Origin: Thermomicrobium sp. 4228-Ro
GTDB lineage: Bacteria; Chloroflexota; Chloroflexia; Thermomicrobiales; Thermomicrobiaceae
NCBI RefSeq assembly: GCF_026241205.1
Contig: NZ_JAPFQM010000006.1
Location: 186,001 to 250,000, forward strand
Length of the DNA stretch: 64,000 bases
Direction of reading: 5' to 3'
Numbering within the stretch: the stretch's first letter is position 1; the number at the start of each line of letters is the position of its first letter. A program made the position numbers and the translations under genes. This document shows, piece after piece, positions 1 through 64,000 of the stretch. The notes below the pieces were generated by a model that did no database searches, was not told where the DNA came from, and saw only the letters and a program-made list of their open reading frames with translations.

Positions 1-510
1 GCCCGCCGAGAGAAGACTGACCGCATTCGGCACTGCCTCTCGCGGCACGTAGCTGGGTATCACCGCCTGCCGCGTTGCGTTGTTCGCAGCGAGCAACATC
101 CCATTGAGGAGCGTGGCACCGAGCAGCAGCCAGGGGGACACGCGCTGTGCCAGGACGAGAGCGGCCAGACCGACACTCAGTGCGAGAGCTCCTCCCTGGC
201 AGACGAGCAGCATCGTGCGCCGATCCACACGCTCGCTGAGCGTGCCCGCTGGAGCTGCGACGAACAGGAACGGGATACCACCGGCAAAACCGAGCAGCCC
301 GACCCAGAATGCCGAATCGGTCAGCTGCAGCATCAACCAGGCGGTAGCGACTTGGAGCATCCACTGGCCGATCTGGGTGAGAACGCTCGACAGCCACAGA
401 AATCGATAGGCACGGTAGTCGATCAGCGCCGCAAGAAGGCTGCCGACGCCTCGGTCGGAGGACCACGTCACGGCAGCAGCGGACCTCTCCGGTTGTCGGG
501 CTCTCGTCAT
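1..510 (-). CDS. MFS transporter, N-terminal part (runs off the left edge)
   Basis: The first 170 residues of an exporter of the major facilitator superfamily, enterobactin-exporter/DHA3-like branch, reading out of the window. The ATG at 510 follows a GGAGG site at 516-520. After a cytoplasmic leader of about 30 residues comes the typical opening DYRAYRFLWLSSVLTQIGQWM, then the loop motif AGTLSERVDRRTM between helices 2 and 3, the family signature for a proton-coupled exporter. At least four hydrophobic helices are visible. The substrate cannot be told. It is divergent from the deacetylase at 705 across a 194-bp gap. Confidence 0.85.
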   Translation of the reverse strand, partial: MTRARQPERSAAAVTWSSDRGVGSLLAALIDYRAYRFLWLSSVLTQIGQWMLQVATAWLMLQLTDSAFWVGLLGFAGGIPFLFVAAPAGTLSERVDRRTMLLVCQGGALALSVGLAALVLAQRVSPWLLLGATLLNGMLLAANNATRQAVIPSYVPREAVPNAVSLLSAG

Positions 511-704
511 CCCGACCTCCCGCACAACCCTAGCGGGCAGCTACAGTTGTCGCAAGTATCCGAGAAGTCGAGATGCAACAGCTCTCCTCGATGCCCCGAG
601 CTCGCCGGACGATCGCCTGTTCCACCCGGGTGGACTGAAGCGTCTGCCTGCAGCTGCTAGGATAGGATTCGTCGAAACCATCCACACGAAGGGAGGGAGG
701 AACG

Positions 705-1562
705 ATGGGACGCTGGCACGATGGGACGCAGTGCGCTGTCCTGTTCACGTTCGACGTCGACGCAGAGACACTCTGGCTCTCGGGCAGCCTCGAGCAGAGC
801 GATCGCCTGGGACTTCTCACACAAGGTACCTACGGGGCACGGGTCGGCGTGCCCTTGGTGCTCCACGCACTGCGCCGCTACGACATCAAGGCAACCTTTT
901 TCATTCCTGGCTGGGTGGCCGAACACCATCCCGACATCGTCGCCGCGATCGCTGATCAGGGGCACGAGATCGCCCATCACGGTTACTTGCACGAGACGGT
1001 CACCGAGCTCGACGAGGCAGCCGAGCGACACGTCCTCGAACGCGGAATCGAGGCGCTCCGCCGGGTCACCGGTCAGGTACCGGTCGGTTACCGTTCGCCC
1101 GCTTGGGAGGTGACCACGCGGACGCTCCGTTTGCTCGCCGAGTATGGTTTCCGCTACTCGTCGAACCTCATGAGCCACTTTCTCCCCTGGCAGCACCCGG
1201 ACACGCAACTTATCGAGCTACCCGTCCAGTGGCTGCTCGACGATGCGCCGTTCTTCCTCTTCCGCCCTGGTACCGGCTCACGACCGATCCAGACGGCCCA
1301 GCAGGCGTTCCAGGCCTGGGTCGAAGAGTTCCAGGGCATCTACCGCTTCGGTGGGCTCTTCAACCTGACGCTGCATCCCCAGCTGATCGGTCGCCCGGGT
1401 CGCATCCTCATGCTCGAGCGGCTGATCGAGCACATCCTGTCCTACCCACGCGTGTGGATCGCGACGGGGCAACAAGTGGCAGCATATTGGGCGGACCATC
1501 TCGCCCGCAACCCGCAGGAGTGGCGGCAAGGGCTGGTCTACGACCCACTCACGCACCGCTGA
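705..1562 (+). CDS. Polysaccharide deacetylase family protein
   Basis: A 285-residue NodB-fold (carbohydrate esterase 4) hydrolase that removes acyl groups from sugars or acts on related amides (PuuE-type). Visible motifs are TFDVDAE with the metal/catalytic aspartates D17 and D19, the metal-binding H92-x3-H96, and RSPAWE with R130. There is no signal peptide, so the protein is probably cytoplasmic, which fits the PuuE/allantoinase-like branch better than a wall-acting enzyme. The start has a strong GGAGGAA-type ribosome site. The gene stands alone and converges on cofH 16 bp downstream. Confidence 0.85.
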   Translation: MGRWHDGTQCAVLFTFDVDAETLWLSGSLEQSDRLGLLTQGTYGARVGVPLVLHALRRYDIKATFFIPGWVAEHHPDIVAAIADQGHEIAHHGYLHETVTELDEAAERHVLERGIEALRRVTGQVPVGYRSPAWEVTTRTLRLLAEYGFRYSSNLMSHFLPWQHPDTQLIELPVQWLLDDAPFFLFRPGTGSRPIQTAQQAFQAWVEEFQGIYRFGGLFNLTLHPQLIGRPGRILMLERLIEHILSYPRVWIATGQQVAAYWADHLARNPQEWRQGLVYDPLTHR

Positions 1563-1578
1563 GCGATGCTGCGCCGGC

Positions 1579-2895
1579 TCAGGCAGCCGGCGTGCTCCCA
1601 ACCTGTTGCAGCACGATCCGGTAGTGCTTCCGGAACGCAAAGCGCTCGTCGCGGATAAGTTCGAAGTATGAGCCAAAGCGCTCCGGATGCTCGGCCGCCT
1701 CGTCCAGCGGGTGCGGTGGATCTTCATCGGTCAACGGTGACCGAAGCTGGTAGAGTGTCGTCCGTTCCGCTGGAATCCGACCGGCATCGCGGATCCAACG
1801 TCGGAGTTCGCGCGGCGGCACGAGCTGGCCGTACGTGGCACCAGCTGCCGTCGAGATACTCTCGTTGATCAGCGTTCCACCGAGATCGTTGGCCCCAGCG
1901 TTCAGACACCACTGGGCCAATTTCGGCCCTTCCTTCACCCACGACACCTGGATGTTGCGCACGTGAGGATAGAGCATGATCCGGGCGACCGCGTGCATCT
2001 TGACCACTTCCTCCCCGGTCGCACCGGGTCGCAAACCAGGAATCAAGCGCTTCCGATACATCGGCGCCTCGCTGTGGACCAGGCTCAAGGGTACGAACTC
2101 GGTGAAACCGCCCGTCTCCTTCTGAATATCCCGAATCAACGCAAGATGAGCGGCCCGATGCCGGTTGGTTTCGACATGGCCATACATGATAGTCGCCGTG
2201 GTCGGGATGCCGAGCCGATGCGCAGTCGTGATCACCTCGACCCACTGTGCAGTCGTGATCCGACCTGGGGAGATGAGCCGCCGCACTTCGTCGTCGAGAA
2301 TTTCGGCCGAGGTGCCTGGCAACGACCCGACGCCCGCGTCCTTCAAACGGAGCAAGTACTCCTCGATCGAGCAGCGTGCCCGTAGCGCGCCGTAGACGAC
2401 TTCCTCCGGCGAGAAGCCATGGATATGCACCTCCGGCAGCTCAGCCTTGATCGCGCGACAAATGGTCGGATAGAGATCCGGGTCCATCTTCGGTGGCAGG
2501 CCTGCCTGTATGCATACCTCGGTCGCACCGAGTTCCCATGCCTCCTTTGCCCGACGGACCACCTCCTCGAGAGGCAAGAAGTACCCTTGCTCCTCTCGGT
2601 GCCCACGAGAAAAGGCACAAAAGCCACAGCGCTTGATACAGACGTTGGTGAAGTTGATGTTCCGGTTGACGACATAGGTCACGACATCGCCGACCGCGCG
2701 ACGCCGCAACTCGTCAGCAACCGCCATCAATAGGAGAAGATCGGGGCCGTGCGTGTCGAACAACCGCGCGCCTTCCTCGACGGTGAGCTCGTGACCAGCC
2801 AGCGCTCGGTCGAGAATGCGAGCGACGTCGAGTGACGCCGACGCGAGCAGCCGATCCACCATATCGCGCAGAGCACTGCCTCCCAGCATCACCAC
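1579..2895 (-). CDS. cofH: CofH, 5-amino-6-(D-ribitylamino)uracil--L-tyrosine 4-hydroxyphenyl transferase
   Basis: The radical-SAM half of FO synthase that joins the tyrosine-derived 4-hydroxybenzyl group to the ribityl-uracil precursor, giving the substrate that CofG closes to FO, the deazaflavin chromophore of coenzyme F420. The 438 residues carry the cluster-binding motif C86-x3-C90-x2-C93 in NVCIKRCGFC, preceded by the family stretch VNRNINFTN. The gene starts inside the 3' end of cofG (7-base overlap), so the two are almost certainly translated together. In actinobacteria the two activities are often fused (FbiC); here they are separate genes. Confidence 0.95.
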   Translation of the reverse strand: MVMLGGSALRDMVDRLLASASLDVARILDRALAGHELTVEEGARLFDTHGPDLLLLMAVADELRRRAVGDVVTYVVNRNINFTNVCIKRCGFCAFSRGHREEQGYFLPLEEVVRRAKEAWELGATEVCIQAGLPPKMDPDLYPTICRAIKAELPEVHIHGFSPEEVVYGALRARCSIEEYLLRLKDAGVGSLPGTSAEILDDEVRRLISPGRITTAQWVEVITTAHRLGIPTTATIMYGHVETNRHRAAHLALIRDIQKETGGFTEFVPLSLVHSEAPMYRKRLIPGLRPGATGEEVVKMHAVARIMLYPHVRNIQVSWVKEGPKLAQWCLNAGANDLGGTLINESISTAAGATYGQLVPPRELRRWIRDAGRIPAERTTLYQLRSPLTDEDPPHPLDEAAEHPERFGSYFELIRDERFAFRKHYRIVLQQVGSTPAA

Positions 2896-4103
2896 AACTC
2901 CTTCTCCGGCGGAACCAATCCACCCGGGTCGACCAGGACGGCGACGCGCTCACGGACCACCGGATCGAGGAACTCCTCTCCACGCCGGATGTACTCCGGA
3001 TACACCGCGAGCCGTTCCCGTAAGACAAAGCCGAGCCGCTCTGTCCGCTCTTTCAGTTCGCGGAGATGCGGCCAGGCTCGTTCCGGGTTGATATAGTCTC
3101 GCGTCACCGGCGAGACACCACCCCAATCGTCGAGTCCAGCGAGCAAATACAGGTCGTAGCCGTCCGGCATCAGGTTCGGAGGCGCCTGCAGCGCTGTCGT
3201 CGTGCCGAGAATCAACCGGGCCACAGCCAGCGTCCGCAGCATGTCGAGCAGCGTCGGCTCTGGCCAATCACGCATCCGGATGTCCGGCTTGCGACGGAAG
3301 TTCTGCACGATCACTTCCTGGATATGACCGTAGCGATCTTGGAGCGACCGGATCGAGTAGAGCGCATCGACCCGCTCGCGCGGCGTCTCGCCGATCCCGA
3401 TCAGAATGCCGGTCGTGAACGGTACCCGACGTCGACCAGCAGCCTCGATCGTCTCCAATCGCACAGCTGGAACCTTGTCAGGGCACCCCCGATGCGCGCC
3501 ACCGCGCTCCAGCAAGCGCTCGCTGATCGTCTCCAGCATCAGCCCCATGCTCGCAGTGACCGGGCGCAGCAAAGCGATATCGTCTTCCGTCATGACACCC
3601 GGGTTGGCATGCGGCAGCAGTCCGGTGCGCTCGAGCACCAACGCGCACATATCGTGCAGATACTCGATCGTCCGCGCGTAACCACGCGCTGCTAACCACT
3701 GGCGGTAAGACGCATACCGCAGTTCCGGCTTATCCCCCAGGCTGAACAGCGCTTCCTTGCATCCGGCGGCACGACCCGCCTCCGCCCCAACGAGTACTTC
3801 CTCCGGCGTCATCGTGTGCGCTCGCGGATCACTCGCCCGACGAACGAACGTACAATAGGCACACTGATCTCGACATAAATTCGTCAACGGCAGGAACACT
3901 TTCCGCGAGTAGGTGACCACACGGCCGGAGCGGCGGGCGCGTACCGCACGTGCTGCCTCGAGCAGGAGCGGCAACGAGTCGATATCCGCTTCAATGAGCT
4001 GATAGGCGGCAGCGGGGTCGAGTGACCCGGCATCGACTGCACTGGCCAGGGCTCGCTCGAGACCGCTATCGACAGGTCTCAGACTGATGATCTCCAGGGT
4101 CAC
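2889..4103 (-). CDS. cofG: CofG, 7,8-didemethyl-8-hydroxy-5-deazariboflavin synthase
   Basis: Radical-SAM partner of CofH in FO synthesis. The reading frame stays open up to 4319, but the likely start is the GTG at 4103, because AGGGAGGGG lies just upstream and the longer form would run into the gene on the other strand. This gives 404 residues. The cluster motif is C77-x3-C81-x2-C84 (NLCRDQCAYC), followed by VRRASDPRAHTM, typical of CofG. Together with CofH this means the organism makes F420; the later steps (CofC, CofD, CofE) are not in the window. Confidence 0.93.
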   Translation of the reverse strand: MTLEIISLRPVDSGLERALASAVDAGSLDPAAAYQLIEADIDSLPLLLEAARAVRARRSGRVVTYSRKVFLPLTNLCRDQCAYCTFVRRASDPRAHTMTPEEVLVGAEAGRAAGCKEALFSLGDKPELRYASYRQWLAARGYARTIEYLHDMCALVLERTGLLPHANPGVMTEDDIALLRPVTASMGLMLETISERLLERGGAHRGCPDKVPAVRLETIEAAGRRRVPFTTGILIGIGETPRERVDALYSIRSLQDRYGHIQEVIVQNFRRKPDIRMRDWPEPTLLDMLRTLAVARLILGTTTALQAPPNLMPDGYDLYLLAGLDDWGGVSPVTRDYINPERAWPHLRELKERTERLGFVLRERLAVYPEYIRRGEEFLDPVVRERVAVLVDPGGLVPPEKELW

Positions 4104-4234
4104 CGGAAGGCCCCTCCCTTCTGCACCTCCCGAGCACCTGTCAGTATGGCCGACTCGATGCCGGCTCACCAAGGAGTGCAGGGTCATCGCAATCCTACGT
4201 TTCGTTATACTGACTTCACGATGCGGGAGGCAGT

Positions 4235-5539
4235 ATGAAGCCCAGCGAGCAGTGGCTGGCACAGGTCTGGCAAGCGCAGTGGCTCCATGGTGATCTCCTG
4301 ACCACGGACGGCAGGCCACTCCGGATCGTTTATCGCGGCGTCTGGACGCATCGTCGCGGTCCGGATTTCGCGGACGCCCTCGTCGATCTCGCTGGCACTC
4401 TACGCTCCGGCGACATCGAACTCCACGTCAAAGCATCGGACTGGTTCACCCACGGCCACCATGACGATCCGGAGTATGATACTGTGATCCTGCACGTCGT
4501 ATGGCAGGACGATCTGGGTCGACCGGTCACACGCCGCGACGGGCACCGGATAGCGACACTCGAACTCTCGCGCTTCCTCGCTCTCCCCGCCGACGAGAGT
4601 CACAGCTCGCACGCCCGCCCACTCGGCACGCTCGGTTTCCAGTATTGCGCCCCATCGCTCGCCGCGCACGAACCGGACGTGCTCCACAGGCTCCTCGAAG
4701 AGGCCGGCGATCGACGCCTCCGCGACAAGGTCGCGCGCCTGCATGCTCGTCTGGGGGCCCAGACTCCGGGCCAAACGCTGTACTGGCTCCTCGCTGATGC
4801 TCTCGGCTACCACCGAAATCGCGACGGCATGCGCGCGGTGGCAGAGAACCTGCCACTCGAGCGCATCGAGACAGCCCTCTTCGCTACTCGAGGTGACCAG
4901 CGTTTTGCGACTGCTGCCGCTTTTCTCCTCGGCACGGGCGGCTTCCTACCAGTCTCGAATCGAGAGCGCCACTTGGCACCACTCGATCAATCCACTTGGC
5001 AGGCGATCGAGACCATTTGGGAGAATTGCAGGCATAGCGCCACACCTCCGCCGCGCTGGAACCTCGCCGGCATCCGCCCCGCCAATCATCCTCTGCGCCG
5101 CCTCCTTGCGCTCGCCTCGCTCATCGCTTCAAGCGATCGCGGGATCCTGACCGAACTCATCGACCGCATCCGCACTGACCACCCGCGAACGGCACTGTCC
5201 CGGTGGTTCCAGAGCCACCCCATTCCGCTCGGCCGGGACCGGCTGCACGACATCCTGGTCAACGTCATTATCCCATTCGTTCTCGCGTACGGTGAGGCAA
5301 TGGAAGACGAGACATTGCACGAGATCGGCATCCGTCTCTGGTATGCCTTGCCAGCTGGACGCGGAAACGCTCTCACCCGTCTCACCCTCGAGCAGATCTG
5401 CGGGCCCCATCCTCTCAAGATCCGTACCGCGCGGGCCGAACAGGGACTGCTCCACCTCTACCACACTGGCTGCCGACCACGCCGGTGTCACGAGTGTCCG
5501 ATCGCTCACCTCGTCCTCCAGCGCGGTCACATCGCCTGA
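4235..5539 (+). CDS. DUF2851 family protein
   Basis: A 434-residue soluble protein of unknown function, recognisable as DUF2851 by its opening (SEQWLAQVWQAQWL), the block YRGVWTHRRGPDFADALV and the following GDIELHVKASDW. The C terminus has a small cysteine cluster, CRPRRCHECPI, which could hold a metal; the rest lacks conserved cysteines. The family is found mainly in Chloroflexota and Bacteroidota. The ATG at 4235 follows GGGAGGCAGT, and a TATACT -10 box lies at 4206-4211. It is divergent from cofG. No function should be inferred. Confidence 0.88.
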   Translation: MKPSEQWLAQVWQAQWLHGDLLTTDGRPLRIVYRGVWTHRRGPDFADALVDLAGTLRSGDIELHVKASDWFTHGHHDDPEYDTVILHVVWQDDLGRPVTRRDGHRIATLELSRFLALPADESHSSHARPLGTLGFQYCAPSLAAHEPDVLHRLLEEAGDRRLRDKVARLHARLGAQTPGQTLYWLLADALGYHRNRDGMRAVAENLPLERIETALFATRGDQRFATAAAFLLGTGGFLPVSNRERHLAPLDQSTWQAIETIWENCRHSATPPPRWNLAGIRPANHPLRRLLALASLIASSDRGILTELIDRIRTDHPRTALSRWFQSHPIPLGRDRLHDILVNVIIPFVLAYGEAMEDETLHEIGIRLWYALPAGRGNALTRLTLEQICGPHPLKIRTARAEQGLLHLYHTGCRPRRCHECPIAHLVLQRGHIA

Positions 5540-5621
5540 GTGTCACAACGAGCAGGGTATCCCTCCAGCACTGCTTGTCCGACCGACCACCACTCGCGGA
5601 ACGCCGCTCGCGGACCGCCGG

Positions 5622-5672
5622 TTGACAGCGATCCGCCTCACCGCTGAAATCCCGACTAGGTTAGTCGGGATT
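5622..5672 (+). promoter_or_regulatory. Promoter overlapped by a perfect palindrome (repressor operator)
   Basis: A TTGACA at 5622-5627, a 17-bp spacer and TGAAAT at 5645-5650 make a sigma70-type promoter. Over the -10 box and start site lies a perfect inverted repeat: AATCCCGACTA at 5648-5658, spacer GGT, TAGTCGGGATT at 5662-5672. That position is typical for a repressor site. The CCCGACTA/TAGTCGGG core resembles operators of Rrf2-family (IscR-type) iron-sulfur or redox regulators; this last point is inference. No T-run follows, so it is not a terminator of the upstream gene. Confidence 0.6.
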
Positions 5673-5688
5673 GGCGATGGGAGCAAGG

Positions 5689-6270
5689 ATGTCCGTTTCC
5701 ACGAGTCGTTCCGTACACTGGTGTTATTCAGTCCAGCAGGCGACATCGGGATCCTCCCAAGCGACCGACGCACTGTCGACCGGGTGTGCAGACCGCTCCG
5801 TTGGCTGCCAGTCTCACCGCGGTCAGCACGTGCCCTTCGGGCTTGTCCACTTCGAAACCCAGGTTCGAGCCGTTCGCCACCGGACACAGCTGGGGCTTCG
5901 CCAACCGACAAAGCCCGGTGCAGCCCATAGGCCTCTTTTCAACGAGCCATCCAGAGCCACGGTGGGGAATCGCTGCAAAGGCAGGTACTGCCGGCCAACG
6001 TTCCGGACCGATCGCAAGAAGGCGAGCAGACACGCCGAGGAAATCACCGAGGCCGCGTTCCACGACGCCGCTCGGTCGATGCCGATCGAGCAGCTGTCCC
6101 TACTGGAGTCGACTCGACAGCTCCGCACAGGACGGGCACCCAATCACATACCAGCTCTGCCCGCACCGAGGCTGGCACCCAGCTCTGCACCAGCGTCGGC
6201 ACACTCGTCGCCCTCCGCTTCCGAACAACGCCCGCCCGACGAAACGAAATCCAGTAAGGGGGTATCATGA
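5689..6270 (+). CDS. Uncertain small reading frame in the leader behind the palindrome
   Basis: A possible 193-residue protein. For it: it starts with ATG 8 nt after GGGAGC just behind the regulated promoter, it stays open for 580 bases, and its TGA overlaps the ATG of the next gene (ATGA), as in coupled genes. Against it: weak codon bias compared with its neighbours, a low-complexity Ser/Ala/Pro-rich C terminus, no domain or membrane segment I recognise, and open frames of similar length on the other strand. Cysteines occur as single residues plus one CKGRYC. The segment may instead be a long untranslated leader or a decayed gene. Confidence 0.25.
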   Translation: MSVSTSRSVHWCYSVQQATSGSSQATDALSTGCADRSVGCQSHRGQHVPFGLVHFETQVRAVRHRTQLGLRQPTKPGAAHRPLFNEPSRATVGNRCKGRYCRPTFRTDRKKASRHAEEITEAAFHDAARSMPIEQLSLLESTRQLRTGRAPNHIPALPAPRLAPSSAPASAHSSPSASEQRPPDETKSSKGVS

Positions 6271-6788
6271 TCGATCGTGTTCCGGTCGTCCTGCAGGGTA
6301 TCAGCTGGTCACGCGACCACGGTCACCCGCTGCTTCTCCTGCGGGCCCTCGAAGTCGACATTTGTTTCGCTGTCGTCGCTGACGCCGACGAGGCGCGCGC
6401 CCTCTCGACCTGTTCCTGCATGCCCGACCGCACCAGGCGACATCTGGCACGCCTTCTCGTGGATCTGCTTCGCACGTTGGGTGCATCGATCATCGACATC
6501 GAGCTTCACCAGGGAGAACAGAGGGTGCTCCGAGCAGTGCTCCGAATCGCCTCGCCACGCGGTGTACACCGCTTCGACATACCTGGTAGCGACGGACTCC
6601 TGCTCGCCAGCGAAACCGGTGTGGTGCCAGTCATGGCTCTCGAAGAGATCCTGGCCATCGACCGGCGCAGCCACGGGCAGGGCTTACCGAACGAAGCTCG
6701 TTTCTCACTCCCGCCATACGTGCTGGAACTCCTCGCCGAGCTGGAGCAGTTCGGATCGCTGGATGATCACTCCGATGTCTCCGAGTGA
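6267..6788 (+). CDS. Bifunctional nuclease domain protein (DUF151)
   Basis: A 173-residue protein of the BFN/DUF151 family, whose plant members have DNase and RNase activity; the bacterial role is not settled. The family core is seen as LLLLRALEVDICFAVVADADEA, then RTRRHLARLLVDLLRTLGASIIDIEL and RLASPRG-like strands (LRIASPRGVHRFD). AAGGGGG directly upstream is a good ribosome site. It probably shares the regulated transcript that begins near 5657. Its 3' end overlaps the convergent D-aminopeptidase gene by 22 bases. Confidence 0.75.
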   Translation: MIDRVPVVLQGISWSRDHGHPLLLLRALEVDICFAVVADADEARALSTCSCMPDRTRRHLARLLVDLLRTLGASIIDIELHQGEQRVLRAVLRIASPRGVHRFDIPGSDGLLLASETGVVPVMALEEILAIDRRSHGQGLPNEARFSLPPYVLELLAELEQFGSLDDHSDVSE

Positions 6789-7522
6789 CAGCGTACCGCC
6801 AGTGCGGCACCTGGAATCACTTCCTGCACGCGGCAAAGCGCCTCGGCGACTGAGGATGACTCGAGGGCCTGGTGCTGCCCATCAGGCGACACGATGTCCC
6901 AACGAACCGGTAACTCAGGACGATAGACCCACCACCAGGAGCGACGCATCAAGACCCACGCGAGTGCATCAGCGAGCGCTGCGCGAGTACGCTCGACGGG
7001 CAGGCACTCTGCCTCCTCGGCCGAGAGCGCTCGTTTCACAGCGACGGCAGCCGTCTGCTCGACCCATCCCTCAGCTTCCCGCGTCAACCCACGATCACCC
7101 GTGACCAGCACCAGCGGTATGCCGAGCTCGCCGAGCCATCGACTAGCTAAGGCGAGTTCGCCAGCTTCCCTGCCATTCCAGACGATGCGCCACCCAGGGC
7201 ACAGGGTCTGCGGAGCGAAGGCATCGCTCTGCCCGGTGCGTGCATGGAAACCGAGGAGTACTGCGACCCACCGTCCTGTTGGTAGCGGCAGCGAAGCAGC
7301 CTCGATTCCGGCTTCCAACAGGCCCGGCGGAAGCAGCCGACCATGCCAGTCCAACAGCATGACGCGTTCGATTCCTATTCGCCGTGCAGCAACCGCGACA
7401 GCATTGACTTCCGCAGCGTAGTTCCCGAGCGCACTCGAGTAGCTCGGGTGCGTGGAGTCACAGACGGACCGCCGTTCAACGCACGAAATTCCTTCGAGAT
7501 CGGCCACGATCAAGAGGTCCAC
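6767..7522 (-). CDS. dppA: D-aminopeptidase, M55 family (DppA-like)
   Basis: A zinc aminopeptidase that releases D-amino acids from short peptides; the Bacillus homologue acts on D-Ala-D-Ala peptides from wall turnover. The metal ligands fit the M55 pattern: D8 and E10 in VADLEG, H60 in LLDWHG, H93 in GFHAR, and E119 in WNGREAGE. Length is 251 residues, close to the usual 270. No signal peptide, so cytoplasmic. It is followed on the same strand, with the orphan binding protein upstream, which could deliver a peptide or amino acid but ends in its own terminator. Confidence 0.88.
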   Translation of the reverse strand: MDLLIVADLEGISCVERRSVCDSTHPSYSSALGNYAAEVNAVAVAARRIGIERVMLLDWHGRLLPPGLLEAGIEAASLPLPTGRWVAVLLGFHARTGQSDAFAPQTLCPGWRIVWNGREAGELALASRWLGELGIPLVLVTGDRGLTREAEGWVEQTAAVAVKRALSAEEAECLPVERTRAALADALAWVLMRRSWWWVYRPELPVRWDIVSPDGQHQALESSSVAEALCRVQEVIPGAALAVRCHSETSE

Positions 7523-7706
7523 TGCCGCTCCCTTTCAGCCGCCACCATCGCGGGTCCCGATCCGCTCGAGGCACAACCGATTCGCTCGTCTCGTCACACC
7601 CCCCAGCAGCCGCAATGGGTCCCTGCGCAACCCGACGACCCCGCTCGGGCGCAGTGCGGGCTCCCACCATTCCACACTGCAGCGAACCATGCAAGGGAAA
7701 CACAAA

Positions 7707-7735
7707 GGCTGCCGGGGAAGAATTCCCCGGCAGCC
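7707..7735 (-). terminator. Intrinsic terminator of the binding-protein gene
   Basis: A perfect 13-bp stem (GGCTGCCGGGGAA at 7707-7719 with its complement at 7723-7735) and a GAA loop. Read on the minus strand it is followed by TTTGTGTTT, so it ends the gene that stops at 7759. This separates it from the D-aminopeptidase gene downstream. The 185 bases between 7523 and 7706 show nothing else recognisable. Confidence 0.9.
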
Positions 7736-7758
7736 GAATCTCGGCACGAGTCCTCGCT

Positions 7759-9081
7759 TCAGAACGACAGATCGTGAATATCCTGATACTCGTCGATGAC
7801 GACATTGCCGAGCGTGCCATCGGGCAGCCGATCGACACGCCGAACGATCACCGTCGTGATCACACCCTTGGTCTCTGGATGGAAGCGCACACGGTTCATC
7901 GGTCCTTCGAAGCTCACATTCTTGATAGCATCGAGGAAAGCCTGCTTGTCACTGGTATCGCCCTTCACCGCTTCGAGCGCATGAGCGAGGATCATGATCG
8001 TAATGTAGCCCCAATACTCCAGGTGACCCGGTAGCGCGTTGAACTTCTGTTGGAACTTCTGGACGAACTCCTGATTTTGCGGCCGCTCGTACCGAGCCGC
8101 GTAGTTGATAGCACTCACAATCCCGAGGGCCGCCTCGCCGACCTCCGGCAAGTAGGGATCGTCGCCGACTTCGGCACCACCCAGGAGTGGATACTGATCC
8201 TTCAGGCCGAATTCCTGGTATTGCGTCATGAAGCGGATCGCGTCCGCACCGATGAACCAGGCCCAGACAGCGTCAGCATTCGATGCCTCTTGGAGGACAC
8301 GCTGCAAGTAAGGGCCGAAATCAGTTGTATTGAGCGGCGGGTAGATCTCAGCCGCGATTTGTCCACCGGACTTCTTGAAAAAGTCACCAAAGACCTGTGC
8401 GACGGTATGCCCCGTCTGATAATCGGGTGCCATCATCACGACGTTACGGTAGCCGCCCTTCTCGTAGGCCCAGCGCGCCTGGATGAACTCGTACTGTCCT
8501 TGGCAGAAGGAAGAGCGGAAGATGTAGGGGCTCCGCACGTTCGGGTCACGCGTGATCGCAGGCCATCCCGCAATGGAAACGATCGTCAACTGCTGCTGCT
8601 GATGGAGGTAGTCGCGCACTGCGGTGAGCTCGGGCGTGATGGTGAAACCAGTGATAACATCGACCTTCTCGCTCTCGACCAAGCGGCGGACATGCGTGGC
8701 TGCCTGCTCGGGGTTGCCAGCCGAATCGGCCGGGACGAGTTCCAACCGACGTCCGCCAGCAGTATTCCCGAGCTCATCCAGAGCCAGCTGCATACCCTGG
8801 ATGTGCCGACGTCCGGAAGCGGCCAGATTGCCCGTCTGCGCGACGACCACGCCGATCTTGAACGGCTGAGCGCTGGCCGCAACGGTCGGACTGGCAGCCA
8901 GAGTCGGGCTCGCTACCGCCCGAGCAGTCGGCGAGGCCGCCGGGGGCGACGCGGTAGGAGCTTGCGTCGGTGTCGCTGCAGGCGCCGTCGTCGGAGTCGG
9001 GGTTGCCTCGCCTCGGCAGGCTGCCAGCAATGCACTCGCAACAACCGACGTCGAGACAACCAAGAAACGGCGTCGATTCAT
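7759..9081 (-). CDS. Branched-chain amino acid type ABC transporter substrate-binding lipoprotein
   Basis: A 440-residue periplasmic-type binding protein of the LivK/type 1 fold. The start at 9081 is chosen because AGGAGGAG lies just upstream; an ATG 15 bases earlier would overlap that site. The N terminus has RRRF, a hydrophobic segment and the lipobox LLAAC with C22, followed by a Thr/Pro/Ala linker of about 50 residues and the domain opening FKIGVVVAQTGNLA. No permease or ATPase gene lies nearby, so it is an orphan, and ligand identity is open (amino acid, amide, urea or aromatic acid are all known for the family). Confidence 0.88.
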   Translation of the reverse strand: MNRRRFLVVSTSVVASALLAACRGEATPTPTTAPAATPTQAPTASPPAASPTARAVASPTLAASPTVAASAQPFKIGVVVAQTGNLAASGRRHIQGMQLALDELGNTAGGRRLELVPADSAGNPEQAATHVRRLVESEKVDVITGFTITPELTAVRDYLHQQQQLTIVSIAGWPAITRDPNVRSPYIFRSSFCQGQYEFIQARWAYEKGGYRNVVMMAPDYQTGHTVAQVFGDFFKKSGGQIAAEIYPPLNTTDFGPYLQRVLQEASNADAVWAWFIGADAIRFMTQYQEFGLKDQYPLLGGAEVGDDPYLPEVGEAALGIVSAINYAARYERPQNQEFVQKFQQKFNALPGHLEYWGYITIMILAHALEAVKGDTSDKQAFLDAIKNVSFEGPMNRVRFHPETKGVITTVIVRRVDRLPDGTLGNVVIDEYQDIHDLSF

Positions 9082-9383
9082 TTGTCTCCTCCTCATTTCT
9101 CATTCAGCCGCACGGAACGACAGGGATAATCGGTGCGGTCTCTGGCACCCAGCAGTACTCCAGGCCGTACCCTCCTCTCACCACGCCGCTCGATCGCGTT
9201 ACGTCTCTAGGATTCTTTCGACGCTGGCTGCTGCAGCTACTCTCCCACAAAGTGACGACAAGCCTCATACCAACACTTTAAAGATACACCTACTCGCTGT
9301 CAAGCTCATCCAGCAGGCGGAAAGCTCCCGTCGGCACGGAGAGGGTTGACGCTTGCCCGATGCGGACGTATCCTTCCATCGAG

Positions 9384-9400
9384 ATACCCCTATGGGGTAT
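9384..9400 (+). promoter_or_regulatory. CsoR-type copper-responsive operator
   Basis: ATACCCC-TAT-GGGGTAT is a perfect 7-bp inverted repeat with a 3-bp spacer, matching the operators of CsoR repressors, which release DNA on binding Cu(I). It lies 34 bases before the start of a copper-chaperone gene, which makes the assignment strong. No csoR gene is in the window. The rest of the 350-base gap from 9082 shows no other clear feature. Confidence 0.85.
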
Positions 9401-9433
9401 GACCGTTCTGGACTCGAAAGTGGGAGGGTGACG

Positions 9434-9640
9434 ATGGTAACGCGGGTGTACCGAGTGCCAGATGTCAGCTGCCAGCACTGCATACGGGCCATTACCGAGG
9501 AGCTTCGCAAGATCGAGGGGATTCAGGATATCGAGGTCGACCTCACGAGCAAGACCGTCCGTGTCGTCAGCGAGGAGACCGTACCCGACGAACGCATCAG
9601 GAGCGGAATTGAGGAGGCTGGTTACACGATCGCGGGCTGA
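9434..9640 (+). CDS. copZ: Copper chaperone with heavy-metal-associated domain (CopZ-like)
   Basis: A 68-residue single HMA domain. The metal-binding C13-x2-C16 (VSCQHC) lies in the first loop, and the ferredoxin-like strand order is plain (VYRVPDV, IQDIEVDL, TVRVVSEE, GYTIAG). It would carry Cu(I) to an exporter or to the regulator. The ATG at 9434 follows GGGAGGGTG; a longer in-frame version would start upstream of the operator and is rejected. It stands alone between a CsoR site and a terminator, so it is a one-gene copper-induced unit without an adjacent CopA ATPase. Confidence 0.9.
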   Translation: MVTRVYRVPDVSCQHCIRAITEELRKIEGIQDIEVDLTSKTVRVVSEETVPDERIRSGIEEAGYTIAG

Positions 9641-9670
9641 GGGGTCTTCCAATCGCACGGTTACTCCCTC

Positions 9671-9701
9671 CACCGGGAGCCTCCGCTCCCGGTGTTCCTT
9701 T
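9671..9701 (+). terminator. Intrinsic terminator after the copper chaperone
   Basis: CACCGGGAGC at 9671-9680, loop CTCC, GCTCCCGGTG at 9685-9694, then TTCCTTT. A perfect 10-bp GC-rich stem followed by a T-rich run, 31 bases after the chaperone stop codon. Confidence 0.88.
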
Positions 9702-9885
9702 CCGGTTCGGGTCACCAGCCCCCCGATCACCACCCGTCCTACCGGTTGCCCTCGTTCCCTTGGCCGTCAGGTGGCTGCCCATAGTAGTGGGAACCCCCGT
9801 GCAAACTGGTCCCAGGACGACGTCCGTCTCCTGATTCGGGCCCCATATCTTAGCTAACGGCTAGTCCCCCAGGCTACCCTCTCCT

Positions 9886-9949
9886 GGGCAGGAACTCGCA
9901 CTAGAACTGGGACGAAAGGCACTCGCGGTGCCAGCGCGGTCGTGCCGAA
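9886..9949 (+). other. Structured leader before the receiver gene, weakly like a c-di-GMP-I riboswitch
   Basis: Three short blocks occur in the order seen in GEMM-I (c-di-GMP-I) riboswitches: GGGCA at 9886-9890, GGGACGAAAGGCAC at 9909-9922, and GCGCGGTCGTGCCGAA at 9934-9949. The canonical versions are GGGCAAACC, GGGACGCAAAGCC and GCCxGGxTGCCGA. The match is imperfect, especially in the first block, and I could not fold it. Confidence is low; the segment could be ordinary leader. Confidence 0.2.
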
Positions 9950-9990
9950 GTGTCACGATGGAACGACCGAGGGTCGGAGCGGAGTGAACC

Positions 9991-10482
9991 GTGGGAGACA
10001 CCTGGCGCATTCTCGTGATCGACGACGATCGTCAGTTTCGGTTGACCCTGGTCTCGGCGCTCGAACTCCGAGCAACGGTACGAACCGTCGATACAGTCGA
10101 TGCAGCATACCGGTTGCTCGATACGTGGCGTCCTCACGCTGTCGTACTCGACCCGGCAATGCGTGCCGGCGATGGCCTCGAACTCCTGGCCACATGCATG
10201 GCTCGCAAGAACCTTCGGGTATTCTGTTGCCTCCCAGGGCGCTTCGCCACCTCACTCCAACCAACCTTGCGCACGGTAGCCTTGTTGGATCGCAACTCTC
10301 CGGCGCGCTCCCTGGCCCAAGCTATTACGACGACGCTCTCGCAGTCGCATTCTGGTGGGGTTCTTACAGCCCCGACAGCACCCTTCGAAACACGGCCGAT
10401 CGAGCCGCCATCGGAAGGACGCAACCACGCATCCGCTCAACCGTCCAGAGCATCTCTTTTCTCCAGCGAGGCCGCACGTTAG
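9991..10482 (+). CDS. Response-regulator receiver domain protein, degenerate active site
   Basis: A 163-residue protein made of one CheY-like receiver (residues 5-115) and a disordered Ser/Pro/Arg-rich tail with no output domain. The acidic pocket D11-D13 and the phospho-acceptor D54 (VVLDPAMRAG) are present. The conserved Thr/Ser of strand 4 and the Lys of strand 5 are not: the equivalent places read VFCCLPG and LLDRNSP. Switching by phosphorylation may therefore be altered or lost. The GTG start follows GGAGCGGAG. No histidine kinase is adjacent. Confidence 0.72.
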   Translation: MGDTWRILVIDDDRQFRLTLVSALELRATVRTVDTVDAAYRLLDTWRPHAVVLDPAMRAGDGLELLATCMARKNLRVFCCLPGRFATSLQPTLRTVALLDRNSPARSLAQAITTTLSQSHSGGVLTAPTAPFETRPIEPPSEGRNHASAQPSRASLFSSEAAR

Positions 10483-10490
10483 TCGACGGC

Positions 10491-11273
10491 TCAGCGGTGC
10501 CGCACGACTACACGCACGGGCACGGGTGGCAGCGACCATTCGGTCAGGCGAGGCAAGAGACGCGGCACGAGTGACCATGCCACGATAGCGAGTGTCGTAC
10601 CTGCAATGCAATCGAGGACGTAATGGTTACCGGTACCGATGACCGCAATCGTCATCAGCGCTGCATAGACGATACCGATGAGGTGCAGGACACGCTGTTT
10701 GGAGAGCCGCAGGAGGCCGATACAGACGAACACAGCGAACGCGACATGCAAACTCGGCATAGCGGCGAACGGGTTGTAGAGGCTCGCAATCCCTGGGTGA
10801 TCGTAATTGACACCGCGTGAGATCGCGAGCGTATCGACGAAGCCGCGCCACGGGAAAAAACGGGGTGGTGCCAGCGGGAACAGGGCATAACAGGTCAACC
10901 CGACAGCGAGGATAGCGAGAAACGTCGCGCGCACTTCACCGTATCGATCGGGGACGCGGAAAAACGCCCAAATACCGAACAGCAGTACGGCCGCGAGATG
11001 CGTGTAGGTATACACGCCATTCAGGAGCGTCAGCAAAAGCGGATACGCTAGTACGAGATTCTGCACCGCACGCTCGGCTGCGAGACCCAGGGCCTGTTCG
11101 ATGCGCATGACGAGGAATGCATTCTGAAAGGCGTCGTACGCCCGACCGGCAGCGACACCACGCGTGACATAATAAAGCACGAACAGCGATGCCATCAGGC
11201 TGAACTCGAGGATCGCCGCGCGGGAACGGGAGAGCGAACCATCGTGGGTAATGACACGTTTCACACCAACCAT
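10491..11273 (-). CDS. PAP2-family membrane phosphatase
   Basis: A 260-residue polytopic protein with about six transmembrane helices and the acid-phosphatase motifs of the AUR1/inositol-phosphoryl-transferase-like branch: PSLH in AAMPSLHVAFA and the later GTGNHYVLDCIAG with the nucleophile-supporting histidine and aspartate. It would dephosphorylate a lipid phosphate or transfer a headgroup at the membrane. The start at 11273 has GGAG upstream; an open extension to 11393 lacks membrane character and overlaps the divergent gene. The 3' end lies 8 bases from the receiver gene on the other strand. Confidence 0.85.
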   Translation of the reverse strand: MVGVKRVITHDGSLSRSRAAILEFSLMASLFVLYYVTRGVAAGRAYDAFQNAFLVMRIEQALGLAAERAVQNLVLAYPLLLTLLNGVYTYTHLAAVLLFGIWAFFRVPDRYGEVRATFLAILAVGLTCYALFPLAPPRFFPWRGFVDTLAISRGVNYDHPGIASLYNPFAAMPSLHVAFAVFVCIGLLRLSKQRVLHLIGIVYAALMTIAVIGTGNHYVLDCIAGTTLAIVAWSLVPRLLPRLTEWSLPPVPVRVVVRHR

Positions 11274-11446
11274 CGAGACTCCTGCAGTACGCGGGTCACC
11301 GCTCGGCACACATGCTCGACAGCTACCTCTCTCCCCGGTAGTCTTACCATCGCTGTCGTCGTTGCGTCCACCGCAGCGCCCCAGTGGGCGCAATGAGACA
11401 GCGTTCGTACGCTATACTGCAGGAGCGGAACGGAGGGGGCGAGACT

Positions 11447-12457
11447 GTGCAACCTACCATCGCAGAGGCAGTCGACCGGTTCATCGCCGATCTTCGCTTG
11501 TCCCCGCGGACTCGATCCACCTACAGCATCGCGCTCAAGAAGTTCCTCCAGCATCTCACCGACATCCAGGGGCTCGATCCCCAGTCTCCACTGGAAGTCC
11601 TACGTGAGGATCATGCACTCGCCTTCCTCCGGGATCTCGTCCCGGAGGACATCAAGACTCCCGAGCAGGTTTCGCGTATGCGGACGGCCCAGACCACGTT
11701 CGCAGCGGTTCGGAAGTTCTACGCCTATCTCGTCTCGTTCGACCTTCACCCGACACTGTCGACCGAAAAGCTCAAGGTACGCGCGGCTGCGCTCTTGCCG
11801 CGGTTTACGCCGCCTCCACCTGACGTCCGCACCGATCAGCTGGAGCGAATCGTCGAGTACGTGCGCCGCTTACCTCCGCACGAAGACCGTACACGCGAGC
11901 TCCGCCGACTCAAGGTTCGCGCACTGATACTTTTCCTCTTTCGAACGGGAGTCCGAGTCTCGGAACTCTGCGCACTCCGCAAGCAAGACATCGATCTGGA
12001 AACGGGGACAGCACGTATCTACCGCGCGAAGGGCGGCAAGAGCCGAACTGTTCACTTCGACAGCGAGACAGCTGACGCGCTCATCGCGTACTGGCGCGCT
12101 CGCGGAGACAGTGGACGCGGGAGCGGGTCGTACCCCGCCTTCAGCGGCCGTGACAGACCCGGTCAGCCCGGCCGACCGATCGCCCCGCGAACCGTTCAAG
12201 CACTAGTGAGTCGTCTGTGCGAAGAAGCGGGTGTCGAGTTTCCAGTGACTCCACACTCGTTCCGGCATGGCCTCGCAACCGAACTGGTACGGCGCCGAGT
12301 ACGGGAATCGACCGTGCAGGCGATTCTCGGGCACGCCTCCCCAGTGACGACACGGATCTACGTCCACCTCACTGCTCAAGATGCAGCCGACGAGTACCAT
12401 GCGGCTTTCGGGGCATACCAGCGCCCCGGCACGCAGCGACAGGCTGGTGGTGCATGA
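11447..12457 (+). CDS. Tyrosine recombinase, XerC/XerD-like
   Basis: A 336-residue site-specific recombinase. An N-terminal SAM-like core-binding domain (1-115) precedes the catalytic domain with all six residues visible: R170 (TGVRVSEL), K195, H270 and R273 (PHSFRHGLA), H296 (LGHASPVTT) and nucleophile Y305. The GTG start is chosen for GGAGGGGGCG upstream. No flanking repeats, cargo genes or tRNA are seen, so it looks like a resident recombinase rather than part of a mobile element; whether it resolves chromosome or plasmid dimers cannot be told. Confidence 0.88.
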   Translation: MQPTIAEAVDRFIADLRLSPRTRSTYSIALKKFLQHLTDIQGLDPQSPLEVLREDHALAFLRDLVPEDIKTPEQVSRMRTAQTTFAAVRKFYAYLVSFDLHPTLSTEKLKVRAAALLPRFTPPPPDVRTDQLERIVEYVRRLPPHEDRTRELRRLKVRALILFLFRTGVRVSELCALRKQDIDLETGTARIYRAKGGKSRTVHFDSETADALIAYWRARGDSGRGSGSYPAFSGRDRPGQPGRPIAPRTVQALVSRLCEEAGVEFPVTPHSFRHGLATELVRRRVRESTVQAILGHASPVTTRIYVHLTAQDAADEYHAAFGAYQRPGTQRQAGGA

Positions 12458-13662
12458 GAGTGCAAGACGCTCTTTCGTTCTTCATTCGGCTGCTTCTCCT
12501 CGTTGCCCTCCCGATCGGCTGCAGCACGGCGCAGCCTGCTCTCGACCACCCGAAGCCTACCCCGACCTCGCCGCCAGCGAGCGTGCTGACACCCGACACC
12601 AACGAGATCCGGTTTCGCCCCGAACCGATCATCGGGCAACTCGTCCTGGCGACTCAAATCGGCGAGGACGAGGCGCCGCGCGACGAGCGAGCTTCCGTGC
12701 CAGTCGGCACCGAACGGCTCTATCTCGTCGTGCGTGTGAGCGATTTTCCAGCGGGCTCGACACTCGTGGCGGTGTGGACTCGCGGTACGAACGAGATCGG
12801 TCGGAGCGAACGGAAGGTCGACGAGGCGATTCGTGGCAGCCGCTGGGTCGCCCTTACCTTCCCGCAAGCCGGGTCGTTGAGCGGGGGAGAATACGCTGTT
12901 CGCCTCTATCTCGATGATCGCTTCATCGATTCCCTCGTGTTCTCAGTGGGTGGAGGAAGCGGAACGACCGGAGGACAGCAGGCGACACTCGTCTTCACCG
13001 ATGCGCTACCGGCGGACGGGAGCCAGGTCCACGCGCTCGATGTCTTTCCTGAAGGAACCACGCGAGTCATCGCTGTTCTCGTGGATGTACCGCCTGACCT
13101 TCAGGCTGACCTGTGGAGTCGTTGGACGATCGACGGCCAGATTCTGACCGAAAGCGGTGCCGATGAGCTGCGTTTCCCCTTCGTGCGCACCTTCACACTC
13201 GAGCGCGAGGAACCGCTTCCGGCTGGGACCTACACAGTCGAAATCTTCGCTGACCAGCAGTCGATCGCGCGCGGCACGTTCCGAATCGCCGGAGCGAATC
13301 CGACACCGAGCCCAGCGGAAATCCAGGCGAGCGTCGAGGACGTCCGCCTGGTGCGGGCAGTCGAGCCGGGTACCGGCGTTCCGGTCGGGGCGGCACTGCG
13401 AGAGGTCCAGGCACCAGCGCGCATCTACATCGCTATCCTCGTCCACAACCTCCAGCCCAGCGATGTTCTGGAGGTCATCTGGCAGCGCGCTGGGGTGGAA
13501 ATCAGTCGCCAACCGCTGCGTGGTCTGGCGCTCTCATCCAACTGGATCGCTCTTCCCGTCGAGCTGCCAGCTGAGACGGGGCCGGAACCGGTACCGTACA
13601 GCGTGATAGTGGTGTTGAACGGCGAGACGGTCGCCCAGCGTTCACTCGTCGTCCATCCGTGA
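12454..13662 (+). CDS. Lipoprotein of unknown function with repeated beta domains
   Basis: The ATG overlaps the stop of the recombinase gene (ATGA), so the two are coupled. The 402-residue product has a hydrophobic leader and lipobox LPIGC with C23, a Thr/Pro linker, and then three similar beta-rich segments of roughly 110 residues. Each has the pattern V-x-W-x-R-x-G followed by SxWIALxxPxx and PYxVxVxLNGxxxxxxxF, as in SNWIALPVELPAETG and SRWVALTFPQAGS. They resemble Ig-like modules. I do not recognise a named family; a surface-exposed role is inferred from the signal only. Confidence 0.72.
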   Translation: MRVQDALSFFIRLLLLVALPIGCSTAQPALDHPKPTPTSPPASVLTPDTNEIRFRPEPIIGQLVLATQIGEDEAPRDERASVPVGTERLYLVVRVSDFPAGSTLVAVWTRGTNEIGRSERKVDEAIRGSRWVALTFPQAGSLSGGEYAVRLYLDDRFIDSLVFSVGGGSGTTGGQQATLVFTDALPADGSQVHALDVFPEGTTRVIAVLVDVPPDLQADLWSRWTIDGQILTESGADELRFPFVRTFTLEREEPLPAGTYTVEIFADQQSIARGTFRIAGANPTPSPAEIQASVEDVRLVRAVEPGTGVPVGAALREVQAPARIYIAILVHNLQPSDVLEVIWQRAGVEISRQPLRGLALSSNWIALPVELPAETGPEPVPYSVIVVLNGETVAQRSLVVHP

Positions 13663-13719
13663 ACTCATCCCGCCACCGTGGCGCTCGACGATTCAGCTAC
13701 CGTGGAACTGGACGGAACG

Positions 13720-14673
13720 TCACTCCTGCGCCACGAGTTCCTCAACGACCCGGCGCGCAGCGACGAGCCAGCGTTCGTCGGTGTCGTCCGGTACCGAGCA
13801 CCCGTTGGCGAGGATCAGCCCGCGCCCGCCGGTCTGCTGGAGCGCATCGAGCGCTTCGGCACGAATCGCCTCGAGCGGGCCGCGGACCAAGGGGCCGAAC
13901 TCGTCCCAGCCACCCATGAGGCACTTCTGCGTGCGCTGGCGAGCCTCACGCAGCGAGGGGCCAGCGCGCCGGTCGCTCCAGCTCAGCACGCCGACAGGAT
14001 AGTCCAGAACATCGTCGAAAAAGAGGTCACGATCACCGTGGACATGGACGATGTTCAGCCAACCGTCGGCGGCACCGCGGAGCGCGAGCAGATCGTAGGG
14101 GCGGCCGAGCTCGCGGTACTGCTCGCGAGACATCGCGACCGCCGTGCAGCCCTGGAGCGCGAAGAAGATCCCATCGGCGCCAGCCTCGATCACTCGTTCG
14201 AGATGCTGGCGAACGTTCTCAGCGAGGACGGCGAGCGCTCCGTGCACGACGGCCGGGTGCTGCGCCGCGTGCTGCAGGACGAGCTCCGGCTGTGCAGCGA
14301 AGTAGAGCGCCTGCGTGAGTGGGCTGAAGACCGTCACGACGATCGGCACGTCGGGGCCAGCGAGGTGGCGGAGCCAGCGAACCGCTCGCACCCATTCGTC
14401 ACCATAGCGACTCCGCGTGAAGTCGATGGCATCGACGAGATACCAGTCCTCCACGTCGGTGACACAGCGGCGCGGGAATGGATAACGGAGATCCGGCATC
14501 AGCTTCGCGATATCCAGGTCGAAACGGCGGACGAAGAACTCGTACGTCAACTCAGCCAGGCGGCGTCCGGAACCGCGCGGACGGAAGTGATGCCAAAAGC
14601 AGACCGGCGGGCGATCGACAGCCTGGCCTGCGAGCGCCGCCTGGACGCGTTCTCGCTTCGTCATCGTGGCCAC
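13720..14673 (-). CDS. Uroporphyrinogen decarboxylase-like protein (not HemE)
   Basis: A 317-residue TIM-barrel protein of the UROD/MetE-C superfamily. It keeps the general layout (TKRERVQAALAGQAVDRPPV at the start, ILANGCSVPDDT near the end) but lacks the RQAGR motif of true HemE near the N terminus, where it reads FWHHFRPRG. Members like this often act on methylated or unknown substrates. The start is a GTG with AGGACGG upstream, or the ATG nine bases later. It is the second gene behind the beta-propeller-like protein, 18 bases apart. Confidence 0.78.
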   Translation of the reverse strand: MATMTKRERVQAALAGQAVDRPPVCFWHHFRPRGSGRRLAELTYEFFVRRFDLDIAKLMPDLRYPFPRRCVTDVEDWYLVDAIDFTRSRYGDEWVRAVRWLRHLAGPDVPIVVTVFSPLTQALYFAAQPELVLQHAAQHPAVVHGALAVLAENVRQHLERVIEAGADGIFFALQGCTAVAMSREQYRELGRPYDLLALRGAADGWLNIVHVHGDRDLFFDDVLDYPVGVLSWSDRRAGPSLREARQRTQKCLMGGWDEFGPLVRGPLEAIRAEALDALQQTGGRGLILANGCSVPDDTDERWLVAARRVVEELVAQE

Positions 14674-14691
14674 GCGTATCCGTCCTTTCCA

Positions 14692-16368
14692 TCAATCCAA
14701 CCGTTCGCTCACGTGCTCGGGCAGCGTCACGAGGAGAGTGGGTTCCTCGCTCCGGAGCACGATCAAGAGATCGCCGCGAGCCCGCTCAGCAATCGCCACG
14801 ATCGCGCCGCCATGCGTGACGACCACCCCACGCAGCAGCCATCCTGGTAGAAGATGCGCGACCGGTTCGAGCGTTGCTGTATCGTAGACCCACACACCGT
14901 CGCCGAGTTCTCCGGACAGCGGATACACGACGTAGAGGCGTGTGCCGTCCGGAGACAGAGCCACACGCAGAGCGTTGCCGCTCTCGGCTCGTGCTGCGGG
15001 TGCGAGGTACTCGAGAATCTGCCGCCACCAAGTTCGATCGGTCGCAGGTGCCGGTACCGTGTCGCGTTGCCGCGGCAGTCCGGTCACCGCATCGACCGCA
15101 GCGATGCGTCGTAGCTGGAGATCGACGAGGTAGAGCGCGTCGCTGTTCGTGGAGGGAAGCACAAGCGTGGTGGCGGGATCCGCCGCGAACCTGGCGATCA
15201 ACACGCCGCTCGTCACGTCCCAGAGTCCGATCCAGGAACCAGTGCTGTCGCGGCACCAGGCATACCACCGCAGTTCTTCGATTCCGAGTACCCCGCCATC
15301 GAGATCCGGATTGGCCAGACAATCGACATCGCCTGACGCGATCGATGCGAACGACCAGCGGCGCACGGCTTCGAGCTCCACTTGCTGCCCCATGAAGGAG
15401 GACAGCCGAGCTTCACCGGAACCATCCAGTGAAAGACCGCGCTCGAGCACGATCACACGGTCGCTCCGGGTGACCGCGAGGCGCGGTACGACTTGCGTAC
15501 CGCGCATCGCCCCCGGTAGCGGTCGCTGAGCCACAATCGTCCCCGACTGAACGTCGAGCACCAGCAGATCCGCTTGCCAGCTCTCACCGAGTCGAGCGGC
15601 GCGGTAGACCGCGAGATACGGTCGCCACGGGAAGCCGGCGAAGGCGAAGACCACAGCAGGGGTCGTCGTCGAGCCAGCCTGGAGCGAAGCACGGACCGGT
15701 TTCAGGTCGTACCGCTGTTCCTGGCCCGTCAGGACGTCGGTGAGCGCGAGACTGACCTGCCATCGGCCCCCGTACGTCCGACTCACGGTATCGATCGGCA
15801 CGGCTGACCGGCGCACGAGATAGGAGCGCTCCCCCACCCGCACGACCGTCTCACCGAAGAAGCGCACGACACTTCCTGTATCAGGATCGAACCGAAGCAC
15901 CGTAATCCAGGAGCTGCCACGGAGGAGCGCTGCATCCTCGCTCACCGGCGGGGCACTCAGGCGTGGCGCGACGAAGACTTCGGTTTCAGCACGGGACACC
16001 TCGACCCCGTTACTGGCTTGCACAGCGAGCCACCAGGTTCCCGCCTCGTTGAAGGGTACCGCGATGACGTACCGTCCAGCTTCTTCTTCGGTCGCGGTGC
16101 GCACCTCAGCGATCGCGCCCGCAGCGCCAGCACGCGCGTTTCCCGCCGACTGGACACTCGCCTGCAGCCGCAGACCGCTCACGGGGTTTCCCCATGCATC
16201 GACGACGCTCACTTCTACCGTCGCGACATCACCAGCAGCCAGTGCCGCGGGACGAACGACGAGCGATGTCACCCGCAACGATGCTGGTTGGGCCATGAGC
16301 GGTACCGGCGATCCGATCGCGAGGATCGTCAGGGAAAGAAGCACCAGCCACCGAGCCGATGGTCGCAT
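14692..16368 (-). CDS. Secreted protein with an Ig-like domain and a beta-propeller-like region
   Basis: 558 residues with a Sec signal peptide ending near PLMAQPA. Residues 30-130 form an Ig/FixH-like module (VVRPAALAAGDVATVEVSVVD, then a GTWWLAV strand). From about 145 onward, repeated strand motifs such as LRVALSPDGTRLYVVYPL and SDALYLVDLQLRRIAAVDA indicate a YVTN-like propeller. Two cysteines (DCLANPD, YAWCRDS) may pair. No membrane anchor follows, so the protein is free or held by partners. Function unknown; its downstream neighbour is the UroD-like gene. Confidence 0.75.
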   Translation of the reverse strand: MRPSARWLVLLSLTILAIGSPVPLMAQPASLRVTSLVVRPAALAAGDVATVEVSVVDAWGNPVSGLRLQASVQSAGNARAGAAGAIAEVRTATEEEAGRYVIAVPFNEAGTWWLAVQASNGVEVSRAETEVFVAPRLSAPPVSEDAALLRGSSWITVLRFDPDTGSVVRFFGETVVRVGERSYLVRRSAVPIDTVSRTYGGRWQVSLALTDVLTGQEQRYDLKPVRASLQAGSTTTPAVVFAFAGFPWRPYLAVYRAARLGESWQADLLVLDVQSGTIVAQRPLPGAMRGTQVVPRLAVTRSDRVIVLERGLSLDGSGEARLSSFMGQQVELEAVRRWSFASIASGDVDCLANPDLDGGVLGIEELRWYAWCRDSTGSWIGLWDVTSGVLIARFAADPATTLVLPSTNSDALYLVDLQLRRIAAVDAVTGLPRQRDTVPAPATDRTWWRQILEYLAPAARAESGNALRVALSPDGTRLYVVYPLSGELGDGVWVYDTATLEPVAHLLPGWLLRGVVVTHGGAIVAIAERARGDLLIVLRSEEPTLLVTLPEHVSERLD

Positions 16369-16407
16369 CGTCGTTCAGCCCATGCGAAGAGAACGGAGCA
16401 CTGACTC

Positions 16408-17466
16408 TCACCAGCTATATGGTTGGTATGTCCGCTCATGCGCTTCAGCCAGATAGCGACGGAGAAGATCGACCGCGGCAGCGATATCCTCGACATGCGC
16501 CATCTCGTTCACCGTATGGACGTGGCGCGTGGGGATGGAAAGCGTCACCGCTGGCACACCGGCGCGCGCACGCTGGAGAGCTCCCGCATCGGTTCCGCCA
16601 CGCGGCAATACTTCCAGCTGGTACCGAATGCCGTGGCGAGCAGCGATCTCTCGGACATGCTCGATCAGCGGACGACTCGGGATATGCGACGAATCGAACA
16701 CTTTGATCGCGACGCCTGCGCCGAGCCGGGTGATCCGATCGTGCGCCTCGATACCTGGAACGTCGCCAGCAATGGTGACATCCAGGGCGATCGCCACATC
16801 CGGCTCGAGGCCGAAGCCGGCTGTCTGCGCACCACGCAGCCCGACCTCCTCCTGGACCGTCGCCACAGCCACGATTTCCGCTTCGTGTCGCTCGAGATGA
16901 CGAAGGGCCTCGAGCATGACGAAGACGCCGACGCGATCATCCAACGCCTTGCTCAGCACAGTCGGCCCCAACCGCACGAAGTCGCGAGCCAGCGTGACCA
17001 TGTCGCCGATTTCGACACGCGAGCGGACTTCCTCGGCGGGGAGACCGAGATCGACATAGAGGTCTTCCAAGGCTGGCGCCTTGCGCTCCTCCGTCGTCAA
17101 CAGGTGGATGGGCTTCGTCGCGAGCTGGAGCGCGCCGAGGAGCGGCTCGCCGGAGCGTGTCCAGACGTGGACGCGTTGGGCGACGAGGACACGGGCATCG
17201 AATCCACCGACCGGCTGCAGCCGCAGGAAGCCGTTGTCGTCGATATGGCGAACGAGGAAACCGATCTCGTCCATATGCGCGGCGAGGAGGACACGCCGGG
17301 CGAGCCGGCCACGACGGATCCCGATCAGGTTTCCCATGGCATCGACGCGCAGCTCGTCGACAACAGGTTCCAGAGCAGCCCGGACGACCTCCGCGACGCG
17401 GGTCTCGTGACCGGCAATGCCCGGTGTCTCGCACAGGCGCTGCAACACGCTCCAATCGAGTTCCAT
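16408..17466 (-). CDS. M42-family metallo-aminopeptidase
   Basis: A 352-residue cytosolic aminopeptidase of the glutamyl-aminopeptidase/endoglucanase-like M42 family, which forms large dodecameric shells that trim peptides. Metal and catalytic residues are seen as H64 and D66 (AAHMDEIG), D176 (ALDDR), E206-E207 (VQEEVG), D229 (ALDVT) and the final histidine in RHVHTVNE. Length is as usual. It pairs naturally with PepF, the divergent oligopeptidase 155 bases away, as two steps in peptide breakdown. Confidence 0.92.
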   Translation of the reverse strand: MELDWSVLQRLCETPGIAGHETRVAEVVRAALEPVVDELRVDAMGNLIGIRRGRLARRVLLAAHMDEIGFLVRHIDDNGFLRLQPVGGFDARVLVAQRVHVWTRSGEPLLGALQLATKPIHLLTTEERKAPALEDLYVDLGLPAEEVRSRVEIGDMVTLARDFVRLGPTVLSKALDDRVGVFVMLEALRHLERHEAEIVAVATVQEEVGLRGAQTAGFGLEPDVAIALDVTIAGDVPGIEAHDRITRLGAGVAIKVFDSSHIPSRPLIEHVREIAARHGIRYQLEVLPRGGTDAGALQRARAGVPAVTLSIPTRHVHTVNEMAHVEDIAAAVDLLRRYLAEAHERTYQPYSW

Positions 17467-17620
17467 CGGGTACCAGCTCCTCCATCATTCAGCGAACGCA
17501 CCGACGCTCACATCCTAGCATCCGGCGTCAACGCTCCCAAAGCACAGCCTCGTTCACCGGACGTATCCTGGCGGGTAGGATGGAACGCAAGCGGGCCAGC
17601 CACGGGAGGGAGGTCGAGGG

Positions 17621-19444
17621 GTGGTGCAGCAGCGGACACGCGATGAGGTACCGGTCGAGGAGACATGGAACCTGGCCGACCTGTTCGCGACACCGGACGA
17701 CTGGGAACGCGAACGCGAGGCTTTGTTGCGTGACCTCGCGCAACTCGAAGAGCTGCGCGGTACGCTCGGTGCTGGCCCGAGCCAGGTCCTCAGGGTCCTG
17801 ACGCTCGCCGACGAACTGGACCAACGAGTCAGCAAACTGTACGCGTATGCCTTGCTGGCGCGCGACCAGGACACACGCGATACGGTCGCCGCCGAGCGCT
17901 ACGAACGAGCGGTGCACCTGGGCACGCTGGTGGGACGAGCATCGGCCTGGATCGCGCCCGAACTCCTGGCAACGTACGACGACGACCGGCTCCTCCGTCT
18001 ACCCGAGGAAGAACCCGGCCTCGTCCCCTTCCGACGGCTGTTCGAGCGCTTGGTCCGGGAGCGGCCGCACATCCGATCAGCCGAAGTCGAGGAACTCCTC
18101 GCCGAGACCACGCCGCTCGCTCAAGCACCGAGCACCGCTTTTACCTTGCTCGACAACGCTGATATTCGTTACGGGACCGTGACCGACGTCGATGGCAGCA
18201 CCGTCGAGCTGACGAAGGGTCGCTATCTCGTGCTGCTCGAGCGTCGTGACCGGCGCGTCCGCCAACAGGCGTATGAGGTCTTCAACGCACCGTATCTTGC
18301 TCACCGGCACACGCTCGCAGCGTTGCTCAGCGCAGCGAACCAGCGCGATGTCTTCTATGCCCGAGCACGGCGCTACGAGTCGGCACTCCATGCAGCACTA
18401 CACCCGGACAACATTCCGATCGAGGTCTACACGACACTGATCCAGCTGGTTCGGCAGCATGCGTCTCTCCTGCAGCGCTACCTCGCACTGCGGAAGCGCG
18501 TACTCGGGCTGGAGCGCCTGCGCACGTTCGACCTGTACGTTCCACTGGTCGAACGACCGGAGCGATCGTACAGCTACCAGGAAGCGCGCGATCTCGTCGT
18601 CGCCGCCTTGCAGCCACTCGGTCCTGACTACGTCGAGCCGCTCCGGCAGGGTCTGGCGAGCCGCTGGGTCGACGTGCACGAAACCGTCGGGAAGCGCTCC
18701 GGTGGGTACAGTCTCGGTGTCTACGGGGTGCACCCGTATATTCTGCTGAACTGGAACGGAACTTTGCGCGAGGTCTTCACGCTGGCACACGAAGTCGGGC
18801 ATGCGATGCACTCGTACTTCAGCTCCCGGGAACAACCGCACCCGACGGCTGAATACACGATCTTCGTCGCTGAAGTCGCCTCTACCTTCAACGAGCGGCT
18901 GCTCATGCGCTCCTTGCTCCAACGCGCGACCGATCCACGCGAGCGAGCTGCGCTGGTCAACGATGCGCTGGATACGTTCCGCACCGCTCTGTTCCGGCAA
19001 ACGCTGTTCGCTGAGTTCGAACTGGAGACGCATCGTGCCGTCGAGCGTGGTGCCGGGCTGAGCGCGGACGGTCTCTGCGACCTCTACGGCAGCCTGATCG
19101 CCGACTATTATGGGCCGGACCTGGAACTGGACAACGAGGTGCGGCACGAGTGGAGTCGCGTGCCGCATTTCTACCGGGCGTTTTACGTCTATCAGTACGC
19201 GACCGGCCTGGTGGCAGCGACTGCGCTCGCACGGAGGGTCCTGAGCGGAGACGAGGACGCGCGGCAACGCTACCTCCGGTTCCTGGCCGCAGGATCATCG
19301 AAGGACTCGCTCGACCTGTTGCGCGACGCCGGTGTCGATCTGACGACGCCGGAGCCGTATCTGGCTGCTTTCGCGACGATGGAGCAGGATCTCGCCACCC
19401 TCGAAGAGGCGCTGAGGCGACTCGGGATGCTGCAGCCAGCCTGA
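17621..19444 (+). CDS. pepF: Oligoendopeptidase F (M3 family)
   Basis: A 607-residue zinc oligopeptidase that cuts peptides of about 7-17 residues in the cytoplasm. The family opening WNLADLFATPDDWERE, the middle block KRSGGYSLGVYGVHPYILLNW, and the zinc site H390-E-x-x-H394 (LAHEVGHAMHSYF) with the downstream glutamate in EVASTFNE are all present. The length is typical. The start is a GTG with GGGAGG upstream. It is followed by a short inverted repeat but no T-run before the convergent menG. Confidence 0.95.
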   Translation: MVQQRTRDEVPVEETWNLADLFATPDDWEREREALLRDLAQLEELRGTLGAGPSQVLRVLTLADELDQRVSKLYAYALLARDQDTRDTVAAERYERAVHLGTLVGRASAWIAPELLATYDDDRLLRLPEEEPGLVPFRRLFERLVRERPHIRSAEVEELLAETTPLAQAPSTAFTLLDNADIRYGTVTDVDGSTVELTKGRYLVLLERRDRRVRQQAYEVFNAPYLAHRHTLAALLSAANQRDVFYARARRYESALHAALHPDNIPIEVYTTLIQLVRQHASLLQRYLALRKRVLGLERLRTFDLYVPLVERPERSYSYQEARDLVVAALQPLGPDYVEPLRQGLASRWVDVHETVGKRSGGYSLGVYGVHPYILLNWNGTLREVFTLAHEVGHAMHSYFSSREQPHPTAEYTIFVAEVASTFNERLLMRSLLQRATDPRERAALVNDALDTFRTALFRQTLFAEFELETHRAVERGAGLSADGLCDLYGSLIADYYGPDLELDNEVRHEWSRVPHFYRAFYVYQYATGLVAATALARRVLSGDEDARQRYLRFLAAGSSKDSLDLLRDAGVDLTTPEPYLAAFATMEQDLATLEEALRRLGMLQPA

Positions 19445-19525
19445 GGAGGGTCGTGCGACCCGTCAGGAAGGAGTGCAGTTCGCCGACCGCTTGTGCTAGC
19501 AGCGCACGCCGAGTCGCTGGGTCGT

Positions 19526-20299
19526 TCAGTGGCACGCGACTCCCGTCGACCCCGGTGCAGCTCGCACCGCATCACTCGCGGGCTGGCTACTCTCGGCGCG
19601 CACCGCGATATGGAGCGCCACGGTACCGGCCATGAGTTTCCGGACCTGCACGGAAGCGAAACCGGCTGCTCGCAGGAGCGCCGCAAGCTCCCACGCCGTG
19701 GGGAAGGCTGCTGTCGAGCGTGGGAGATAGCTGTACGCCGCCCGGTCACCACTGACCAGGCCACCGAGCCAGGGGACGAAGCGGTCGAAATAGAGTCGAA
19801 GCAGGGGCGCGAGCGGTCCCTGGAAGGGCGTCGTCTCCAGAATCACCAGTACCCCGCCGGGGCGTACGACGCGGGCGAGTTCGTGGATCGCTGCCTCGTA
19901 ATCAGGGAGATTGCGCAACCCGAAGCCGATCGTACAGGCATCGACCGAGGCATCGCGGAACGGGAGGCGCATCGCGTCCCCGCAGAGGAGCGTGACCCGA
20001 TCGATACCAGACGCGGAGCGCTTGCGAGCGGCATGCCGGAGCATCGTCCGACTGAAGTCGAGCGCGACGACGCGCCCAGCACCCTGCGCAGCGAGCTCGA
20101 AGGCAAGGTCCCCGGTACCCGTCGCGACATCGAGCACGACTGCTGGCTGGTGGGCGAGGGCGGCACGGGCGGCTGCCCGGCGCCAGGTCACGTCGCGGCC
20201 GAGCGTCATGAGCCGGTTCATCACGTCGTAGCGCGGGGCGATCCGGTCGAACATACGCCGGACTTCAGCCGGCGGTTGCAACGCGCCACGGGGAGCCAT
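19526..20299 (-). CDS. menG: Demethylmenaquinone methyltransferase (UbiE/MenG)
   Basis: A 257-residue SAM-dependent methyltransferase for the last step of menaquinone synthesis. Seen: FDRIAPRYDVMNRLMTLGRD at the start, SAM motif VLDVATGTGDLAFELA, GDAMRLPF, and the family signature GFGLRNLPDYEAAIHELARVVRPGG. A C-terminal tail of about 25 residues beyond the usual end is rich in Ala/Ser and probably disordered. It ends 28 bases from the PEBP lipoprotein gene on the same strand. Confidence 0.93.
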   Translation of the reverse strand: MAPRGALQPPAEVRRMFDRIAPRYDVMNRLMTLGRDVTWRRAAARAALAHQPAVVLDVATGTGDLAFELAAQGAGRVVALDFSRTMLRHAARKRSASGIDRVTLLCGDAMRLPFRDASVDACTIGFGLRNLPDYEAAIHELARVVRPGGVLVILETTPFQGPLAPLLRLYFDRFVPWLGGLVSGDRAAYSYLPRSTAAFPTAWELAALLRAAGFASVQVRKLMAGTVALHIAVRAESSQPASDAVRAAPGSTGVACH

Positions 20300-20326
20300 G
20301 CCGTCTCCTTTCCCCTGGGGGCAATG

Positions 20327-20941
20327 CTAGCGTAGCGGATCGCGACTGTAAGTGCCGACGAGTTCACCGATGGCCAGAACATGCCCTTCGAGGGCACGCA
20401 GGACGTCGTTCCGCCATGCTCCGGGCGGGAGACCGGTCGGACGATCGAGCGCGTACAGCCGGAACACGTACCGGTGCGGTCGACCAGGCGGTGGACACGG
20501 TCCGCGGTAGCCGAGCGTTCCGAAGTCATTCCGGCCCTGTCGCGCTCCGCTGTTCAGTGTTCCGTCAGGCGGCACAGCCGGCGGGAGAGAGCGTGTTGCC
20601 GCGGGGAGGTCGTAGAGGAGCCAGTGGGTGAAGATCCCACCGGGAGCATCGGGATCCTCGACGACCAGGACGAAGGCAGTAGTTCCGACCGGTGGATCGG
20701 ACCAGCTCAGGGGAGGAGATCCATCGGCACCATCGCACGTGTATTCGGCAGGGATGGTACCGCCTGACACGAACGCCGAACTGCTCAGACGCATCCTGGC
20801 CGCTGGCAACGAGGTCGTCGGGCTCGCCTCGGTGACGGTACAGCCGAACCCAAGCGTCGCACCGATCAGCGCACTCGCAAGCAACATTCGGAACCACTGC
20901 GAATACCGACGGAAGCGGGTGCGAGGGAAACGACGTTCCAT
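20327..20941 (-). CDS. YbhB/YbcL family (PEBP-like) lipoprotein
   Basis: 204 residues with an arginine-rich N terminus, a hydrophobic segment and the lipobox GFGC (C34), then a phosphatidylethanolamine-binding-protein fold. Seen are the ligand-site motifs DGADGSPPLSW, VEDPDAPGGIFTHWLLYDLP and YRGPCPPPGRPHRYVFRLYAL. The function of bacterial members is not settled; binding a phosphorylated lipid or small anion at the outer face of the membrane is plausible. Confidence 0.87.
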   Translation of the reverse strand: MERRFPRTRFRRYSQWFRMLLASALIGATLGFGCTVTEASPTTSLPAARMRLSSSAFVSGGTIPAEYTCDGADGSPPLSWSDPPVGTTAFVLVVEDPDAPGGIFTHWLLYDLPAATRSLPPAVPPDGTLNSGARQGRNDFGTLGYRGPCPPPGRPHRYVFRLYALDRPTGLPPGAWRNDVLRALEGHVLAIGELVGTYSRDPLR

Positions 20942-21141
20942 GGCTCATCCGGGTGGACACATCCGACGGGCGTACCACTTTTGAGGGTACTGCACGGGCC
21001 GAAGAACGACAGCGTTCGTCCCCGGCGGGCTACGCAGCTGAGGCACCTGAACGAACTCCGCACAGCAGTGGATTCCGGCGACCGAGCCACAGTAGACTCC
21101 GAGAGTACACTCCGGCAGTCGGGTTACCCCGAGGAGGAGCG

Positions 21142-21723
21142 ATGGAAGCCCAGCAGCAATCACGGAGCGTGATTCACCGGCATCCGGAGCGCGCGGTGCC
21201 GGACGAAGCGGCGGAGATTCTCGCCGCGGGGATGGTCGCGCATGTCGGCTTCTGCGGGGACGGGCAACCGTTCGTCATTCCGATGTCGTACCACTATGAC
21301 CCGCGGCGACCGGACCGGTTGTATCTCCACGGCGCGCGGGAGGGCCGCTTGTTGCAGCTGCTCGCCGCTGGTGCACCGGTGTGCATCGCGGTGACCCTGG
21401 TCGATGGACTGGTTTACTCGCGGAGTGCCTTCAACCACTCGATGAACTACCGCAGCGTCGTGTGCTTCGGTCGGGCCAAGGTCATCGAGAACGAAGCTGA
21501 CCAGCGGACGATCTTCGAGGCGATGACGGAACGGTACTTTCCCGGGCGCCGCGTTGGGGTCGACTATCAGCCAGCGACGGCACAGCAACTCGCGGCAACG
21601 CTGCTCGTCGAGGTCGCGATCGAGGAGTGGAGCGCCAAGGCTCGCCGTGGCGGGCCGAGGGGTCCTTACGATGCCGATCCGACGGCGCCAGGCACGGCCG
21701 GTGTCGTGCCCCTGAAGGGGTAA
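21142..21723 (+). CDS. Pyridoxamine 5'-phosphate oxidase-like flavin-binding protein
   Basis: A 193-residue split-barrel protein of the PPOX superfamily (flavin-nucleotide-binding, NimA-like branch). Motifs: GMVAHVGFCGDGQPFVIPMSY, LYLHGAREGRLLQLL, VYSRSAFNHSMNYRSVVCFGRA and FPGRR. This family binds FMN or F420; since the organism makes F420, either is possible. The ATG at 21142 follows GAGGAGGAGC; an upstream open extension is not coding-like. Confidence 0.87.
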   Translation: MEAQQQSRSVIHRHPERAVPDEAAEILAAGMVAHVGFCGDGQPFVIPMSYHYDPRRPDRLYLHGAREGRLLQLLAAGAPVCIAVTLVDGLVYSRSAFNHSMNYRSVVCFGRAKVIENEADQRTIFEAMTERYFPGRRVGVDYQPATAQQLAATLLVEVAIEEWSAKARRGGPRGPYDADPTAPGTAGVVPLKG

Positions 21724-21748
21724 CGTGCACGGACGACATGACGTGCCC

Positions 21749-22153
21749 TTACTCCTCCAGCGGCTGACGACCGCGAAACCCGGCATCGAGTTCATGCCAG
21801 AAGGCGACCGTCGGCTCGTCGACCTTCCAGCACAGGTAGACTTCACGCCCGTCACGCAGGCTCGGGAAGTCGACCAATCCCATGTCCAGGTCCTTGACTT
21901 CCACACCGAGCTCGTGCACGGCCCGGACCTTTTCGCGAATCGAGCGCACGAGCGCGGCGATGCGCTCCTCGTGCGCCTGGAGCTTTTGCGCGCTGCCATT
22001 GAGAAAGGCGAGGGGAGCGATCCGCCGCAACTCGTTCAGCTCGCGATCGAGTTCGCGCTTCTCGGTCTGCAGCGCGACGAGGATGCCGCGCAACCGTGGG
22101 ACGAGGGCACGGGCTTCTGCGACCGTGAAGTAGCGCCGGTTCCGCCGTTCCAT
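21749..22153 (-). CDS. DUF2203 family protein
   Basis: A 134-residue protein, recognisable as DUF2203 from RRYFTVAEARALVPRLRGIL, a long helical middle (35-100, likely coiled coil) and the ending VKDLDMGLVDFPSLRDGREVYLCWK followed by EPTVAFWHELDAGFRGRQPL. The role is unknown. The start at 22153 removes a non-conserved extension. It is convergent with the PPOX gene. Confidence 0.85.
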   Translation of the reverse strand: MERRNRRYFTVAEARALVPRLRGILVALQTEKRELDRELNELRRIAPLAFLNGSAQKLQAHEERIAALVRSIREKVRAVHELGVEVKDLDMGLVDFPSLRDGREVYLCWKVDEPTVAFWHELDAGFRGRQPLEE

Positions 22154-22299
22154 GATCGGGCTCCCCCGAGCTGCCAGGCGGCTGGCCTGCGTCGTGATGA
22201 CAGAACCTGCGCGCGAAAGAACGAGAACGCTCGCCGGTGCCGCCCGGCCGGGCAGTGAGTTTATCATCGAGCGGGCGTCGCGGCGCTCGGGGGAATTCG

Positions 22300-23220
22300 G
22301 TGGCACGACTCTCGACCATGCGAGAAGCGAAGGCTAAGCGTGGAGCTGTGGTAGGCCACGTCCTGCTGGCGACGACAGCCGTCTTGTGGGGTTCCTCGTA
22401 CATCAGCACGCGGCTCATCGTCGGTGAGGTACCACCGCTCCTCCTCGGCTTCCTGCGTGGGCTGCTCGCCGTTCTCGTCCTCGGTCTGATGGCGCGATGG
22501 AGCGGGGTGCCGCTGCGCATGCGGTGGTACGACTGGCTCCCGCTCGCCGGGCTCGGTGCGCTCGGGGTCGGGTATTTCTACCTGGGACTCAACCTCGCCC
22601 TCCAGTGGACGACGGCAGTGACCGCATCGCTCCTGAGCCTTCCGTATCCAGCCTTGACCGCGCTCGCCGCCTGGCTGTTCCTGCGCGAACCGCTGGATTT
22701 CCTCCAGGTGGCGGGTATCGCGCTCGCCGGTGCCGGCGCGACCTGGCTGACGCTCGAGTCAGCCCAGGACACGGTGGGTGGCGCTTGGCTCGGCAACCTC
22801 CTGGCCCTCTCGATCACGGTCGCCTGGACGGTCTATACGCTCCTCGGGCGGCGCATCCTGCCGAGATGGTCGCCGCTGGCGGCGACGTTCCACGTGATGC
22901 TGGCGGGCACGCTGCTGCTCGGTCTCGGCGCTGGACTGGAGTACCTGAGCGGCGCACACCCTGTCTGGACCGGGCGGGCGATCCTGCTCACGCTCTACCT
23001 CGGGATCGTCTGCACCGGCATCGGTTACGCCTTCTGGAACAGTGGGTTGCGACTGGTCCCTGCAGCGGCAGCGAGCGCGTACATGTACCTGCAGCCGGTC
23101 ACCGTACTGGTGCTGGCGATACCGGTGCTGGGTGAACGTCCATCGCTCACCACGCTCGTAGCCGGTGCGCTCGTGCTGACCGGTACCGCATTAGCAGCCC
23201 GGCGAAGCGGCCAGGATTGA
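22300..23220 (+). CDS. DMT-superfamily transporter (EamA)
   Basis: About 306 residues with ten predicted transmembrane helices arranged as two EamA repeats (residues about 20-150 and 165-300). The repeat ends FFYLGLNLALQWTTAVTASLLSL-like in half 1 (YFYLGLNLALQ) and YAFWNSGLRLVPAAAASAYMYL-like in half 2 are diagnostic. Likely an exporter of amino acids or other metabolites. GGGGGA lies 5 bases before the GTG at 22300; the ATG at 22318 is an alternative with no visible ribosome site. Confidence 0.87.
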   Translation: MARLSTMREAKAKRGAVVGHVLLATTAVLWGSSYISTRLIVGEVPPLLLGFLRGLLAVLVLGLMARWSGVPLRMRWYDWLPLAGLGALGVGYFYLGLNLALQWTTAVTASLLSLPYPALTALAAWLFLREPLDFLQVAGIALAGAGATWLTLESAQDTVGGAWLGNLLALSITVAWTVYTLLGRRILPRWSPLAATFHVMLAGTLLLGLGAGLEYLSGAHPVWTGRAILLTLYLGIVCTGIGYAFWNSGLRLVPAAAASAYMYLQPVTVLVLAIPVLGERPSLTTLVAGALVLTGTALAARRSGQD

Positions 23221-24309
<1,089 letters not shown>

Positions 24310-24567
24310 CGCCGCTTCAACCGAGTCTGGCGACCGGAACGGCGCGCCTGCCGGGTAGGAGCGATCCGTGCTCGGCTCGGTCTCTGCGCACGGTGGGGAG
24401 GAGCATCAGCGAGGGGTCGACACCCTCTGGTGCGGCGATGGAGTCGGCTGAGACGGTGACACCTCCTCGAGATCCGGTCAGAACCGGAACGGTACATCCC
24501 GAGTCGAGCGAGGAGCGCCGGAGATCGCCTCGCTGGGTACCGTCCGGTGACGGGAGGCATTCCGACC

Positions 24568-25480
24568 ATGACCGTGGACTGGGAACACCGAGTGCGAGCA
24601 CCGCTCCGCTTCGCCCGTCTCGTATCGGCATATCTACCGCTCGGACTCGCGAACTGGCTCATCCGGCTGGGAGGCGCGCCGGGCCAAGCTGCCAGCGGAT
24701 ATCCAGCGCAGCACGGTACGAGCTGACAGCGTCCCCTGCGAGTGGCTGATCCCCACGGACGCTCCTGCCGATCGCGCACTCTTGTACCTGCACGGTGGGG
24801 GGTTGGTCTTCAGGCTGAGCGCACAGCATCTCGCGATGGTGAGCGAACTGGCCCTGCACCTGGGAATCCGAGCGCTGCTCCCGGAGTACCGGCTGGCGCC
24901 GCGCCATCCCTGGCCGGCAGCCTCGGAGGGCTGCCTGCTCGCCTACCGGTGGCTGCTGTGCCAGGGTTCTCCGGCGCACCGGATCGTGGTCGCCGGGGAT
25001 TCGGCTGGGGGCAATCTGGCGATCGCACTGGCGATGGCGCTGCGCGATGCAGGAGACCCGCTTCCGGCAGCACGCGCGTGCTCGTCGCCGGTCGGGGACC
25101 TTTCCAGTACCGAGGAGCGCGGGCTGGCCTTCGTCGACCCGGTCTTGCATCCGCAGGCGATCCGGCGGTTCGATCGCGCGTCTCTCGATGAGCACGACGC
25201 ACGCCAGCCGCTCATCTCGCCGGTGTATGGCGACTGGCATGGTCTGCCACCGCTGTTGATCCATGCGGGCGAGGACGAACTCCTGCGCGAGGATGCCGAG
25301 CGACTGGCCCAGACAGCACAGCAGGCTGGCGTCGAGGTCGAACTCGCGATCTACCCACGAATGTGGCATGTCTGGCAACTGAACCGGGAGCTGCCGCAGG
25401 CACGCGACTCGCTCGACAAGGTCGCGCGATTCTTCCGCAAGGACCTCGAGGCAGAACGCGCAACGAGGGTAACCAGCTAG
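24568..25480 (+). pseudogene. Alpha/beta hydrolase (HSL/acetyl-esterase family), frameshifted
   Basis: The start ATG at 24568 has GGGAGG upstream and opens with VDWEHRVRAPLRFARLVSAY, a normal N terminus for this esterase family, but the frame stops at about 24726. The rest of the enzyme (oxyanion HGGG in LYLHGGGLVF, nucleophile GDSAGG, the aspartate in HAGEDELLREDA, the histidine in MWHVWQ) is in the +1 frame and continues coherently upstream through RAKLPADIQRSTVRADSV. The two halves join near 24665-24690, so one base is extra or two are missing. It could be a true mutation or a sequencing error. The end overlaps the helicase gene by 4 bases. Confidence 0.8.
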
Positions 25481-27669
25481 AAAGGCAAGTCAGGAACCGC
25501 CGAGTCGGACTCACCAGCTTCGGGCAGCTCGACGAAGCGAATGTCCCAGACGTCCGATTCGAGCCCAGCCAGGAGCGCACTCCGCCCGAACGCGGGCCGG
25601 AGGACGACGAGCGCGTGCGTCGCGCGGCTCATCGCGACGGCTGCAGCTCGCCGCCAGAGGCGGACCGATTCCTCGACCTCCTCGATCGGTGGATCGGAGA
25701 AGCTGGCCGGCGGAGGCTCCCAATCGGGAACGAGGAGGAATACTGCTGGGAACTCCAGTCCCTTGGCATTGTGCCAGGTGAGGATCTTGACAGCGGCATG
25801 AGCGGAGAGCTGTTGGCCGTGCCCGACGCGCTCACTCGGGATCTGCGCGTCCCGGAGGGCCGTCTCGACCTCGCTCGCGTCCTGGTTACGCGGCACCAGC
25901 ACCGCGCAGGAATCCCACGGGAGGCGCTGTTCCTGTCGGAGACGACGGAGTTCCTGGGGTAGGAGCGTCTTCCACGTTTCCCAGCGGGCCAGCGAGAGGA
26001 CGAGCGGTCGGCCGCGACCGCTCCGCTTCCGGTCGAGCGGCGGTTCGGTTCGGGTGCTGCTCTCCGGCAAGGCGTGCCGGTAGGCGCGGACAGCAACCGC
26101 GATTTCCGGCGGGCAGCGGTGACCGGTGCGTAAGGTGAGTCGCGCGACCTCGTACCGCGCGTTGCCGTTCGCAGCGTCGCCACGCTCGAGTTCCTGCACG
26201 ATGAGTTGCCAGCCGAAGCACCGCGAGTAGATCGACTGTTCCTCGTCCCCGACGAGCAAGAAGCGGCGGGGATCGAGACACAAGGCCTGGAGGAATCGGA
26301 TGGCGACGGGGCTGAGATCCTGCACTTCGTCGACCACGACCGCGTGATAGCGCCGCACCTCCGGATCGCTCCGGGCACGGTCGAGCGCGAGCTGGCGGAG
26401 TTCTTCATGCAGGAACAGATTTTCAGCGCGCAGTAGATCGGTCAAGGTCTCGTACAACACCCAGATCGCCTCACGCTGGGCACGCTGGAGTGGCCGGCGC
26501 CGACCGGTGCGGTCGGCATCGAGATACTCTTCCAGGCGCGTCAGACCGCGCCCGACGATCACTTCCGTGATCTCGCTCAAGAGGTACTCGGCGGTTATGC
26601 CCCGGAGGCTAGCAGCAAGACGCCGGTCGCGCTGCGGGTCAGGACTCAGCGGGCGCTCGAACGCCTGGACGCGCGCCGACTGCACCCACGGACGGGCTTG
26701 CAGGTCACGCAGCACGTTCGCCTGGGGGATATCAGGGCACAGCTCGGTGACGAGGGCATCGAGTGTCTTGACGTCGGTGCGGAACCGCGTCCCTGGCGAG
26801 AGGCTCGAGAGGATCACGTGCCTGGCGAACTCGGCAAGGGTGCGCGTGAACGTGACGAAAAGAAACCGCCCCTCGGCATCGCCGAGCTTGCGAGCGAACT
26901 CCTCGAGTGCGCGGATGGCGACCAGTGTCTTTCCGGTACCAGCGCCACCGGTCACGACGAACGGTCCCTCCCGTGTCGCGATCGCCTGGAGCACCTCGCA
27001 CTGGGAATCGTCCAGTACCAGTTCGAGCCGTGTGCGTCCAGCGAGAAGATCCTGAACCGAGCACGATGCATCGAAGAGGTAGGTCGCCTCGTCGAGCACC
27101 TCATCGAGTTCGACCCCGCACGCCAGGTCGAGCACACGGCGGGTGAGTCGTTCGTTCGGGAGGCGCTCCGCGATCTCGAGCAACTCGTCCTCCGTGCGGC
27201 ACGCGAGCAAGGCGTCGTGGAACTCGGGCGGCACGCCGAGCCGTTCCAGCTCGGGTTTCGTGAAGGGACGCTGCAAGGGACGCGCCGGTGGCTCGGCCGG
27301 GCTCTCGTTCTCGGGGGCTGGAGCAGCCTGCTGCAACGCGAGGTCCTCATCGTGCGGCTCTGTCACCAGGATGTGCCCCTTGCCGAGCGGCAACGCATCC
27401 TGACGGTAGGCGTCCTTCCGGTGCTCGATGCCGAGCAAGATGACGAGACACTCCGGATCGATCCGGTAGAAGACCCGGTAGTCGTTCACCCGCCAGCGAT
27501 AGACATCGGGATACTGCTCCAGCCGCACTTTGTTGTTCGTGCCGTCGGGATGCGGATCGGCACGGAGTTCGGGCAACCGCCGCCAGATGAGCTCCTGAAT
27601 TTTCCGGGGAAGACCGACGAGCGAACGCCCGAACGACTCGGTCATGGCGAGGCGGTACTGTTCGCACAT
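25477..27669 (-). CDS. UvrD/Rep-type helicase with an N-terminal RelE/ParE-like domain
   Basis: A 730-residue fusion. Residues 1-92 match a RelE-family toxin fold (FGRSLVGLPRKIQELIWRRL, then RWRVNDYRVFYRID and GIEHRKDAYR). A Pro/Ala-rich linker (100-135) follows. From about 215 comes a superfamily 1 helicase: Q-motif-like DDSQCEVL, Walker A G241-T248 (GGAGTGKT), Walker B D447-E448-VQ-D451, QSIYSR, and a late WHNAKGLEF with AMSRATHAL. GGAGG six bases before the ATG fixes the start, so the RelE part is translated as one protein. No antitoxin gene adjoins it. Role unknown; nucleic-acid processing or defence is conceivable. Confidence 0.87.
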   Translation of the reverse strand: MCEQYRLAMTESFGRSLVGLPRKIQELIWRRLPELRADPHPDGTNNKVRLEQYPDVYRWRVNDYRVFYRIDPECLVILLGIEHRKDAYRQDALPLGKGHILVTEPHDEDLALQQAAPAPENESPAEPPARPLQRPFTKPELERLGVPPEFHDALLACRTEDELLEIAERLPNERLTRRVLDLACGVELDEVLDEATYLFDASCSVQDLLAGRTRLELVLDDSQCEVLQAIATREGPFVVTGGAGTGKTLVAIRALEEFARKLGDAEGRFLFVTFTRTLAEFARHVILSSLSPGTRFRTDVKTLDALVTELCPDIPQANVLRDLQARPWVQSARVQAFERPLSPDPQRDRRLAASLRGITAEYLLSEITEVIVGRGLTRLEEYLDADRTGRRRPLQRAQREAIWVLYETLTDLLRAENLFLHEELRQLALDRARSDPEVRRYHAVVVDEVQDLSPVAIRFLQALCLDPRRFLLVGDEEQSIYSRCFGWQLIVQELERGDAANGNARYEVARLTLRTGHRCPPEIAVAVRAYRHALPESSTRTEPPLDRKRSGRGRPLVLSLARWETWKTLLPQELRRLRQEQRLPWDSCAVLVPRNQDASEVETALRDAQIPSERVGHGQQLSAHAAVKILTWHNAKGLEFPAVFLLVPDWEPPPASFSDPPIEEVEESVRLWRRAAAVAMSRATHALVVLRPAFGRSALLAGLESDVWDIRFVELPEAGESDSAVPDLPF

Positions 27670-27980
27670 GCGACGCCTCCGGGGGTCGGTTGCGCACTGC
27701 GTGCATCACCGGTCAGTTTCTCGATACGAACGTGCTTTGTCAACTGTCCGGCGTGATCCGTTTCGTCCACGACCGAGGCTGTCCGCTGCGGCAGAGCGGG
27801 CGTACAGTGGCAGCGACGGGATGGCGAGGTCGAGCCCAGCGGGACGGAACCGGTCTGACAGGGGAGCAGGAGGGTACTGCTCGCCGAGGCGGCGACCGTG
27901 CGTCCGGGTGGGAGAACCGTCCACTGAGGGGGACAGACTTTCATCCAGGGAAATCGCGGCGACGGCAGCAGGCAGGTGGT
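27670..27980. other. Gap upstream of the helicase gene
   Basis: 311 bases between two leftward genes. Read leftward, a consensus TTGACA (27738-27743) sits 68 bases before the helicase start but has no good -10 box at the right distance, so I call it only a possible promoter element. Short open frames here show no family and poor codon use. Nothing else is seen. Confidence 0.4.
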
Positions 27981-29393
27981 TCAGCGTGCTGCTGAGTCCT
28001 GCATCGCTTCTCGAGGAGCACGATGGGTAGTCCCGAGAGCATTGACGACTTCCGCTTCAGCCCCCCAGCCGGAGGGCAGACGGCTCACCACAGGAAGGCC
28101 GACGGCTGTGGCGAGGCTCCGCGCCACTGGGTCAGGCGTTACGACAGCGACCTCCACATCGTGCTCGAGGGCGTTGCGGCTGATGTCCTGGAACAGTGGG
28201 AGGTCGCTCCATTCGACGATACCAGGTGGAACGATCAGAACCACGTCGCGCCGTGCAGGCGACGCGATCCAGACTGGGAGATCGCACAAGTGGGAGCGAT
28301 TCTCCAGTGCGAGGATCTGCCGGGGTGGCGGATGGCGGAGTTCCTCCAGGACCGAGAGCACGACGATCTTGAGCGCGGCGAGGGTGGGCACAGCGAGGAG
28401 GAGCCCGAGGATCCCCGCAACGCTCGCACCGGCGAGCACACCGAAGAGGACAACCACGGGATGCAGGCGAACGAAGTGTCCGACCAGCTGCGGGATGACG
28501 AAGTGATCCTCCAGAATGCGGAGCACCAGGTAGACGGCGGCGACGACCAACGCCAGCTGAAGCGCGGACCATCCGAACGGCGCGGTTCCCTGGGTCAGAG
28601 CGACGCTGACGGCGATCGCGCCAGCGGTCCAGGGGCCGACGAAGGGGATGAGCTCGAGGAGACCAGTCGCGACCGCGAGCGCGAGCCGGTACTTGATCTG
28701 CAAGATCGTGAGCGCGACGTAGGTCGCCGTCGCCACGATCGCGAAGAGGACGAGTTGGGCGCGGACATAGGCACGGAAGGTTGCGTCGACCTGACTGAGG
28801 ATCCGACCGACCGTCCGCTGGTGTCGGCGCGGGGCGAGGGCGCGTAGACGCGCGACCAGCGATCGGCCCTGGAGGAGACCGTAGAAGCTGACGAGGAAGA
28901 AGACGAACGACTTGATGAGCGCCTCGACGGTGGCGAGGACCAACGGGACAGCCGCCCGGCTGAAGCGCTCGGCAAGCGCCTGAGCAGCGGCATCAAGGCG
29001 ATCGAGGACGGCAGACGTGTCGATGACGATCTCACCGATGCGGATCTCCGGACTTCGTGCCAGCCGTTGCTCGATCGTCTCGACGATATCGGGGACCAGG
29101 TGCGCCAAGGACTGCACCTGCTGGCCGAGCGAGGGCGCAACGAGGACACCCGCGAACACGAGTGCACCGAACAGGACGACGTACAGGATGACGATCACGA
29201 ACGCGCGTGGCAGGCGACTCCGACGCTCGACCCAATCGACCAGCGGATGGACGAGGTAGGCGAACACCGCTGCCACGATGAAGGGTGTCAGGATATGGGC
29301 GAGATGGAGCAGCAGATAACCGAGGACGAGCGCAAGCAGCGCGGTGATGACGAGCAGCTCGCGCGATTGGCGGATCCGATCGATGACCTGCAT
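27981..29393 (-). CDS. AI-2E family transporter with a C-terminal extra domain
   Basis: A 470-residue membrane protein of the AI-2E/PerM family. About eight helices fill residues 1-360, with the family motif LELIPFVGPW and DHFVIPQLVGHFVRLHPVVVLFGVLAG-type segment before the last helices. Members export varied solutes or ions; the AI-2 link is by name only. Residues 370-470 form an added soluble domain (VVLIVPPGIVEWSD, then HDVEVAVVTPDPVARSLATAVGLPVVSRL) with a Rossmann-like alternation. The ATG at 29393 is preferred over a TTG start 33 bases upstream because it has GAGGCGAGC before it. Confidence 0.85.
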   Translation of the reverse strand: MQVIDRIRQSRELLVITALLALVLGYLLLHLAHILTPFIVAAVFAYLVHPLVDWVERRSRLPRAFVIVILYVVLFGALVFAGVLVAPSLGQQVQSLAHLVPDIVETIEQRLARSPEIRIGEIVIDTSAVLDRLDAAAQALAERFSRAAVPLVLATVEALIKSFVFFLVSFYGLLQGRSLVARLRALAPRRHQRTVGRILSQVDATFRAYVRAQLVLFAIVATATYVALTILQIKYRLALAVATGLLELIPFVGPWTAGAIAVSVALTQGTAPFGWSALQLALVVAAVYLVLRILEDHFVIPQLVGHFVRLHPVVVLFGVLAGASVAGILGLLLAVPTLAALKIVVLSVLEELRHPPPRQILALENRSHLCDLPVWIASPARRDVVLIVPPGIVEWSDLPLFQDISRNALEHDVEVAVVTPDPVARSLATAVGLPVVSRLPSGWGAEAEVVNALGTTHRAPREAMQDSAAR

Positions 29394-29532
29394 TCCGCTC
29401 GCCTCGATCCTTTCGATCCGTGGCAAAAAGCGGAGAAGTTACCCGCTGAGCATTCTACAACGGGACGACACTGCCTTCGTCGCTCGCTGCTCCGGGCATT
29501 GTCGGCAGGGCACGAACCAGCTGCTCGACTGT

Positions 29533-30870
29533 TCAGCGGACAGCACGACGCGGCCCAGCGAGCAGCCCGCTCGTCACCAGCGCGAGGAGCGCGAGCATGA
29601 GCGCCAGCACGAAAACGGCGTCGAAACCGAAACGATCGACCACCAGTCCACCGAGCATCGGCACGAGCGCCACGACTCCCAACACCGAGTTCGTCACGCC
29701 GACGAGGGTCGGACGTTCATGCGGGCGTGCCAGATCGAGAACAGCAGTGAAGTTGGCCAGCATCTGCGCAGAGAGCGCGGCACCGTAAGTCAAGAAAACG
29801 AGCGAGAAGGCGATGAAGACGAACCGCTCCACGTCGCCGATGAGGCTCAAGAAACGATCCCAGCGCACGAGAACGCCGAGCGTCACTGCCAGGAGCGGCA
29901 TAAGGAGACGCAGCATGGCAGTGACCTGCAGCAACTGTCGATTCCCCCAACGGGAAACGACCCAGCCCCACAGCGGATTCGTCGCCACCCGTGCGATGGC
30001 CGAAAGAGCGAGGTAGGTTCCAGCCGTCTCGGCGGGCAAGCCGAGTCGATGCTGGGCATACACGATGAAGAAGGGATCCGCGATCGTCGAAAGAGCGAGG
30101 AAAGAACGGAAAACGAGGAATCGCCGGACCGACCGGCGAGCGAGCACCGCCGGCACATTGTGAAACCAGGCACGGAGGGAGCGCGGCTGGGCAGGGGCAG
30201 GGCGCTCCGCGATCCACAGCGTCGTGTACGCAGCCAGGGCGAGAGCCGCGAAGGAAGTGGCGAACAAGACGGTGAACCCAGCATCGCCACTCGCGAGTGC
30301 CCGCTGGACGACCAGACCAGCTAAAAGTGCCAGGAGCGCGCCCCAAAAGTTGCGCTGGCTGAAGAAGAAACCGCGTCGATCGGCCGGGATGGCACGGGCA
30401 CTCAGTTCGACGAGCGGCACGAAGGCGAAACCAGCGGCGAGGTTGTATACCGCATAGCACAGAAAAAAAGCGATCAGGAGCTGCCGATCGGAACCGAGAC
30501 TGCCAGCGAGGAGGATGGCCGCGAGCAGACCGATCGCGAGCGCACGCACCACGCCGCCCCAGGCAGCCCAGGGGAGCTGCGAGCGACGTCCTTCGACCAG
30601 TGCGGCGGCGACTGCTTGCGGCAGGAACCACAGACTGACGCTGAGCGCTGGCACGAGTCCAACCAGCACCTGGCTCTCGCTGAGCCGATCGACGAAGACA
30701 GCCAGGACGAGGACCGGGTGAATGAGTGCATCGCCGAGCAGAAGGAGACCACCGTTGGCGACACCGAAGAGGAAGCTCTGTCGGACGCGTTGGCGCTCGG
30801 AGCGAACCGGGCTCCGAGCTCTCACGTCCTCCGCTGCTGCAGGTCGGGCAAGCGGCGGAGTATCGGACAT
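29533..30870 (-). CDS. MFS transporter
   Basis: A 445-residue, twelve-helix major-facilitator protein. Diagnostic parts: SFLFGVANGGLLLLGDALIHPVLVL at the start, LVPALSVSLWFLPQ, a long cytoplasmic middle loop around IAERPAPAQPRSLRAW, and a second half opening FRSFLALSTIADPFFIVYAQ. The frame is open far upstream, but AGAGGGAGC just before the ATG at 30870 and the hydrophobic pattern fix the start. Substrate unknown. Divergent from pdxH across about 210 bases. Confidence 0.85.
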   Translation of the reverse strand: MSDTPPLARPAAAEDVRARSPVRSERQRVRQSFLFGVANGGLLLLGDALIHPVLVLAVFVDRLSESQVLVGLVPALSVSLWFLPQAVAAALVEGRRSQLPWAAWGGVVRALAIGLLAAILLAGSLGSDRQLLIAFFLCYAVYNLAAGFAFVPLVELSARAIPADRRGFFFSQRNFWGALLALLAGLVVQRALASGDAGFTVLFATSFAALALAAYTTLWIAERPAPAQPRSLRAWFHNVPAVLARRSVRRFLVFRSFLALSTIADPFFIVYAQHRLGLPAETAGTYLALSAIARVATNPLWGWVVSRWGNRQLLQVTAMLRLLMPLLAVTLGVLVRWDRFLSLIGDVERFVFIAFSLVFLTYGAALSAQMLANFTAVLDLARPHERPTLVGVTNSVLGVVALVPMLGGLVVDRFGFDAVFVLALMLALLALVTSGLLAGPRRAVR

Positions 30871-31082
30871 GCTCCCTCTCGTCCCAGCGCGCTGCCGCCA
30901 GCTGAGCACAGCACCATCGTAGCCCAGAACCGGAGACCAGGCGAGTAGAAAACGGCCGAGGAGCCGCGCGCCGTGCGTGGGGAGGCGCTGCCGACCGTCA
31001 CACCCCTGGCGCACCGAGCAGGAGCGCCGACGAGCTGGAATAATCGATGAAGCGTGGTGATACGGCATGGGAAGGAGCACCC

Positions 31083-31721
31083 GTGCTGCGACCGCTGCAC
31101 CGCTGGGAACATCAGGATCACCCGCTGCGAAGGTGGGATCTGGCGGAAGACCCGTTGGAGCAGTTTCTCCGCTGGTACCGCGAAGCGGAAGCAGCGGACC
31201 TGCGGTATCCGAACGCGATGGCGGTGGCGACCGCGACGGCGGACGGCAAGCCATCGGTTCGCATGGTACTGCTCCGGCAAGTGGACGAGCGGGGTTTCGT
31301 TTTCTACACGAACTTGGAGAGCCGCAAAGGACGCGAGATCGCCGAGAATCCGCATGCCGCACTGCTCTTCTACTGGGAACCGCTGGAGCGGCAAGTGCGG
31401 GTCGAGGGATACGTGGAGTTGGTCGCGCCGGAGGAAGCCGACGAATACTTCGCGACACGCCCGTACGGTAGCCAGATCAGCGCCTGGGCATCGCGACAGA
31501 GTGAGCCGATCGCCTCGCGAGAAGAACTCGACCGGCTGCATCGCGAGTTCGCCGCGCGCTTCCCCGAGGGAAACGTGCCGCGGCCACCCTATTGGGGTGG
31601 ATACCGGGTGATACCGGAGCGCTACGAGTTCTGGCAGGGACGCCCCGATCGCTTGCACGACCGGTTCCGCTACGAGCGGCAACCTGACGGCAGCTGGGTG
31701 ATCGTCCGGCTGCAACCGTAG
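31083..31721 (+). CDS. pdxH: Pyridoxamine/pyridoxine 5'-phosphate oxidase
   Basis: FMN enzyme that makes pyridoxal 5'-phosphate from the pyridoxine or pyridoxamine phosphates. 212 residues from the GTG at 31083, chosen because GGAAGGAG precedes it. Motifs: RYPNAMAVATATADGKPSVRMVLLRQVDERGFVFYTNLES in pieces, SRKGREIAENPHAALLFYW for FMN phosphate, and the C-terminal substrate signature RLHDRFRY. It shares a transcript with the HIT gene 8 bases downstream. Confidence 0.94.
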   Translation: MLRPLHRWEHQDHPLRRWDLAEDPLEQFLRWYREAEAADLRYPNAMAVATATADGKPSVRMVLLRQVDERGFVFYTNLESRKGREIAENPHAALLFYWEPLERQVRVEGYVELVAPEEADEYFATRPYGSQISAWASRQSEPIASREELDRLHREFAARFPEGNVPRPPYWGGYRVIPERYEFWQGRPDRLHDRFRYERQPDGSWVIVRLQP

Positions 31722-31729
31722 GAGGCCGG

Positions 31730-32149
31730 ATGACAGCGTGCACCTTTTGCAGCATCGCCGGAGGCGAACTTCCCGCTGTGCTGGTGTACGACGACGATCG
31801 ATTGCTGGCCTTCCTCGACCACCGGCCGCTCTTCCCCGGTCATACCCTCGTCATTCCTCGCGCCCATGTGCCGACACTGGCCGAACTCCCGGAGGACCTC
31901 CTGTTACCCTTGTTCGGGCTGGTCCAGCGATTGACGCGGGCGATCCCCCTCGCGCTCGAGGCGCACGGGACGTTCGTCGGGATCAACAACCGGGTGAGCC
32001 AGAGCGTACCGCACCTCCACGTGCATGTCGTCCCGCGACGACGCGGTGACGGCCTGCGCGGCTTTTTCTGGCCGCGACAGCGGTACGCGTCCAGCGAGGC
32101 GATGCAGGAGGTCGCGGAACGGATCCGTCTCGCGCTCGCGCAGGCGTGA
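31730..32149 (+). CDS. HIT-family nucleotide hydrolase
   Basis: A 139-residue histidine-triad protein. The triad is H95-L-H97-V-H99-V near the C terminus, with the nucleotide loop FLDHRPLFPGHTLVIPRAH upstream. A CTFC pair at the N terminus (C4, C7) may bind zinc with downstream residues, as in many members. It likely hydrolyses dinucleoside polyphosphates or aminoacyl- and phosphoramidate adenylates. Probable second gene of the pdxH operon. Confidence 0.9.
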   Translation: MTACTFCSIAGGELPAVLVYDDDRLLAFLDHRPLFPGHTLVIPRAHVPTLAELPEDLLLPLFGLVQRLTRAIPLALEAHGTFVGINNRVSQSVPHLHVHVVPRRRGDGLRGFFWPRQRYASSEAMQEVAERIRLALAQA

Positions 32150-32159
32150 GGCAGCGCAG

Positions 32160-32202
32160 GTGTCCCACCGACCGGGACACGGAGGCATGCTTCCGCTACA
32201 CT
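32160..32202 (+). promoter_or_regulatory. Possible promoter with an inverted repeat at -35
   Basis: GTGTCCC (32160-32166) and GGGACAC (32174-32180) form a perfect 7-bp inverted repeat. GGGACA within it is 17 bases from TACACT at 32197-32202, a fair -35/-10 pair for the hydrolase gene at 32258. No T-run follows the hairpin, so a terminator for the HIT gene is less likely. Confidence 0.35.
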
Positions 32203-32257
32203 GGACAGAAAGAACGGACTCTGGCATCTCAGCGACCCAGCCGAAGGGGGTAGCAGT

Positions 32258-32818
32258 ATGAAGCCGGCAGTTCTGGTCATCGACATGCTGAACGATTTCG
32301 TGACCGGTCGGCTCGGCAACGAGCGTGTCCGGAGCGTCGTTGTGCCTCTGCAAGGACTCCTCGAGCGGGCGCGGGCTGCAGGGATACCGGTGGTGTACGT
32401 CGGGGACGCCCATCTGCCGAGCGATCCGGAAATGGCTGTGTGGGGTCCGCATGCGATGAAGGGGACGAAGGAGGCAGAGACGATTCCGGAACTCGCACCG
32501 CAGTCGAGCGACATCGTGTTAGAGAAGCGGACATACAGCGCCTTCTACGAGACGGGGCTCGACCTGCTGCTCCGGTCGCTCGGTGTCGATACCGTCGTGA
32601 TCACCGGTCTGCATACGAATATCTGCTGTCGGCATACGGCTGCCGATGCGTTCGCGCGGGCCTACGCGATCGTGGTTCCTGAGGACTGCGTCAACGCCTT
32701 CACGGAAGAGGAGCACCGCGAGGGGATCGCGTACCTGCACCGCGTGTACGGTGCGCGCATCACGACGAGCGAGGAACTCGCGCGCGAATGGGCAGCACGC
32801 CAGACGCTTGTCGGTTGA
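32258..32818 (+). CDS. Cysteine hydrolase, isochorismatase/nicotinamidase-like
   Basis: A 186-residue isochorismatase-fold hydrolase. The catalytic triad is seen as D9 (VLVIDMLNDF), K90 (VLEKRTYSAF) and C123 (GLHTNICCRHTAADA). Nicotinamidases, ureidoacrylate and N-carbamoyl hydrolases all share this layout, and the fine specificity cannot be read from the sequence. The ATG follows a GGGGGTAGCAGT stretch. Single gene, in the same direction as the GMC oxidoreductase 97 bases on. Confidence 0.87.
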   Translation: MKPAVLVIDMLNDFVTGRLGNERVRSVVVPLQGLLERARAAGIPVVYVGDAHLPSDPEMAVWGPHAMKGTKEAETIPELAPQSSDIVLEKRTYSAFYETGLDLLLRSLGVDTVVITGLHTNICCRHTAADAFARAYAIVVPEDCVNAFTEEEHREGIAYLHRVYGARITTSEELAREWAARQTLVG

Positions 32819-32915
32819 GTCGCGACGCATCGGCGCACGGCCTTTCCGCAGCGGACACTGTGGAAAGGGTCGCCAGCATCGGTCGAAACCGGATTAGGCC
32901 GACCGCGGCACAGCA

Positions 32916-34499
32916 GTGAGAGGGATGCGCTCGCAGCGAGTACGCTACGACGTCGTCATCATCGGAACAGGAATGGGCGGTGGGACGCTCGCAGCCGGGC
33001 TCTGCGACACCGGGCTGCGCGTGCTTCTCGTGGAACGCGGCGACTTCCTGCCAGTGGAGGCAGAGAACTGGCAGGTCGATGCAGTCTTCGGCGCACGCCG
33101 GTACCGTACCCGCGAGACCTGGCTCGACGGCGAGGGGCGGCCGTTCGTCCCGAACCTGCATCCCTGGGTCGGCGGGAACACGAAGGTCTACGGCGCCGCG
33201 CTGGTACGCCTGCGGCGCGAGGATCTTGTACCGGTCGAGCATGTCGAGGGAATCTCGCCAGGCTGGCCGATCACCTACCAGGACCTCGAACCGTATTACT
33301 ACCTGGCTGAGCAGCTGTATGGCGTGCACGGCTGCACCGGCGACGACCCGACTGAACCGCCACGCTCTTGCCCCTACCCGTACCCACCCGTCCCGCACGA
33401 ACCATTGGTCGCGGAACTGGCCGAAGGGTTGCGTCAGGTAGGCCTCCATCCCTCCGCGCTCCCGCTCGGGGTCGACTTCGGCCCGCAGGGCAGGTGCGTC
33501 ACCTGCCAGACCTGTGACGGGTTTCCTTGCCAGATCCATGCCAAGGCGGATGCCGACATCCGGGCGGTCCGGCCTGCGCTCCGGTATCCGACCGTGCAGC
33601 TGCTGACACGGACCGTCGCACGCCGCCTCCTCACCGATACGACCGGCCGGCGGATCCGTGCCGTCGAGGTGGAAACTGGCGGGCAGGTCTCCGAGATCGT
33701 GGCCGAGCAGTTCGTGGTGGCCTGCGGGGCAGTCCACTCGGCAGCGCTCCTGCTCCGTTCGGCAAACGACAAGCACCCACAGGGACTCGCGAACCGATCG
33801 GGTGTCGTCGGGCGGAACCTCATGACACACCACAACACGTTGCTCATGGCGATCGACCGGGGGCGTCCCAATCCGACGACGTTCCAAAAGACACTCGCGG
33901 TCTTCGACTTCTACTGGCGGACGCCGGACTTTCCGTATCCAGCTGGCTCGATGCAGCTGATCGGCAAACGATCGCCAGAGACGATCACGCTCTCGTTCCC
34001 CGGTATCGCAGCGGAGGACGCTCGTGAACTGGCCGCTCACAGCGTGGACTGGTGGCTGCTCTCCGAGGACCTGCCCCATCCGGACAACCGGGTGACGGTC
34101 TCGCGTGGCGGGCAAATTCGGCTCGACTGGCGACCGACGAACTGGGCGGCGCACGCGGCGCTCCTGCGCACCGCGCGTGCGGTATTGGAGGCGTGCGGAT
34201 ATCGCGAGTTCCTCGTGCAACCGATCGAGATCGACGGCGTCGCGCACTTCTGCGGAACGGTGCGCTTCGGAGACGATCCCGCGACATCCGCCCTCGATCC
34301 CACCTGCCAGGCGTGGGAGATCGAGAATCTCTGCGTAGTCGACGCGTCAGTGTTCCCGTCCTCGGGAGCGGTCAATCCGGCGCTGACGGTCGCAGCGCTG
34401 GCACTCCGGGCGGCCGATCGGTTGCGGCGGCAGTTCGGCATTCGAGCACCGGTCCGCGATACGATCGCACGGCTGGCCGGTGCAGTCGGCGGTGACTGA
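32916..34499 (+). CDS. GMC-family FAD oxidoreductase
   Basis: A 527-residue flavoprotein that oxidises an alcohol or sugar. The FAD-binding fold opens with IIGTGMGGGTLAAGL (G17-x-G19-x-x-G22) and ends with the usual CVVDASVFPSSGAVNPALTVAALALRAADRL-type segment; catalytic histidine region is GVAHFCGTVRFG. Unusual for simple GMC enzymes is C194-x2-C197-x2-C200-x4-C205 (CVTCQTCDGFPC), a possible metal or cluster site. No signal peptide. The start is GTG 32916 or ATG 32925. Confidence 0.88.
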   Translation: MRGMRSQRVRYDVVIIGTGMGGGTLAAGLCDTGLRVLLVERGDFLPVEAENWQVDAVFGARRYRTRETWLDGEGRPFVPNLHPWVGGNTKVYGAALVRLRREDLVPVEHVEGISPGWPITYQDLEPYYYLAEQLYGVHGCTGDDPTEPPRSCPYPYPPVPHEPLVAELAEGLRQVGLHPSALPLGVDFGPQGRCVTCQTCDGFPCQIHAKADADIRAVRPALRYPTVQLLTRTVARRLLTDTTGRRIRAVEVETGGQVSEIVAEQFVVACGAVHSAALLLRSANDKHPQGLANRSGVVGRNLMTHHNTLLMAIDRGRPNPTTFQKTLAVFDFYWRTPDFPYPAGSMQLIGKRSPETITLSFPGIAAEDARELAAHSVDWWLLSEDLPHPDNRVTVSRGGQIRLDWRPTNWAAHAALLRTARAVLEACGYREFLVQPIEIDGVAHFCGTVRFGDDPATSALDPTCQAWEIENLCVVDASVFPSSGAVNPALTVAALALRAADRLRRQFGIRAPVRDTIARLAGAVGGD

Positions 34500-34630
34500 G
34501 GCCGAGCTGGACAGCCGCTCCCGCGCAGGCGAAAGCCAACGGCACCTTGACGAGGCAGAACCCTGGACACAGTTGCGCAGTGGCCCGCGGCACGCGATAG
34601 TGTGGTACGCCACGGGATGGGGGGTAGGGC

Positions 34631-35983
34631 ATGTGTGCAACCGCGAGACTCCCGGACGTCATCGCCGAAACGTGCCGGGCATGCAGTGTTCCGGGCATGG
34701 CGGTGGGAATCATGACCGAGAGTGGTCGCGAAACGTTCGTCTACGGCGTGGCGAGCGTCGACACCGGGTGTCCGGTCCGTCGCGACACGCTCTTCCAGAT
34801 CGGCTCGATCACCAAGGTCTATCTCGCGACACTGGCCATGCAGCTGGTCGAGGAAGGAAAGCTCGCCTTGGACACGCCGGTGGTCTCGTACCTTCCGGAC
34901 CTCCAGCTGGCTGATCCGGCAGCGCGCGAGACCATCACGCTGCGTCACCTCTTGACGCACACGAGCGGACTGGAAGGCGATCGGTTCGACGACTACGGCT
35001 ACGGCGACGACGCGCTGGCACGGTACGTTGCGGGGCTGCGCGCAGCGCGGCAGATCCATCCACCCGGCCGCTACTGGAGCTACTGCAATAGTGGTTTCTC
35101 GCTCGCTGGACGCGTGATCGAGGTAGTGACCGGACAGTCCTTCGAGGAGGCGATGCGGGAGCGCGTCTTCAGACCACTCGGGTTGGAGCGCACATTCCTC
35201 TTCGCTCAAGAAGTCCTCGGCTATCCCTTCGCCTCCGGTCACCGGACAGACGCCCGGGGCCGCCCCGAGGTGGTGCGTGACTTCGTCTTGCCGCGGAGCG
35301 TGCATCCGGCTGGTGGTATCTGGGCGACGATCGACGACCTCTTGACCTTCGCCGCGTCACACCTGGGGATGCAGCCGGCAGGCGCGCGGCTGCTTTCGTC
35401 CGAGGGTCGCGCGCAACTCCAGACGCCGCAGGTGACGGCCGCGAACTGGGCAGACGCCTACGGACTCGGCTGGGCTATCTGGTCGATCGGAACGACACGG
35501 GCGATCGGGCACGGTGGTTCGACCAACGGGTTCCAGGCGCACCTCACGCTCCTGCCGGAGCAGCGCGCGGCGGTGGCGATCCTGACGAACCACGAGCGAG
35601 GGAGTGCAGCCTACGTCGAGATCGAGACCTGGCTCCTGGCCGAGCGGTTCGGTCTTCGCCCGGCGTCACCACGGCTGGTCACGCTACCGGAACCGGAGCT
35701 CGCTCGTCTGGCCGGCACCTACGTGTATCCGCTGGCGCGGATCAGCGTGCGGGCAGCGGCTGGCGGGCTCTGGCTGGAGGCGGTGCAGACGGGTGGGCTG
35801 AGCCGGCAGCAGCAGGAACGGCCGCTGCCACCGCTGTTCCTGCGACCGATCGGCCGGACGGTCTTCACGAGCGGGCCACCGCGTGCCGTGCCCAACCGGG
35901 TCGACTTCGTGTTCGAGAACGACGCGACGCACCCGCGGTGGATCCGCGCCTTCGGCCGGCTGGCCGAGCGGACGAGCGACTGA
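34631..35983 (+). CDS. Serine hydrolase of the beta-lactamase/class C fold
   Basis: A 450-residue hydrolase. Motif 1 S59-I-T-K62 (GSITK), motif 2 Y151-C-N153 (WSYCNSGF) and motif 3 H294-G-G296 (IGHGGSTNG) are all in place. There is no signal peptide, so despite the penicillin-binding-protein fold a cytoplasmic esterase or D-aminopeptidase role is more likely than beta-lactam resistance. The last 110 residues are an added beta-rich domain common in this group. Separate from the GMC gene by 131 bases. Confidence 0.88.
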   Translation: MCATARLPDVIAETCRACSVPGMAVGIMTESGRETFVYGVASVDTGCPVRRDTLFQIGSITKVYLATLAMQLVEEGKLALDTPVVSYLPDLQLADPAARETITLRHLLTHTSGLEGDRFDDYGYGDDALARYVAGLRAARQIHPPGRYWSYCNSGFSLAGRVIEVVTGQSFEEAMRERVFRPLGLERTFLFAQEVLGYPFASGHRTDARGRPEVVRDFVLPRSVHPAGGIWATIDDLLTFAASHLGMQPAGARLLSSEGRAQLQTPQVTAANWADAYGLGWAIWSIGTTRAIGHGGSTNGFQAHLTLLPEQRAAVAILTNHERGSAAYVEIETWLLAERFGLRPASPRLVTLPEPELARLAGTYVYPLARISVRAAAGGLWLEAVQTGGLSRQQQERPLPPLFLRPIGRTVFTSGPPRAVPNRVDFVFENDATHPRWIRAFGRLAERTSD

Positions 35984-36001
35984 GCCTTCCAGTGCGCTGC
36001 C

Positions 36002-36781
36002 TCACCAAGCGGTCCAGCCGCCGTCGACCGGCAAGGTCACGCCGGTGATCATGCTGGCGGCATCGGAAGCGAGAAAGACGACCGCTGCGGCGACCTCCTC
36101 CGGCGTCGCGAGGCGGCCGAACGGGATGCGGCGCAAGACTTCCTCGCGAAACCCAGGGATCCGTTCGAAGTAGGGGCGGGTCAACGGCGTCTCGACGAAG
36201 GTCGGTGCGACGGCGTTTACGGTGACGTTGTAGGGAGCCCATTCGATCGCCAGCACCTTGGTCAGTTGTGAGACCGCCCCCTTGCTCGCACAGTAGGCAG
36301 CACGGTCGGCCATGCCGACGAGCCCCATCGTCGAGCCGATGTTGACGATCCGACCGGCGCGCTGGGCGACCATGTACCGTCCGACCGCCTGGCAGCAGAA
36401 GAAGAGTCCCTTGGCGTTCGTCTCCATGATCGTATCCCAGGCGTCCTCGGTTACCTCGAGCGCGGGCTGAGGAATGTTCAGTCCAGCGCTGTTGACGAGG
36501 ATGTCGATGTGACCGAATCGATCGTAGACTTCGTCGGCCATCCGCCGGATCTGCACGACGTCGCGAACGTCGACCGCGACTGGATAGGCCTGTCGGCCGC
36601 GCGCTTCGATCGCCTGGCAAACCGCGGCAAGCCGGTCCAGCGAGCGGCCAGCGACCGCGACATCGGCGCCCGCTTCGGCGAGAGCGAGCGCACTCGCATA
36701 CCCCAGGCCAGACGAGGCACCGGTGACGAGTGCGACCTTGCCGTCGAGCCGCCAGTCCAGCAATGTACGATCCTCGATCAT
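36002..36781 (-). CDS. Short-chain dehydrogenase/reductase
   Basis: A 259-residue SDR. Cofactor motif TGASSGLG (20-27), DVRD at 71-74, NSAG at 97-100, catalytic S150, Y163 and K167 (YCASK), and the C-terminal PVDGGWTAW. The arginine in VAGRSLDR after the second strand favours NADP(H). Similar to gluconate or glucose dehydrogenases, but the substrate is not deducible. GGAGGCGGGAC precedes the ATG. Confidence 0.9.
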   Translation of the reverse strand: MIEDRTLLDWRLDGKVALVTGASSGLGYASALALAEAGADVAVAGRSLDRLAAVCQAIEARGRQAYPVAVDVRDVVQIRRMADEVYDRFGHIDILVNSAGLNIPQPALEVTEDAWDTIMETNAKGLFFCCQAVGRYMVAQRAGRIVNIGSTMGLVGMADRAAYCASKGAVSQLTKVLAIEWAPYNVTVNAVAPTFVETPLTRPYFERIPGFREEVLRRIPFGRLATPEEVAAAVVFLASDAASMITGVTLPVDGGWTAW

Positions 36782-36906
36782 GTCCCGCCTCCATTCTTTC
36801 CGTGCCTGAAGGCAGTTTCGGAAAACGGCCGAAACGGTGCAAGAGGGAACAGATCGGCTGCGTGCCCTGAACAGGGTTCGGGTGATCGTGCAATCTGTTG
36901 CGTTTT

Positions 36907-36939
36907 TGTCACGCTACGGTGACAGCGGAGTCGTATACT
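36907..36939 (+). promoter_or_regulatory. Promoter of the small RNA with an inverted repeat
   Basis: TATACT at 36934-36939 is a good -10 box, placing the start of transcription near 36946. Over the -35 region lies a perfect repeat, TGTCAC (36907-36912), six bases, GTGACA (36919-36924). That is the geometry of a dimeric regulator site. The -35 hexamer itself (about 36911-36916) is poor, which suggests the promoter needs an activator. Confidence 0.6.
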
Positions 36940-36946
36940 GAAGCTA

Positions 36947-37030
36947 GGCCCCGACGATTCGAGGCCGGGAATCCGACACCCGAAAGGGGAGTAGGAAGCC
37001 CGAACTGAGGATCGTCGGGGTCGTTTTGTG
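36947..37030 (+). ncRNA. Candidate free-standing structured small RNA, about 80 nt
   Basis: CCCCGACGAT (36949-36958) pairs perfectly with ATCGTCGGGG (37011-37020), closing a 72-nt element. Inside, CGGG (36966-36969) can pair with CCCG (36999-37002), and CCC-GAAA-GGG (36979-36988) forms a GNRA hairpin; an asymmetric loop with GAGTAGGAAG lies between. TCGTTTTGTG follows the closing stem as in a terminator. A promoter sits at the right distance upstream. Both flanking genes read the other way, so it is not a leader of either. It does not match tRNA, SRP RNA, tmRNA, 6S, or riboswitch classes I can recall. Confidence 0.6.
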
Positions 37031-37239
37031 TTCGGCCACACACTGCGTTGAGCCTGCTGTGCGCGAACTGCTCTCGTGCAGCCGGGATTCCGTCGTTACT
37101 TGCTTTCCGTCACTGCTGGGACAGCGACACCAACTCTGTCAACAGTTCCAGCCGGCCGTGCCGATCGGACTTCGTCTCGCAGGGGCGAACGTCCAGTGCG
37201 GACGCGCGCCGGTGCCGCCGACCGGCCGACCCATCCGCG
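37031..37239. other. Gap between the small RNA and the dehydrogenase 3' end
   Basis: About 210 bases. No promoter, terminator or convincing gene is seen; short open frames here have poor codon use. Confidence 0.4.
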
Positions 37240-38121
37240 TCAGGCGTGACCGATGCCGGCGTGCGCTTCGATCACCTCGAGCAGCGAGGCGAAGTCCCGG
37301 TCGGCCTTGCCCGTCGCGATCGCCTCGAGGGCATGCTGGCGGACGAGATCGGCAATCGGGAGCGGTGTCGCAGTCGCTTCAGCGAGGTCGAGGGCGAGGC
37401 GTATGTCCTTCAGCCCCAACGCGAGGCGGAAGCCAGGCGGATCGAAGCGACGCTCGAGGAGCGTGCGGCCATAGCGCTCGACCAGGGGCGAGGAATAGAC
37501 AGCGGCAGCGACCTCGAAAAAGCGCTGGCGCGGGACGCCCGCCTTCTCGACGAGGACGAACGCTTCGCTGAGGAGCTCGACCAGCGACAGGATGAGGAAG
37601 TTCCCAGCGAGCTTGACGGCATGCGCCTGCTCGGGGCGCTCGCCGATGACGAACTGTTGCGGCCCCAGCGCGGTGAGCGCTGGCTGGAGTCGCTCGATCG
37701 CGGACGAAGGCCCGGCGACGACGAGCCGCAATGCACCCTGTGCAGCAGCGTCGGGTCGCCCGAAGACGGGTGCTGCCACGTAGTGCTGGTGGCGCGTCCG
37801 GTGACGCTCGGCCAGTTCGGCCGAGTAGCGGACGCTGAGGGTGCTCGAGGCGACATGGATACCGTCGCGCGGGAGTCCGGCCAGGATTCCGTGCGGTCCA
37901 GCGACGACCGCCTCGGTCGCGGCATCGTCAGCCAGCATCGTGAAGACGACACCGACCTCGGCAGCCTCGAACGGTGTCGCCGCGCGGACCGCGCCCAGCG
38001 CGACGAGTTCGTCCGCCCGTTCCGGGGTTCGGTTCCAGACCACCACGCGATGTCCGGCGCGGAGCAGAGCCTGCACCATCCCGCGCCCCATGTTCCCCAG
38101 CCCGACGAAACCGATGTCCAT
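37240..38121 (-). CDS. NAD(P)-dependent beta-hydroxyacid dehydrogenase (HIBADH family)
   Basis: A 293-residue dehydrogenase of the 3-hydroxyisobutyrate/tartronate semialdehyde reductase family. Motifs: GFVGLGNMGRGMVQALLRAGH for the dinucleotide, VVWNRTPERA with arginine at the second strand (favouring NADPH), ASSTLS and the catalytic lysine in AVKLAGNFL. In GRPDAAAQGAL the usual PVSGG pattern is changed to FGRPDAA, as in the glyoxylate-reductase-like subgroup. AGGGAGG before the ATG at 38121 sets the start. Confidence 0.88.
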   Translation of the reverse strand: MDIGFVGLGNMGRGMVQALLRAGHRVVVWNRTPERADELVALGAVRAATPFEAAEVGVVFTMLADDAATEAVVAGPHGILAGLPRDGIHVASSTLSVRYSAELAERHRTRHQHYVAAPVFGRPDAAAQGALRLVVAGPSSAIERLQPALTALGPQQFVIGERPEQAHAVKLAGNFLILSLVELLSEAFVLVEKAGVPRQRFFEVAAAVYSSPLVERYGRTLLERRFDPPGFRLALGLKDIRLALDLAEATATPLPIADLVRQHALEAIATGKADRDFASLLEVIEAHAGIGHA

Positions 38122-38241
38122 CGCCTGGCCTCCCTTCCCGATCGCGGTCCGATGCGCGAGCCGACTGTGCGAAGCGTACCGCACATCCACAGAGCGGAGG
38201 GCAACGAGGCGAACGCAGCCAGCGAGAGCTGGCTCCGGCCG

Positions 38242-38856
38242 TCAGCGATGCGAGCCTCGAAGAACACGCGCGAGGGCATCCTGCGCCAGCGCGGTGTCGA
38301 ACCAGACGGTACAGTCGCTGGCCGGGCGACGCGCTGGTGGCTCTGGAACGGTAGCTGGAAAACCGAGATAGACGAAACCGAGGAGAACTGCACGGTCGGA
38401 GAGGCCGAAGAACGCTTTCACGGCCGGATCGTCGATCGCGCGACCGGTGCGCCAGATCGCGCCGAGACCGAGCGCGTGAGCGGCCAGCAGCATGTTCTGG
38501 ATAGCTGCCGCACCCGCGGCGATCTCGTCGAGGAGCGGCCGGTTCGGATCAGGTTCGACCGCGACGGCGACGACGACTGGCGCGCGGAGCGGCTTCTGCC
38601 GGATCACCTCGCGCTTGTCGGGAGAGAGTGCGGGATCACGCGCCAGCACGTCGCCGAGCGCGAGGCGCGCCGCACCGGTCAGGACGAAGAACCGCCACGG
38701 CTGGGTGAGGTGGTGGTTCGGAGCCCAGACGGCTGCTTCGAGTACTCGTTCGATCAGCTCGCGCGGCACCGGATCCGGCCGCACCCTTTTGACACTGCGT
38801 CGCTCGCGGATGGCGGTGAGGATAGCTCGTGCCTCGCTGGTCATACATTCGCTCAC
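38242..38856 (-). CDS. Nitroreductase family FMN protein
   Basis: A 204-residue flavoprotein of the NfsB/YdjA fold. Motifs: IRERRSVKRVRPDPVPRELIERVLEAA for FMN phosphate, WAPNHHLTQPWRFFVL, and AIQNMLLAAHALGLGAIWRTG. It reduces nitro groups or quinones, or activated double bonds; native substrate open. The GTG at 38856 follows GGAAGG at a good distance and is preferred over the ATG 12 bases later. Confidence 0.88.
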   Translation of the reverse strand: MSECMTSEARAILTAIRERRSVKRVRPDPVPRELIERVLEAAVWAPNHHLTQPWRFFVLTGAARLALGDVLARDPALSPDKREVIRQKPLRAPVVVAVAVEPDPNRPLLDEIAAGAAAIQNMLLAAHALGLGAIWRTGRAIDDPAVKAFFGLSDRAVLLGFVYLGFPATVPEPPARRPASDCTVWFDTALAQDALARVLRGSHR

Positions 38857-39071
38857 GGTGACTGCCTTCCCGAAAATTCCGAGCAATACACTCGGGTTCG
38901 AGCCTAGCCGCTCGGCGGACCGCGGTCAAGCAGGAAATGGTGAGCGGCTCGACGCATGGAGCTAGCTTCGGGCTCGTGCTCGCTCGGCTGCGCGCACGAA
39001 CAGCGATCAATGCTGCTGGTCGAAGCACGACAGCGCTGACGAGTCAGCCTGGGTGAGCGGGTACACCAGGC

Positions 39072-40589
39072 TCAACCGAGATCCTGCGGTCGATACTGGA
39101 GCGCCTCGGCGACGTGTACCGCGGCGATACGCTCCGAGCCAGCCAGATCGGCGATCGTGCGCGCCAGTTTGAGTACCCGGTGATAGGCGCGGGCCGAAAG
39201 ACCGAGCCGCTCGATCGCGGCGCGGAGCATCCGCTCGCCAGCGTCGTCGAGCTGGCAATAGCGGCGGATCTCGGGCGGTGTCATGTCGCTGTTCAAGCGT
39301 CGGGGGTCGCCGAAGCGGCGACGCTGCACCGCGCGTGCTGCCTCGACTCGGGCTCGCACCGCTGCCGAGGGCTCACCGGTACGGTGGTCAGCGAGCTTCT
39401 CGTACTCGACGCGCGGGACATGCAGATGAATGTCGATCCGGTCGAGGAGCGGTCCGGAGATCCGTTTCCGGTATCGGTTGACCTCGTGCGCGCTGCAGGT
39501 GCAGGGACGGAGCGGATCGCCATGATAGCCACAAGGGCAAGGATTCATGGCAGCAACTAACAAGAAGGAGGCAGGGTACGTAACAGCGCCGCTGGCCCGC
39601 GAGATGGTGACGATACGGTCCTCGAGCGGCTGGCGCAACACCTCGAGGACCCGTGGGCTGAATTCCGGTAATTCGTCGAGGAAGAGCACCCCGCGATGGG
39701 CGAGCGTCACTTCGCCCGGGCGCGGCCAGGCGCCGCCGCCGATCATCCCAGCGTAGCTCACGGTGTGGTGCGGCGCACGGAAGGGACGGTGCCGGACCAA
39801 CGGCGATCCGCTGGGGAGGAGACCAGCCACCGAGTAGATCCGGGTGACCTCGAGTGCCTCCTCGCGCGTGAGCGGCGGTAGGATGGTGGGAAGTGCCCGG
39901 GCGAGCAGCGTCTTGCCGGCGCCCGGTGGGCCGACGGCGAGCACGTTGTGGCCGCCAGCAGCTGCGAGCTCGAGCCCTCGCTTGACATGCTCCTGGCCCT
40001 TGATCTCGGCGAAGTCGATGCCCGACGCTGGGTCTCCGTCCAGCTCGACCGGCGTCGGACCCACCGGCGCGATCGGTCGACTACCGGCCAGGTGCGCGAT
40101 CAGCTCGCCGAGATGCCGAACCGGGATGACCTCGATCCCCTCGACCAGTGCCGCTTCGGCCGCGTCCTCGGCTGGTACGATCGCCCGGCGTAGACCGTGC
40201 TCGCGGGCAACGCCGACCATCGGCAGAACGCCGTGCGTGTGGCGTACCGTCCCGTCGAGGGAGAGTTCGCCGAGCACGACGGTGTCGTCGAGGTCGGCCG
40301 CGACATGCCCGGAAGCCAGGAGGATACCGAGCGCGATGGGCAGATCGTAGGCAGGGCCTTCCTTCCGGATATCGGCCGGGGCAAGATTGACCGTGATGCG
40401 GCCGCTCAACGGTATCCGCGCGCCGGAGTTCCGGATGGCTGCGCGGACTCGTTCCCGCGATTCCTGGACAGCGGTGTCGGGGAGGCCGACGATCGTCAGA
40501 CCGGGATTGCCGGGACCGATGAAGACCTCGACCTCGACGAGCACGCCATCGAGCCCCACCACTGCGCAGCTCCGGACCCGCGCGAGCAC
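39072..40589 (-). CDS. comM: YifB/ComM family Mg chelatase-like AAA+ ATPase
   Basis: A 505-residue hexameric helicase that aids branch migration during natural transformation in bacteria where it has been studied. Layout: N-terminal Lon-like domain (VGLPDTAVQESRERVRAAI), Walker A GPPGAGKT near 225, FLDELPEF Walker B, PHHTVS, and the zinc-like NPCPCGYHGDPLRPCTC motif. The GTG at 40589 has AGGGTGG upstream; an upstream in-frame GTG at 40619 is the alternative. It follows the HEPN/MNT pair on the same strand, 37 bases apart. Confidence 0.93.
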   Translation of the reverse strand: MLARVRSCAVVGLDGVLVEVEVFIGPGNPGLTIVGLPDTAVQESRERVRAAIRNSGARIPLSGRITVNLAPADIRKEGPAYDLPIALGILLASGHVAADLDDTVVLGELSLDGTVRHTHGVLPMVGVAREHGLRRAIVPAEDAAEAALVEGIEVIPVRHLGELIAHLAGSRPIAPVGPTPVELDGDPASGIDFAEIKGQEHVKRGLELAAAGGHNVLAVGPPGAGKTLLARALPTILPPLTREEALEVTRIYSVAGLLPSGSPLVRHRPFRAPHHTVSYAGMIGGGAWPRPGEVTLAHRGVLFLDELPEFSPRVLEVLRQPLEDRIVTISRASGAVTYPASFLLVAAMNPCPCGYHGDPLRPCTCSAHEVNRYRKRISGPLLDRIDIHLHVPRVEYEKLADHRTGEPSAAVRARVEAARAVQRRRFGDPRRLNSDMTPPEIRRYCQLDDAGERMLRAAIERLGLSARAYHRVLKLARTIADLAGSERIAAVHVAEALQYRPQDLG

Positions 40590-40626
40590 GCTCCACCCTC
40601 TCTCCCGCTGCAGCGACACCCGCGCT

Positions 40627-41016
40627 TCATTCTACCGGCGAGTCGGATTGTCCGGTACCCTCGGCGGGAAAGAGAACGATCCCGCACCGCGTCATCGCCG
40701 CCAGGGTGGGAGCCAGCCGGGCCGCCTCGGAGGCAGCGTACACATGCGGTTCGGGGCGGGGCACACCCGCAGCGACGAGCGCCTGCCAGACGATACGGAA
40801 CGCGTCCTCCCGCGGCGGATCGGCATAGACGACGAGCGCATCGACGTCGCTCGCGACCGTCGCTCGCCCGCTCACCCAGGAGCCGAAGAGGACGACACGT
40901 TCCAGCGGCAAACACTCCGCCAGCGCAGCGACCGCCTTCTGGAGGCGCGCGAGTAGTTCCTCACGCGTCAGTTCCGGCCACGATACGCGCACAGAATTCC
41001 ACGACTCGTTGTGCAT
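40627..41016 (-). CDS. MNT-type nucleotidyltransferase (antitoxin-like)
   Basis: A small protein of about 129 residues with the minimal nucleotidyltransferase signature G45-S46, ten residues, D57-V-D59 (FGSWVSGRATVASDVDALV). In known HEPN-MNT pairs the MNT enzyme AMPylates the HEPN RNase and so neutralises it. It starts within the 3' end of the HEPN gene (ATG 41016, or GTG 40992), so the two are translationally coupled. The C-terminal part is Ala-rich and lacks further motifs. Confidence 0.83.
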   Translation of the reverse strand: MHNESWNSVRVSWPELTREELLARLQKAVAALAECLPLERVVLFGSWVSGRATVASDVDALVVYADPPREDAFRIVWQALVAAGVPRPEPHVYAASEAARLAPTLAAMTRCGIVLFPAEGTGQSDSPVE

Positions 41017-41359
41017 GGGCGAGAGCCCGCTCCGCTTCGCTCCGCGTATACAGTTCCCGCGGTGCACCGCTCGGATGCACATCCGGATATCGCGCCGCGA
41101 TGTATCCCTTGTCCAGCTCGAGTGCAGCCTCGATGAGATCTTCGGGCACTGGAACTTGCGCGGCGAGGGACCGGAGCAACGCCGCGACGGAGTTCCCCCA
41201 GGCTTCCGCGCCCTTGCGCTGGAGAGCACCCTTGACCGCCTTTTCGGCGGCTTGCTGGGCGGCGAAGACGGTCCAATCGTAGAAGCCACCGGAACAGGCA
41301 TGCCGCGCCAGCGCGAGGTCGCCCTCTGCTTGCTCGAGCCAGTCTCGACTGCGTTCCAT
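40961..41359 (-). CDS. HEPN domain protein (toxin-like RNase)
   Basis: A 132-residue helical HEPN protein. The opening RDWLEQAEGDLALARHA and FAAQQAAEKAVKGAL are family hallmarks, and the RNase motif R90-x4-H95 (RYPDVH) is intact. GGAGG six bases before the ATG at 41359 fixes the start. With the overlapping MNT gene it forms a two-gene module of the HepT/MntA toxin-antitoxin kind; whether it is toxic here is inference. Confidence 0.85.
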   Translation of the reverse strand: MERSRDWLEQAEGDLALARHACSGGFYDWTVFAAQQAAEKAVKGALQRKGAEAWGNSVAALLRSLAAQVPVPEDLIEAALELDKGYIAARYPDVHPSGAPRELYTRSEAERALAHAQRVVEFCARIVAGTDA

Positions 41360-41549
41360 CCAGTGCCTCCACGAGGCTGAGGATACCAGATGGGAAGCCC
41401 AGCACCCGTGCAGTGCGCTGTTTCGTCCCGGTGCTTCGCTCCGAGCGCGCGAATGGATACCTCGAGCCGAGCGGTATACTGCCAACATCGGTCGCTGCCG
41501 AAGCGATCCAAGCGAGGTCACGCCTCACCGTTCGGGTGGCACGGTTGCC

Positions 41550-41612
41550 GTTACAAATGCGTTACAAAGCGTATGCGACTCCTTGACACGGGTCGTATCA
41601 GCATGGTATATA
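41550..41612 (+). promoter_or_regulatory. Strong promoter of the hsp20-BON operon with upstream direct repeats
   Basis: TTGACA at 41583-41588, an 18-bp spacer and TATATA at 41607-41612 form a near-consensus sigma70 promoter. Upstream, GTTACAAA occurs twice (41550-41557 and 41561-41568), 11 bases apart, so on the same face of the helix. This is a likely activator site for the heat-shock gene. It is not a CIRCE element, and no other inverted repeat is evident. Confidence 0.7.
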
Positions 41613-41672
41613 CGACCGTAGAGAGCGGCGAGCACGGAGAACGGCTCGCTGAGTACAGGAAGGAGGGGAACC

Positions 41673-42125
41673 ATGCTGGAGCGTTGGAATCCGGTGGCCG
41701 AGGCTGAACGGATGCTGACCGAGATGAATCGCCTCATGTCGGAGGTGTTCGAACGACCGCTCGTGCGGGCACGGGTACTGGCCTGGAGGCCAGCGACCGA
41801 TGTCTACGAGACCGGGGACGCACTGGTCGTACGGCTCGCCGTACCGGGGGCGAAGCCCGAGGACCTCGAGGTGACGGTCGAGCAGAACGTCGTGACCGTC
41901 CGCGGGAAGTACGGCTACCGCCTCAGCGAAGACGAGGCCAAGCAGGCGACGTGGTACCGGCGCGAGATCACGACCGGTGAGTTCGCCGAGAGCATTACCT
42001 TGCCGGTACCGGTCAATCTGGAAGGTGCCAAGGCGACCGTCGAGAACGGTATCGTCACGCTGACGTTCCCGAAGGCCGAAGAGGCTCGCGTGAAGCGGAT
42101 CCCGGTCCAGATTTCCGGTAGTTGA
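41673..42125 (+). CDS. Hsp20/alpha-crystallin small heat shock protein
   Basis: A 150-residue ATP-independent holdase. The alpha-crystallin domain spans about 40-140: PATDVYETGDALVVRLAVPGAKPEDLEVTV in parts, the RREITTGEFAESITLPVPVN loop, and GIVTLTFPKAEE. A C-terminal I-P-V replaces the I-x-I motif (RIPVQISG), usable for oligomer contacts. AGGAAGGAGGGG precedes the ATG. It is co-transcribed with the BON protein 34 bases on. Confidence 0.93.
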   Translation: MLERWNPVAEAERMLTEMNRLMSEVFERPLVRARVLAWRPATDVYETGDALVVRLAVPGAKPEDLEVTVEQNVVTVRGKYGYRLSEDEAKQATWYRREITTGEFAESITLPVPVNLEGAKATVENGIVTLTFPKAEEARVKRIPVQISGS

Positions 42126-42159
42126 GGCCCTGGGGAATGACAGGAAGGGAGGGAGTCGT

Positions 42160-42831
42160 ATGCCGCGCGTGCGAACGGACGAGGAGATCCAGCAGGACGT
42201 CCTGGACGAACTTGACTGGGACCCCGAAGTCGAGGTGACGGACGTCGGTGTCACCGTCCATGACGGTGTGGTCACGCTGACCGGAACGGTCGACAGCTTC
42301 CTGAAGAAGTGGGCGGCCGAACGGGCTGCGCTCCGCGTCGAGGGTGTCCGGGCGGTCGTCAACCACATCGAGGTCGTGCCGCGTGGACTCGGCGTGCGGA
42401 CGGACGAGGACATCGCGCGTGCGGTGGCGACCGCGCTGGAGGAGAATCCTGCCATTCCGCATGACCGGATCAAGATCCGGGTCGAAGAAGGCCGGGTGAC
42501 GCTCGAAGGCGAGGTCGACTGGCACTACCAGCGACGCGAGGCGGAAGAGACTGCGCGCCGTATCAGCGGCGTCAAGTCGGTCATCAACCTCATCACCGTG
42601 CGGCAACCGACGGTCGCGCCGGACGACATCAAACGACAGATCGAGCAGGCCTTCGTCCGGCACGCTGAAATCGACGCGGAGAACATCCAGGTGCGGGTGG
42701 AAGAAGGCGGCCACGTCATCCTCTCGGGCACAGTCCGCTCCTGGGCCGAGCGGAAGGAGGCCGAGGAAGCAGCCTGGCGCGCACCCGGTGTGACCAAGGT
42801 GACGAACCTGATCCGTGTCCAGGTGCCGTGA
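42160..42831 (+). CDS. Triple BON-domain protein
   Basis: A 223-residue protein of three tandem BON domains (about 5-75, 80-150, 153-223). Each repeats the pattern I-x-V-x-x-G-x-V-x-L-x-G-x-V, a helix with E/A-rich W-A-x-R-x-A-E, and G-V-x-x-V-x-N-x-I. There is no signal peptide, so it is cytoplasmic, unlike the periplasmic OsmY. BON domains bind membranes or help keep proteins in place under stress. It is the second gene of the hsp20 operon, so a stress role is likely. Confidence 0.9.
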   Translation: MPRVRTDEEIQQDVLDELDWDPEVEVTDVGVTVHDGVVTLTGTVDSFLKKWAAERAALRVEGVRAVVNHIEVVPRGLGVRTDEDIARAVATALEENPAIPHDRIKIRVEEGRVTLEGEVDWHYQRREAEETARRISGVKSVINLITVRQPTVAPDDIKRQIEQAFVRHAEIDAENIQVRVEEGGHVILSGTVRSWAERKEAEEAAWRAPGVTKVTNLIRVQVP

Positions 42832-42849
42832 CGGATCGATCAGCAGCGC

Positions 42850-42885
42850 CGACCCCGGGTCGATGGCCCGGGGTCGCTCGTTTCG
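42850..42885 (+). terminator. Intrinsic terminator of the hsp20-BON operon
   Basis: CGACCCCGGG at 42850-42859, a 7-base loop and CCCGGGGTCG at 42867-42876, followed by CTCGTTTCG. A perfect 10-bp GC stem, 18 bases after the BON stop codon; the T-run is modest. Confidence 0.8.
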
Positions 42886-43030
42886 CATTCGGTGAGGGGG
42901 CGAGCACTTGCCACAGCCTCCGGCTTTTGTGCCAGTCGAGTGGTGTTTGCCCTCGATCGCCTGGCTGTCCTTCAGCGTAGCGCACGAAACCGTTGACCGA
43001 AACCTGCACTCGCTGCACGATCGAAGGCTC

Positions 43031-43359
43031 TTGACGGCTCAGACACTTCCGACGTACTCTAGTGGCGTGGCTTCATGCGGTAGTGTCGAGCACTGGAGGC
43101 AGGGAGCCGCTCTACCGTAGCGAATCGGGTCGAACGTTTTTGATGCGCGACGCAGGAGGTGGCGCGGCGGTTAGTATTTTCTTTTTCCGAAACGTGGGGG
43201 TGCTGATGAGAGAACCGCCGACTTCGGTCAGTGTTCCCGCGCGTGCGTTTGCAGGTAGCGATTCTGTCTTGTGGAAGGGAGGTGTCCCTGAGGGAAGCAC
43301 CGATGATCTCGCCTCGCTGAATCGGCGCATTGGAGGAAGGCTCTGAGGAGGAGACGACG
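43031..43359 (+). promoter_or_regulatory. Promoter and 300-nt leader of the nucleoside-transporter operon
   Basis: TTGACG at 43031-43036, an 18-bp spacer and TACTCT at 43055-43060 form a promoter. The leader to the ATG at 43360 is 300 nt. It has a long T-rich run (43175-43186) enclosed by CGGCGGTT (43165-43172) and its complement AACCGCCG (43213-43220). This arrangement is consistent with attenuation, or with folding that hides the run. It does not match the purine riboswitch consensus. A 94-residue frame from 43062 has poor codon use and is not called. Confidence 0.5.
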
Positions 43360-44736
43360 ATGGCAGAGAACTTCGGCCTGTTCGAACGCAAACTGTCGCG
43401 CCGGTCGATGCTCCGTGGCGGACTGCTCGGTGCAGCCCTGCCTGCAGTGAGCGCGCTCCTCGCGGCCTGCGGCGGTGGAGCGACACCGACGCCGACTACG
43501 GCACCGGCGGGGCAGACGCCAGCCAGTGGACAGACACCGGCCGCTGACAAGACTCCAGCGGCGGCGCAGACGCCAGCAGCCGCCCAGTCGCCGACCGAGA
43601 AACCGGTGGTGTTCGCAATCCTCCACTTCAGTGTCATCGAAGGGACGACGTGGTCCGGTGCGCACAACCGGGCAGGCAAGCGGCTGGCCGAGAAGTACCC
43701 GAACGTGAAGTACATCTATCGCGAGCAGGTCAGCCCGGATCAAACCGTCCCGTTCGCAGAGGAGATGATCGCCAAGGAAGGCGCCAACATCATCGTCGGG
43801 AATGCCGAGTTCATCGGCATGCCGCTTCTCGATATTGTCGATAAATACCCGGACAAGATCTTCGTCGCGGTGACGACCAGCGATCTCACCACCCGGCCGA
43901 ACTTCATCCGCATCTTCCCGCGCCAGTATCAGTCGCTCTATCTCGAAGGGCTGATCGCCGGCGCCCTCACCCAGACCGGTAACGTCGGTATTGTCTCCGC
44001 CTACCCGAACCTGCAGGTCCTACGACGGCAGGCAGGCTTCATCCTCGGAGTCCAGGAGGCTGCCAAGCGGCTGAACAAGCAGGTTCAGATCCACATCAAG
44101 TACGTCGGCGACTGGTACCTCCCAGCCGAGGAACGCGCGGTCGCCGAGACGCTTGCGACACAGTACAACTGTGACGTGCTGACGCAGCAGACGGACTCCG
44201 GGTCGACCCTGGACGTCTGCAAGGCTCGCGGCCTCTGGTTCGTCGGGAAAGACATGGACACTGTCTGCTTCTACAAGTGGGCGACGACCGATACGGTCGC
44301 CATCTCGTTCGATACGCGCTGGGAAGTGGTCTACGACAAGATCATCCAGGCCTACATGAAGGGCGAGAAGCCGTCGGAGATCATCTTCCCGGGCATGGAG
44401 TCGAAGATCACGCTCGCCGACGGGACGGAGGTGACGACGACCGACATCATGAACGACTGCAAAGTCGGGATTGAGGCGATCAGCCCGAAGGCCAAGGCAC
44501 TGCTCCCGCAGGAGATCGTCGATCTGGTTGCTGAGCGGCGTGAGGGAATGCGCAAAGGCGAGTGGGATCCCTTCACCGAGCACGCGCTGGTCAGCAACGG
44601 AACAGGGCTCGAGGTAGAGGGTCTCCCGATTCCGCCCAAGGGGACAGTGGTCAAGGCGGCTGGCGAGAAGCCGACCGACGAGTTCCTCTTGCAGAAGATC
44701 AATTTCGACCTGGACGGCGTCAATATCTTGCCGTAA
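43360..44736 (+). CDS. BMP-family nucleoside-binding lipoprotein of an ABC transporter
   Basis: Substrate-binding protein of the basic-membrane-protein (PnrA/Med) family, which bind purine nucleosides. 458 residues: a twin-arginine motif (LSRRSMLRG), a hydrophobic segment and lipobox LLAAC (C37), a Thr/Pro/Ala linker to about 85, then the binding domain from VFAILHFSVIEGTTWSGAHN. GAGGAGGAG precedes the ATG at 43360. It is the first gene of a complete operon with the ATPase and two permeases. Confidence 0.92.
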   Translation: MAENFGLFERKLSRRSMLRGGLLGAALPAVSALLAACGGGATPTPTTAPAGQTPASGQTPAADKTPAAAQTPAAAQSPTEKPVVFAILHFSVIEGTTWSGAHNRAGKRLAEKYPNVKYIYREQVSPDQTVPFAEEMIAKEGANIIVGNAEFIGMPLLDIVDKYPDKIFVAVTTSDLTTRPNFIRIFPRQYQSLYLEGLIAGALTQTGNVGIVSAYPNLQVLRRQAGFILGVQEAAKRLNKQVQIHIKYVGDWYLPAEERAVAETLATQYNCDVLTQQTDSGSTLDVCKARGLWFVGKDMDTVCFYKWATTDTVAISFDTRWEVVYDKIIQAYMKGEKPSEIIFPGMESKITLADGTEVTTTDIMNDCKVGIEAISPKAKALLPQEIVDLVAERREGMRKGEWDPFTEHALVSNGTGLEVEGLPIPPKGTVVKAAGEKPTDEFLLQKINFDLDGVNILP

Positions 44737-44837
44737 GGACGGAGGACATTAGGGAAGCGCGGGCGGGCAGCGAGGACTGACGGGCGTTGGACGGTCCCGC
44801 TGCTCGCCCTCTTCGCAGAGTGACGAGGCAGGGAGTC

Positions 44838-46385
44838 GTGACGAAACCACTATCCGAGCCCCGAGCAGGACGGGTCGTCCTCGAAATACGCGGGATCACC
44901 AAGCGCTTCGGTTCGGTCGTCGCCAACGACCACATCGACCTCACGATTCGCGCTGGGGAGCTGCACGCGATCCTCGGCGAGAACGGTGCTGGCAAGACCA
45001 CGTTGATGCGCATCCTGTTCGGCGAATTGCAGCCGGACGAAGGAGAGATCTACCTCAACGGCCAGCGCGTTCACTTCCGGAGTCCACGCGACGCGCTCCG
45101 CCACGGCATCGGGATGGTGCACCAGGAACGGAAACTGATTCCCGCGCACACTGCACTGGAAAACATCATTCTCGGCCACCCGAAGACCGGTGCGATCCTC
45201 AATTTGCGCGAAGCAGAGCGGGAAGTCAGCGCACTCTGCGAGCGCTATGGCTTCCGGATCCCCTTGCACGCCAAGGTCTGGCAGCTCTCCGAAGGCGAGA
45301 AGCAGATCGTCGAGATTCTCAAGGAGCTCTACCACGGGGCGCGCATCCTCATCCTCGACGAGCCGACTTCGGTCCTCACGCCACCTGAGATCGTCAAGCT
45401 GCTCGAATCGCTCACCCGGTTGGCCAAGGAAGATCTCGCGGTCATTCCGTTCATCACGCACAAGCTTCCCGTGGTGCTCGAGTATTGCGATCGCGTGACG
45501 ATCCTCCGGCGCGGGCGCGTCGTCGGCGAGATGGAGACGCAGCAGGCGACCGAGCGGACGCTGGCTGCTGCGATGGTCGGTCGTGAGGTGCTTCTCCAAC
45601 TCGAGCGTGTCGAGGTACCGCTCGGTGAGCCGGTCCTAGCAGTCCGTGACCTCTGGGTGCGCGACGACCGCGGGCTCTTTGCCGTGCAGGGCCTCTCGTT
45701 CGAGGTACGCGCGGGCGAGATCCTGGGGATCGCTGGCGTTGCCGGTAACGGGCAGGAGCCGCTCGCCGAGGCATTGGCGGGACTCCGGGCGGTCGAGCGC
45801 GGCACGATCACGCTCGAGGGCAACGATATCACGCGGGCTCCAGCGCTTGACCGCTGGAAGCGTGGTCTCGGGTACGTACCGACGGAGCGCCGCACGGTCG
45901 GATCGATTCCGACGTTCTCGCTGGTCGAGAACGTCCTCCTCAACTATCACTTCGAGCCAGCGTTCTCCCGCTGGGGCGTGCTCGCGATGGCACGAGCGCG
46001 TGAGCTGACCGAGCGGATCCTCGACGAATACAGTGTCGTCGCGAGTGGCCCGGATGCACCGGCCAAGTCGCTGTCTGGTGGGAACCTGCAGAAGGTCATT
46101 CTGGGGCGCGTGCTCTCTCGTCGCCCGCGCTTCCTCATCGCGTGCCACCCGACGCACGGACTGGACGTCGGTGCAGCCGAGTTCGTGCAGCGGAAGATCC
46201 TGGAGGCCAAGAGGACTGGTACAGCGGTGCTCCTCATATCGGAAGATCTCGATGAAATCCTGGCACTGAGCGATCGTATCGCGGCGATCTACGAGGGGCA
46301 GTTCACGGGTGTCGTACCTGCCCGAGATGCGACGAAAGAACTGATCGGCGAGCTGATGGCTGGATTGCGACGGGAGCGCGTATGA
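44838..46385 (+). CDS. Double-ATPase ABC transporter subunit (nucleoside type)
   Basis: A 515-residue protein with two ABC domains. Domain 1 has GENGAGKTT, the signature written LSEGEKQ in place of LSGGQ, and ILILDEPTSVLTP. Domain 2 has a degenerate Walker A (GVAGNGQEP), normal signature LSGGNLQK and FLIACHPTHGLD; this asymmetry is typical for the RbsA/BMP subfamily. The GTG at 44838 has GGGAG upstream. The 3' end overlaps the first permease by 4 bases. Confidence 0.93.
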   Translation: MTKPLSEPRAGRVVLEIRGITKRFGSVVANDHIDLTIRAGELHAILGENGAGKTTLMRILFGELQPDEGEIYLNGQRVHFRSPRDALRHGIGMVHQERKLIPAHTALENIILGHPKTGAILNLREAEREVSALCERYGFRIPLHAKVWQLSEGEKQIVEILKELYHGARILILDEPTSVLTPPEIVKLLESLTRLAKEDLAVIPFITHKLPVVLEYCDRVTILRRGRVVGEMETQQATERTLAAAMVGREVLLQLERVEVPLGEPVLAVRDLWVRDDRGLFAVQGLSFEVRAGEILGIAGVAGNGQEPLAEALAGLRAVERGTITLEGNDITRAPALDRWKRGLGYVPTERRTVGSIPTFSLVENVLLNYHFEPAFSRWGVLAMARARELTERILDEYSVVASGPDAPAKSLSGGNLQKVILGRVLSRRPRFLIACHPTHGLDVGAAEFVQRKILEAKRTGTAVLLISEDLDEILALSDRIAAIYEGQFTGVVPARDATKELIGELMAGLRRERV

Positions 46386-47548
46386 GGGCAGTCATCGGCG
46401 GTTACGCCATCCGCATCGAGCGCCGGGCCGATGTGCGCTGGTGGCATACTGCACTAGCATCCGTTCTCGCGATCCTGGTCTCCTTGTTCTTGGTCGGTAT
46501 CGCTTTCGTCCGGGTAGGTGCTGATCCGCTCGAGGTGTACAGCGAAATCATCAAGTATGCGTTCCTCAGCGAGTTCGGTCTGCCCCAGACGATCAACCGG
46601 GCAACCTTCGTGCTTCTGGCAGCCTTCTCCTTGATCGTCCCGCTACGGGCGGGTCTCTGGAATATCGGTATGCCGGGACAGATCTTCGCGGCGACGTTGG
46701 CAGCGTTCGGGGTCGCCTATGCGTTCGGTGCGAAGACATCGGTGAACGCACAGATCTCTGGAGTCCTCGTTATCCCGTTGATGCTCCTGGCTGCTCTCGC
46801 CGCGAGTGCGGTCTACGGTGCGATCCCGGGTTTTCTCCGTGGTCGTCTCCAGGTCAACGAGATCGTCACGACGATGATGCTGAACTGGGCAATGGTATGG
46901 ATCGTCGCCCATATGATCCGCGAAGGTGGGCCCTTCATGGGCCGGACAGCCGAGGGCGAGGGCTTCACGCTGCCGACCGCCCTGCGGGTACCCCAGGTCT
47001 TCGACCTCCCAGTGACGGTCTACGCTGCTGTCGTCCTCTCGGTACTCCTCACCGTGTTCCTTACCAAGACGACGCTCGGGTACCGTATCCGAACGTTCGG
47101 CGAAAGCCCGCGGGCTGCCGAGTATGCCGGTATCGACGCGACCCGGATCAGTACGCTCGTCTTTGCGATCGGTGGCGCCTTCGCCGGGCTGGCAGGCTTT
47201 CACTATTTCCTCGGGGTTCCGGGTGTGTACAAGATCCCGAAGAATTACGCGGACTTCGGTGATTTCAGCTTCTACGGTCTGATCACCGGTCTCATCGCGC
47301 GGAACAACCCGATCGCAGCCATACCGGTCGCTATCCTGTTCGGCGGCGTTTCCGGTGGCGCGCGCTTCATGCAGGGAAAGTTGCGCCTCGCCTTCGGGAT
47401 CGACTACGCGTTGCTCGGTGTCTTGATGATCATGATGGTCGCCTTCCAGGCCCTGGCGCAGTTCTCACTCCGCATCGAACGAATCGTTCCGGCACCAGCT
47501 GCTCAGCTAGAGAGGGGCGAAAGCCGTGTCGAATCTCCTCATCATTAG
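46382..47548 (+). CDS. ABC transporter permease, nucleoside type, subunit 1
   Basis: A 388-residue membrane protein with about ten helices of the BPD_transp_2/YufP kind. Conserved pieces: PLRAGLWNIGMPGQIFA, PGFLRGRLQVNEIVTTMMLNWA, and GYRIRTFGESPRAAEYAGID with AIGGAFAGLAG. It forms the channel with the second permease. The ATG overlaps the ATPase stop, and its own 3' end overlaps the next gene by 23 bases. Confidence 0.93.
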   Translation: MRAVIGGYAIRIERRADVRWWHTALASVLAILVSLFLVGIAFVRVGADPLEVYSEIIKYAFLSEFGLPQTINRATFVLLAAFSLIVPLRAGLWNIGMPGQIFAATLAAFGVAYAFGAKTSVNAQISGVLVIPLMLLAALAASAVYGAIPGFLRGRLQVNEIVTTMMLNWAMVWIVAHMIREGGPFMGRTAEGEGFTLPTALRVPQVFDLPVTVYAAVVLSVLLTVFLTKTTLGYRIRTFGESPRAAEYAGIDATRISTLVFAIGGAFAGLAGFHYFLGVPGVYKIPKNYADFGDFSFYGLITGLIARNNPIAAIPVAILFGGVSGGARFMQGKLRLAFGIDYALLGVLMIMMVAFQALAQFSLRIERIVPAPAAQLERGESRVESPHH

Positions 47549-48404
47549 TCTGGCGGCTGCAGCAGTCTTCGCCATCGCTGCGCTCGGCGAACTGCTCGAA
47601 CAGCGAGCTGGAATCCTCAACGTCGGACTGGAAGGAGTGATGCTCCTCAGCGGAACCTTCGGGTTCATCGTGGCGAAGACGAGTGGAAGTTACCTCGAGG
47701 GGTTTCTCGTGGCGATCCTCACCGGAGCAGCGGTCGGATTGCTCCACGGGTTTTTCTCCATCACGCTCGGGAGCAACCAGGTCGTCAATGGTATGGCGAT
47801 CTGGATCCTCGGCTTCGGGCTCACGACCTACATCGGCTACCCCTACACCGGGCCGCTCGGACTGACCCCGTTCCCGACGATGGGTGGACTCCCTGTCTTC
47901 TTCTTCGTCGCGCTGGTGCTGGCCGTGGCGCTCTGGTTCTTGCTCTACAAAACGCACCTCGGTCTCAAGTTGCGCTCCGTGGGCGAAGACCCCTCGGTCG
48001 CCGAGGCCTCGGGTATCTCGGTCACTGCGATGCGCTATCTTGCGGTCCTCCTGGCTGGTATGCTCGTCGGTCTGGCTGGCGCCGTCTACTCGCTCGTCTA
48101 CAACCCGGTGTGGAGTTACAACTACCTGCAGGGTTGGGGCTTCATCGCGCTCGCCCTCGTCTTCTTCTCGCTCTGGAACCCGTTCTTCGTCATCGCTGGT
48201 GCAGTCTTCTTCGGCGTACTCTGGCAATTGTCACTCTACCCAGAACTCCTGTTCCCGAACGTCTTCTCGCGCTACATCTGGCGCGCTATGCCGTTCCTGA
48301 TCACCATCGTCGTCTTCGTCCTGCTTTCCACTCGCTGGTTCCGCCTCCGCTGGGGCGCGACCAAACCGGAAGCGCTGGGCGTTGCCTACCAGCGCGAGAG
48401 CTGA
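47526..48404 (+). CDS. ABC transporter permease, nucleoside type, subunit 2
   Basis: A 292-residue partner permease (YufQ-like) with eight to nine helices. Motifs: RAGILNVGLEGVMLLSG, LGSNQVVNGMAIWILGFGLTTYIGY in parts, GLKLRSVGEDPSVAEASGI and MLVGLAGAVYSLVYNP. GTG start inside the previous gene after GAGGGG. Last gene of the operon; downstream is the convergent flagellar arm. Confidence 0.93.
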   Translation: MSNLLIISLAAAAVFAIAALGELLEQRAGILNVGLEGVMLLSGTFGFIVAKTSGSYLEGFLVAILTGAAVGLLHGFFSITLGSNQVVNGMAIWILGFGLTTYIGYPYTGPLGLTPFPTMGGLPVFFFVALVLAVALWFLLYKTHLGLKLRSVGEDPSVAEASGISVTAMRYLAVLLAGMLVGLAGAVYSLVYNPVWSYNYLQGWGFIALALVFFSLWNPFFVIAGAVFFGVLWQLSLYPELLFPNVFSRYIWRAMPFLITIVVFVLLSTRWFRLRWGATKPEALGVAYQRES

Positions 48405-48494
48405 CAGGACGAGGGTACACGACCAGCTATCAGCCTAGATGCAGACCGGCTCTCCTCTCCACCAGTACGGGCCCGGCGTTCACGACCAGGGCCC

Positions 48495-49175
48495 TCACGG
48501 CATTTCCTGATGGCGTGCTGATGGAGCCTCGGGAATGTGACCGAACCGTTGCGCTCCTTGCGCCGGCTGCGTGATCGTCTCCGTTCCGGTTGGCGTTTCG
48601 AGGATCCGCCAGGGGCGCAGGAGGCGCGCCTGGAGCACCTCGCGGAACGGTGGAAGAGTTGCTTGCCCGAGCAGGGTGCTGCTTCCCTGGGTCTTCAGGA
48701 TTTCGATTTCCTCCGGTCGCAGCTCGGTCAACAAGGAGAGCCCACCGGTTCCCACTCCGACAAGAAGATAGCGCTCACCGAGCCGGACGATATGCACGAC
48801 ACCGCTTCCGGCCAGCGAGAGCGTATCGACTAATTCGAGGAGCTGGGTCCGGGAGCTACCGGCTGCTACCCGGCGATTGAGCGTCCGCAGGAGACGGATC
48901 GTCGCGTAGGCAGCGATCAGGACGATCAGGGTCGGCACCAGCATGGCACCGAGGAGATCCCACGAGGAGACATCCGGCGTGCCGACCGTCACTCGTTCCG
49001 ACTCGAGTTCCGCATAGCCGCGAGCGAGAAAACCGTCGCTCGCTGGTGTGGGAGGCGCTGGCCCAGCGGGCTGCCCGGAACGACCCGCCCAGACCAGCCC
49101 GACGAGGAGCGCAGCGCCGAACACCAGGAGCGGGGGTACCCAGCGACGGTGCAGAACCGAGCGCACGACGCTCAC
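48495..49175 (-). CDS. fliO: Flagellar export-gate assembly protein FliO
   Basis: A 226-residue membrane protein with an N-terminal hydrophobic segment (12-31), a second helix at about 72-92 (LLGAMLVPTLIVLIAAYATIRLL) and a small cytoplasmic domain with LLELVDTLSLAGSGVVHIVRLGERYLLVGVGTGGLSLL-type pattern, the FliO signature. FliO helps assemble the FliP ring. The GTG overlaps the fliN stop. It is the last gene of the leftward operon although its partner fliP starts the other arm. Confidence 0.87.
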   Translation of the reverse strand: MSVVRSVLHRRWVPPLLVFGAALLVGLVWAGRSGQPAGPAPPTPASDGFLARGYAELESERVTVGTPDVSSWDLLGAMLVPTLIVLIAAYATIRLLRTLNRRVAAGSSRTQLLELVDTLSLAGSGVVHIVRLGERYLLVGVGTGGLSLLTELRPEEIEILKTQGSSTLLGQATLPPFREVLQARLLRPWRILETPTGTETITQPAQGAQRFGHIPEAPSARHQEMP

Positions 49176-49558
49176 GGGTTTCCGCCTCCACCGAGCCGCT
49201 TCTCCGGCGAGACGATCTCGGTGATCCGCACGGCGAACTTCTCATCGACGACGACGACCTCCCCGCGTGCGATCAACGTCTTGTTGATCGTCAGCTCGAC
49301 CGGTTCGCCAGCCAGCCGATCGAGCTCGACGACCGAACCGGGCCGGAGGCCAAGGATGTGCTTAATCCGCATTCTCGCCGACCCCAATTCGGCCGTCAGT
49401 TCGACCTCGACATCGCGCAAGAATTCGAGACTGCGGTGTCCGTCACCGATCGGCTGATCGCGCAAGTCAGCGAAGCGGGCCTCCTGTACCGGCGTTTCCG
49501 ATGGTCGAACCGCACCGGACTCTCCAGGGGGCCTCAGGGTGTCGTCATGGTCGGCCAT
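49172..49558 (-). CDS. fliN: Flagellar motor switch protein FliN
   Basis: A 128-residue C-ring protein. The SpoA domain fills about 45-120: FLRDVEVELTAELGSARMRI, ILGLRPGSVVELDRLAGEPVELTINKTLIARGEVVVVDEKFAVRITEIVSP in conserved pieces. The first 40 residues are acidic and Pro-rich, probably disordered. It starts inside fliM (25-base overlap). Confidence 0.93.
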   Translation of the reverse strand: MADHDDTLRPPGESGAVRPSETPVQEARFADLRDQPIGDGHRSLEFLRDVEVELTAELGSARMRIKHILGLRPGSVVELDRLAGEPVELTINKTLIARGEVVVVDEKFAVRITEIVSPEKRLGGGGNP

Positions 49559-50541
49559 AGTGCTGTGCCTCCTTCCCGATCGAGCGCGTCAGGGCGTGGC
49601 CACTCCTCCGTGACCGTACCAGCGATCCGCACCGCGAGCGAGCGACCGCGTTGTCCGGGGAACGCGTAAAAGCAGGGTTCGTTCTCGACATAGACAAGCA
49701 ATGGGAACGAGATGTCCTGGTCGAGGACGAGGACGTCACCGGCTTCGAGTTGCATCAGCTCCTCGACCGTCAGGCGAGCACGGCCAAGCTCGACCCGCAT
49801 TTGGAGCGGTACCTCTTCCAGCTGCGCCGTCAGGTCGGCGATCACCTGGGCACTCGTCCCGCGTCTCGGATTGGCGAAGAGGACGCGGGCATTGAGGCGC
49901 GGCAAGATCGGCTCCAGCGTCGACGACGGCAAGACCACCTGGCACTGACCTTCGCTGTCGAAGAGACGGAGTTCGTGGCGGACGATCAGCACGATCTCGC
50001 TCGGCATCAACCCCTGAATCTGCTGGCCGGAAAGGACGACCTCACACGGCTGCGGGTACAAGCGGATGACCTGTTCCCAGGCATTGGCCAGTTCCTGGAA
50101 GAGGCCGTTGCCGAGTTCGCGGAGGAGCAGGAGCTCGATCTCGGTGATCGTGGTTGCGGTGAAGGGAGGACGTTCCTCGCCAGCGCCACCGAGCAGACGA
50201 TCGACCAGCCGCGAGGCAGTCGCGAAGTCGATTTCCAGGATGGCCCGACCGACCAGTGGCTCGAGCTCCGCCAGGAAGAGCACGACCTGCGGCGGCAAGT
50301 TATCGACGTAATCCCCGAGCGTCATTTGCTCGACCGGGCCGAGCTCGCTGTGGACAGCTGAGCGCACCTGCCCGGAAAGGTAATTCGACGCGAAGCGGTC
50401 GAACGCTTCGTGGATACTCTGGATCGAGCGGATGTGGTCTTTCGAGAACTTATCGGGGCGCCGGAAATCGTACGGTATCGGCTTCCCGCGCTCGCGTCGG
50501 GTAGCACGGGGCGTCGCCGTTCGGACGCGACTCGCAGACAT
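49534..50541 (-). CDS. fliM: Flagellar motor switch protein FliM
   Basis: A 335-residue C-ring protein that sets rotor direction. The CheC-like middle domain (about 45-230) and the C-terminal SpoA domain (about 255-325, QMRVELGRARLTVEELMQLEAGDVLVL in parts) are complete. The N terminus is basic (RVRTATPRATRRERGKPIPYDF) and lacks the LSQxEIDxLL peptide by which FliM normally binds CheY-P. The ATG at 50541 follows GAGGGAGA, so the missing peptide is not due to a wrong start: the upstream frame also lacks it. Confidence 0.92.
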   Translation of the reverse strand: MSASRVRTATPRATRRERGKPIPYDFRRPDKFSKDHIRSIQSIHEAFDRFASNYLSGQVRSAVHSELGPVEQMTLGDYVDNLPPQVVLFLAELEPLVGRAILEIDFATASRLVDRLLGGAGEERPPFTATTITEIELLLLRELGNGLFQELANAWEQVIRLYPQPCEVVLSGQQIQGLMPSEIVLIVRHELRLFDSEGQCQVVLPSSTLEPILPRLNARVLFANPRRGTSAQVIADLTAQLEEVPLQMRVELGRARLTVEELMQLEAGDVLVLDQDISFPLLVYVENEPCFYAFPGQRGRSLAVRIAGTVTEEWPRPDALDREGGTALWPTMTTP

Positions 50542-50552
50542 GGGCGTCTCCC

Positions 50553-51095
50553 TCACTGGATGACGAACTGGGTGAGATAGACCTCCGTGATGTGATAGTC
50601 CCCGAAGGCTGGCTGGAGCTTCTCGGCCAGCTCTGCCTTGAGCTGTTCCTTTCCTTCTGGCGTGGAGAGTTCCTCCGCAGTCTTCGAGCTCAGTACCATC
50701 GTCAGGGTGTCCTGGATTTTTGGCCACACGTGCTCCAGCTCCGTCCGCAGGGGATCGGTCGCGCTGCCGCTGCCTCCATGACCACCTCCACCGCTTCCGG
50801 CAGTCAGCTTCTCGTAGGTCTTCTGGTCGACCGCGACCTCGACCACCACCTCGGTTTTGAGATATCGGTAGCCACCCGGATCGGCCAAGTTGACGATCCG
50901 CTCACCCAGCGACACTGTCAGGTGCTGTTCAGGTTGCGCTGCGGAACCGCTATCGGACGGCTGATTGATCGTGATGTTGAGGACGAACGGTGCTGCACCA
51001 GCACCACCGAGCAGGAAAAAGCCGGCGCCGGCGAGAATCAAGACGAGCGGGACGAGCACGAACAGGATCCGTTTCGACAGCAATCGCTTGAACAT
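50553..51095 (-). CDS. fliL: Flagellar basal body-associated protein FliL
   Basis: A 180-residue single-pass membrane protein that supports stators. TM at about 9-30, then a periplasmic-type domain with YRYLKTEVVVEVAVDQ and the C-terminal TLTMVLSSKTAEELSTPEGKEQLKAEL followed by ITEVYLTQFVIQ, the usual FliL ending. A Gly/Ser/His loop (100-110) interrupts the domain. It lies 11 bases upstream of fliM. Confidence 0.92.
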   Translation of the reverse strand: MFKRLLSKRILFVLVPLVLILAGAGFFLLGGAGAAPFVLNITINQPSDSGSAAQPEQHLTVSLGERIVNLADPGGYRYLKTEVVVEVAVDQKTYEKLTAGSGGGGHGGSGSATDPLRTELEHVWPKIQDTLTMVLSSKTAEELSTPEGKEQLKAELAEKLQPAFGDYHITEVYLTQFVIQ

Positions 51096-51110
51096 CCGCT
51101 ACCCCTCTGC

Positions 51111-51830
51111 TCACGGCACCGCACCGAAAGCCGCCTGCAGGATCACGATATCGACTCGCCGATTCTTGCGCCGCCCCTCGAGTGTATCGTTGGGCGCGCG
51201 CGGTCGGAACTCACCGTAGCCGGCAGCGCTGAGTCGCTCCGGAGGCAGGCCGGCGACATCAGTGAGATAGCGCACCGTGTTCACCGCGCGCATGGCCGAA
51301 AGCTCCCAATTGTCCGGGTACGCAGCGGAGGGTGGCGGCGTGTTGTCGGTATGGCCTTCGACCCGGATCGCATTCGGCAGCGGCTCGACGATCGCCGCGA
51401 TACCGTCGAGCACGCGCTGCGCCTCGGGTCGTAACTCGGCCTGGCCGGGTGGGAACAGGACAGCGTCGGACAGGTGGATGACGATGCCTTCCGCAGTCAG
51501 CTCGACCTCGGCGTCCTGGCGGTCGAGGCCGAGGCGCGTAAAGAGCGAGGCGACCTGCGCGCGCACACTCAGGTACGCGTTGAAGCGCGGATCCTGCTCG
51601 AGCGGCGTCACGAGCGACTGACCAGGTGGCGGCGCCGACAGGACATCGAGATTGAACGCTGCGCGCAAGGACGAAGCGACCTGCTGGAACTTTTTGAGGT
51701 CTGCCTGCGAGATCGAATACATGACCACGAAGAAGATGAGCAAGAGCGTGATCAGGTCGGCGTAGGTGATGAGCCAGCGCTCGAGGTTCTCGTGCTCGCC
51801 CTCGTGGTGCTTGCCGCGCCGGCGCGCCAT
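51111..51830 (-). CDS. motB: Flagellar motor stator protein MotB
   Basis: A 239-residue stator subunit. The single helix carries the proton-binding D25 in YADLITLLLIFFVVMYSIS, followed by a plug region and an OmpA-like peptidoglycan-binding domain with VEGHTDNTPP, NWELSAMRA and GYGEFRP. The Tyr before the critical Asp is typical for proton-driven stators. It starts 3 bases after motA ends. Confidence 0.94.
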   Translation of the reverse strand: MARRRGKHHEGEHENLERWLITYADLITLLLIFFVVMYSISQADLKKFQQVASSLRAAFNLDVLSAPPPGQSLVTPLEQDPRFNAYLSVRAQVASLFTRLGLDRQDAEVELTAEGIVIHLSDAVLFPPGQAELRPEAQRVLDGIAAIVEPLPNAIRVEGHTDNTPPPSAAYPDNWELSAMRAVNTVRYLTDVAGLPPERLSAAGYGEFRPRAPNDTLEGRRKNRRVDIVILQAAFGAVP

Positions 51831-51833
51831 CGA

Positions 51834-52637
51834 TCACTCCCCTCCGGGAGCCATGGCCCGCGCGCCGACGGCCGCAGCCTTCTGCTCGGTTGCACGGGCC
51901 TGCGGCGGCAGGTGCACGAGCAGCTTCTCGCGCAGCATGCGCGGATTCTCGCCCGCCTGGATACCGAGCACGCCCTCGATGATGAGCTGCTTTTCCGCCA
52001 CCTCCTCCTTGCTGCGCAGCTTGAGCTTGTTGTGGAGCGGGAGCCACAGGAGATTCGCCGTCGCCACACCGTACAGCGTTGCCAGGAAGGCGACAGCGAT
52101 GGCTGGCCCGAGCGACTCGGGATCCTTGAGCGAACTCAACACGTGCACCAGTCCCATAACCGTGCCGATGATCCCCATGGTCGGGGCGAAACCGCCCATG
52201 GTCTGGAAAATGCCGTAGCCGCGGGCATGACGCTGTTCCATCGCCTCGACGTCGGCGTATAGGATCTGCTCGGTCAGTTCGGCATCTGTGCCATCCACGA
52301 CGAGCATGATCCCCTTCTTGAGAAAGGGATCCTCGATCGGGTGGTTCTCGAGAGCGAGCAGCCCGTCACGGCGCGCGATCTCGGCCAGCTTGACGATTTC
52401 CTCCACGAGAAGTGCTCGGCGATCCGGTGGTGTCTTGATCGCTTTCATGATCAGTTTCGGCAACCCGAGCATGTCCTTGAGCCCGTAGCTCGTCATCGTC
52501 GCACCGAACGTTCCACCGAAGATGATCATGTAGGCAGTGATCCCGATCAGCGAAGAGAGATGCCCACCTTCGAGGACGAAGGCTGCGATCAGCGCTCCGA
52601 ATCCCAGCACAATGCCGAGAATGGTAGCAAGATCCAT
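51834..52637 (-). CDS. motA: Flagellar motor stator protein MotA
   Basis: A 267-residue four-helix proton-channel subunit. Seen: LATILGIVLGFGALIAAF, the cytoplasmic loop with RRDGLLALE and DPFLKKGIMLVVDGTD, and the last two helices MGGFAPTMGIIGTVMGLVHVL and AIAVAFLATLYGVATANLLWLPLHNKLK, in family order. A short C-terminal Ala-rich tail is added. Second gene after flbD. Confidence 0.94.
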   Translation of the reverse strand: MDLATILGIVLGFGALIAAFVLEGGHLSSLIGITAYMIIFGGTFGATMTSYGLKDMLGLPKLIMKAIKTPPDRRALLVEEIVKLAEIARRDGLLALENHPIEDPFLKKGIMLVVDGTDAELTEQILYADVEAMEQRHARGYGIFQTMGGFAPTMGIIGTVMGLVHVLSSLKDPESLGPAIAVAFLATLYGVATANLLWLPLHNKLKLRSKEEVAEKQLIIEGVLGIQAGENPRMLREKLLVHLPPQARATEQKAAAVGARAMAPGGE

Positions 52638-52655
52638 GGGCTCGCTCCCTCCCGC

Positions 52656-52889
52656 CTAGCTCTCGCGGTGCAGGTCGGGCACCGCGGAGCGCACGCTGTC
52701 GCTTAGCGTGCCGATGCTCCGTCGATAGGCCAGCACGCGCTCGATGACCTCATCGACCGACTCACGAACCATCAAGCGACGGCGAGTCACCAGAACGATG
52801 ACAGTCTCCGGTACGGACTCGACAGTCTCGATCAGCTCGGCATTGACGACGACGCGCATTCCGTCGAGGCGCGTCACATCGATCATCAT
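52656..52889 (-). CDS. flbD: Flagellar protein FlbD
   Basis: A 77-residue protein of the FlbD family often found before motA or in fli operons. The family pattern is MIDVTRLDGMRVVVNAELIETVESVPETVIVL followed by a stretch like VRESVDEVIERVLAYRR, given here in parts. Function not well known. The tandem ATG start follows GAGGGAGCGGG. First gene of the leftward arm. Confidence 0.88.
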   Translation of the reverse strand: MMIDVTRLDGMRVVVNAELIETVESVPETVIVLVTRRRLMVRESVDEVIERVLAYRRSIGTLSDSVRSAVPDLHRES

Positions 52890-53144
52890 CCCGCTCCCTC
52901 AGGTGGCGGCGAATCCGACCGCCGTATCGAGGATTTCGGCAGGTCTCCCTCCATCGCTGTCTGGCCAAATAGTCCTAGGGCAGGAGCCCGAACGAACTGT
53001 CCGAACAGCGATGCGGCCGCACTAGTGTTTCGGGACACCGGTCTCGGCGCGAATCCTGACAGGTGATCGATGCTGTCCTGCTCGTACTCGGGTTAGGCTG
53101 CGGCAGCAGACGCTGCTTGAGCGGGTGGGGTGGTGCCGAGCGCG

Positions 53145-53942
53145 ATGGGCAACAGACCGGAGCGGGCAAGAGAACAGGTTCGGCGACGCGCCAAGCTGCT
53201 CCTGGCTGCAGGTATCGTTGGGCTCCTGACGAGCGCCTGTGCGATGACCGCGAACATGGGCTCCACGCAGATCCAGGTGCAGAGCCAGCCAGCGAACGGG
53301 AGTAACAACCCGGTCGCCGCCGGGCTCGAACTGGTGTTCCTCCTGACGCTGGTCAGCCTCCTTCCGACTATCCTGATCGTGATGACCTCCTTCACCCGGA
53401 TCGTCATCGTGCTCTCCTTTGTCCGCTCGGCGATCGGCGTTCCGCAATTGCCCCCCAACCAAGTCCTGATCGGCCTCTCGCTGTTCCTGACCGTCTTCGT
53501 CATGGCACCGACCTGGCAGGCGATCAACCGCGATGCCTTGCAACCGTACCTACGCGGAGAAATCGACCAACGTACCGCGTTCGAGCGAGGACTCCAGCCA
53601 CTCCGCGACTTCATGTTCCGGCAAACGCGCGAGCGCGACATCGCCCTCTTCATGGATCTCGGCAAGTTGCCGCGACCACGCAACCCCGATGACGTCCCGA
53701 CCTGGGTCCTGGTCCCCGCATTCATCCTGAGCGAGCTCAAGACGGCCTTTACGATGGGGTTCGTGCTCTTCATCCCGTTCCTGGTCATCGACCTCATCGT
53801 CTCGAGTACCTTGATGGCCATGGGGATGATCATGGTCCCGCCGGTCGTGATCTCTTTGCCGTTCAAACTCTTGCTCTTCGTGATGGTTGACGGTTGGGAC
53901 CTTCTCGTCCGCTCGCTCGTCACGAGCTTCGGTACCGGCTAG
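53145..53942 (+). CDS. fliP: Flagellar export-gate protein FliP
   Basis: A core export-gate subunit (five copies per machine). 265 residues with an N-terminal signal segment (18-36, LLLAAGIVGLLTSAC), usual for FliP, here ending in a lipobox-like LTSAC. Family motifs: PTILIVMTSFTRIVIVLSFVRSAIGVPQLPPNQVLIGL in parts, PAFILSELKTAF, and DLIVSSTLMAMGMIMVPP. Possible starts are ATG 53145 or GTG 53130. First gene of the rightward arm. Confidence 0.93.
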   Translation: MGNRPERAREQVRRRAKLLLAAGIVGLLTSACAMTANMGSTQIQVQSQPANGSNNPVAAGLELVFLLTLVSLLPTILIVMTSFTRIVIVLSFVRSAIGVPQLPPNQVLIGLSLFLTVFVMAPTWQAINRDALQPYLRGEIDQRTAFERGLQPLRDFMFRQTRERDIALFMDLGKLPRPRNPDDVPTWVLVPAFILSELKTAFTMGFVLFIPFLVIDLIVSSTLMAMGMIMVPPVVISLPFKLLLFVMVDGWDLLVRSLVTSFGTG

Positions 53943-53952
53943 AGGGGGAACC

Positions 53953-54222
53953 GTGAACGAAGCGCTCTTGTTGGAACTCGCCCGCGCAGCGATCACGACG
54001 ACGCTGCTCGTCTCGGCGCCGATCCTGCTCACTATCCTGGTCGTGGGACTCCTGGTGAGCGTCCTGCAGGCGGTGACGCAGGTCAACGAGCAGACGCTCG
54101 TCTTCATCCCGAAGATCGTCATCACTTTCCTGATCCTGCTCTTCGCCGGTTCGTGGATGGGACGCCAGCTCGCCAGTCTGGCAACCGAACTCTTCCTGCT
54201 CCTACCGGTGTTGCGCCGCTGA
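53953..54222 (+). CDS. fliQ: Flagellar export-gate protein FliQ
   Basis: An 89-residue two-helix gate subunit. Seen: EALLLELARAAITTTLLVSAP, GLLVSVLQAVTQVNEQTLVFIPKI (family hallmark) and the second helix. GTG at 53953 with GAGGGGGAA upstream. Lies 10 bases after fliP. Confidence 0.94.
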   Translation: MNEALLLELARAAITTTLLVSAPILLTILVVGLLVSVLQAVTQVNEQTLVFIPKIVITFLILLFAGSWMGRQLASLATELFLLLPVLRR

Positions 54223-54232
54223 AGGAGTCACG

Positions 54233-55015
54233 ATGGAGGTCAGTACGCCACTGATTCCGAGTTCGATCGCCCTCTTTGTCCTCATCGTGACGAGGATCGG
54301 GCTCGTCCTGACCCTCCTACCGGGGTTCGGTAGCCAGGCAGTTCCGCTGCCCGCACGCGTCCCGCTGGCCGTCGTCCTGGCGTTGGTCTTGTCCCCGTTC
54401 GCGCCGGCGGGAGATAACGCGTTGAGCCTGCCGTTCGTTTTCGCCGTCGCGCTCGCGCGCGAGATCGTGATCGGTCTCGCCCTGGGACTCGCCGTCGCGG
54501 CCGTCTTCGCTGCCATCGAGATGGCGGCGTCACTGATCGGCTACCAGCTCGGGTTCGGGCTCGCTGCAACGTTCAACCCAGCCTTCGGTACACACGGCAC
54601 GGCACTGAACACGCTCTATCTCACGCTCGCGGCCCTGGTGTTGTTCGGGACCAACGGACACCATCTTCTCATCGGAGCCTTGGCCCGGACCTTCGCGCTC
54701 CTCCCCCCGGGGACCAGGATGCCCGACGCAGACACGCCGCTCGCGCTCATCGGTCTCACCGGAGCGATGTTCGCCGATGCACTCCGGATCGGTCTTCCGA
54801 TCGCGGGATCGCTCCTCGTCGCCGATATCGGACTCGGACTCCTGAACCGGATGGTTCCGCAGATGAGCGTCTTTTTCGTCGGGCTGCCGGCCAAGATCCT
54901 CCTGGGCTTTTTCGTCCTGCTGCTCTCGATCCCGTTCCTGCTCCAACTCCTGGCCGGCGTGACGACTGACGGTCTCATCGGCGCCGTGACGCGCGTGCTC
55001 CTGGCTGCGAGGTGA
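54233..55015 (+). CDS. fliR: Flagellar export-gate protein FliR
   Basis: A 260-residue gate subunit with six or seven helices. Typical parts: FVLIVTRIGLVLTLLPGFGSQAVPLPARVPLAVVLAL in pieces, EIVIGLALGLAV, GYQLGFGLAATFNP (family motif around the centre) and FFVGLPAKILLGFFVLLL. Four bases before flhB. Confidence 0.93.
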   Translation: MEVSTPLIPSSIALFVLIVTRIGLVLTLLPGFGSQAVPLPARVPLAVVLALVLSPFAPAGDNALSLPFVFAVALAREIVIGLALGLAVAAVFAAIEMAASLIGYQLGFGLAATFNPAFGTHGTALNTLYLTLAALVLFGTNGHHLLIGALARTFALLPPGTRMPDADTPLALIGLTGAMFADALRIGLPIAGSLLVADIGLGLLNRMVPQMSVFFVGLPAKILLGFFVLLLSIPFLLQLLAGVTTDGLIGAVTRVLLAAR

Positions 55016-55018
55016 GCG

Positions 55019-56113
55019 GTGGCGAGCGAGCGGACCGAACGAGCCACACCGCGCCGACGACAGGAAGCCCGCAAGCGCGGGCAAGTGCCACGGAGCAGCG
55101 ACCTCACGTCGGCACTGGCGTTGCTCACAGGAGCATTCTTCCTCCCCTGGTACGCAGCGTCAGCAGCTGGATCGCTCTGGACCTACCTGCAGCGAAGCTT
55201 CGCTGGCCCGCTCCCGGCCGACCTGGTGGCTCCAGACCTCCTCGACTATGCCTGGACGAGCGGGACGATGTTCCTCCGATTGACCCTCCCGGTTCTCGGA
55301 CTCTTTCTGCTGGTCGGCGTCGGAAGTACGCTGATCCAGACCGGCTTCGTCTTCGCTCCGGCGGTCCTCAAGCCCGACCTCCGCCGAATCGATCCGATGG
55401 CTGGCTTCCAGCGGCTCTTCTCCCGCCGTGGCCTGTTCGAGGCGGGCAAGGCGTTGCTGAAGATTGCGATCGTCCTCGCGGTGACGTATCCGATCGTCCA
55501 GCGCGACCTCTCCCGGTATGCCGACCTCACCGGTGCTGAACCCGCGCTGATCGCGCGGGCGATCGGCACCAGCATCCACGACCTGGCCCTGCGGATCGGC
55601 GCGGCCTACCTGGCACTGGCCATCCTCGACTACGGCTTCCAGCGCTGGGACCTGGAGCAACGTCTCCGCATGACGCGCCACGAGCTCAAGGAGGAACTCC
55701 GGCAGACGGAAGGCGATCCGGAGATCAAAGCACGCATCAGACGACTCCAGCGCCAGTACGCCATGCAGCGGATGATGGCCCAGGTGCCCAAAGCGACCGT
55801 CGTCGTGACCAACCCGACGCACCTGGCGATCGCCCTCCAGTACGACCCGCTCAGCATGCGCGCGCCGGTCGTCGTCGCGAAGGGAGCAGGAGCGGTCGCC
55901 GAGCGGATCACGGCGCTCGCGCGCCAGCACGCCATACCTGTCCTGCGCAACCAGCCACTCGCGCGGGCACTCTACCGCACGGTCGAGGTCGGTCAGGAGA
56001 TTCCCGTCACGCTCTACGAGGCGGTCGCCGACATCATCGCCTACGTGTACCGCCTTCGCCGCGCGCACTTTCCGGTCCCGCCACCAGGCAGCGCACCGGA
56101 ACCGACCGGATGA
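55019..56113 (+). CDS. flhB: Flagellar export switch protein FlhB
   Basis: A 364-residue export protein that switches substrate class by self-cleavage. N-terminal SERTERATPRRRQEARKRGQVPRS, four helices to about 210, then the cytoplasmic domain with the cleavage site N265-P-T-H268 (VTNPTHLAIALQYD) intact. The C-terminal tail is short. GTG start. Confidence 0.94.
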   Translation: MASERTERATPRRRQEARKRGQVPRSSDLTSALALLTGAFFLPWYAASAAGSLWTYLQRSFAGPLPADLVAPDLLDYAWTSGTMFLRLTLPVLGLFLLVGVGSTLIQTGFVFAPAVLKPDLRRIDPMAGFQRLFSRRGLFEAGKALLKIAIVLAVTYPIVQRDLSRYADLTGAEPALIARAIGTSIHDLALRIGAAYLALAILDYGFQRWDLEQRLRMTRHELKEELRQTEGDPEIKARIRRLQRQYAMQRMMAQVPKATVVVTNPTHLAIALQYDPLSMRAPVVVAKGAGAVAERITALARQHAIPVLRNQPLARALYRTVEVGQEIPVTLYEAVADIIAYVYRLRRAHFPVPPPGSAPEPTG

Positions 56114-56130
56114 CCTGAGAGGGGACGAGG

Positions 56131-58206
56131 ATGGCGAGCGCACCGGTATCGAACCGCACGCAGGCTGAACCAGGGAGCGGACTTCGCCGACTCGTCCGCT
56201 ATAGCGATGTCGCACTCGCTGCTGGTGTGGTAGCGATCGTCGCCCTGATGATCCTGCCTATCCCAGCGCACGTCCTGGACATCCTCATCACCACGAATAT
56301 CGCGCTGGCCCTCACGATCCTGCTGGTCTCGCTCTATATCCAGGAGCCGCTCCAGTTCTCAGCCTTCCCGACTGTGCTGCTCTTGGCAACGCTGTTCCGT
56401 CTGGCGCTCAACATCACCTCGACGCGGCTCATCCTCCTCCAGGGAAACGCGGGCGAAGTGATCAATGCCTTCGGTCATTTCGTCGTCGGTGGGAACTACA
56501 TCGTCGGCGTCGTCGTCTTCGTCATTCTCGTGGTCATCCAGTTCGTAGTCATCACCAACGGCGCCGGTCGAGTCGCCGAGGTCGCGGCGCGCTTTACGCT
56601 CGACGCCATGCCCGGTAAGCAGATGTCGATCGATGCCGACCTCAATGCGGGGCTGATCACCGAGGAAGAAGCGCGCCGGCGCCGGCAAGAGATCGCACGC
56701 GAGGCGGACTTCTACGGCGCGATGGACGGGGCGAGCAAGTTCGTCAAGGGTGACGCGATCGCTGGGATCGTGATTATCCTGATCAACATCCTGGGGGGTA
56801 TCGCGATCGGCGCACTCCAGCGCGGCATGCCGCTCGGCGAGGCACTGCGCACCTACGCGCTCCTCACGGTCGGCGACGGGCTCGTCTCCCAGATCCCGGC
56901 ACTCTTGATCTCGACAGCGACCGGTATCATCGTCACGCGCAGCGCGTCCGACGCGAACCTCGGGCTCGATCTCGCCCGCCAGATCTTCAGTGCGCCACGG
57001 GCGCTGGCGATCGCTGGCGTCCTGCTCGCGGTCCTCGGCCTGGCACCCGGATTACCAGCCCCGCCCTTCTTCCTCGGTGCGGTCGGCATGCTCGGGGCCG
57101 CACTCGCCCTCCGCCAGCCGCGCCGACCGGCCGCGACCGAGTCGCCACAACCGGCACCGGAGGCCGAGGAAGTCCTCCCCGAGGTGACACCGGTGGATCC
57201 GCTGGAACTGGAAATCGGATATGGCTTGATCCCACTCGTCGACCAGACGGCTGGGGGGCAGCTCCTCCGCCGGATCACGCTCCTGCGCAAGCAGATCGCC
57301 CAAGAGCTCGGCTTCGTGATGCCGACGGTGCGCATCCGCGACAACCTGGCGCTGCGTCCGAACGAGTACCGCATCCTGGTGCGGGGTGTTAAAGCCGGCG
57401 AAGGTGAAGTCTATCCGGATCGCCTCATGGTGATGACGACGACGGGCGAAGCACCCCAACTCGATGGCATCGCAGCGCGCGAACCCGCTTTCGGCCTCCC
57501 GGCGGTCTGGGTCCCCGAGGGACAACGTGCAGCGGCCGAGGCACAGGGCTACGCCGTCGTGGACTCGGCTTCGGTCATCACGACGCATCTCAGCGAAGTC
57601 GTTCGCCGCCACGCCGCTGCACTCCTGCGGCGCCAAGACGTCCAGCGCCTGCTCGACATCGTGCGGCGAGAGCATCCAGCTGTCGTCGATGAACTCGTGC
57701 CGCACCTCCTCTCCTTGAGCGAGGTGCATCAAGTCCTGCAACTCCTGCTCGAGGAACAGGTACCGATCCGGGATCTGGTGACCATTCTCGAGGTCCTCGG
57801 CAACCATGCACGCACCGTGCGCAACGTGCACGTCCTGGTCGAGCACGTCCGCCACGCACTAGCGGCGACGATCACGCAGCAATACGTCGCCCCGGACGGC
57901 ACGCTGGGTGCGATGGTCCTCCACCCAGAACTCGCGAGTGAACTCAGCGAACGCATTCACCACAGCGACGAGGGGCCACAACTGGCCCTGCCTCCGGAAC
58001 GGCTGCAAGCGCTTCTGACAGCGGTCGCGCAGGAGATGGAGCGCCTCGCCGCGCTCGGCTATCAGCCGGTCCTGCTCGTTCCCGCCGGACTGCGCACGGC
58101 GGTGAGCCGGAGCCTGCGCCGCTCGCTCCCGAACCTGGCGGTACTCGCCTATCAGGAAGTCGCACCATCCGTTCGCGTGCAGGTACTGGGGACAGTGAGG
58201 GGGTAA
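56131..58206 (+). CDS. flhA: Flagellar export-gate protein FlhA
   Basis: A 691-residue export-gate protein. About eight helices in residues 30-330 with the FHIPEP-type loop (RVAEVAARFTLDAMPGKQMSIDADLNAGLITEEEARRRR in parts, then DFYGAMDGASKFVKGDAIAG), and a large cytoplasmic domain from about 350 that docks chaperone-substrate complexes. Near-standard length. Eighteen bases after flhB. Confidence 0.95.
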   Translation: MASAPVSNRTQAEPGSGLRRLVRYSDVALAAGVVAIVALMILPIPAHVLDILITTNIALALTILLVSLYIQEPLQFSAFPTVLLLATLFRLALNITSTRLILLQGNAGEVINAFGHFVVGGNYIVGVVVFVILVVIQFVVITNGAGRVAEVAARFTLDAMPGKQMSIDADLNAGLITEEEARRRRQEIAREADFYGAMDGASKFVKGDAIAGIVIILINILGGIAIGALQRGMPLGEALRTYALLTVGDGLVSQIPALLISTATGIIVTRSASDANLGLDLARQIFSAPRALAIAGVLLAVLGLAPGLPAPPFFLGAVGMLGAALALRQPRRPAATESPQPAPEAEEVLPEVTPVDPLELEIGYGLIPLVDQTAGGQLLRRITLLRKQIAQELGFVMPTVRIRDNLALRPNEYRILVRGVKAGEGEVYPDRLMVMTTTGEAPQLDGIAAREPAFGLPAVWVPEGQRAAAEAQGYAVVDSASVITTHLSEVVRRHAAALLRRQDVQRLLDIVRREHPAVVDELVPHLLSLSEVHQVLQLLLEEQVPIRDLVTILEVLGNHARTVRNVHVLVEHVRHALAATITQQYVAPDGTLGAMVLHPELASELSERIHHSDEGPQLALPPERLQALLTAVAQEMERLAALGYQPVLLVPAGLRTAVSRSLRRSLPNLAVLAYQEVAPSVRVQVLGTVRG

Positions 58207-58209
58207 ACG

Positions 58210-59211
58210 ATGCTGGAGACACGGACCTACCGGGCTGAATCGATCCAGGCAGCGTTGTTACTGGCCAAAGCCGACCTCGGTCCCGATGCGGTGATCGTCG
58301 ATGTGCGCCACATCGGCCCACGCACCCTGCGCGGAGAGGACGGTGTGGTCGAGCTGATCGCTGCACCGGCTCAGGCCGTCGTGCGACCAGCCGAAACGAG
58401 GCGGCCAGTCACGATCCCGGGCTCGACGGGCGATCCGCTCTTCCTGAGTATGACCGCACTCGGGTTAGGTCCACGCTTTACAGAAGATCTCGTGCGCACG
58501 TTTCGTCGGTATCGAGGAACGGGGGAAGCACTGCGGCGAGCACTTGCTGGGCGGATCGCCCACTACATTGCCGTCGCGCCGTGGCTCCCGGTCGGTGGAC
58601 GCGCGATTCTGGCTCTGGTCGGTCCGACCGGCGTCGGCAAGACCACGACTGCGCTCAAACTGGCCGCGACGGCTCGCGCCGACGGCTTCCCGGCGCAGGT
58701 GATCAGCCTGGCTGGTGACGACGGCCACGATATGCGTCTGGAGGTACTCGCCCGCGGACTCGGTGTGCCAGTCATTCGAGCCGCGAATGGCACAGAACTG
58801 CAACGGGCACTGCGTTCCAGCACTGCACCGTTCACCCTCATCGACACGGTCGGCACCAATCCATACGACCCGCGCGCGATCGCGGCACTCGAAGCAGCAT
58901 TGACGACCGCTCCGCTCGTCGTGTGCGTCACCCTGCCGGTCAGCGGTGATCTCGACGAGACGCTCGAGGCGGCACGGCGCTACGCACCGCTCCGACCACG
59001 CGCACTGATCCTGACCAAGCTGGACGAGACACGGCGCCCAGGTATGGCGCTGGGCATCGCCGAGCGGCTCGGACGTCCACTCTTGGCGCTGACGACGGGA
59101 CCATCCATCCCACAGGACTTCGTGAGCGCCTCGACTTCCGCACTAGCCGAACTGGCCGCCTGGACGCTGGAGCGGCTGGAGCGCCGGCTGCGCGTCACCG
59201 ACCGGTCCTAG
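58210..59211 (+). CDS. flhF: Flagellar SRP-like GTPase FlhF, with altered GTPase motifs
   Basis: A 333-residue protein with the FlhF opening (TYRAESIQAALLLAKADLGPDAVIVDVR), a short B domain and the NG domain. G1 is normal (G138-PTGVGKTTT) and so is G4 (T269-K-L-D272). G2, normally DTYR/DTFR, reads SLAGDDGHDMR, and G3, normally DTAGR, reads DTVGTNPYDP (from D212). Placement of the flagellum at the pole is the usual role; GTP hydrolysis may be reduced here. No flhG follows. Confidence 0.88.
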   Translation: MLETRTYRAESIQAALLLAKADLGPDAVIVDVRHIGPRTLRGEDGVVELIAAPAQAVVRPAETRRPVTIPGSTGDPLFLSMTALGLGPRFTEDLVRTFRRYRGTGEALRRALAGRIAHYIAVAPWLPVGGRAILALVGPTGVGKTTTALKLAATARADGFPAQVISLAGDDGHDMRLEVLARGLGVPVIRAANGTELQRALRSSTAPFTLIDTVGTNPYDPRAIAALEAALTTAPLVVCVTLPVSGDLDETLEAARRYAPLRPRALILTKLDETRRPGMALGIAERLGRPLLALTTGPSIPQDFVSASTSALAELAAWTLERLERRLRVTDRS

Positions 59212-59327
59212 GACTGGTGACCAGCCCGTTCTAGGAACGGAGCACTCCGGCTTTTGGGTCGGGCAGGACTGGGAAGCACCACAGCGCCTTCGATAGGGTA
59301 GGAGGTACAGGGTGGGATTGGAGGTTC

Positions 59328-59618
59328 GTGGTCAGAATGCAGAATGTGAAGCCTCGATATCAGCTCTCGATACGACCGCTGTTCGTGCTGGTGAGCCTCA
59401 CAGGGTTCCTTCTCGTCTATGTCACCGGCGTCCTACGCGACCAGCCACTGCTCTGGGTCACCATCAGCAGCACGGTCACGTTGATCCTCCTGCTCCTCGC
59501 TGGACTGGCGATCGAGAGCCTACTCGATCACGGGTCTCGTCCGAACGAGGAGCCCGCGGTCACGTACGAACCGTCGACTCGTCCGCCAGATCGAACCGAC
59601 GAGCGGCAACTCGTGTGA
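59328..59618 (+). CDS. Small two-helix membrane protein, unknown
   Basis: A 96-residue protein with two hydrophobic helices (about 17-36 and 43-65) and a hydrophilic Pro/Glu/Arg tail likely in the cytoplasm. No named family recognised. GTG 59328 or ATG 59337 with GGAGG just before. It lies between flhF and fliA, 17 bases before fliA, so it is co-transcribed with the sigma factor. The 116 bases before it contain CGATAGGGTAGGA, similar to a stretch before flgM. Confidence 0.65.
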   Translation: MVRMQNVKPRYQLSIRPLFVLVSLTGFLLVYVTGVLRDQPLLWVTISSTVTLILLLLAGLAIESLLDHGSRPNEEPAVTYEPSTRPPDRTDERQLV

Positions 59619-59635
59619 CGAGTTGAGAGGCACCC

Positions 59636-60415
59636 GTGATGGCGATACCAGCTCGGCAAGAAGGGCGACTCCGACAACGGTTGCGCCGGCTCGATGTGTC
59701 CAAGGACGAGCGGGCTGAGTTGGTGGAACGCTATGCGCCACTGGTCAAGTACGTCGTCGACCGGCTACGCCTGTCGCTGCCGGCCAGTGTCGACCGCGAC
59801 GATCTCATCGGGTACGGGACGATCGGGTTACTGGAGGCGCTGGACCGCTTCGACGGTTCGCGCGGCGTCAAGTTCGAGTCGTACGCGGTCATGCGCATTC
59901 GTGGGGCGATCCTGGACGCGCTCCGCACGCTGGACATCGTGCCGCGTAGTGCGCGGAGTCGAGCACGCCAGATCGAGCAGGCAACGCGCGAACTCTTCGC
60001 CGAGTATGGACGCATGCCGACGGAGGACGAGCTGGCCGAGCACCTCGGCATGACGACGAGCGAACTCCAGCAGGCAGTCAGCGATGCTGCTTGCGTCTTT
60101 CTCCCGCTGCAATCGGCCCATGACCCCGATGACCTGACACTGGAGGAACAACTCGCCGATCCGGCTGCCCTGGAGCCAGCCGAGGTCGCGGCCGATCAGG
60201 ATATCAAGGCGCGCATCACTGCCGCATTGGCAACCCTGAGCGAGCGCGACCGCCTCATCGTCTCGCTCTACTACTACGAGGAGCTCACGATGCGCGAGAT
60301 CAGCCAGATCCTGCAGATCTCCGAGTCACGCGTGAGTCAGATCCTGAACCGGATCCGACTTCAGTTACGGGCGCTGTTGCGCGAGCGCGGGGTCGGCGAA
60401 GCCGACGTGGAATAG
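59636..60415 (+). CDS. fliA: Flagellar sigma factor FliA (sigma28)
   Basis: A 259-residue sigma factor for late flagellar genes. Regions in order: ERYAPLVKYVVDRLRLSLP (2.1), GYGTIGLLEALDRFD with KFESYAVMRIRGAILDALR (2.2-2.4), region 3 ARQIEQATRELFAEYGRMPTEDELAEHLG, and region 4 ERDRLIVSLYYYEELTMREISQILQISESRVSQI, each quoted in part. Start at the double codon GTG-ATG (59636/59639). FlgM is encoded about 2.7 kb downstream. Confidence 0.94.
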   Translation: MMAIPARQEGRLRQRLRRLDVSKDERAELVERYAPLVKYVVDRLRLSLPASVDRDDLIGYGTIGLLEALDRFDGSRGVKFESYAVMRIRGAILDALRTLDIVPRSARSRARQIEQATRELFAEYGRMPTEDELAEHLGMTTSELQQAVSDAACVFLPLQSAHDPDDLTLEEQLADPAALEPAEVAADQDIKARITAALATLSERDRLIVSLYYYEELTMREISQILQISESRVSQILNRIRLQLRALLRERGVGEADVE

Positions 60416-60423
60416 GGGGAACG

Positions 60424-60807
60424 ATGGATTTCGGACTTCCAGAGATGCAGCTCATCGCTCTGATCGGCTTACTCGGCATCGCCTCGCTGGCAGCCTGGAA
60501 CTCGGCGATCCTCTGGCGCCGCCAGCGCGCGCTCGAAGAGGCGCTCGCCGACCTGGCAGAGCGCGTCGCAGCCTGGGAGCACGCTGAACCTCCGATAGCG
60601 AGTGACCGCGAGAGCGACGAACCGGCACCGCAAATCGCGCAACTGGTCGAGATGCTCAAGGCGGCGGACCGCTCGGCACTCGACGCGCTGCTGCACCCAC
60701 CGTTCGACTTGCCGCGTACACCGGCATTCGAGGTCGACGACGTCCCTGCGACCGGCCCTCACTTCGGTTTCAGGCAGCGCAACGAGCGAGCGACCCGGGA
60801 GGCGTGA
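60424..60807 (+). CDS. Membrane-anchored coiled-coil protein, unknown
   Basis: A 127-residue protein with one N-terminal helix (9-30), an Ala/Glu/Arg-rich coiled coil to about 55 and an acidic, Pro-rich tail. No recognised family, no cysteines. GGGGGAACG precedes the ATG, 8 bases after fliA; it ends 3 bases before the next gene. The context says a flagellar or sigma-related accessory role, but nothing in the sequence shows it. Confidence 0.65.
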   Translation: MDFGLPEMQLIALIGLLGIASLAAWNSAILWRRQRALEEALADLAERVAAWEHAEPPIASDRESDEPAPQIAQLVEMLKAADRSALDALLHPPFDLPRTPAFEVDDVPATGPHFGFRQRNERATREA

Positions 60808-60810
60808 GCC

Positions 60811-61509
60811 GTGCGCTGGGTGGACGACCTGGTACCGCGCGATGGATCGGAAACGCTCGTCGAAGAGCGCCTCCCGCCGGTGATCGAGCCGGTGTTCACG
60901 CGCTGGCACGTGCTCGGCATCGCGATCACTGTCGCGATCGCGCTCTGGCTGTGGCTAACTGGGAACTCGCGTGCCGAAGCGTATCCGGTGCGCGTGATCC
61001 TCTCGCACGTCCCGACGGTCAGCACGTTCGGTCCACCCCAGGCAACCGGAGTCGCACTCATCACGTTCAGCGAGGGTGACGTACGGGCCGATCTCGTCGA
61101 CCTCCCCGTATTGGGCAGCAACGACCGTTATGCGTTGTGGCTCCGGCGCTCGGATACGGGTGAAACGCTCCTCCTCGGGAAGTTCGATGCGTCATCGCTT
61201 CCGGTCACGCACGTCGACCTGCTTCTCCCGGAACCGATCCCGGAAGCAGGCTGGGATACGGTCCTCGTCACGGTCGAACCCGAACCGGATCCGGACCCTG
61301 CGCCTGACAGCCGGGTCGTGCTGGTCGGCGCATTGCCGGGAACGCCGGTCGAACTCGACCTCCTACCGCCGACCCTACCCCAGACCGGAACTGGGCCAGC
61401 TCGCACTGATACCTGGGGGCTCGTCGCTGTCAACAGCCTGCTCCTCATTGCGCTCGGCGCGATACGCGCTCGGCGGAATCGAGAAGCAGAAACGAGGGGT
61501 ACGCCATGA
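60811..61509 (+). CDS. Anti-sigma-like protein with an LPXTG-type C terminus
   Basis: A 232-residue protein: a cytoplasmic N terminus, a TM helix at about 33-50, then a domain like the extracellular part of RskA-type anti-sigma factors (RYALWLRRSDTGETLLLGKF, then PEAGWDTVLVTVEPEPD and VVLVGALPG). It ends with a cell-wall sorting signal: L189-P-Q-T-G193, hydrophobic helix (201-219) and RARRNRE. It lacks the N-terminal zinc-type anti-sigma domain. The 3' end overlaps the FlgF-like gene by 4 bases, so it belongs to the flagellar operon. Role unknown. Confidence 0.75.
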   Translation: MRWVDDLVPRDGSETLVEERLPPVIEPVFTRWHVLGIAITVAIALWLWLTGNSRAEAYPVRVILSHVPTVSTFGPPQATGVALITFSEGDVRADLVDLPVLGSNDRYALWLRRSDTGETLLLGKFDASSLPVTHVDLLLPEPIPEAGWDTVLVTVEPEPDPDPAPDSRVVLVGALPGTPVELDLLPPTLPQTGTGPARTDTWGLVAVNSLLLIALGAIRARRNREAETRGTP

Positions 61510-62252
61510 TCCGGACGATCTATGAAGCTGCTGCTGGCATGATGGCGCAGTTCGCCCGTCAGCTCACGCTGAGCACCAACCTCGCCAACATCGACACTCC
61601 TGGATACAAGCAGCAGGAGAGCACTATCCGCGACTTCCAGCAGATGTTCCTGCTCCGTCTCGCCAATGGGCAGGCCAACCCGGTCGGTACGCTTTCGACG
61701 GCCGTGCGCTGGGACCAGCCACGGGTCGACACTCGGCAGGGCGCACTGGTCGAGACCGGCCGTCCGCTCGATCTGGCCATCGCCGGGAACGCCTTCTTCG
61801 CGGTGCAGACGCCAGACGGGGTCGAATACACCCGAGACGGTCGGTTCCAGATCGATGCGCAGCGCAGGCTGGTCACTGCTGACGGTTACCCAGTGTTGGG
61901 TGAGCAGGGGCCACTCGTCCTTCCACCAGGCGACATCTGGGTCGAGCCCGATGGCACCATCCTCGCCGGCGATCAGGCCATCGGTCGCCTCCTGCTGCTC
62001 GAGTTTCCCCCCGACGCCGAGTTGACACTGGTGGCTGGCAACCGCTATCGGACCGACGCGCAAGGCGTGCCCTCGCAGACTGCCGGTGTCAGCCAGGGGT
62101 TCATCGAGGCCTCCAACGTCGATCTGACCCAGACGCTGACGGATATGCTAGCGGCGACACGCAGCTACCAGCTGGCAGCTCGGACGCTGCAACTCGCCGA
62201 CGAGACGCTCCGGCTAGCGGTGAACTCGGTGGGCCGCATCAGCCAGGGATGA
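61506..62252 (+). CDS. flgF: Flagellar rod/hook basal-body protein, FlgF/FlgG-like
   Basis: A 248-residue axial protein. N-terminal rod motif (LTLSTNLANIDTPGYKQQES) and C-terminal coiled-coil signature (GFIEASNVDLTQTLTDMLAATRSYQLAARTLQ in parts) bracket a beta domain with LDLAIAGNAFFAVQTPDG. It is the proximal one of two tandem rod genes, as flhO-flhP in firmicutes; the FlgF versus FlgG name is by order and length only. Confidence 0.85.
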   Translation: MIRTIYEAAAGMMAQFARQLTLSTNLANIDTPGYKQQESTIRDFQQMFLLRLANGQANPVGTLSTAVRWDQPRVDTRQGALVETGRPLDLAIAGNAFFAVQTPDGVEYTRDGRFQIDAQRRLVTADGYPVLGEQGPLVLPPGDIWVEPDGTILAGDQAIGRLLLLEFPPDAELTLVAGNRYRTDAQGVPSQTAGVSQGFIEASNVDLTQTLTDMLAATRSYQLAARTLQLADETLRLAVNSVGRISQG

Positions 62253-62263
62253 GGTGAGGCACG

Positions 62264-63043
62264 ATGGAAGCGCTGTACTTTCCGGCAGTCAGTGGCGCGC
62301 GAGCCCAGCAAGTACGACTCGACACCATCGCGCACAACCTGGCGAACCTGGAGACCGATGGATTCAAAGCCGTGCGGGCCGAGTTCGCCGCAGTACCACC
62401 GCAGCAGTACCTGGTCGCACGAGCTGGCGAGGCTGTCCTCGGCCCGGTGCGTGTCGGTGCCGGTGTGGAAGTCATCGGCACTACCCGGCAATACACGCTC
62501 GGGCCGATCGAAGTCACCGGCGATCCCTTCGACCTCACCTTGAGTGGACCGGACACCTTCGTCGCCACGCAGCTCGCCGACGGTACGATCGCCTACCGTC
62601 GCAGCGGCCGCCTCAGCCTCGACGGAGCCGGTCGACTCATCTTCGAGGACGGAAGCCTCCTCCAGCCACCCGTCACACTCCCAGCTGGGACGCAACTCGA
62701 CCGGATCGCACCGGACGGCACCATCTACGCGCGGACAGCCGATGGCACCGGAACGCAAGCGATCGGACAGATTCAGCTGGTGCGCTTCCCCAACCCACAG
62801 GGACTGCTCGCAGCCGGACAGGGTCGCTGGCTGGCGACCGAGGCAGCCGGGCAACCGGAAACCGGCATTCCTGGGGAAGCGACCTGGCCACCGGTGCTGA
62901 GCGGAGTCCGCGAGCATTCCAACGTGGACCTCGTCGATCAGATGACGCAGCTCATCATGGCGCAACGTGCCTACACCGCGAACCTCCGCGCGCTCCAGAC
63001 GATCGACGAACTGATCGAGATCGCCACGCGCTTGCGGCAGTAG
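62264..63043 (+). CDS. flgG: Flagellar basal-body rod protein FlgG-like
   Basis: A 259-residue second rod protein. Opening LDTIAHNLANLETDGFKAVR, central FDLTLSGPDTFVATQLADG and YRRSGRLSLDGAGRL, and C-terminal VREHSNVDLVDQMTQLIMAQRAYTANLRALQTIDELIEIAT in pieces. The canonical NTxGFK/NTPGYK reads ETDGFK. Eleven bases after the previous gene. Confidence 0.88.
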   Translation: MEALYFPAVSGARAQQVRLDTIAHNLANLETDGFKAVRAEFAAVPPQQYLVARAGEAVLGPVRVGAGVEVIGTTRQYTLGPIEVTGDPFDLTLSGPDTFVATQLADGTIAYRRSGRLSLDGAGRLIFEDGSLLQPPVTLPAGTQLDRIAPDGTIYARTADGTGTQAIGQIQLVRFPNPQGLLAAGQGRWLATEAAGQPETGIPGEATWPPVLSGVREHSNVDLVDQMTQLIMAQRAYTANLRALQTIDELIEIATRLRQ

Positions 63044-63064
63044 TAGGAAATCCAGCACGGCCCC

Positions 63065-63092
63065 TTCAGAGCCATCCGAGCTCTGCCGATAG
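63065..63092 (+). promoter_or_regulatory. FliA-type promoter before flgM
   Basis: TTCAG at 63065-63069, 15 bases, then GCCGATAG at 63085-63092, seven of eight matches to the sigma28 -10 consensus GCCGATAA. It lies 57 bases before flgM, a gene commonly transcribed from a FliA promoter. The -35 part departs from TAAAGTTT, but the same TTCAG occurs before flgK. Confidence 0.6.
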
Positions 63093-63148
63093 AGTAGGAT
63101 GAGCGGCGAGCGGATGCCGCAGCGAGAGCGAACCCGAGGGAAGGGACG

Positions 63149-63457
63149 ATGGTCAACCAGGTCGGCAGTATCGGGCACGATCCCTCGATCCAGCGGATCG
63201 AGACGCCCGAGCAGCAGGCACGGCAGCCAGTCGCCCCGCCGGCTCGTCCGGATCGCCCGTCGCAGGCAGCGGAGTTGACGCCGGAACTCCAAGAGGTGCA
63301 GCGGGCGATCGAGGTGGTGCGGCAGGCACCGGACGTGCGCGAAGGGCGCGTCGCGGCGATCCGGAAGCTCCTGGAGGCCGGACGCTACCAGGTGCCACTG
63401 GAGGCGGTTGCTGATCGGGTAGCGAACGAACTCCGGCCGACGCTCGAGAGCGAGTAG
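63149..63457 (+). CDS. flgM: Anti-sigma28 factor FlgM
   Basis: A 102-residue, mostly unfolded protein that holds FliA until the hook is complete and is then exported. The C-terminal FliA-binding half shows the family pattern: VQRAIEVVRQAPDVREGRVAAI, then RKLLEAGRYQVPLEAVADRVANEL. The N-terminal 45 residues are Pro/Gln/Arg-rich. GAGGGAAGGG precedes the ATG. Confidence 0.9.
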   Translation: MVNQVGSIGHDPSIQRIETPEQQARQPVAPPARPDRPSQAAELTPELQEVQRAIEVVRQAPDVREGRVAAIRKLLEAGRYQVPLEAVADRVANELRPTLESE

Positions 63458-63477
63458 GCGCTGGAGGAGACCAGACC

Positions 63478-63873
63478 ATGGGCAAAGCGCCGCAGGGAGG
63501 CGGCAGCAGCGACGAGCTGGCTGCCATCGGTGAGCTTTTGGCTGCGCTCGCACAGGCACTGGTGGCGGGAACGCCCGAGGAGATTACCGCATTGGCGCGA
63601 CTCCTCGAGCAGCGTGCGAACGAGCTGCAACCGACCACCGCGGACGCAGCGCGCCTGGCAGCGATCGCGACGCTACGCGAGCGTGCCGCTTCGCTCGTGC
63701 AGACTCTTTTCGTCACGACCGACCGCTTCCTCGCCCGGGCGATGGAAGTGCAAGCCCGAGGTCAGAGCTACCGGCCGAGGCCGGGTGCACTACCATCAGG
63801 CACATCGATCGGGAACGGCACTGCCGCGAGCTTGGCCGACTACCGCAACAGCCTGTCAGACCTGCGCGCATAG
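63478..63873 (+). CDS. FlgN-like flagellar chaperone (putative)
   Basis: A 131-residue largely helical protein (18-95) with a hydrophilic C terminus. It sits between flgM and flgK, where FlgN, the chaperone of hook-filament junction proteins, usually lies, and has the helical content and size expected. Sequence motifs of FlgN are weak, so the call rests mainly on position. It ends YRNSLSDLRA, a chaperone-like tail. Confidence 0.6.
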   Translation: MGKAPQGGGSSDELAAIGELLAALAQALVAGTPEEITALARLLEQRANELQPTTADAARLAAIATLRERAASLVQTLFVTTDRFLARAMEVQARGQSYRPRPGALPSGTSIGNGTAASLADYRNSLSDLRA

Positions 63874-63876
63874 GGG

Positions 63877-63905
63877 TTCAGCGCGAGGCGGCTACTGCCG
63901 ATCAT
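63877..63905 (+). promoter_or_regulatory. FliA-type promoter before flgK
   Basis: TTCAG at 63877-63881, 16 bases, then GCCGATCA at 63898-63905. It has the same two elements and nearly the same spacing as the site before flgM, and lies 37 bases before the flgK start. Confidence 0.55.
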
Positions 63906-63941
63906 TTTCCGAGAAGAGGTCTCGGCGGAGGGATTGCGGCG

Positions 63942-64000
63942 ATGGTCTTTCGGGCACTGGAGACAGCGTTCCGCGGCCTCATGGCCCAGCAACGCGCCGT
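63942..64000 (+). CDS. flgK: Flagellar hook-associated protein FlgK, N-terminal end (partial)
   Basis: Only 19 residues are in the window, MVFRALETAFRGLMAQQRA, followed by the first bases of the next codon. FxGLxAQQxA is the shared opening of hook-associated and hook proteins. Following flgM and the FlgN-like gene, FlgK is the expected identity; FlgE cannot be excluded. GGAGGG lies upstream. Confidence 0.7.
   Translation, partial: MVFRALETAFRGLMAQQRA

Follow-up and report, generated by a model that had tools for sequence, protein, structure and literature searches.

A predicted stand-alone small RNA of Thermomicrobiaceae with a conserved hairpin and a candidate stress regulon

Locus, fold and internal loop of the RNA

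In the window, by which we mean the whole 64,000-nt stretch of DNA analysed, an SDR gene (36002-36781) and a hydroxyisobutyrate-dehydrogenase-like gene (37240-38190), both on the minus strand, flank a predicted small RNA of 76 nt on the plus strand (36947-37022), which is delimited by its homologues, by covariation and by the z-score of its fold, with the 5′ end placed at G36947 by inference. A closing stem of 14 bp brings together a 5′ arm at 36947-36960 and a 3′ arm at 37009-37022 (plus strand, the latter assigned from pairing in the alignment); the first-pass annotation had recognized this stem at 36949-36958 with 37011-37020, positions that do pair, but its length of 10 bp falls short of the full helix. 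An inner stem, again defined by pairing in the alignment, joins 36972-36974 to 36994-36996 (plus strand), and within it lies the GNRA hairpin described earlier, an apical 3-bp stem with its tetraloop, CCC-GAAA-GGG, at 36979-36988 (plus strand), in which alignment columns 33/42 are CG in nine copies, GC in seven and GU in one. The TATACT hexamer first proposed as a -10 box is present on the plus strand at 36934-36939, 7 nt before the RNA.

The fold is unusually stable for its composition, with an 89-nt stretch giving -49.5 kcal/mol against a mean of -30.2 kcal/mol for dinucleotide shuffles (z = -5.75; 0 of 200 shuffles as low), and it is better on the plus strand than on the minus strand of the locus. 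G-U pairs are frequent in the stems across the alignment, and with a covariance model the plus strand reaches 97 bits and the minus strand 26 bits; we therefore take the plus strand to be the RNA strand. Directly 3′ of the closing stem, the plus strand is T-rich at 37023-37030, as first noted. Reading this end as an intrinsic terminator is plausible but weak, since T occupies 118 of the 228 positions (52%) in the 12 nt that follow the stem in 19 copies, and a terminator consensus scan finds no match.

The earlier view that no known RNA class can be assigned agrees with our Rfam scan, in which none of 4227 families fits the RNA, whether the whole window is scanned at gathering scores or the local stretch at an E-value of 10. 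Divergent copies of the RNA likewise have no Rfam match, the matches that do occur being at chance level and elsewhere in those loci, and identity with SRP RNA, tmRNA or tRNA is ruled out by the lack of any covariance-model or ARAGORN match. Comparison across genomes bears out a free-standing transcription unit of about 80 nt, with its own promoter and a conserved RNA, and because both neighbours lie on the minus strand the RNA is, as first argued, neither a leader nor a 3′ tail of the window genes. It is intergenic, is conserved independently of its neighbours and carries compensatory changes, as stand-alone structured small RNAs do, and we predict with little reservation that it is a stand-alone small-RNA gene.

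The inner and apical stems are separated by an internal loop, with a short strand GACA (36975-36978, plus strand; alignment columns 29-32) facing a long strand GAGTA (36989-36993, plus strand) that contains a bulged G36991. The short strand is GAAA in most homologues and GA(A/C/G)A across copies, with the window and L002 differing at one loop position, and the long strand is GAGTA in 18 of 19 aligned copies and GATTA in the divergent copy L038. The consensus of the sarcin-ricin (bulged-G, loop E) module is AGUA opposite GAA with a bulged G, a pattern that most of the 19 aligned copies satisfy by sequence in their GAAA/GAGUA internal loop. The GAGTAGGAAG loop thus matches a sarcin-ricin module beside a GNRA tetraloop, set in this case in a short hairpin instead of rRNA; the module is recurrent and does not define an RNA family. 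PMC8450098 reports that most organisms keep the bulged G and that U, A or C replaces it mostly in mesophiles and psychrophiles, and the change of the bulged G to U in L038 is of a type covered by that work. The first-pass annotation had thought this loop to resemble a binding or ligand site. Because the sarcin-ricin module is a recurrent building block, nothing here points to a site for a small molecule, and the match instead suggests an arm for docking protein or RNA.

Distribution of the family and compensatory changes

The family comprises 20 known copies from 13 species of the heat-loving Thermomicrobiaceae, in an alignment that is essentially ungapped. Sixteen copies, that of the window included, made up the first alignment; three were added by the covariance model and one from T. 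roseum, and two candidates, L018 and L039, were dropped as chance matches in coding sequence. A second copy of the RNA lies in the same genome on another large contig, and among the carriers in genera g1 and g3 the seven most complete genomes have two copies apiece. The T. roseum copy (NC_011961.1:12691-12772) is intergenic and unannotated on the megaplasmid, and is 93% identical to the window RNA versus 55-58% for the flanks. Window positions 36000-38200 are collinear with NC_011961.1:11746-13838 on this megaplasmid at about 77% identity, so the window probably belongs to the corresponding large replicon in a different Thermomicrobium species.

When 84,980 species are scanned with a sequence pattern, 17 loci are returned, and every one whose source is named lies in a Thermomicrobiaceae genome or MAG, among them Thermomicrobium, Thermalbibacter, a Sphaerobacter MAG and bins such as HR26-HR28. 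With strict filters, a covariance-model search of 400 Chloroflexota genomes is positive in six, all of them Thermomicrobiaceae, and finds no copy elsewhere in the phylum; scans of phage, plasmid and viral sequences recover the T. roseum megaplasmid copy only, plus short chance matches. Because the species scan and the phylum search match Thermomicrobiaceae only, the RNA is lineage-restricted within the reach of these searches. A search of open-licence papers found no report of this RNA nor of any small RNA of this lineage. The family is thus uncatalogued until now, while its kind, the stand-alone bacterial small RNA, is already known.

Covariation was assessed in 19 sequences, 17 of them distinct, on a structure that was hand-drawn with these sequences in view and that is paired in 94.1% of cells; sliding the 3′ arms lowers pairing to 28-51%. 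Nine pairs change on both sides, compared with 3.9 in shuffles (0 of 500 shuffles as high): three of the 14 pairs of the closing stem (columns 2/75, 3/74 and 8/69, with five more pairs changed on one side and pairing kept), two in the middle helix (21/55 and 22/54), three in the inner stem (26/50, 27/49 and 28/48) and one in the apical stem (33/42). In the inner stem, columns 27/49 are CG in ten copies and UA in seven, and columns 28/48 occur as CG, GC and UA. Pairing fails in one genus at columns 22/54, 20/56 and 26/50, with genus g3 noted for the loss of some pairs in the middle; two copies have a C28-A48 mismatch, and in the closing stem of the T. roseum copy one change, C5-A72, is uncompensated. 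With an effective sequence number of about 1.45 the alignment is shallow, and part of the conservation therefore reflects relatedness. Compensatory changes in the closing and inner stems of homologues had been proposed at the outset as a check on the fold; they are found in both, and, as judged from the aligned copies, the hairpin is preserved by matched mutations, i.e., the structure is selected.

Upstream direct repeat and candidate regulon

A -10-like hexamer is found 7 nt before nucleotide 1 of the RNA in nearly all of the 19 copies, and in genus g3 the promoter reads TTGACA-17-TANNAT or a close variant. Upstream of it in the window is a direct repeat of 7-4-7 architecture, TGTTGCG-TTTT-TGTCACG (36896-36913, plus strand), which we propose as a response-regulator site; it is 89% identical in T. 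roseum, where the surrounding flank is 58% identical. The pattern TGTNRCG-N4-TGTNRCG precedes the RNA in g1, g2 and g5, three of the four genera, with one mismatch in a few copies. Its two 7-bp halves have an 11-bp period, and the repeats start at -41, -51, -61/-62 and -72, i.e., on one helical face (P = 0.002 against random positions, with only four distinct positions). Genus g3 has no direct repeat and a near-consensus promoter instead, so any stress control would not be universal in the family.

The operator originally proposed over the -35 region was a different one, an inverted repeat TGTCAC-N6-GTGACA. These letters do occur, at 36907-36924, but the palindrome is absent from every homologue inspected, including L004, which is the closest, and T. 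roseum: TGTCAC is the right half of the direct repeat, GTGACA is kept in no homologue inspected, and we reject the palindrome as an operator. The direct repeat resembles PhoB/OmpR-type operators in its repeated half-sites, its 11-bp period and its fixed helical phase relative to the promoter; the half-site here is TGTNRCG. A PhoB phosphate-starvation reading was set aside, as PstS-type genes were located with no box shown upstream of them.

Across Thermomicrobiaceae, 56 direct-repeat sites are found versus 31 for a reversed control. Of 28 sites examined away from the RNA, 19 fall between genes, a count that is approximate because the ORF calls are mechanical. One such site in the window, TGTAACG-CATT-TGTAACG (41549-41566, minus strand), precedes an Hsp20 gene and the BON-domain gene that comes after it (41673-42831). 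Similar sites precede Hsp20 in three other genomes (G001, G002 and G006) and in T. roseum, and Hsp20-linked sites are present in four Thermomicrobium genomes and T. roseum. Other genes adjoining direct-repeat sites encode DksA/TraR-type, acetyl-CoA synthetase, COX2, SHOCT and Usp proteins, those for Usp and the DksA/TraR-type protein being from relatives. By these counts and positions the direct repeat is a real regulatory site in Thermomicrobiaceae, and the natural reading of the genes that it precedes would be a stress or energy-limitation regulon.

The same part of the window (40627-41521, minus strand) contains adjacent genes for a nucleotidyltransferase-domain and a HEPN-domain protein, which are annotated so at the same place in T. 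roseum. This gene arrangement is known from toxin-antitoxin pairs.

Gene neighbourhoods, rival explanations and proposed role

The Thermomicrobium loci have the orders SDR-RNA-dehydrogenase and gltX-RNA, at positions that are orthologous across species, and over all loci the neighbours include gltX/antiporter, SDR/dehydrogenase, aminotransferase/MmgE, PolX and archease. Archease adjoins a copy of the RNA in three genera, and RtcB does so too in two of them. In genome G013 archease-RtcB follows 69 nt downstream of the RNA in the same orientation; in G015 it is 205 nt from a divergent archease gene, with PolX on the other side; and in G020 it is divergent from an operon encoding a sigma-region-4 protein, a weakly HPF-like protein (an assignment below curated cut-offs), RtcB and archease, with the direct repeat between. 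Two genomes of genus g5, both without Ro60, show such an operon, with all four genes at L117 2366-5590 and with those for the sigma-region-4 protein, the weakly HPF-like protein and RtcB at L170 7347-9764; G019 has the operon as in G020 together with a decayed RNA copy in the syntenic place (L170 7150-7230, minus strand), from which the 5′ stem arm is missing. Among 21 genomes, 11 have both RNA and archease, six have neither, three have archease with no intact RNA, and one, a 62%-complete genome, has the RNA only (Fisher p = 0.016, in a test that ignores phylogeny). The RNA tracks RtcB less well than archease. No RNA was found beside archease in G009, G014 or genus g1, and in Thermomicrobium the RNA is not near archease.

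A bacterial Y RNA occurs with Ro60/Rsr next to rtcBA, and our RNA is like it in its long end-to-end stem and in the copies that lie beside RtcB or archease. It differs in that TROVE/Ro60 is found in none of the 21 Thermomicrobiaceae genomes, with detection in a control genome, and in having no Y RNA match in Rfam; identity with the Y RNA/Ro60 system is ruled out by the absence of a TROVE protein from these genomes. The rtcBA repair operon is treated in PMC7790460. Another candidate structured RNA confined to one lineage of Chloroflexota is the Chloroflexi-1 RNA motif (RF01698; PMC2864571), but it was reported from Chloroflexus aggregans and gives no Rfam match to the Thermomicrobiaceae RNA.

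Four rival explanations, taken here in falling order, were weighed against a protein-binding RNA. An antisense RNA acting in trans, with inner loops or the T-rich 3′ end pairing with mRNAs in the manner of Hfq- or ProQ-dependent sRNAs, would agree with a free-standing gene that has its own promoter, a T-rich end and probably regulated expression; we consider it unlikely, given that no unpaired seed is conserved, the invariant unpaired bases forming a structured module and the rest being helical. A short functional substitute for 6S RNA, in which the hairpin would bind RNA polymerase holoenzyme and restrain transcription, is suggested by the distribution of RF00013, which is detected in all g2 and g5 genomes and not in g1, g3, g4 and g6, Thermomicrobium included (21 genomes); g1 and g3 are the genera that uniformly carry the RNA, and 6S RNA, like this one, is a hairpin-type regulatory RNA that stands alone. 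The 6S hits in relatives are at other loci than the RNA. In genomes at least 70% complete, nine have the RNA only, two (G015 and G020) have both, six have 6S only and two have neither. The roughly complementary pattern is a lead only, because it runs along genus boundaries and both RNAs occur in two genomes; in g1 and g3, moreover, 6S may simply be too divergent to detect. 6S RNA is about 180 nt long, with a large central bubble that mimics an open promoter. The present RNA, at 76 nt, is less than half that length, has small internal loops and no large single-stranded central bubble, and is not matched by the 6S model at an E-value as permissive as 10, all of which makes such a substitute improbable.

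Less probable again is action in cis, with the RNA serving a neighbouring gene as an attenuator or terminator leader. In g3, some copies are indeed followed 47 nt downstream by a GYD-domain gene of the same strand, so a leader role is conceivable in that genus, and the G013 copy precedes archease-RtcB in the same orientation; against this, both window neighbours are on the opposite strand, and the neighbours vary between loci while the RNA and its promoter stay constant, so that no constant class of same-strand gene lies downstream, as it would for a riboswitch or leader. The two copies per genome at unrelated sites might also recall a REP, MITE or similar DNA hairpin, mobile or repeated, that happens to carry a promoter. 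This is very improbable: the copies number exactly two in the seven most complete g1 and g3 carriers and are not the many scattered, polymorphic copies of such elements, they keep orthologous positions across species (SDR-RNA-dehydrogenase and gltX-RNA), and they show compensatory changes and a conserved promoter distance.

We favour, at about even confidence, a Thermomicrobiaceae-specific, stress-regulated, protein-binding stand-alone RNA as the best overall explanation. The gene would be transcribed from its own sigma-70-type promoter to give a 76-nt closed hairpin, with the 14-bp closing stem, short middle helices and an apical arm bearing the sarcin-ricin-type loop and GNRA tetraloop. A regulator of the OmpR/PhoB-family type at the direct repeat may have the RNA made under stress or energy limitation, and such stress regulation, as read from the upstream site, is somewhat probable. 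The RNA would then act as a structured protein-binding RNA, as decoy, scaffold or cofactor, a mode toward which the balance tips slightly; hardly a base lies outside a helix or rigid module, and those that never vary are concentrated in the loop module and the closing stem, which argues for protein binding and not antisense pairing. Because copies of the RNA adjoin these genes in three genera, the partner could come from RNA repair or ribosome protection, with archease/RtcB and an HPF-like protein as candidates, a link that is the foremost clue to function but that we hold tentatively and with low confidence. More doubtful still is the specific proposal that the RNA is a Ro-independent counterpart of Y RNA, with an archease/RtcB and HPF-like partner and switched on together with Hsp20 and Usp.

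A fully closed short hairpin, a sarcin-ricin-type module, the absence of an open seed and an RNA-repair neighbourhood set this family apart from known small RNAs. It has clear boundaries, a conserved promoter, a candidate regulon and a copy in T. roseum, which is cultured and sequenced. The archease/RtcB neighbourhood further offers a hypothesis as to what RNA-repair enzymes may act on, or be guided by, in bacteria without Ro60.
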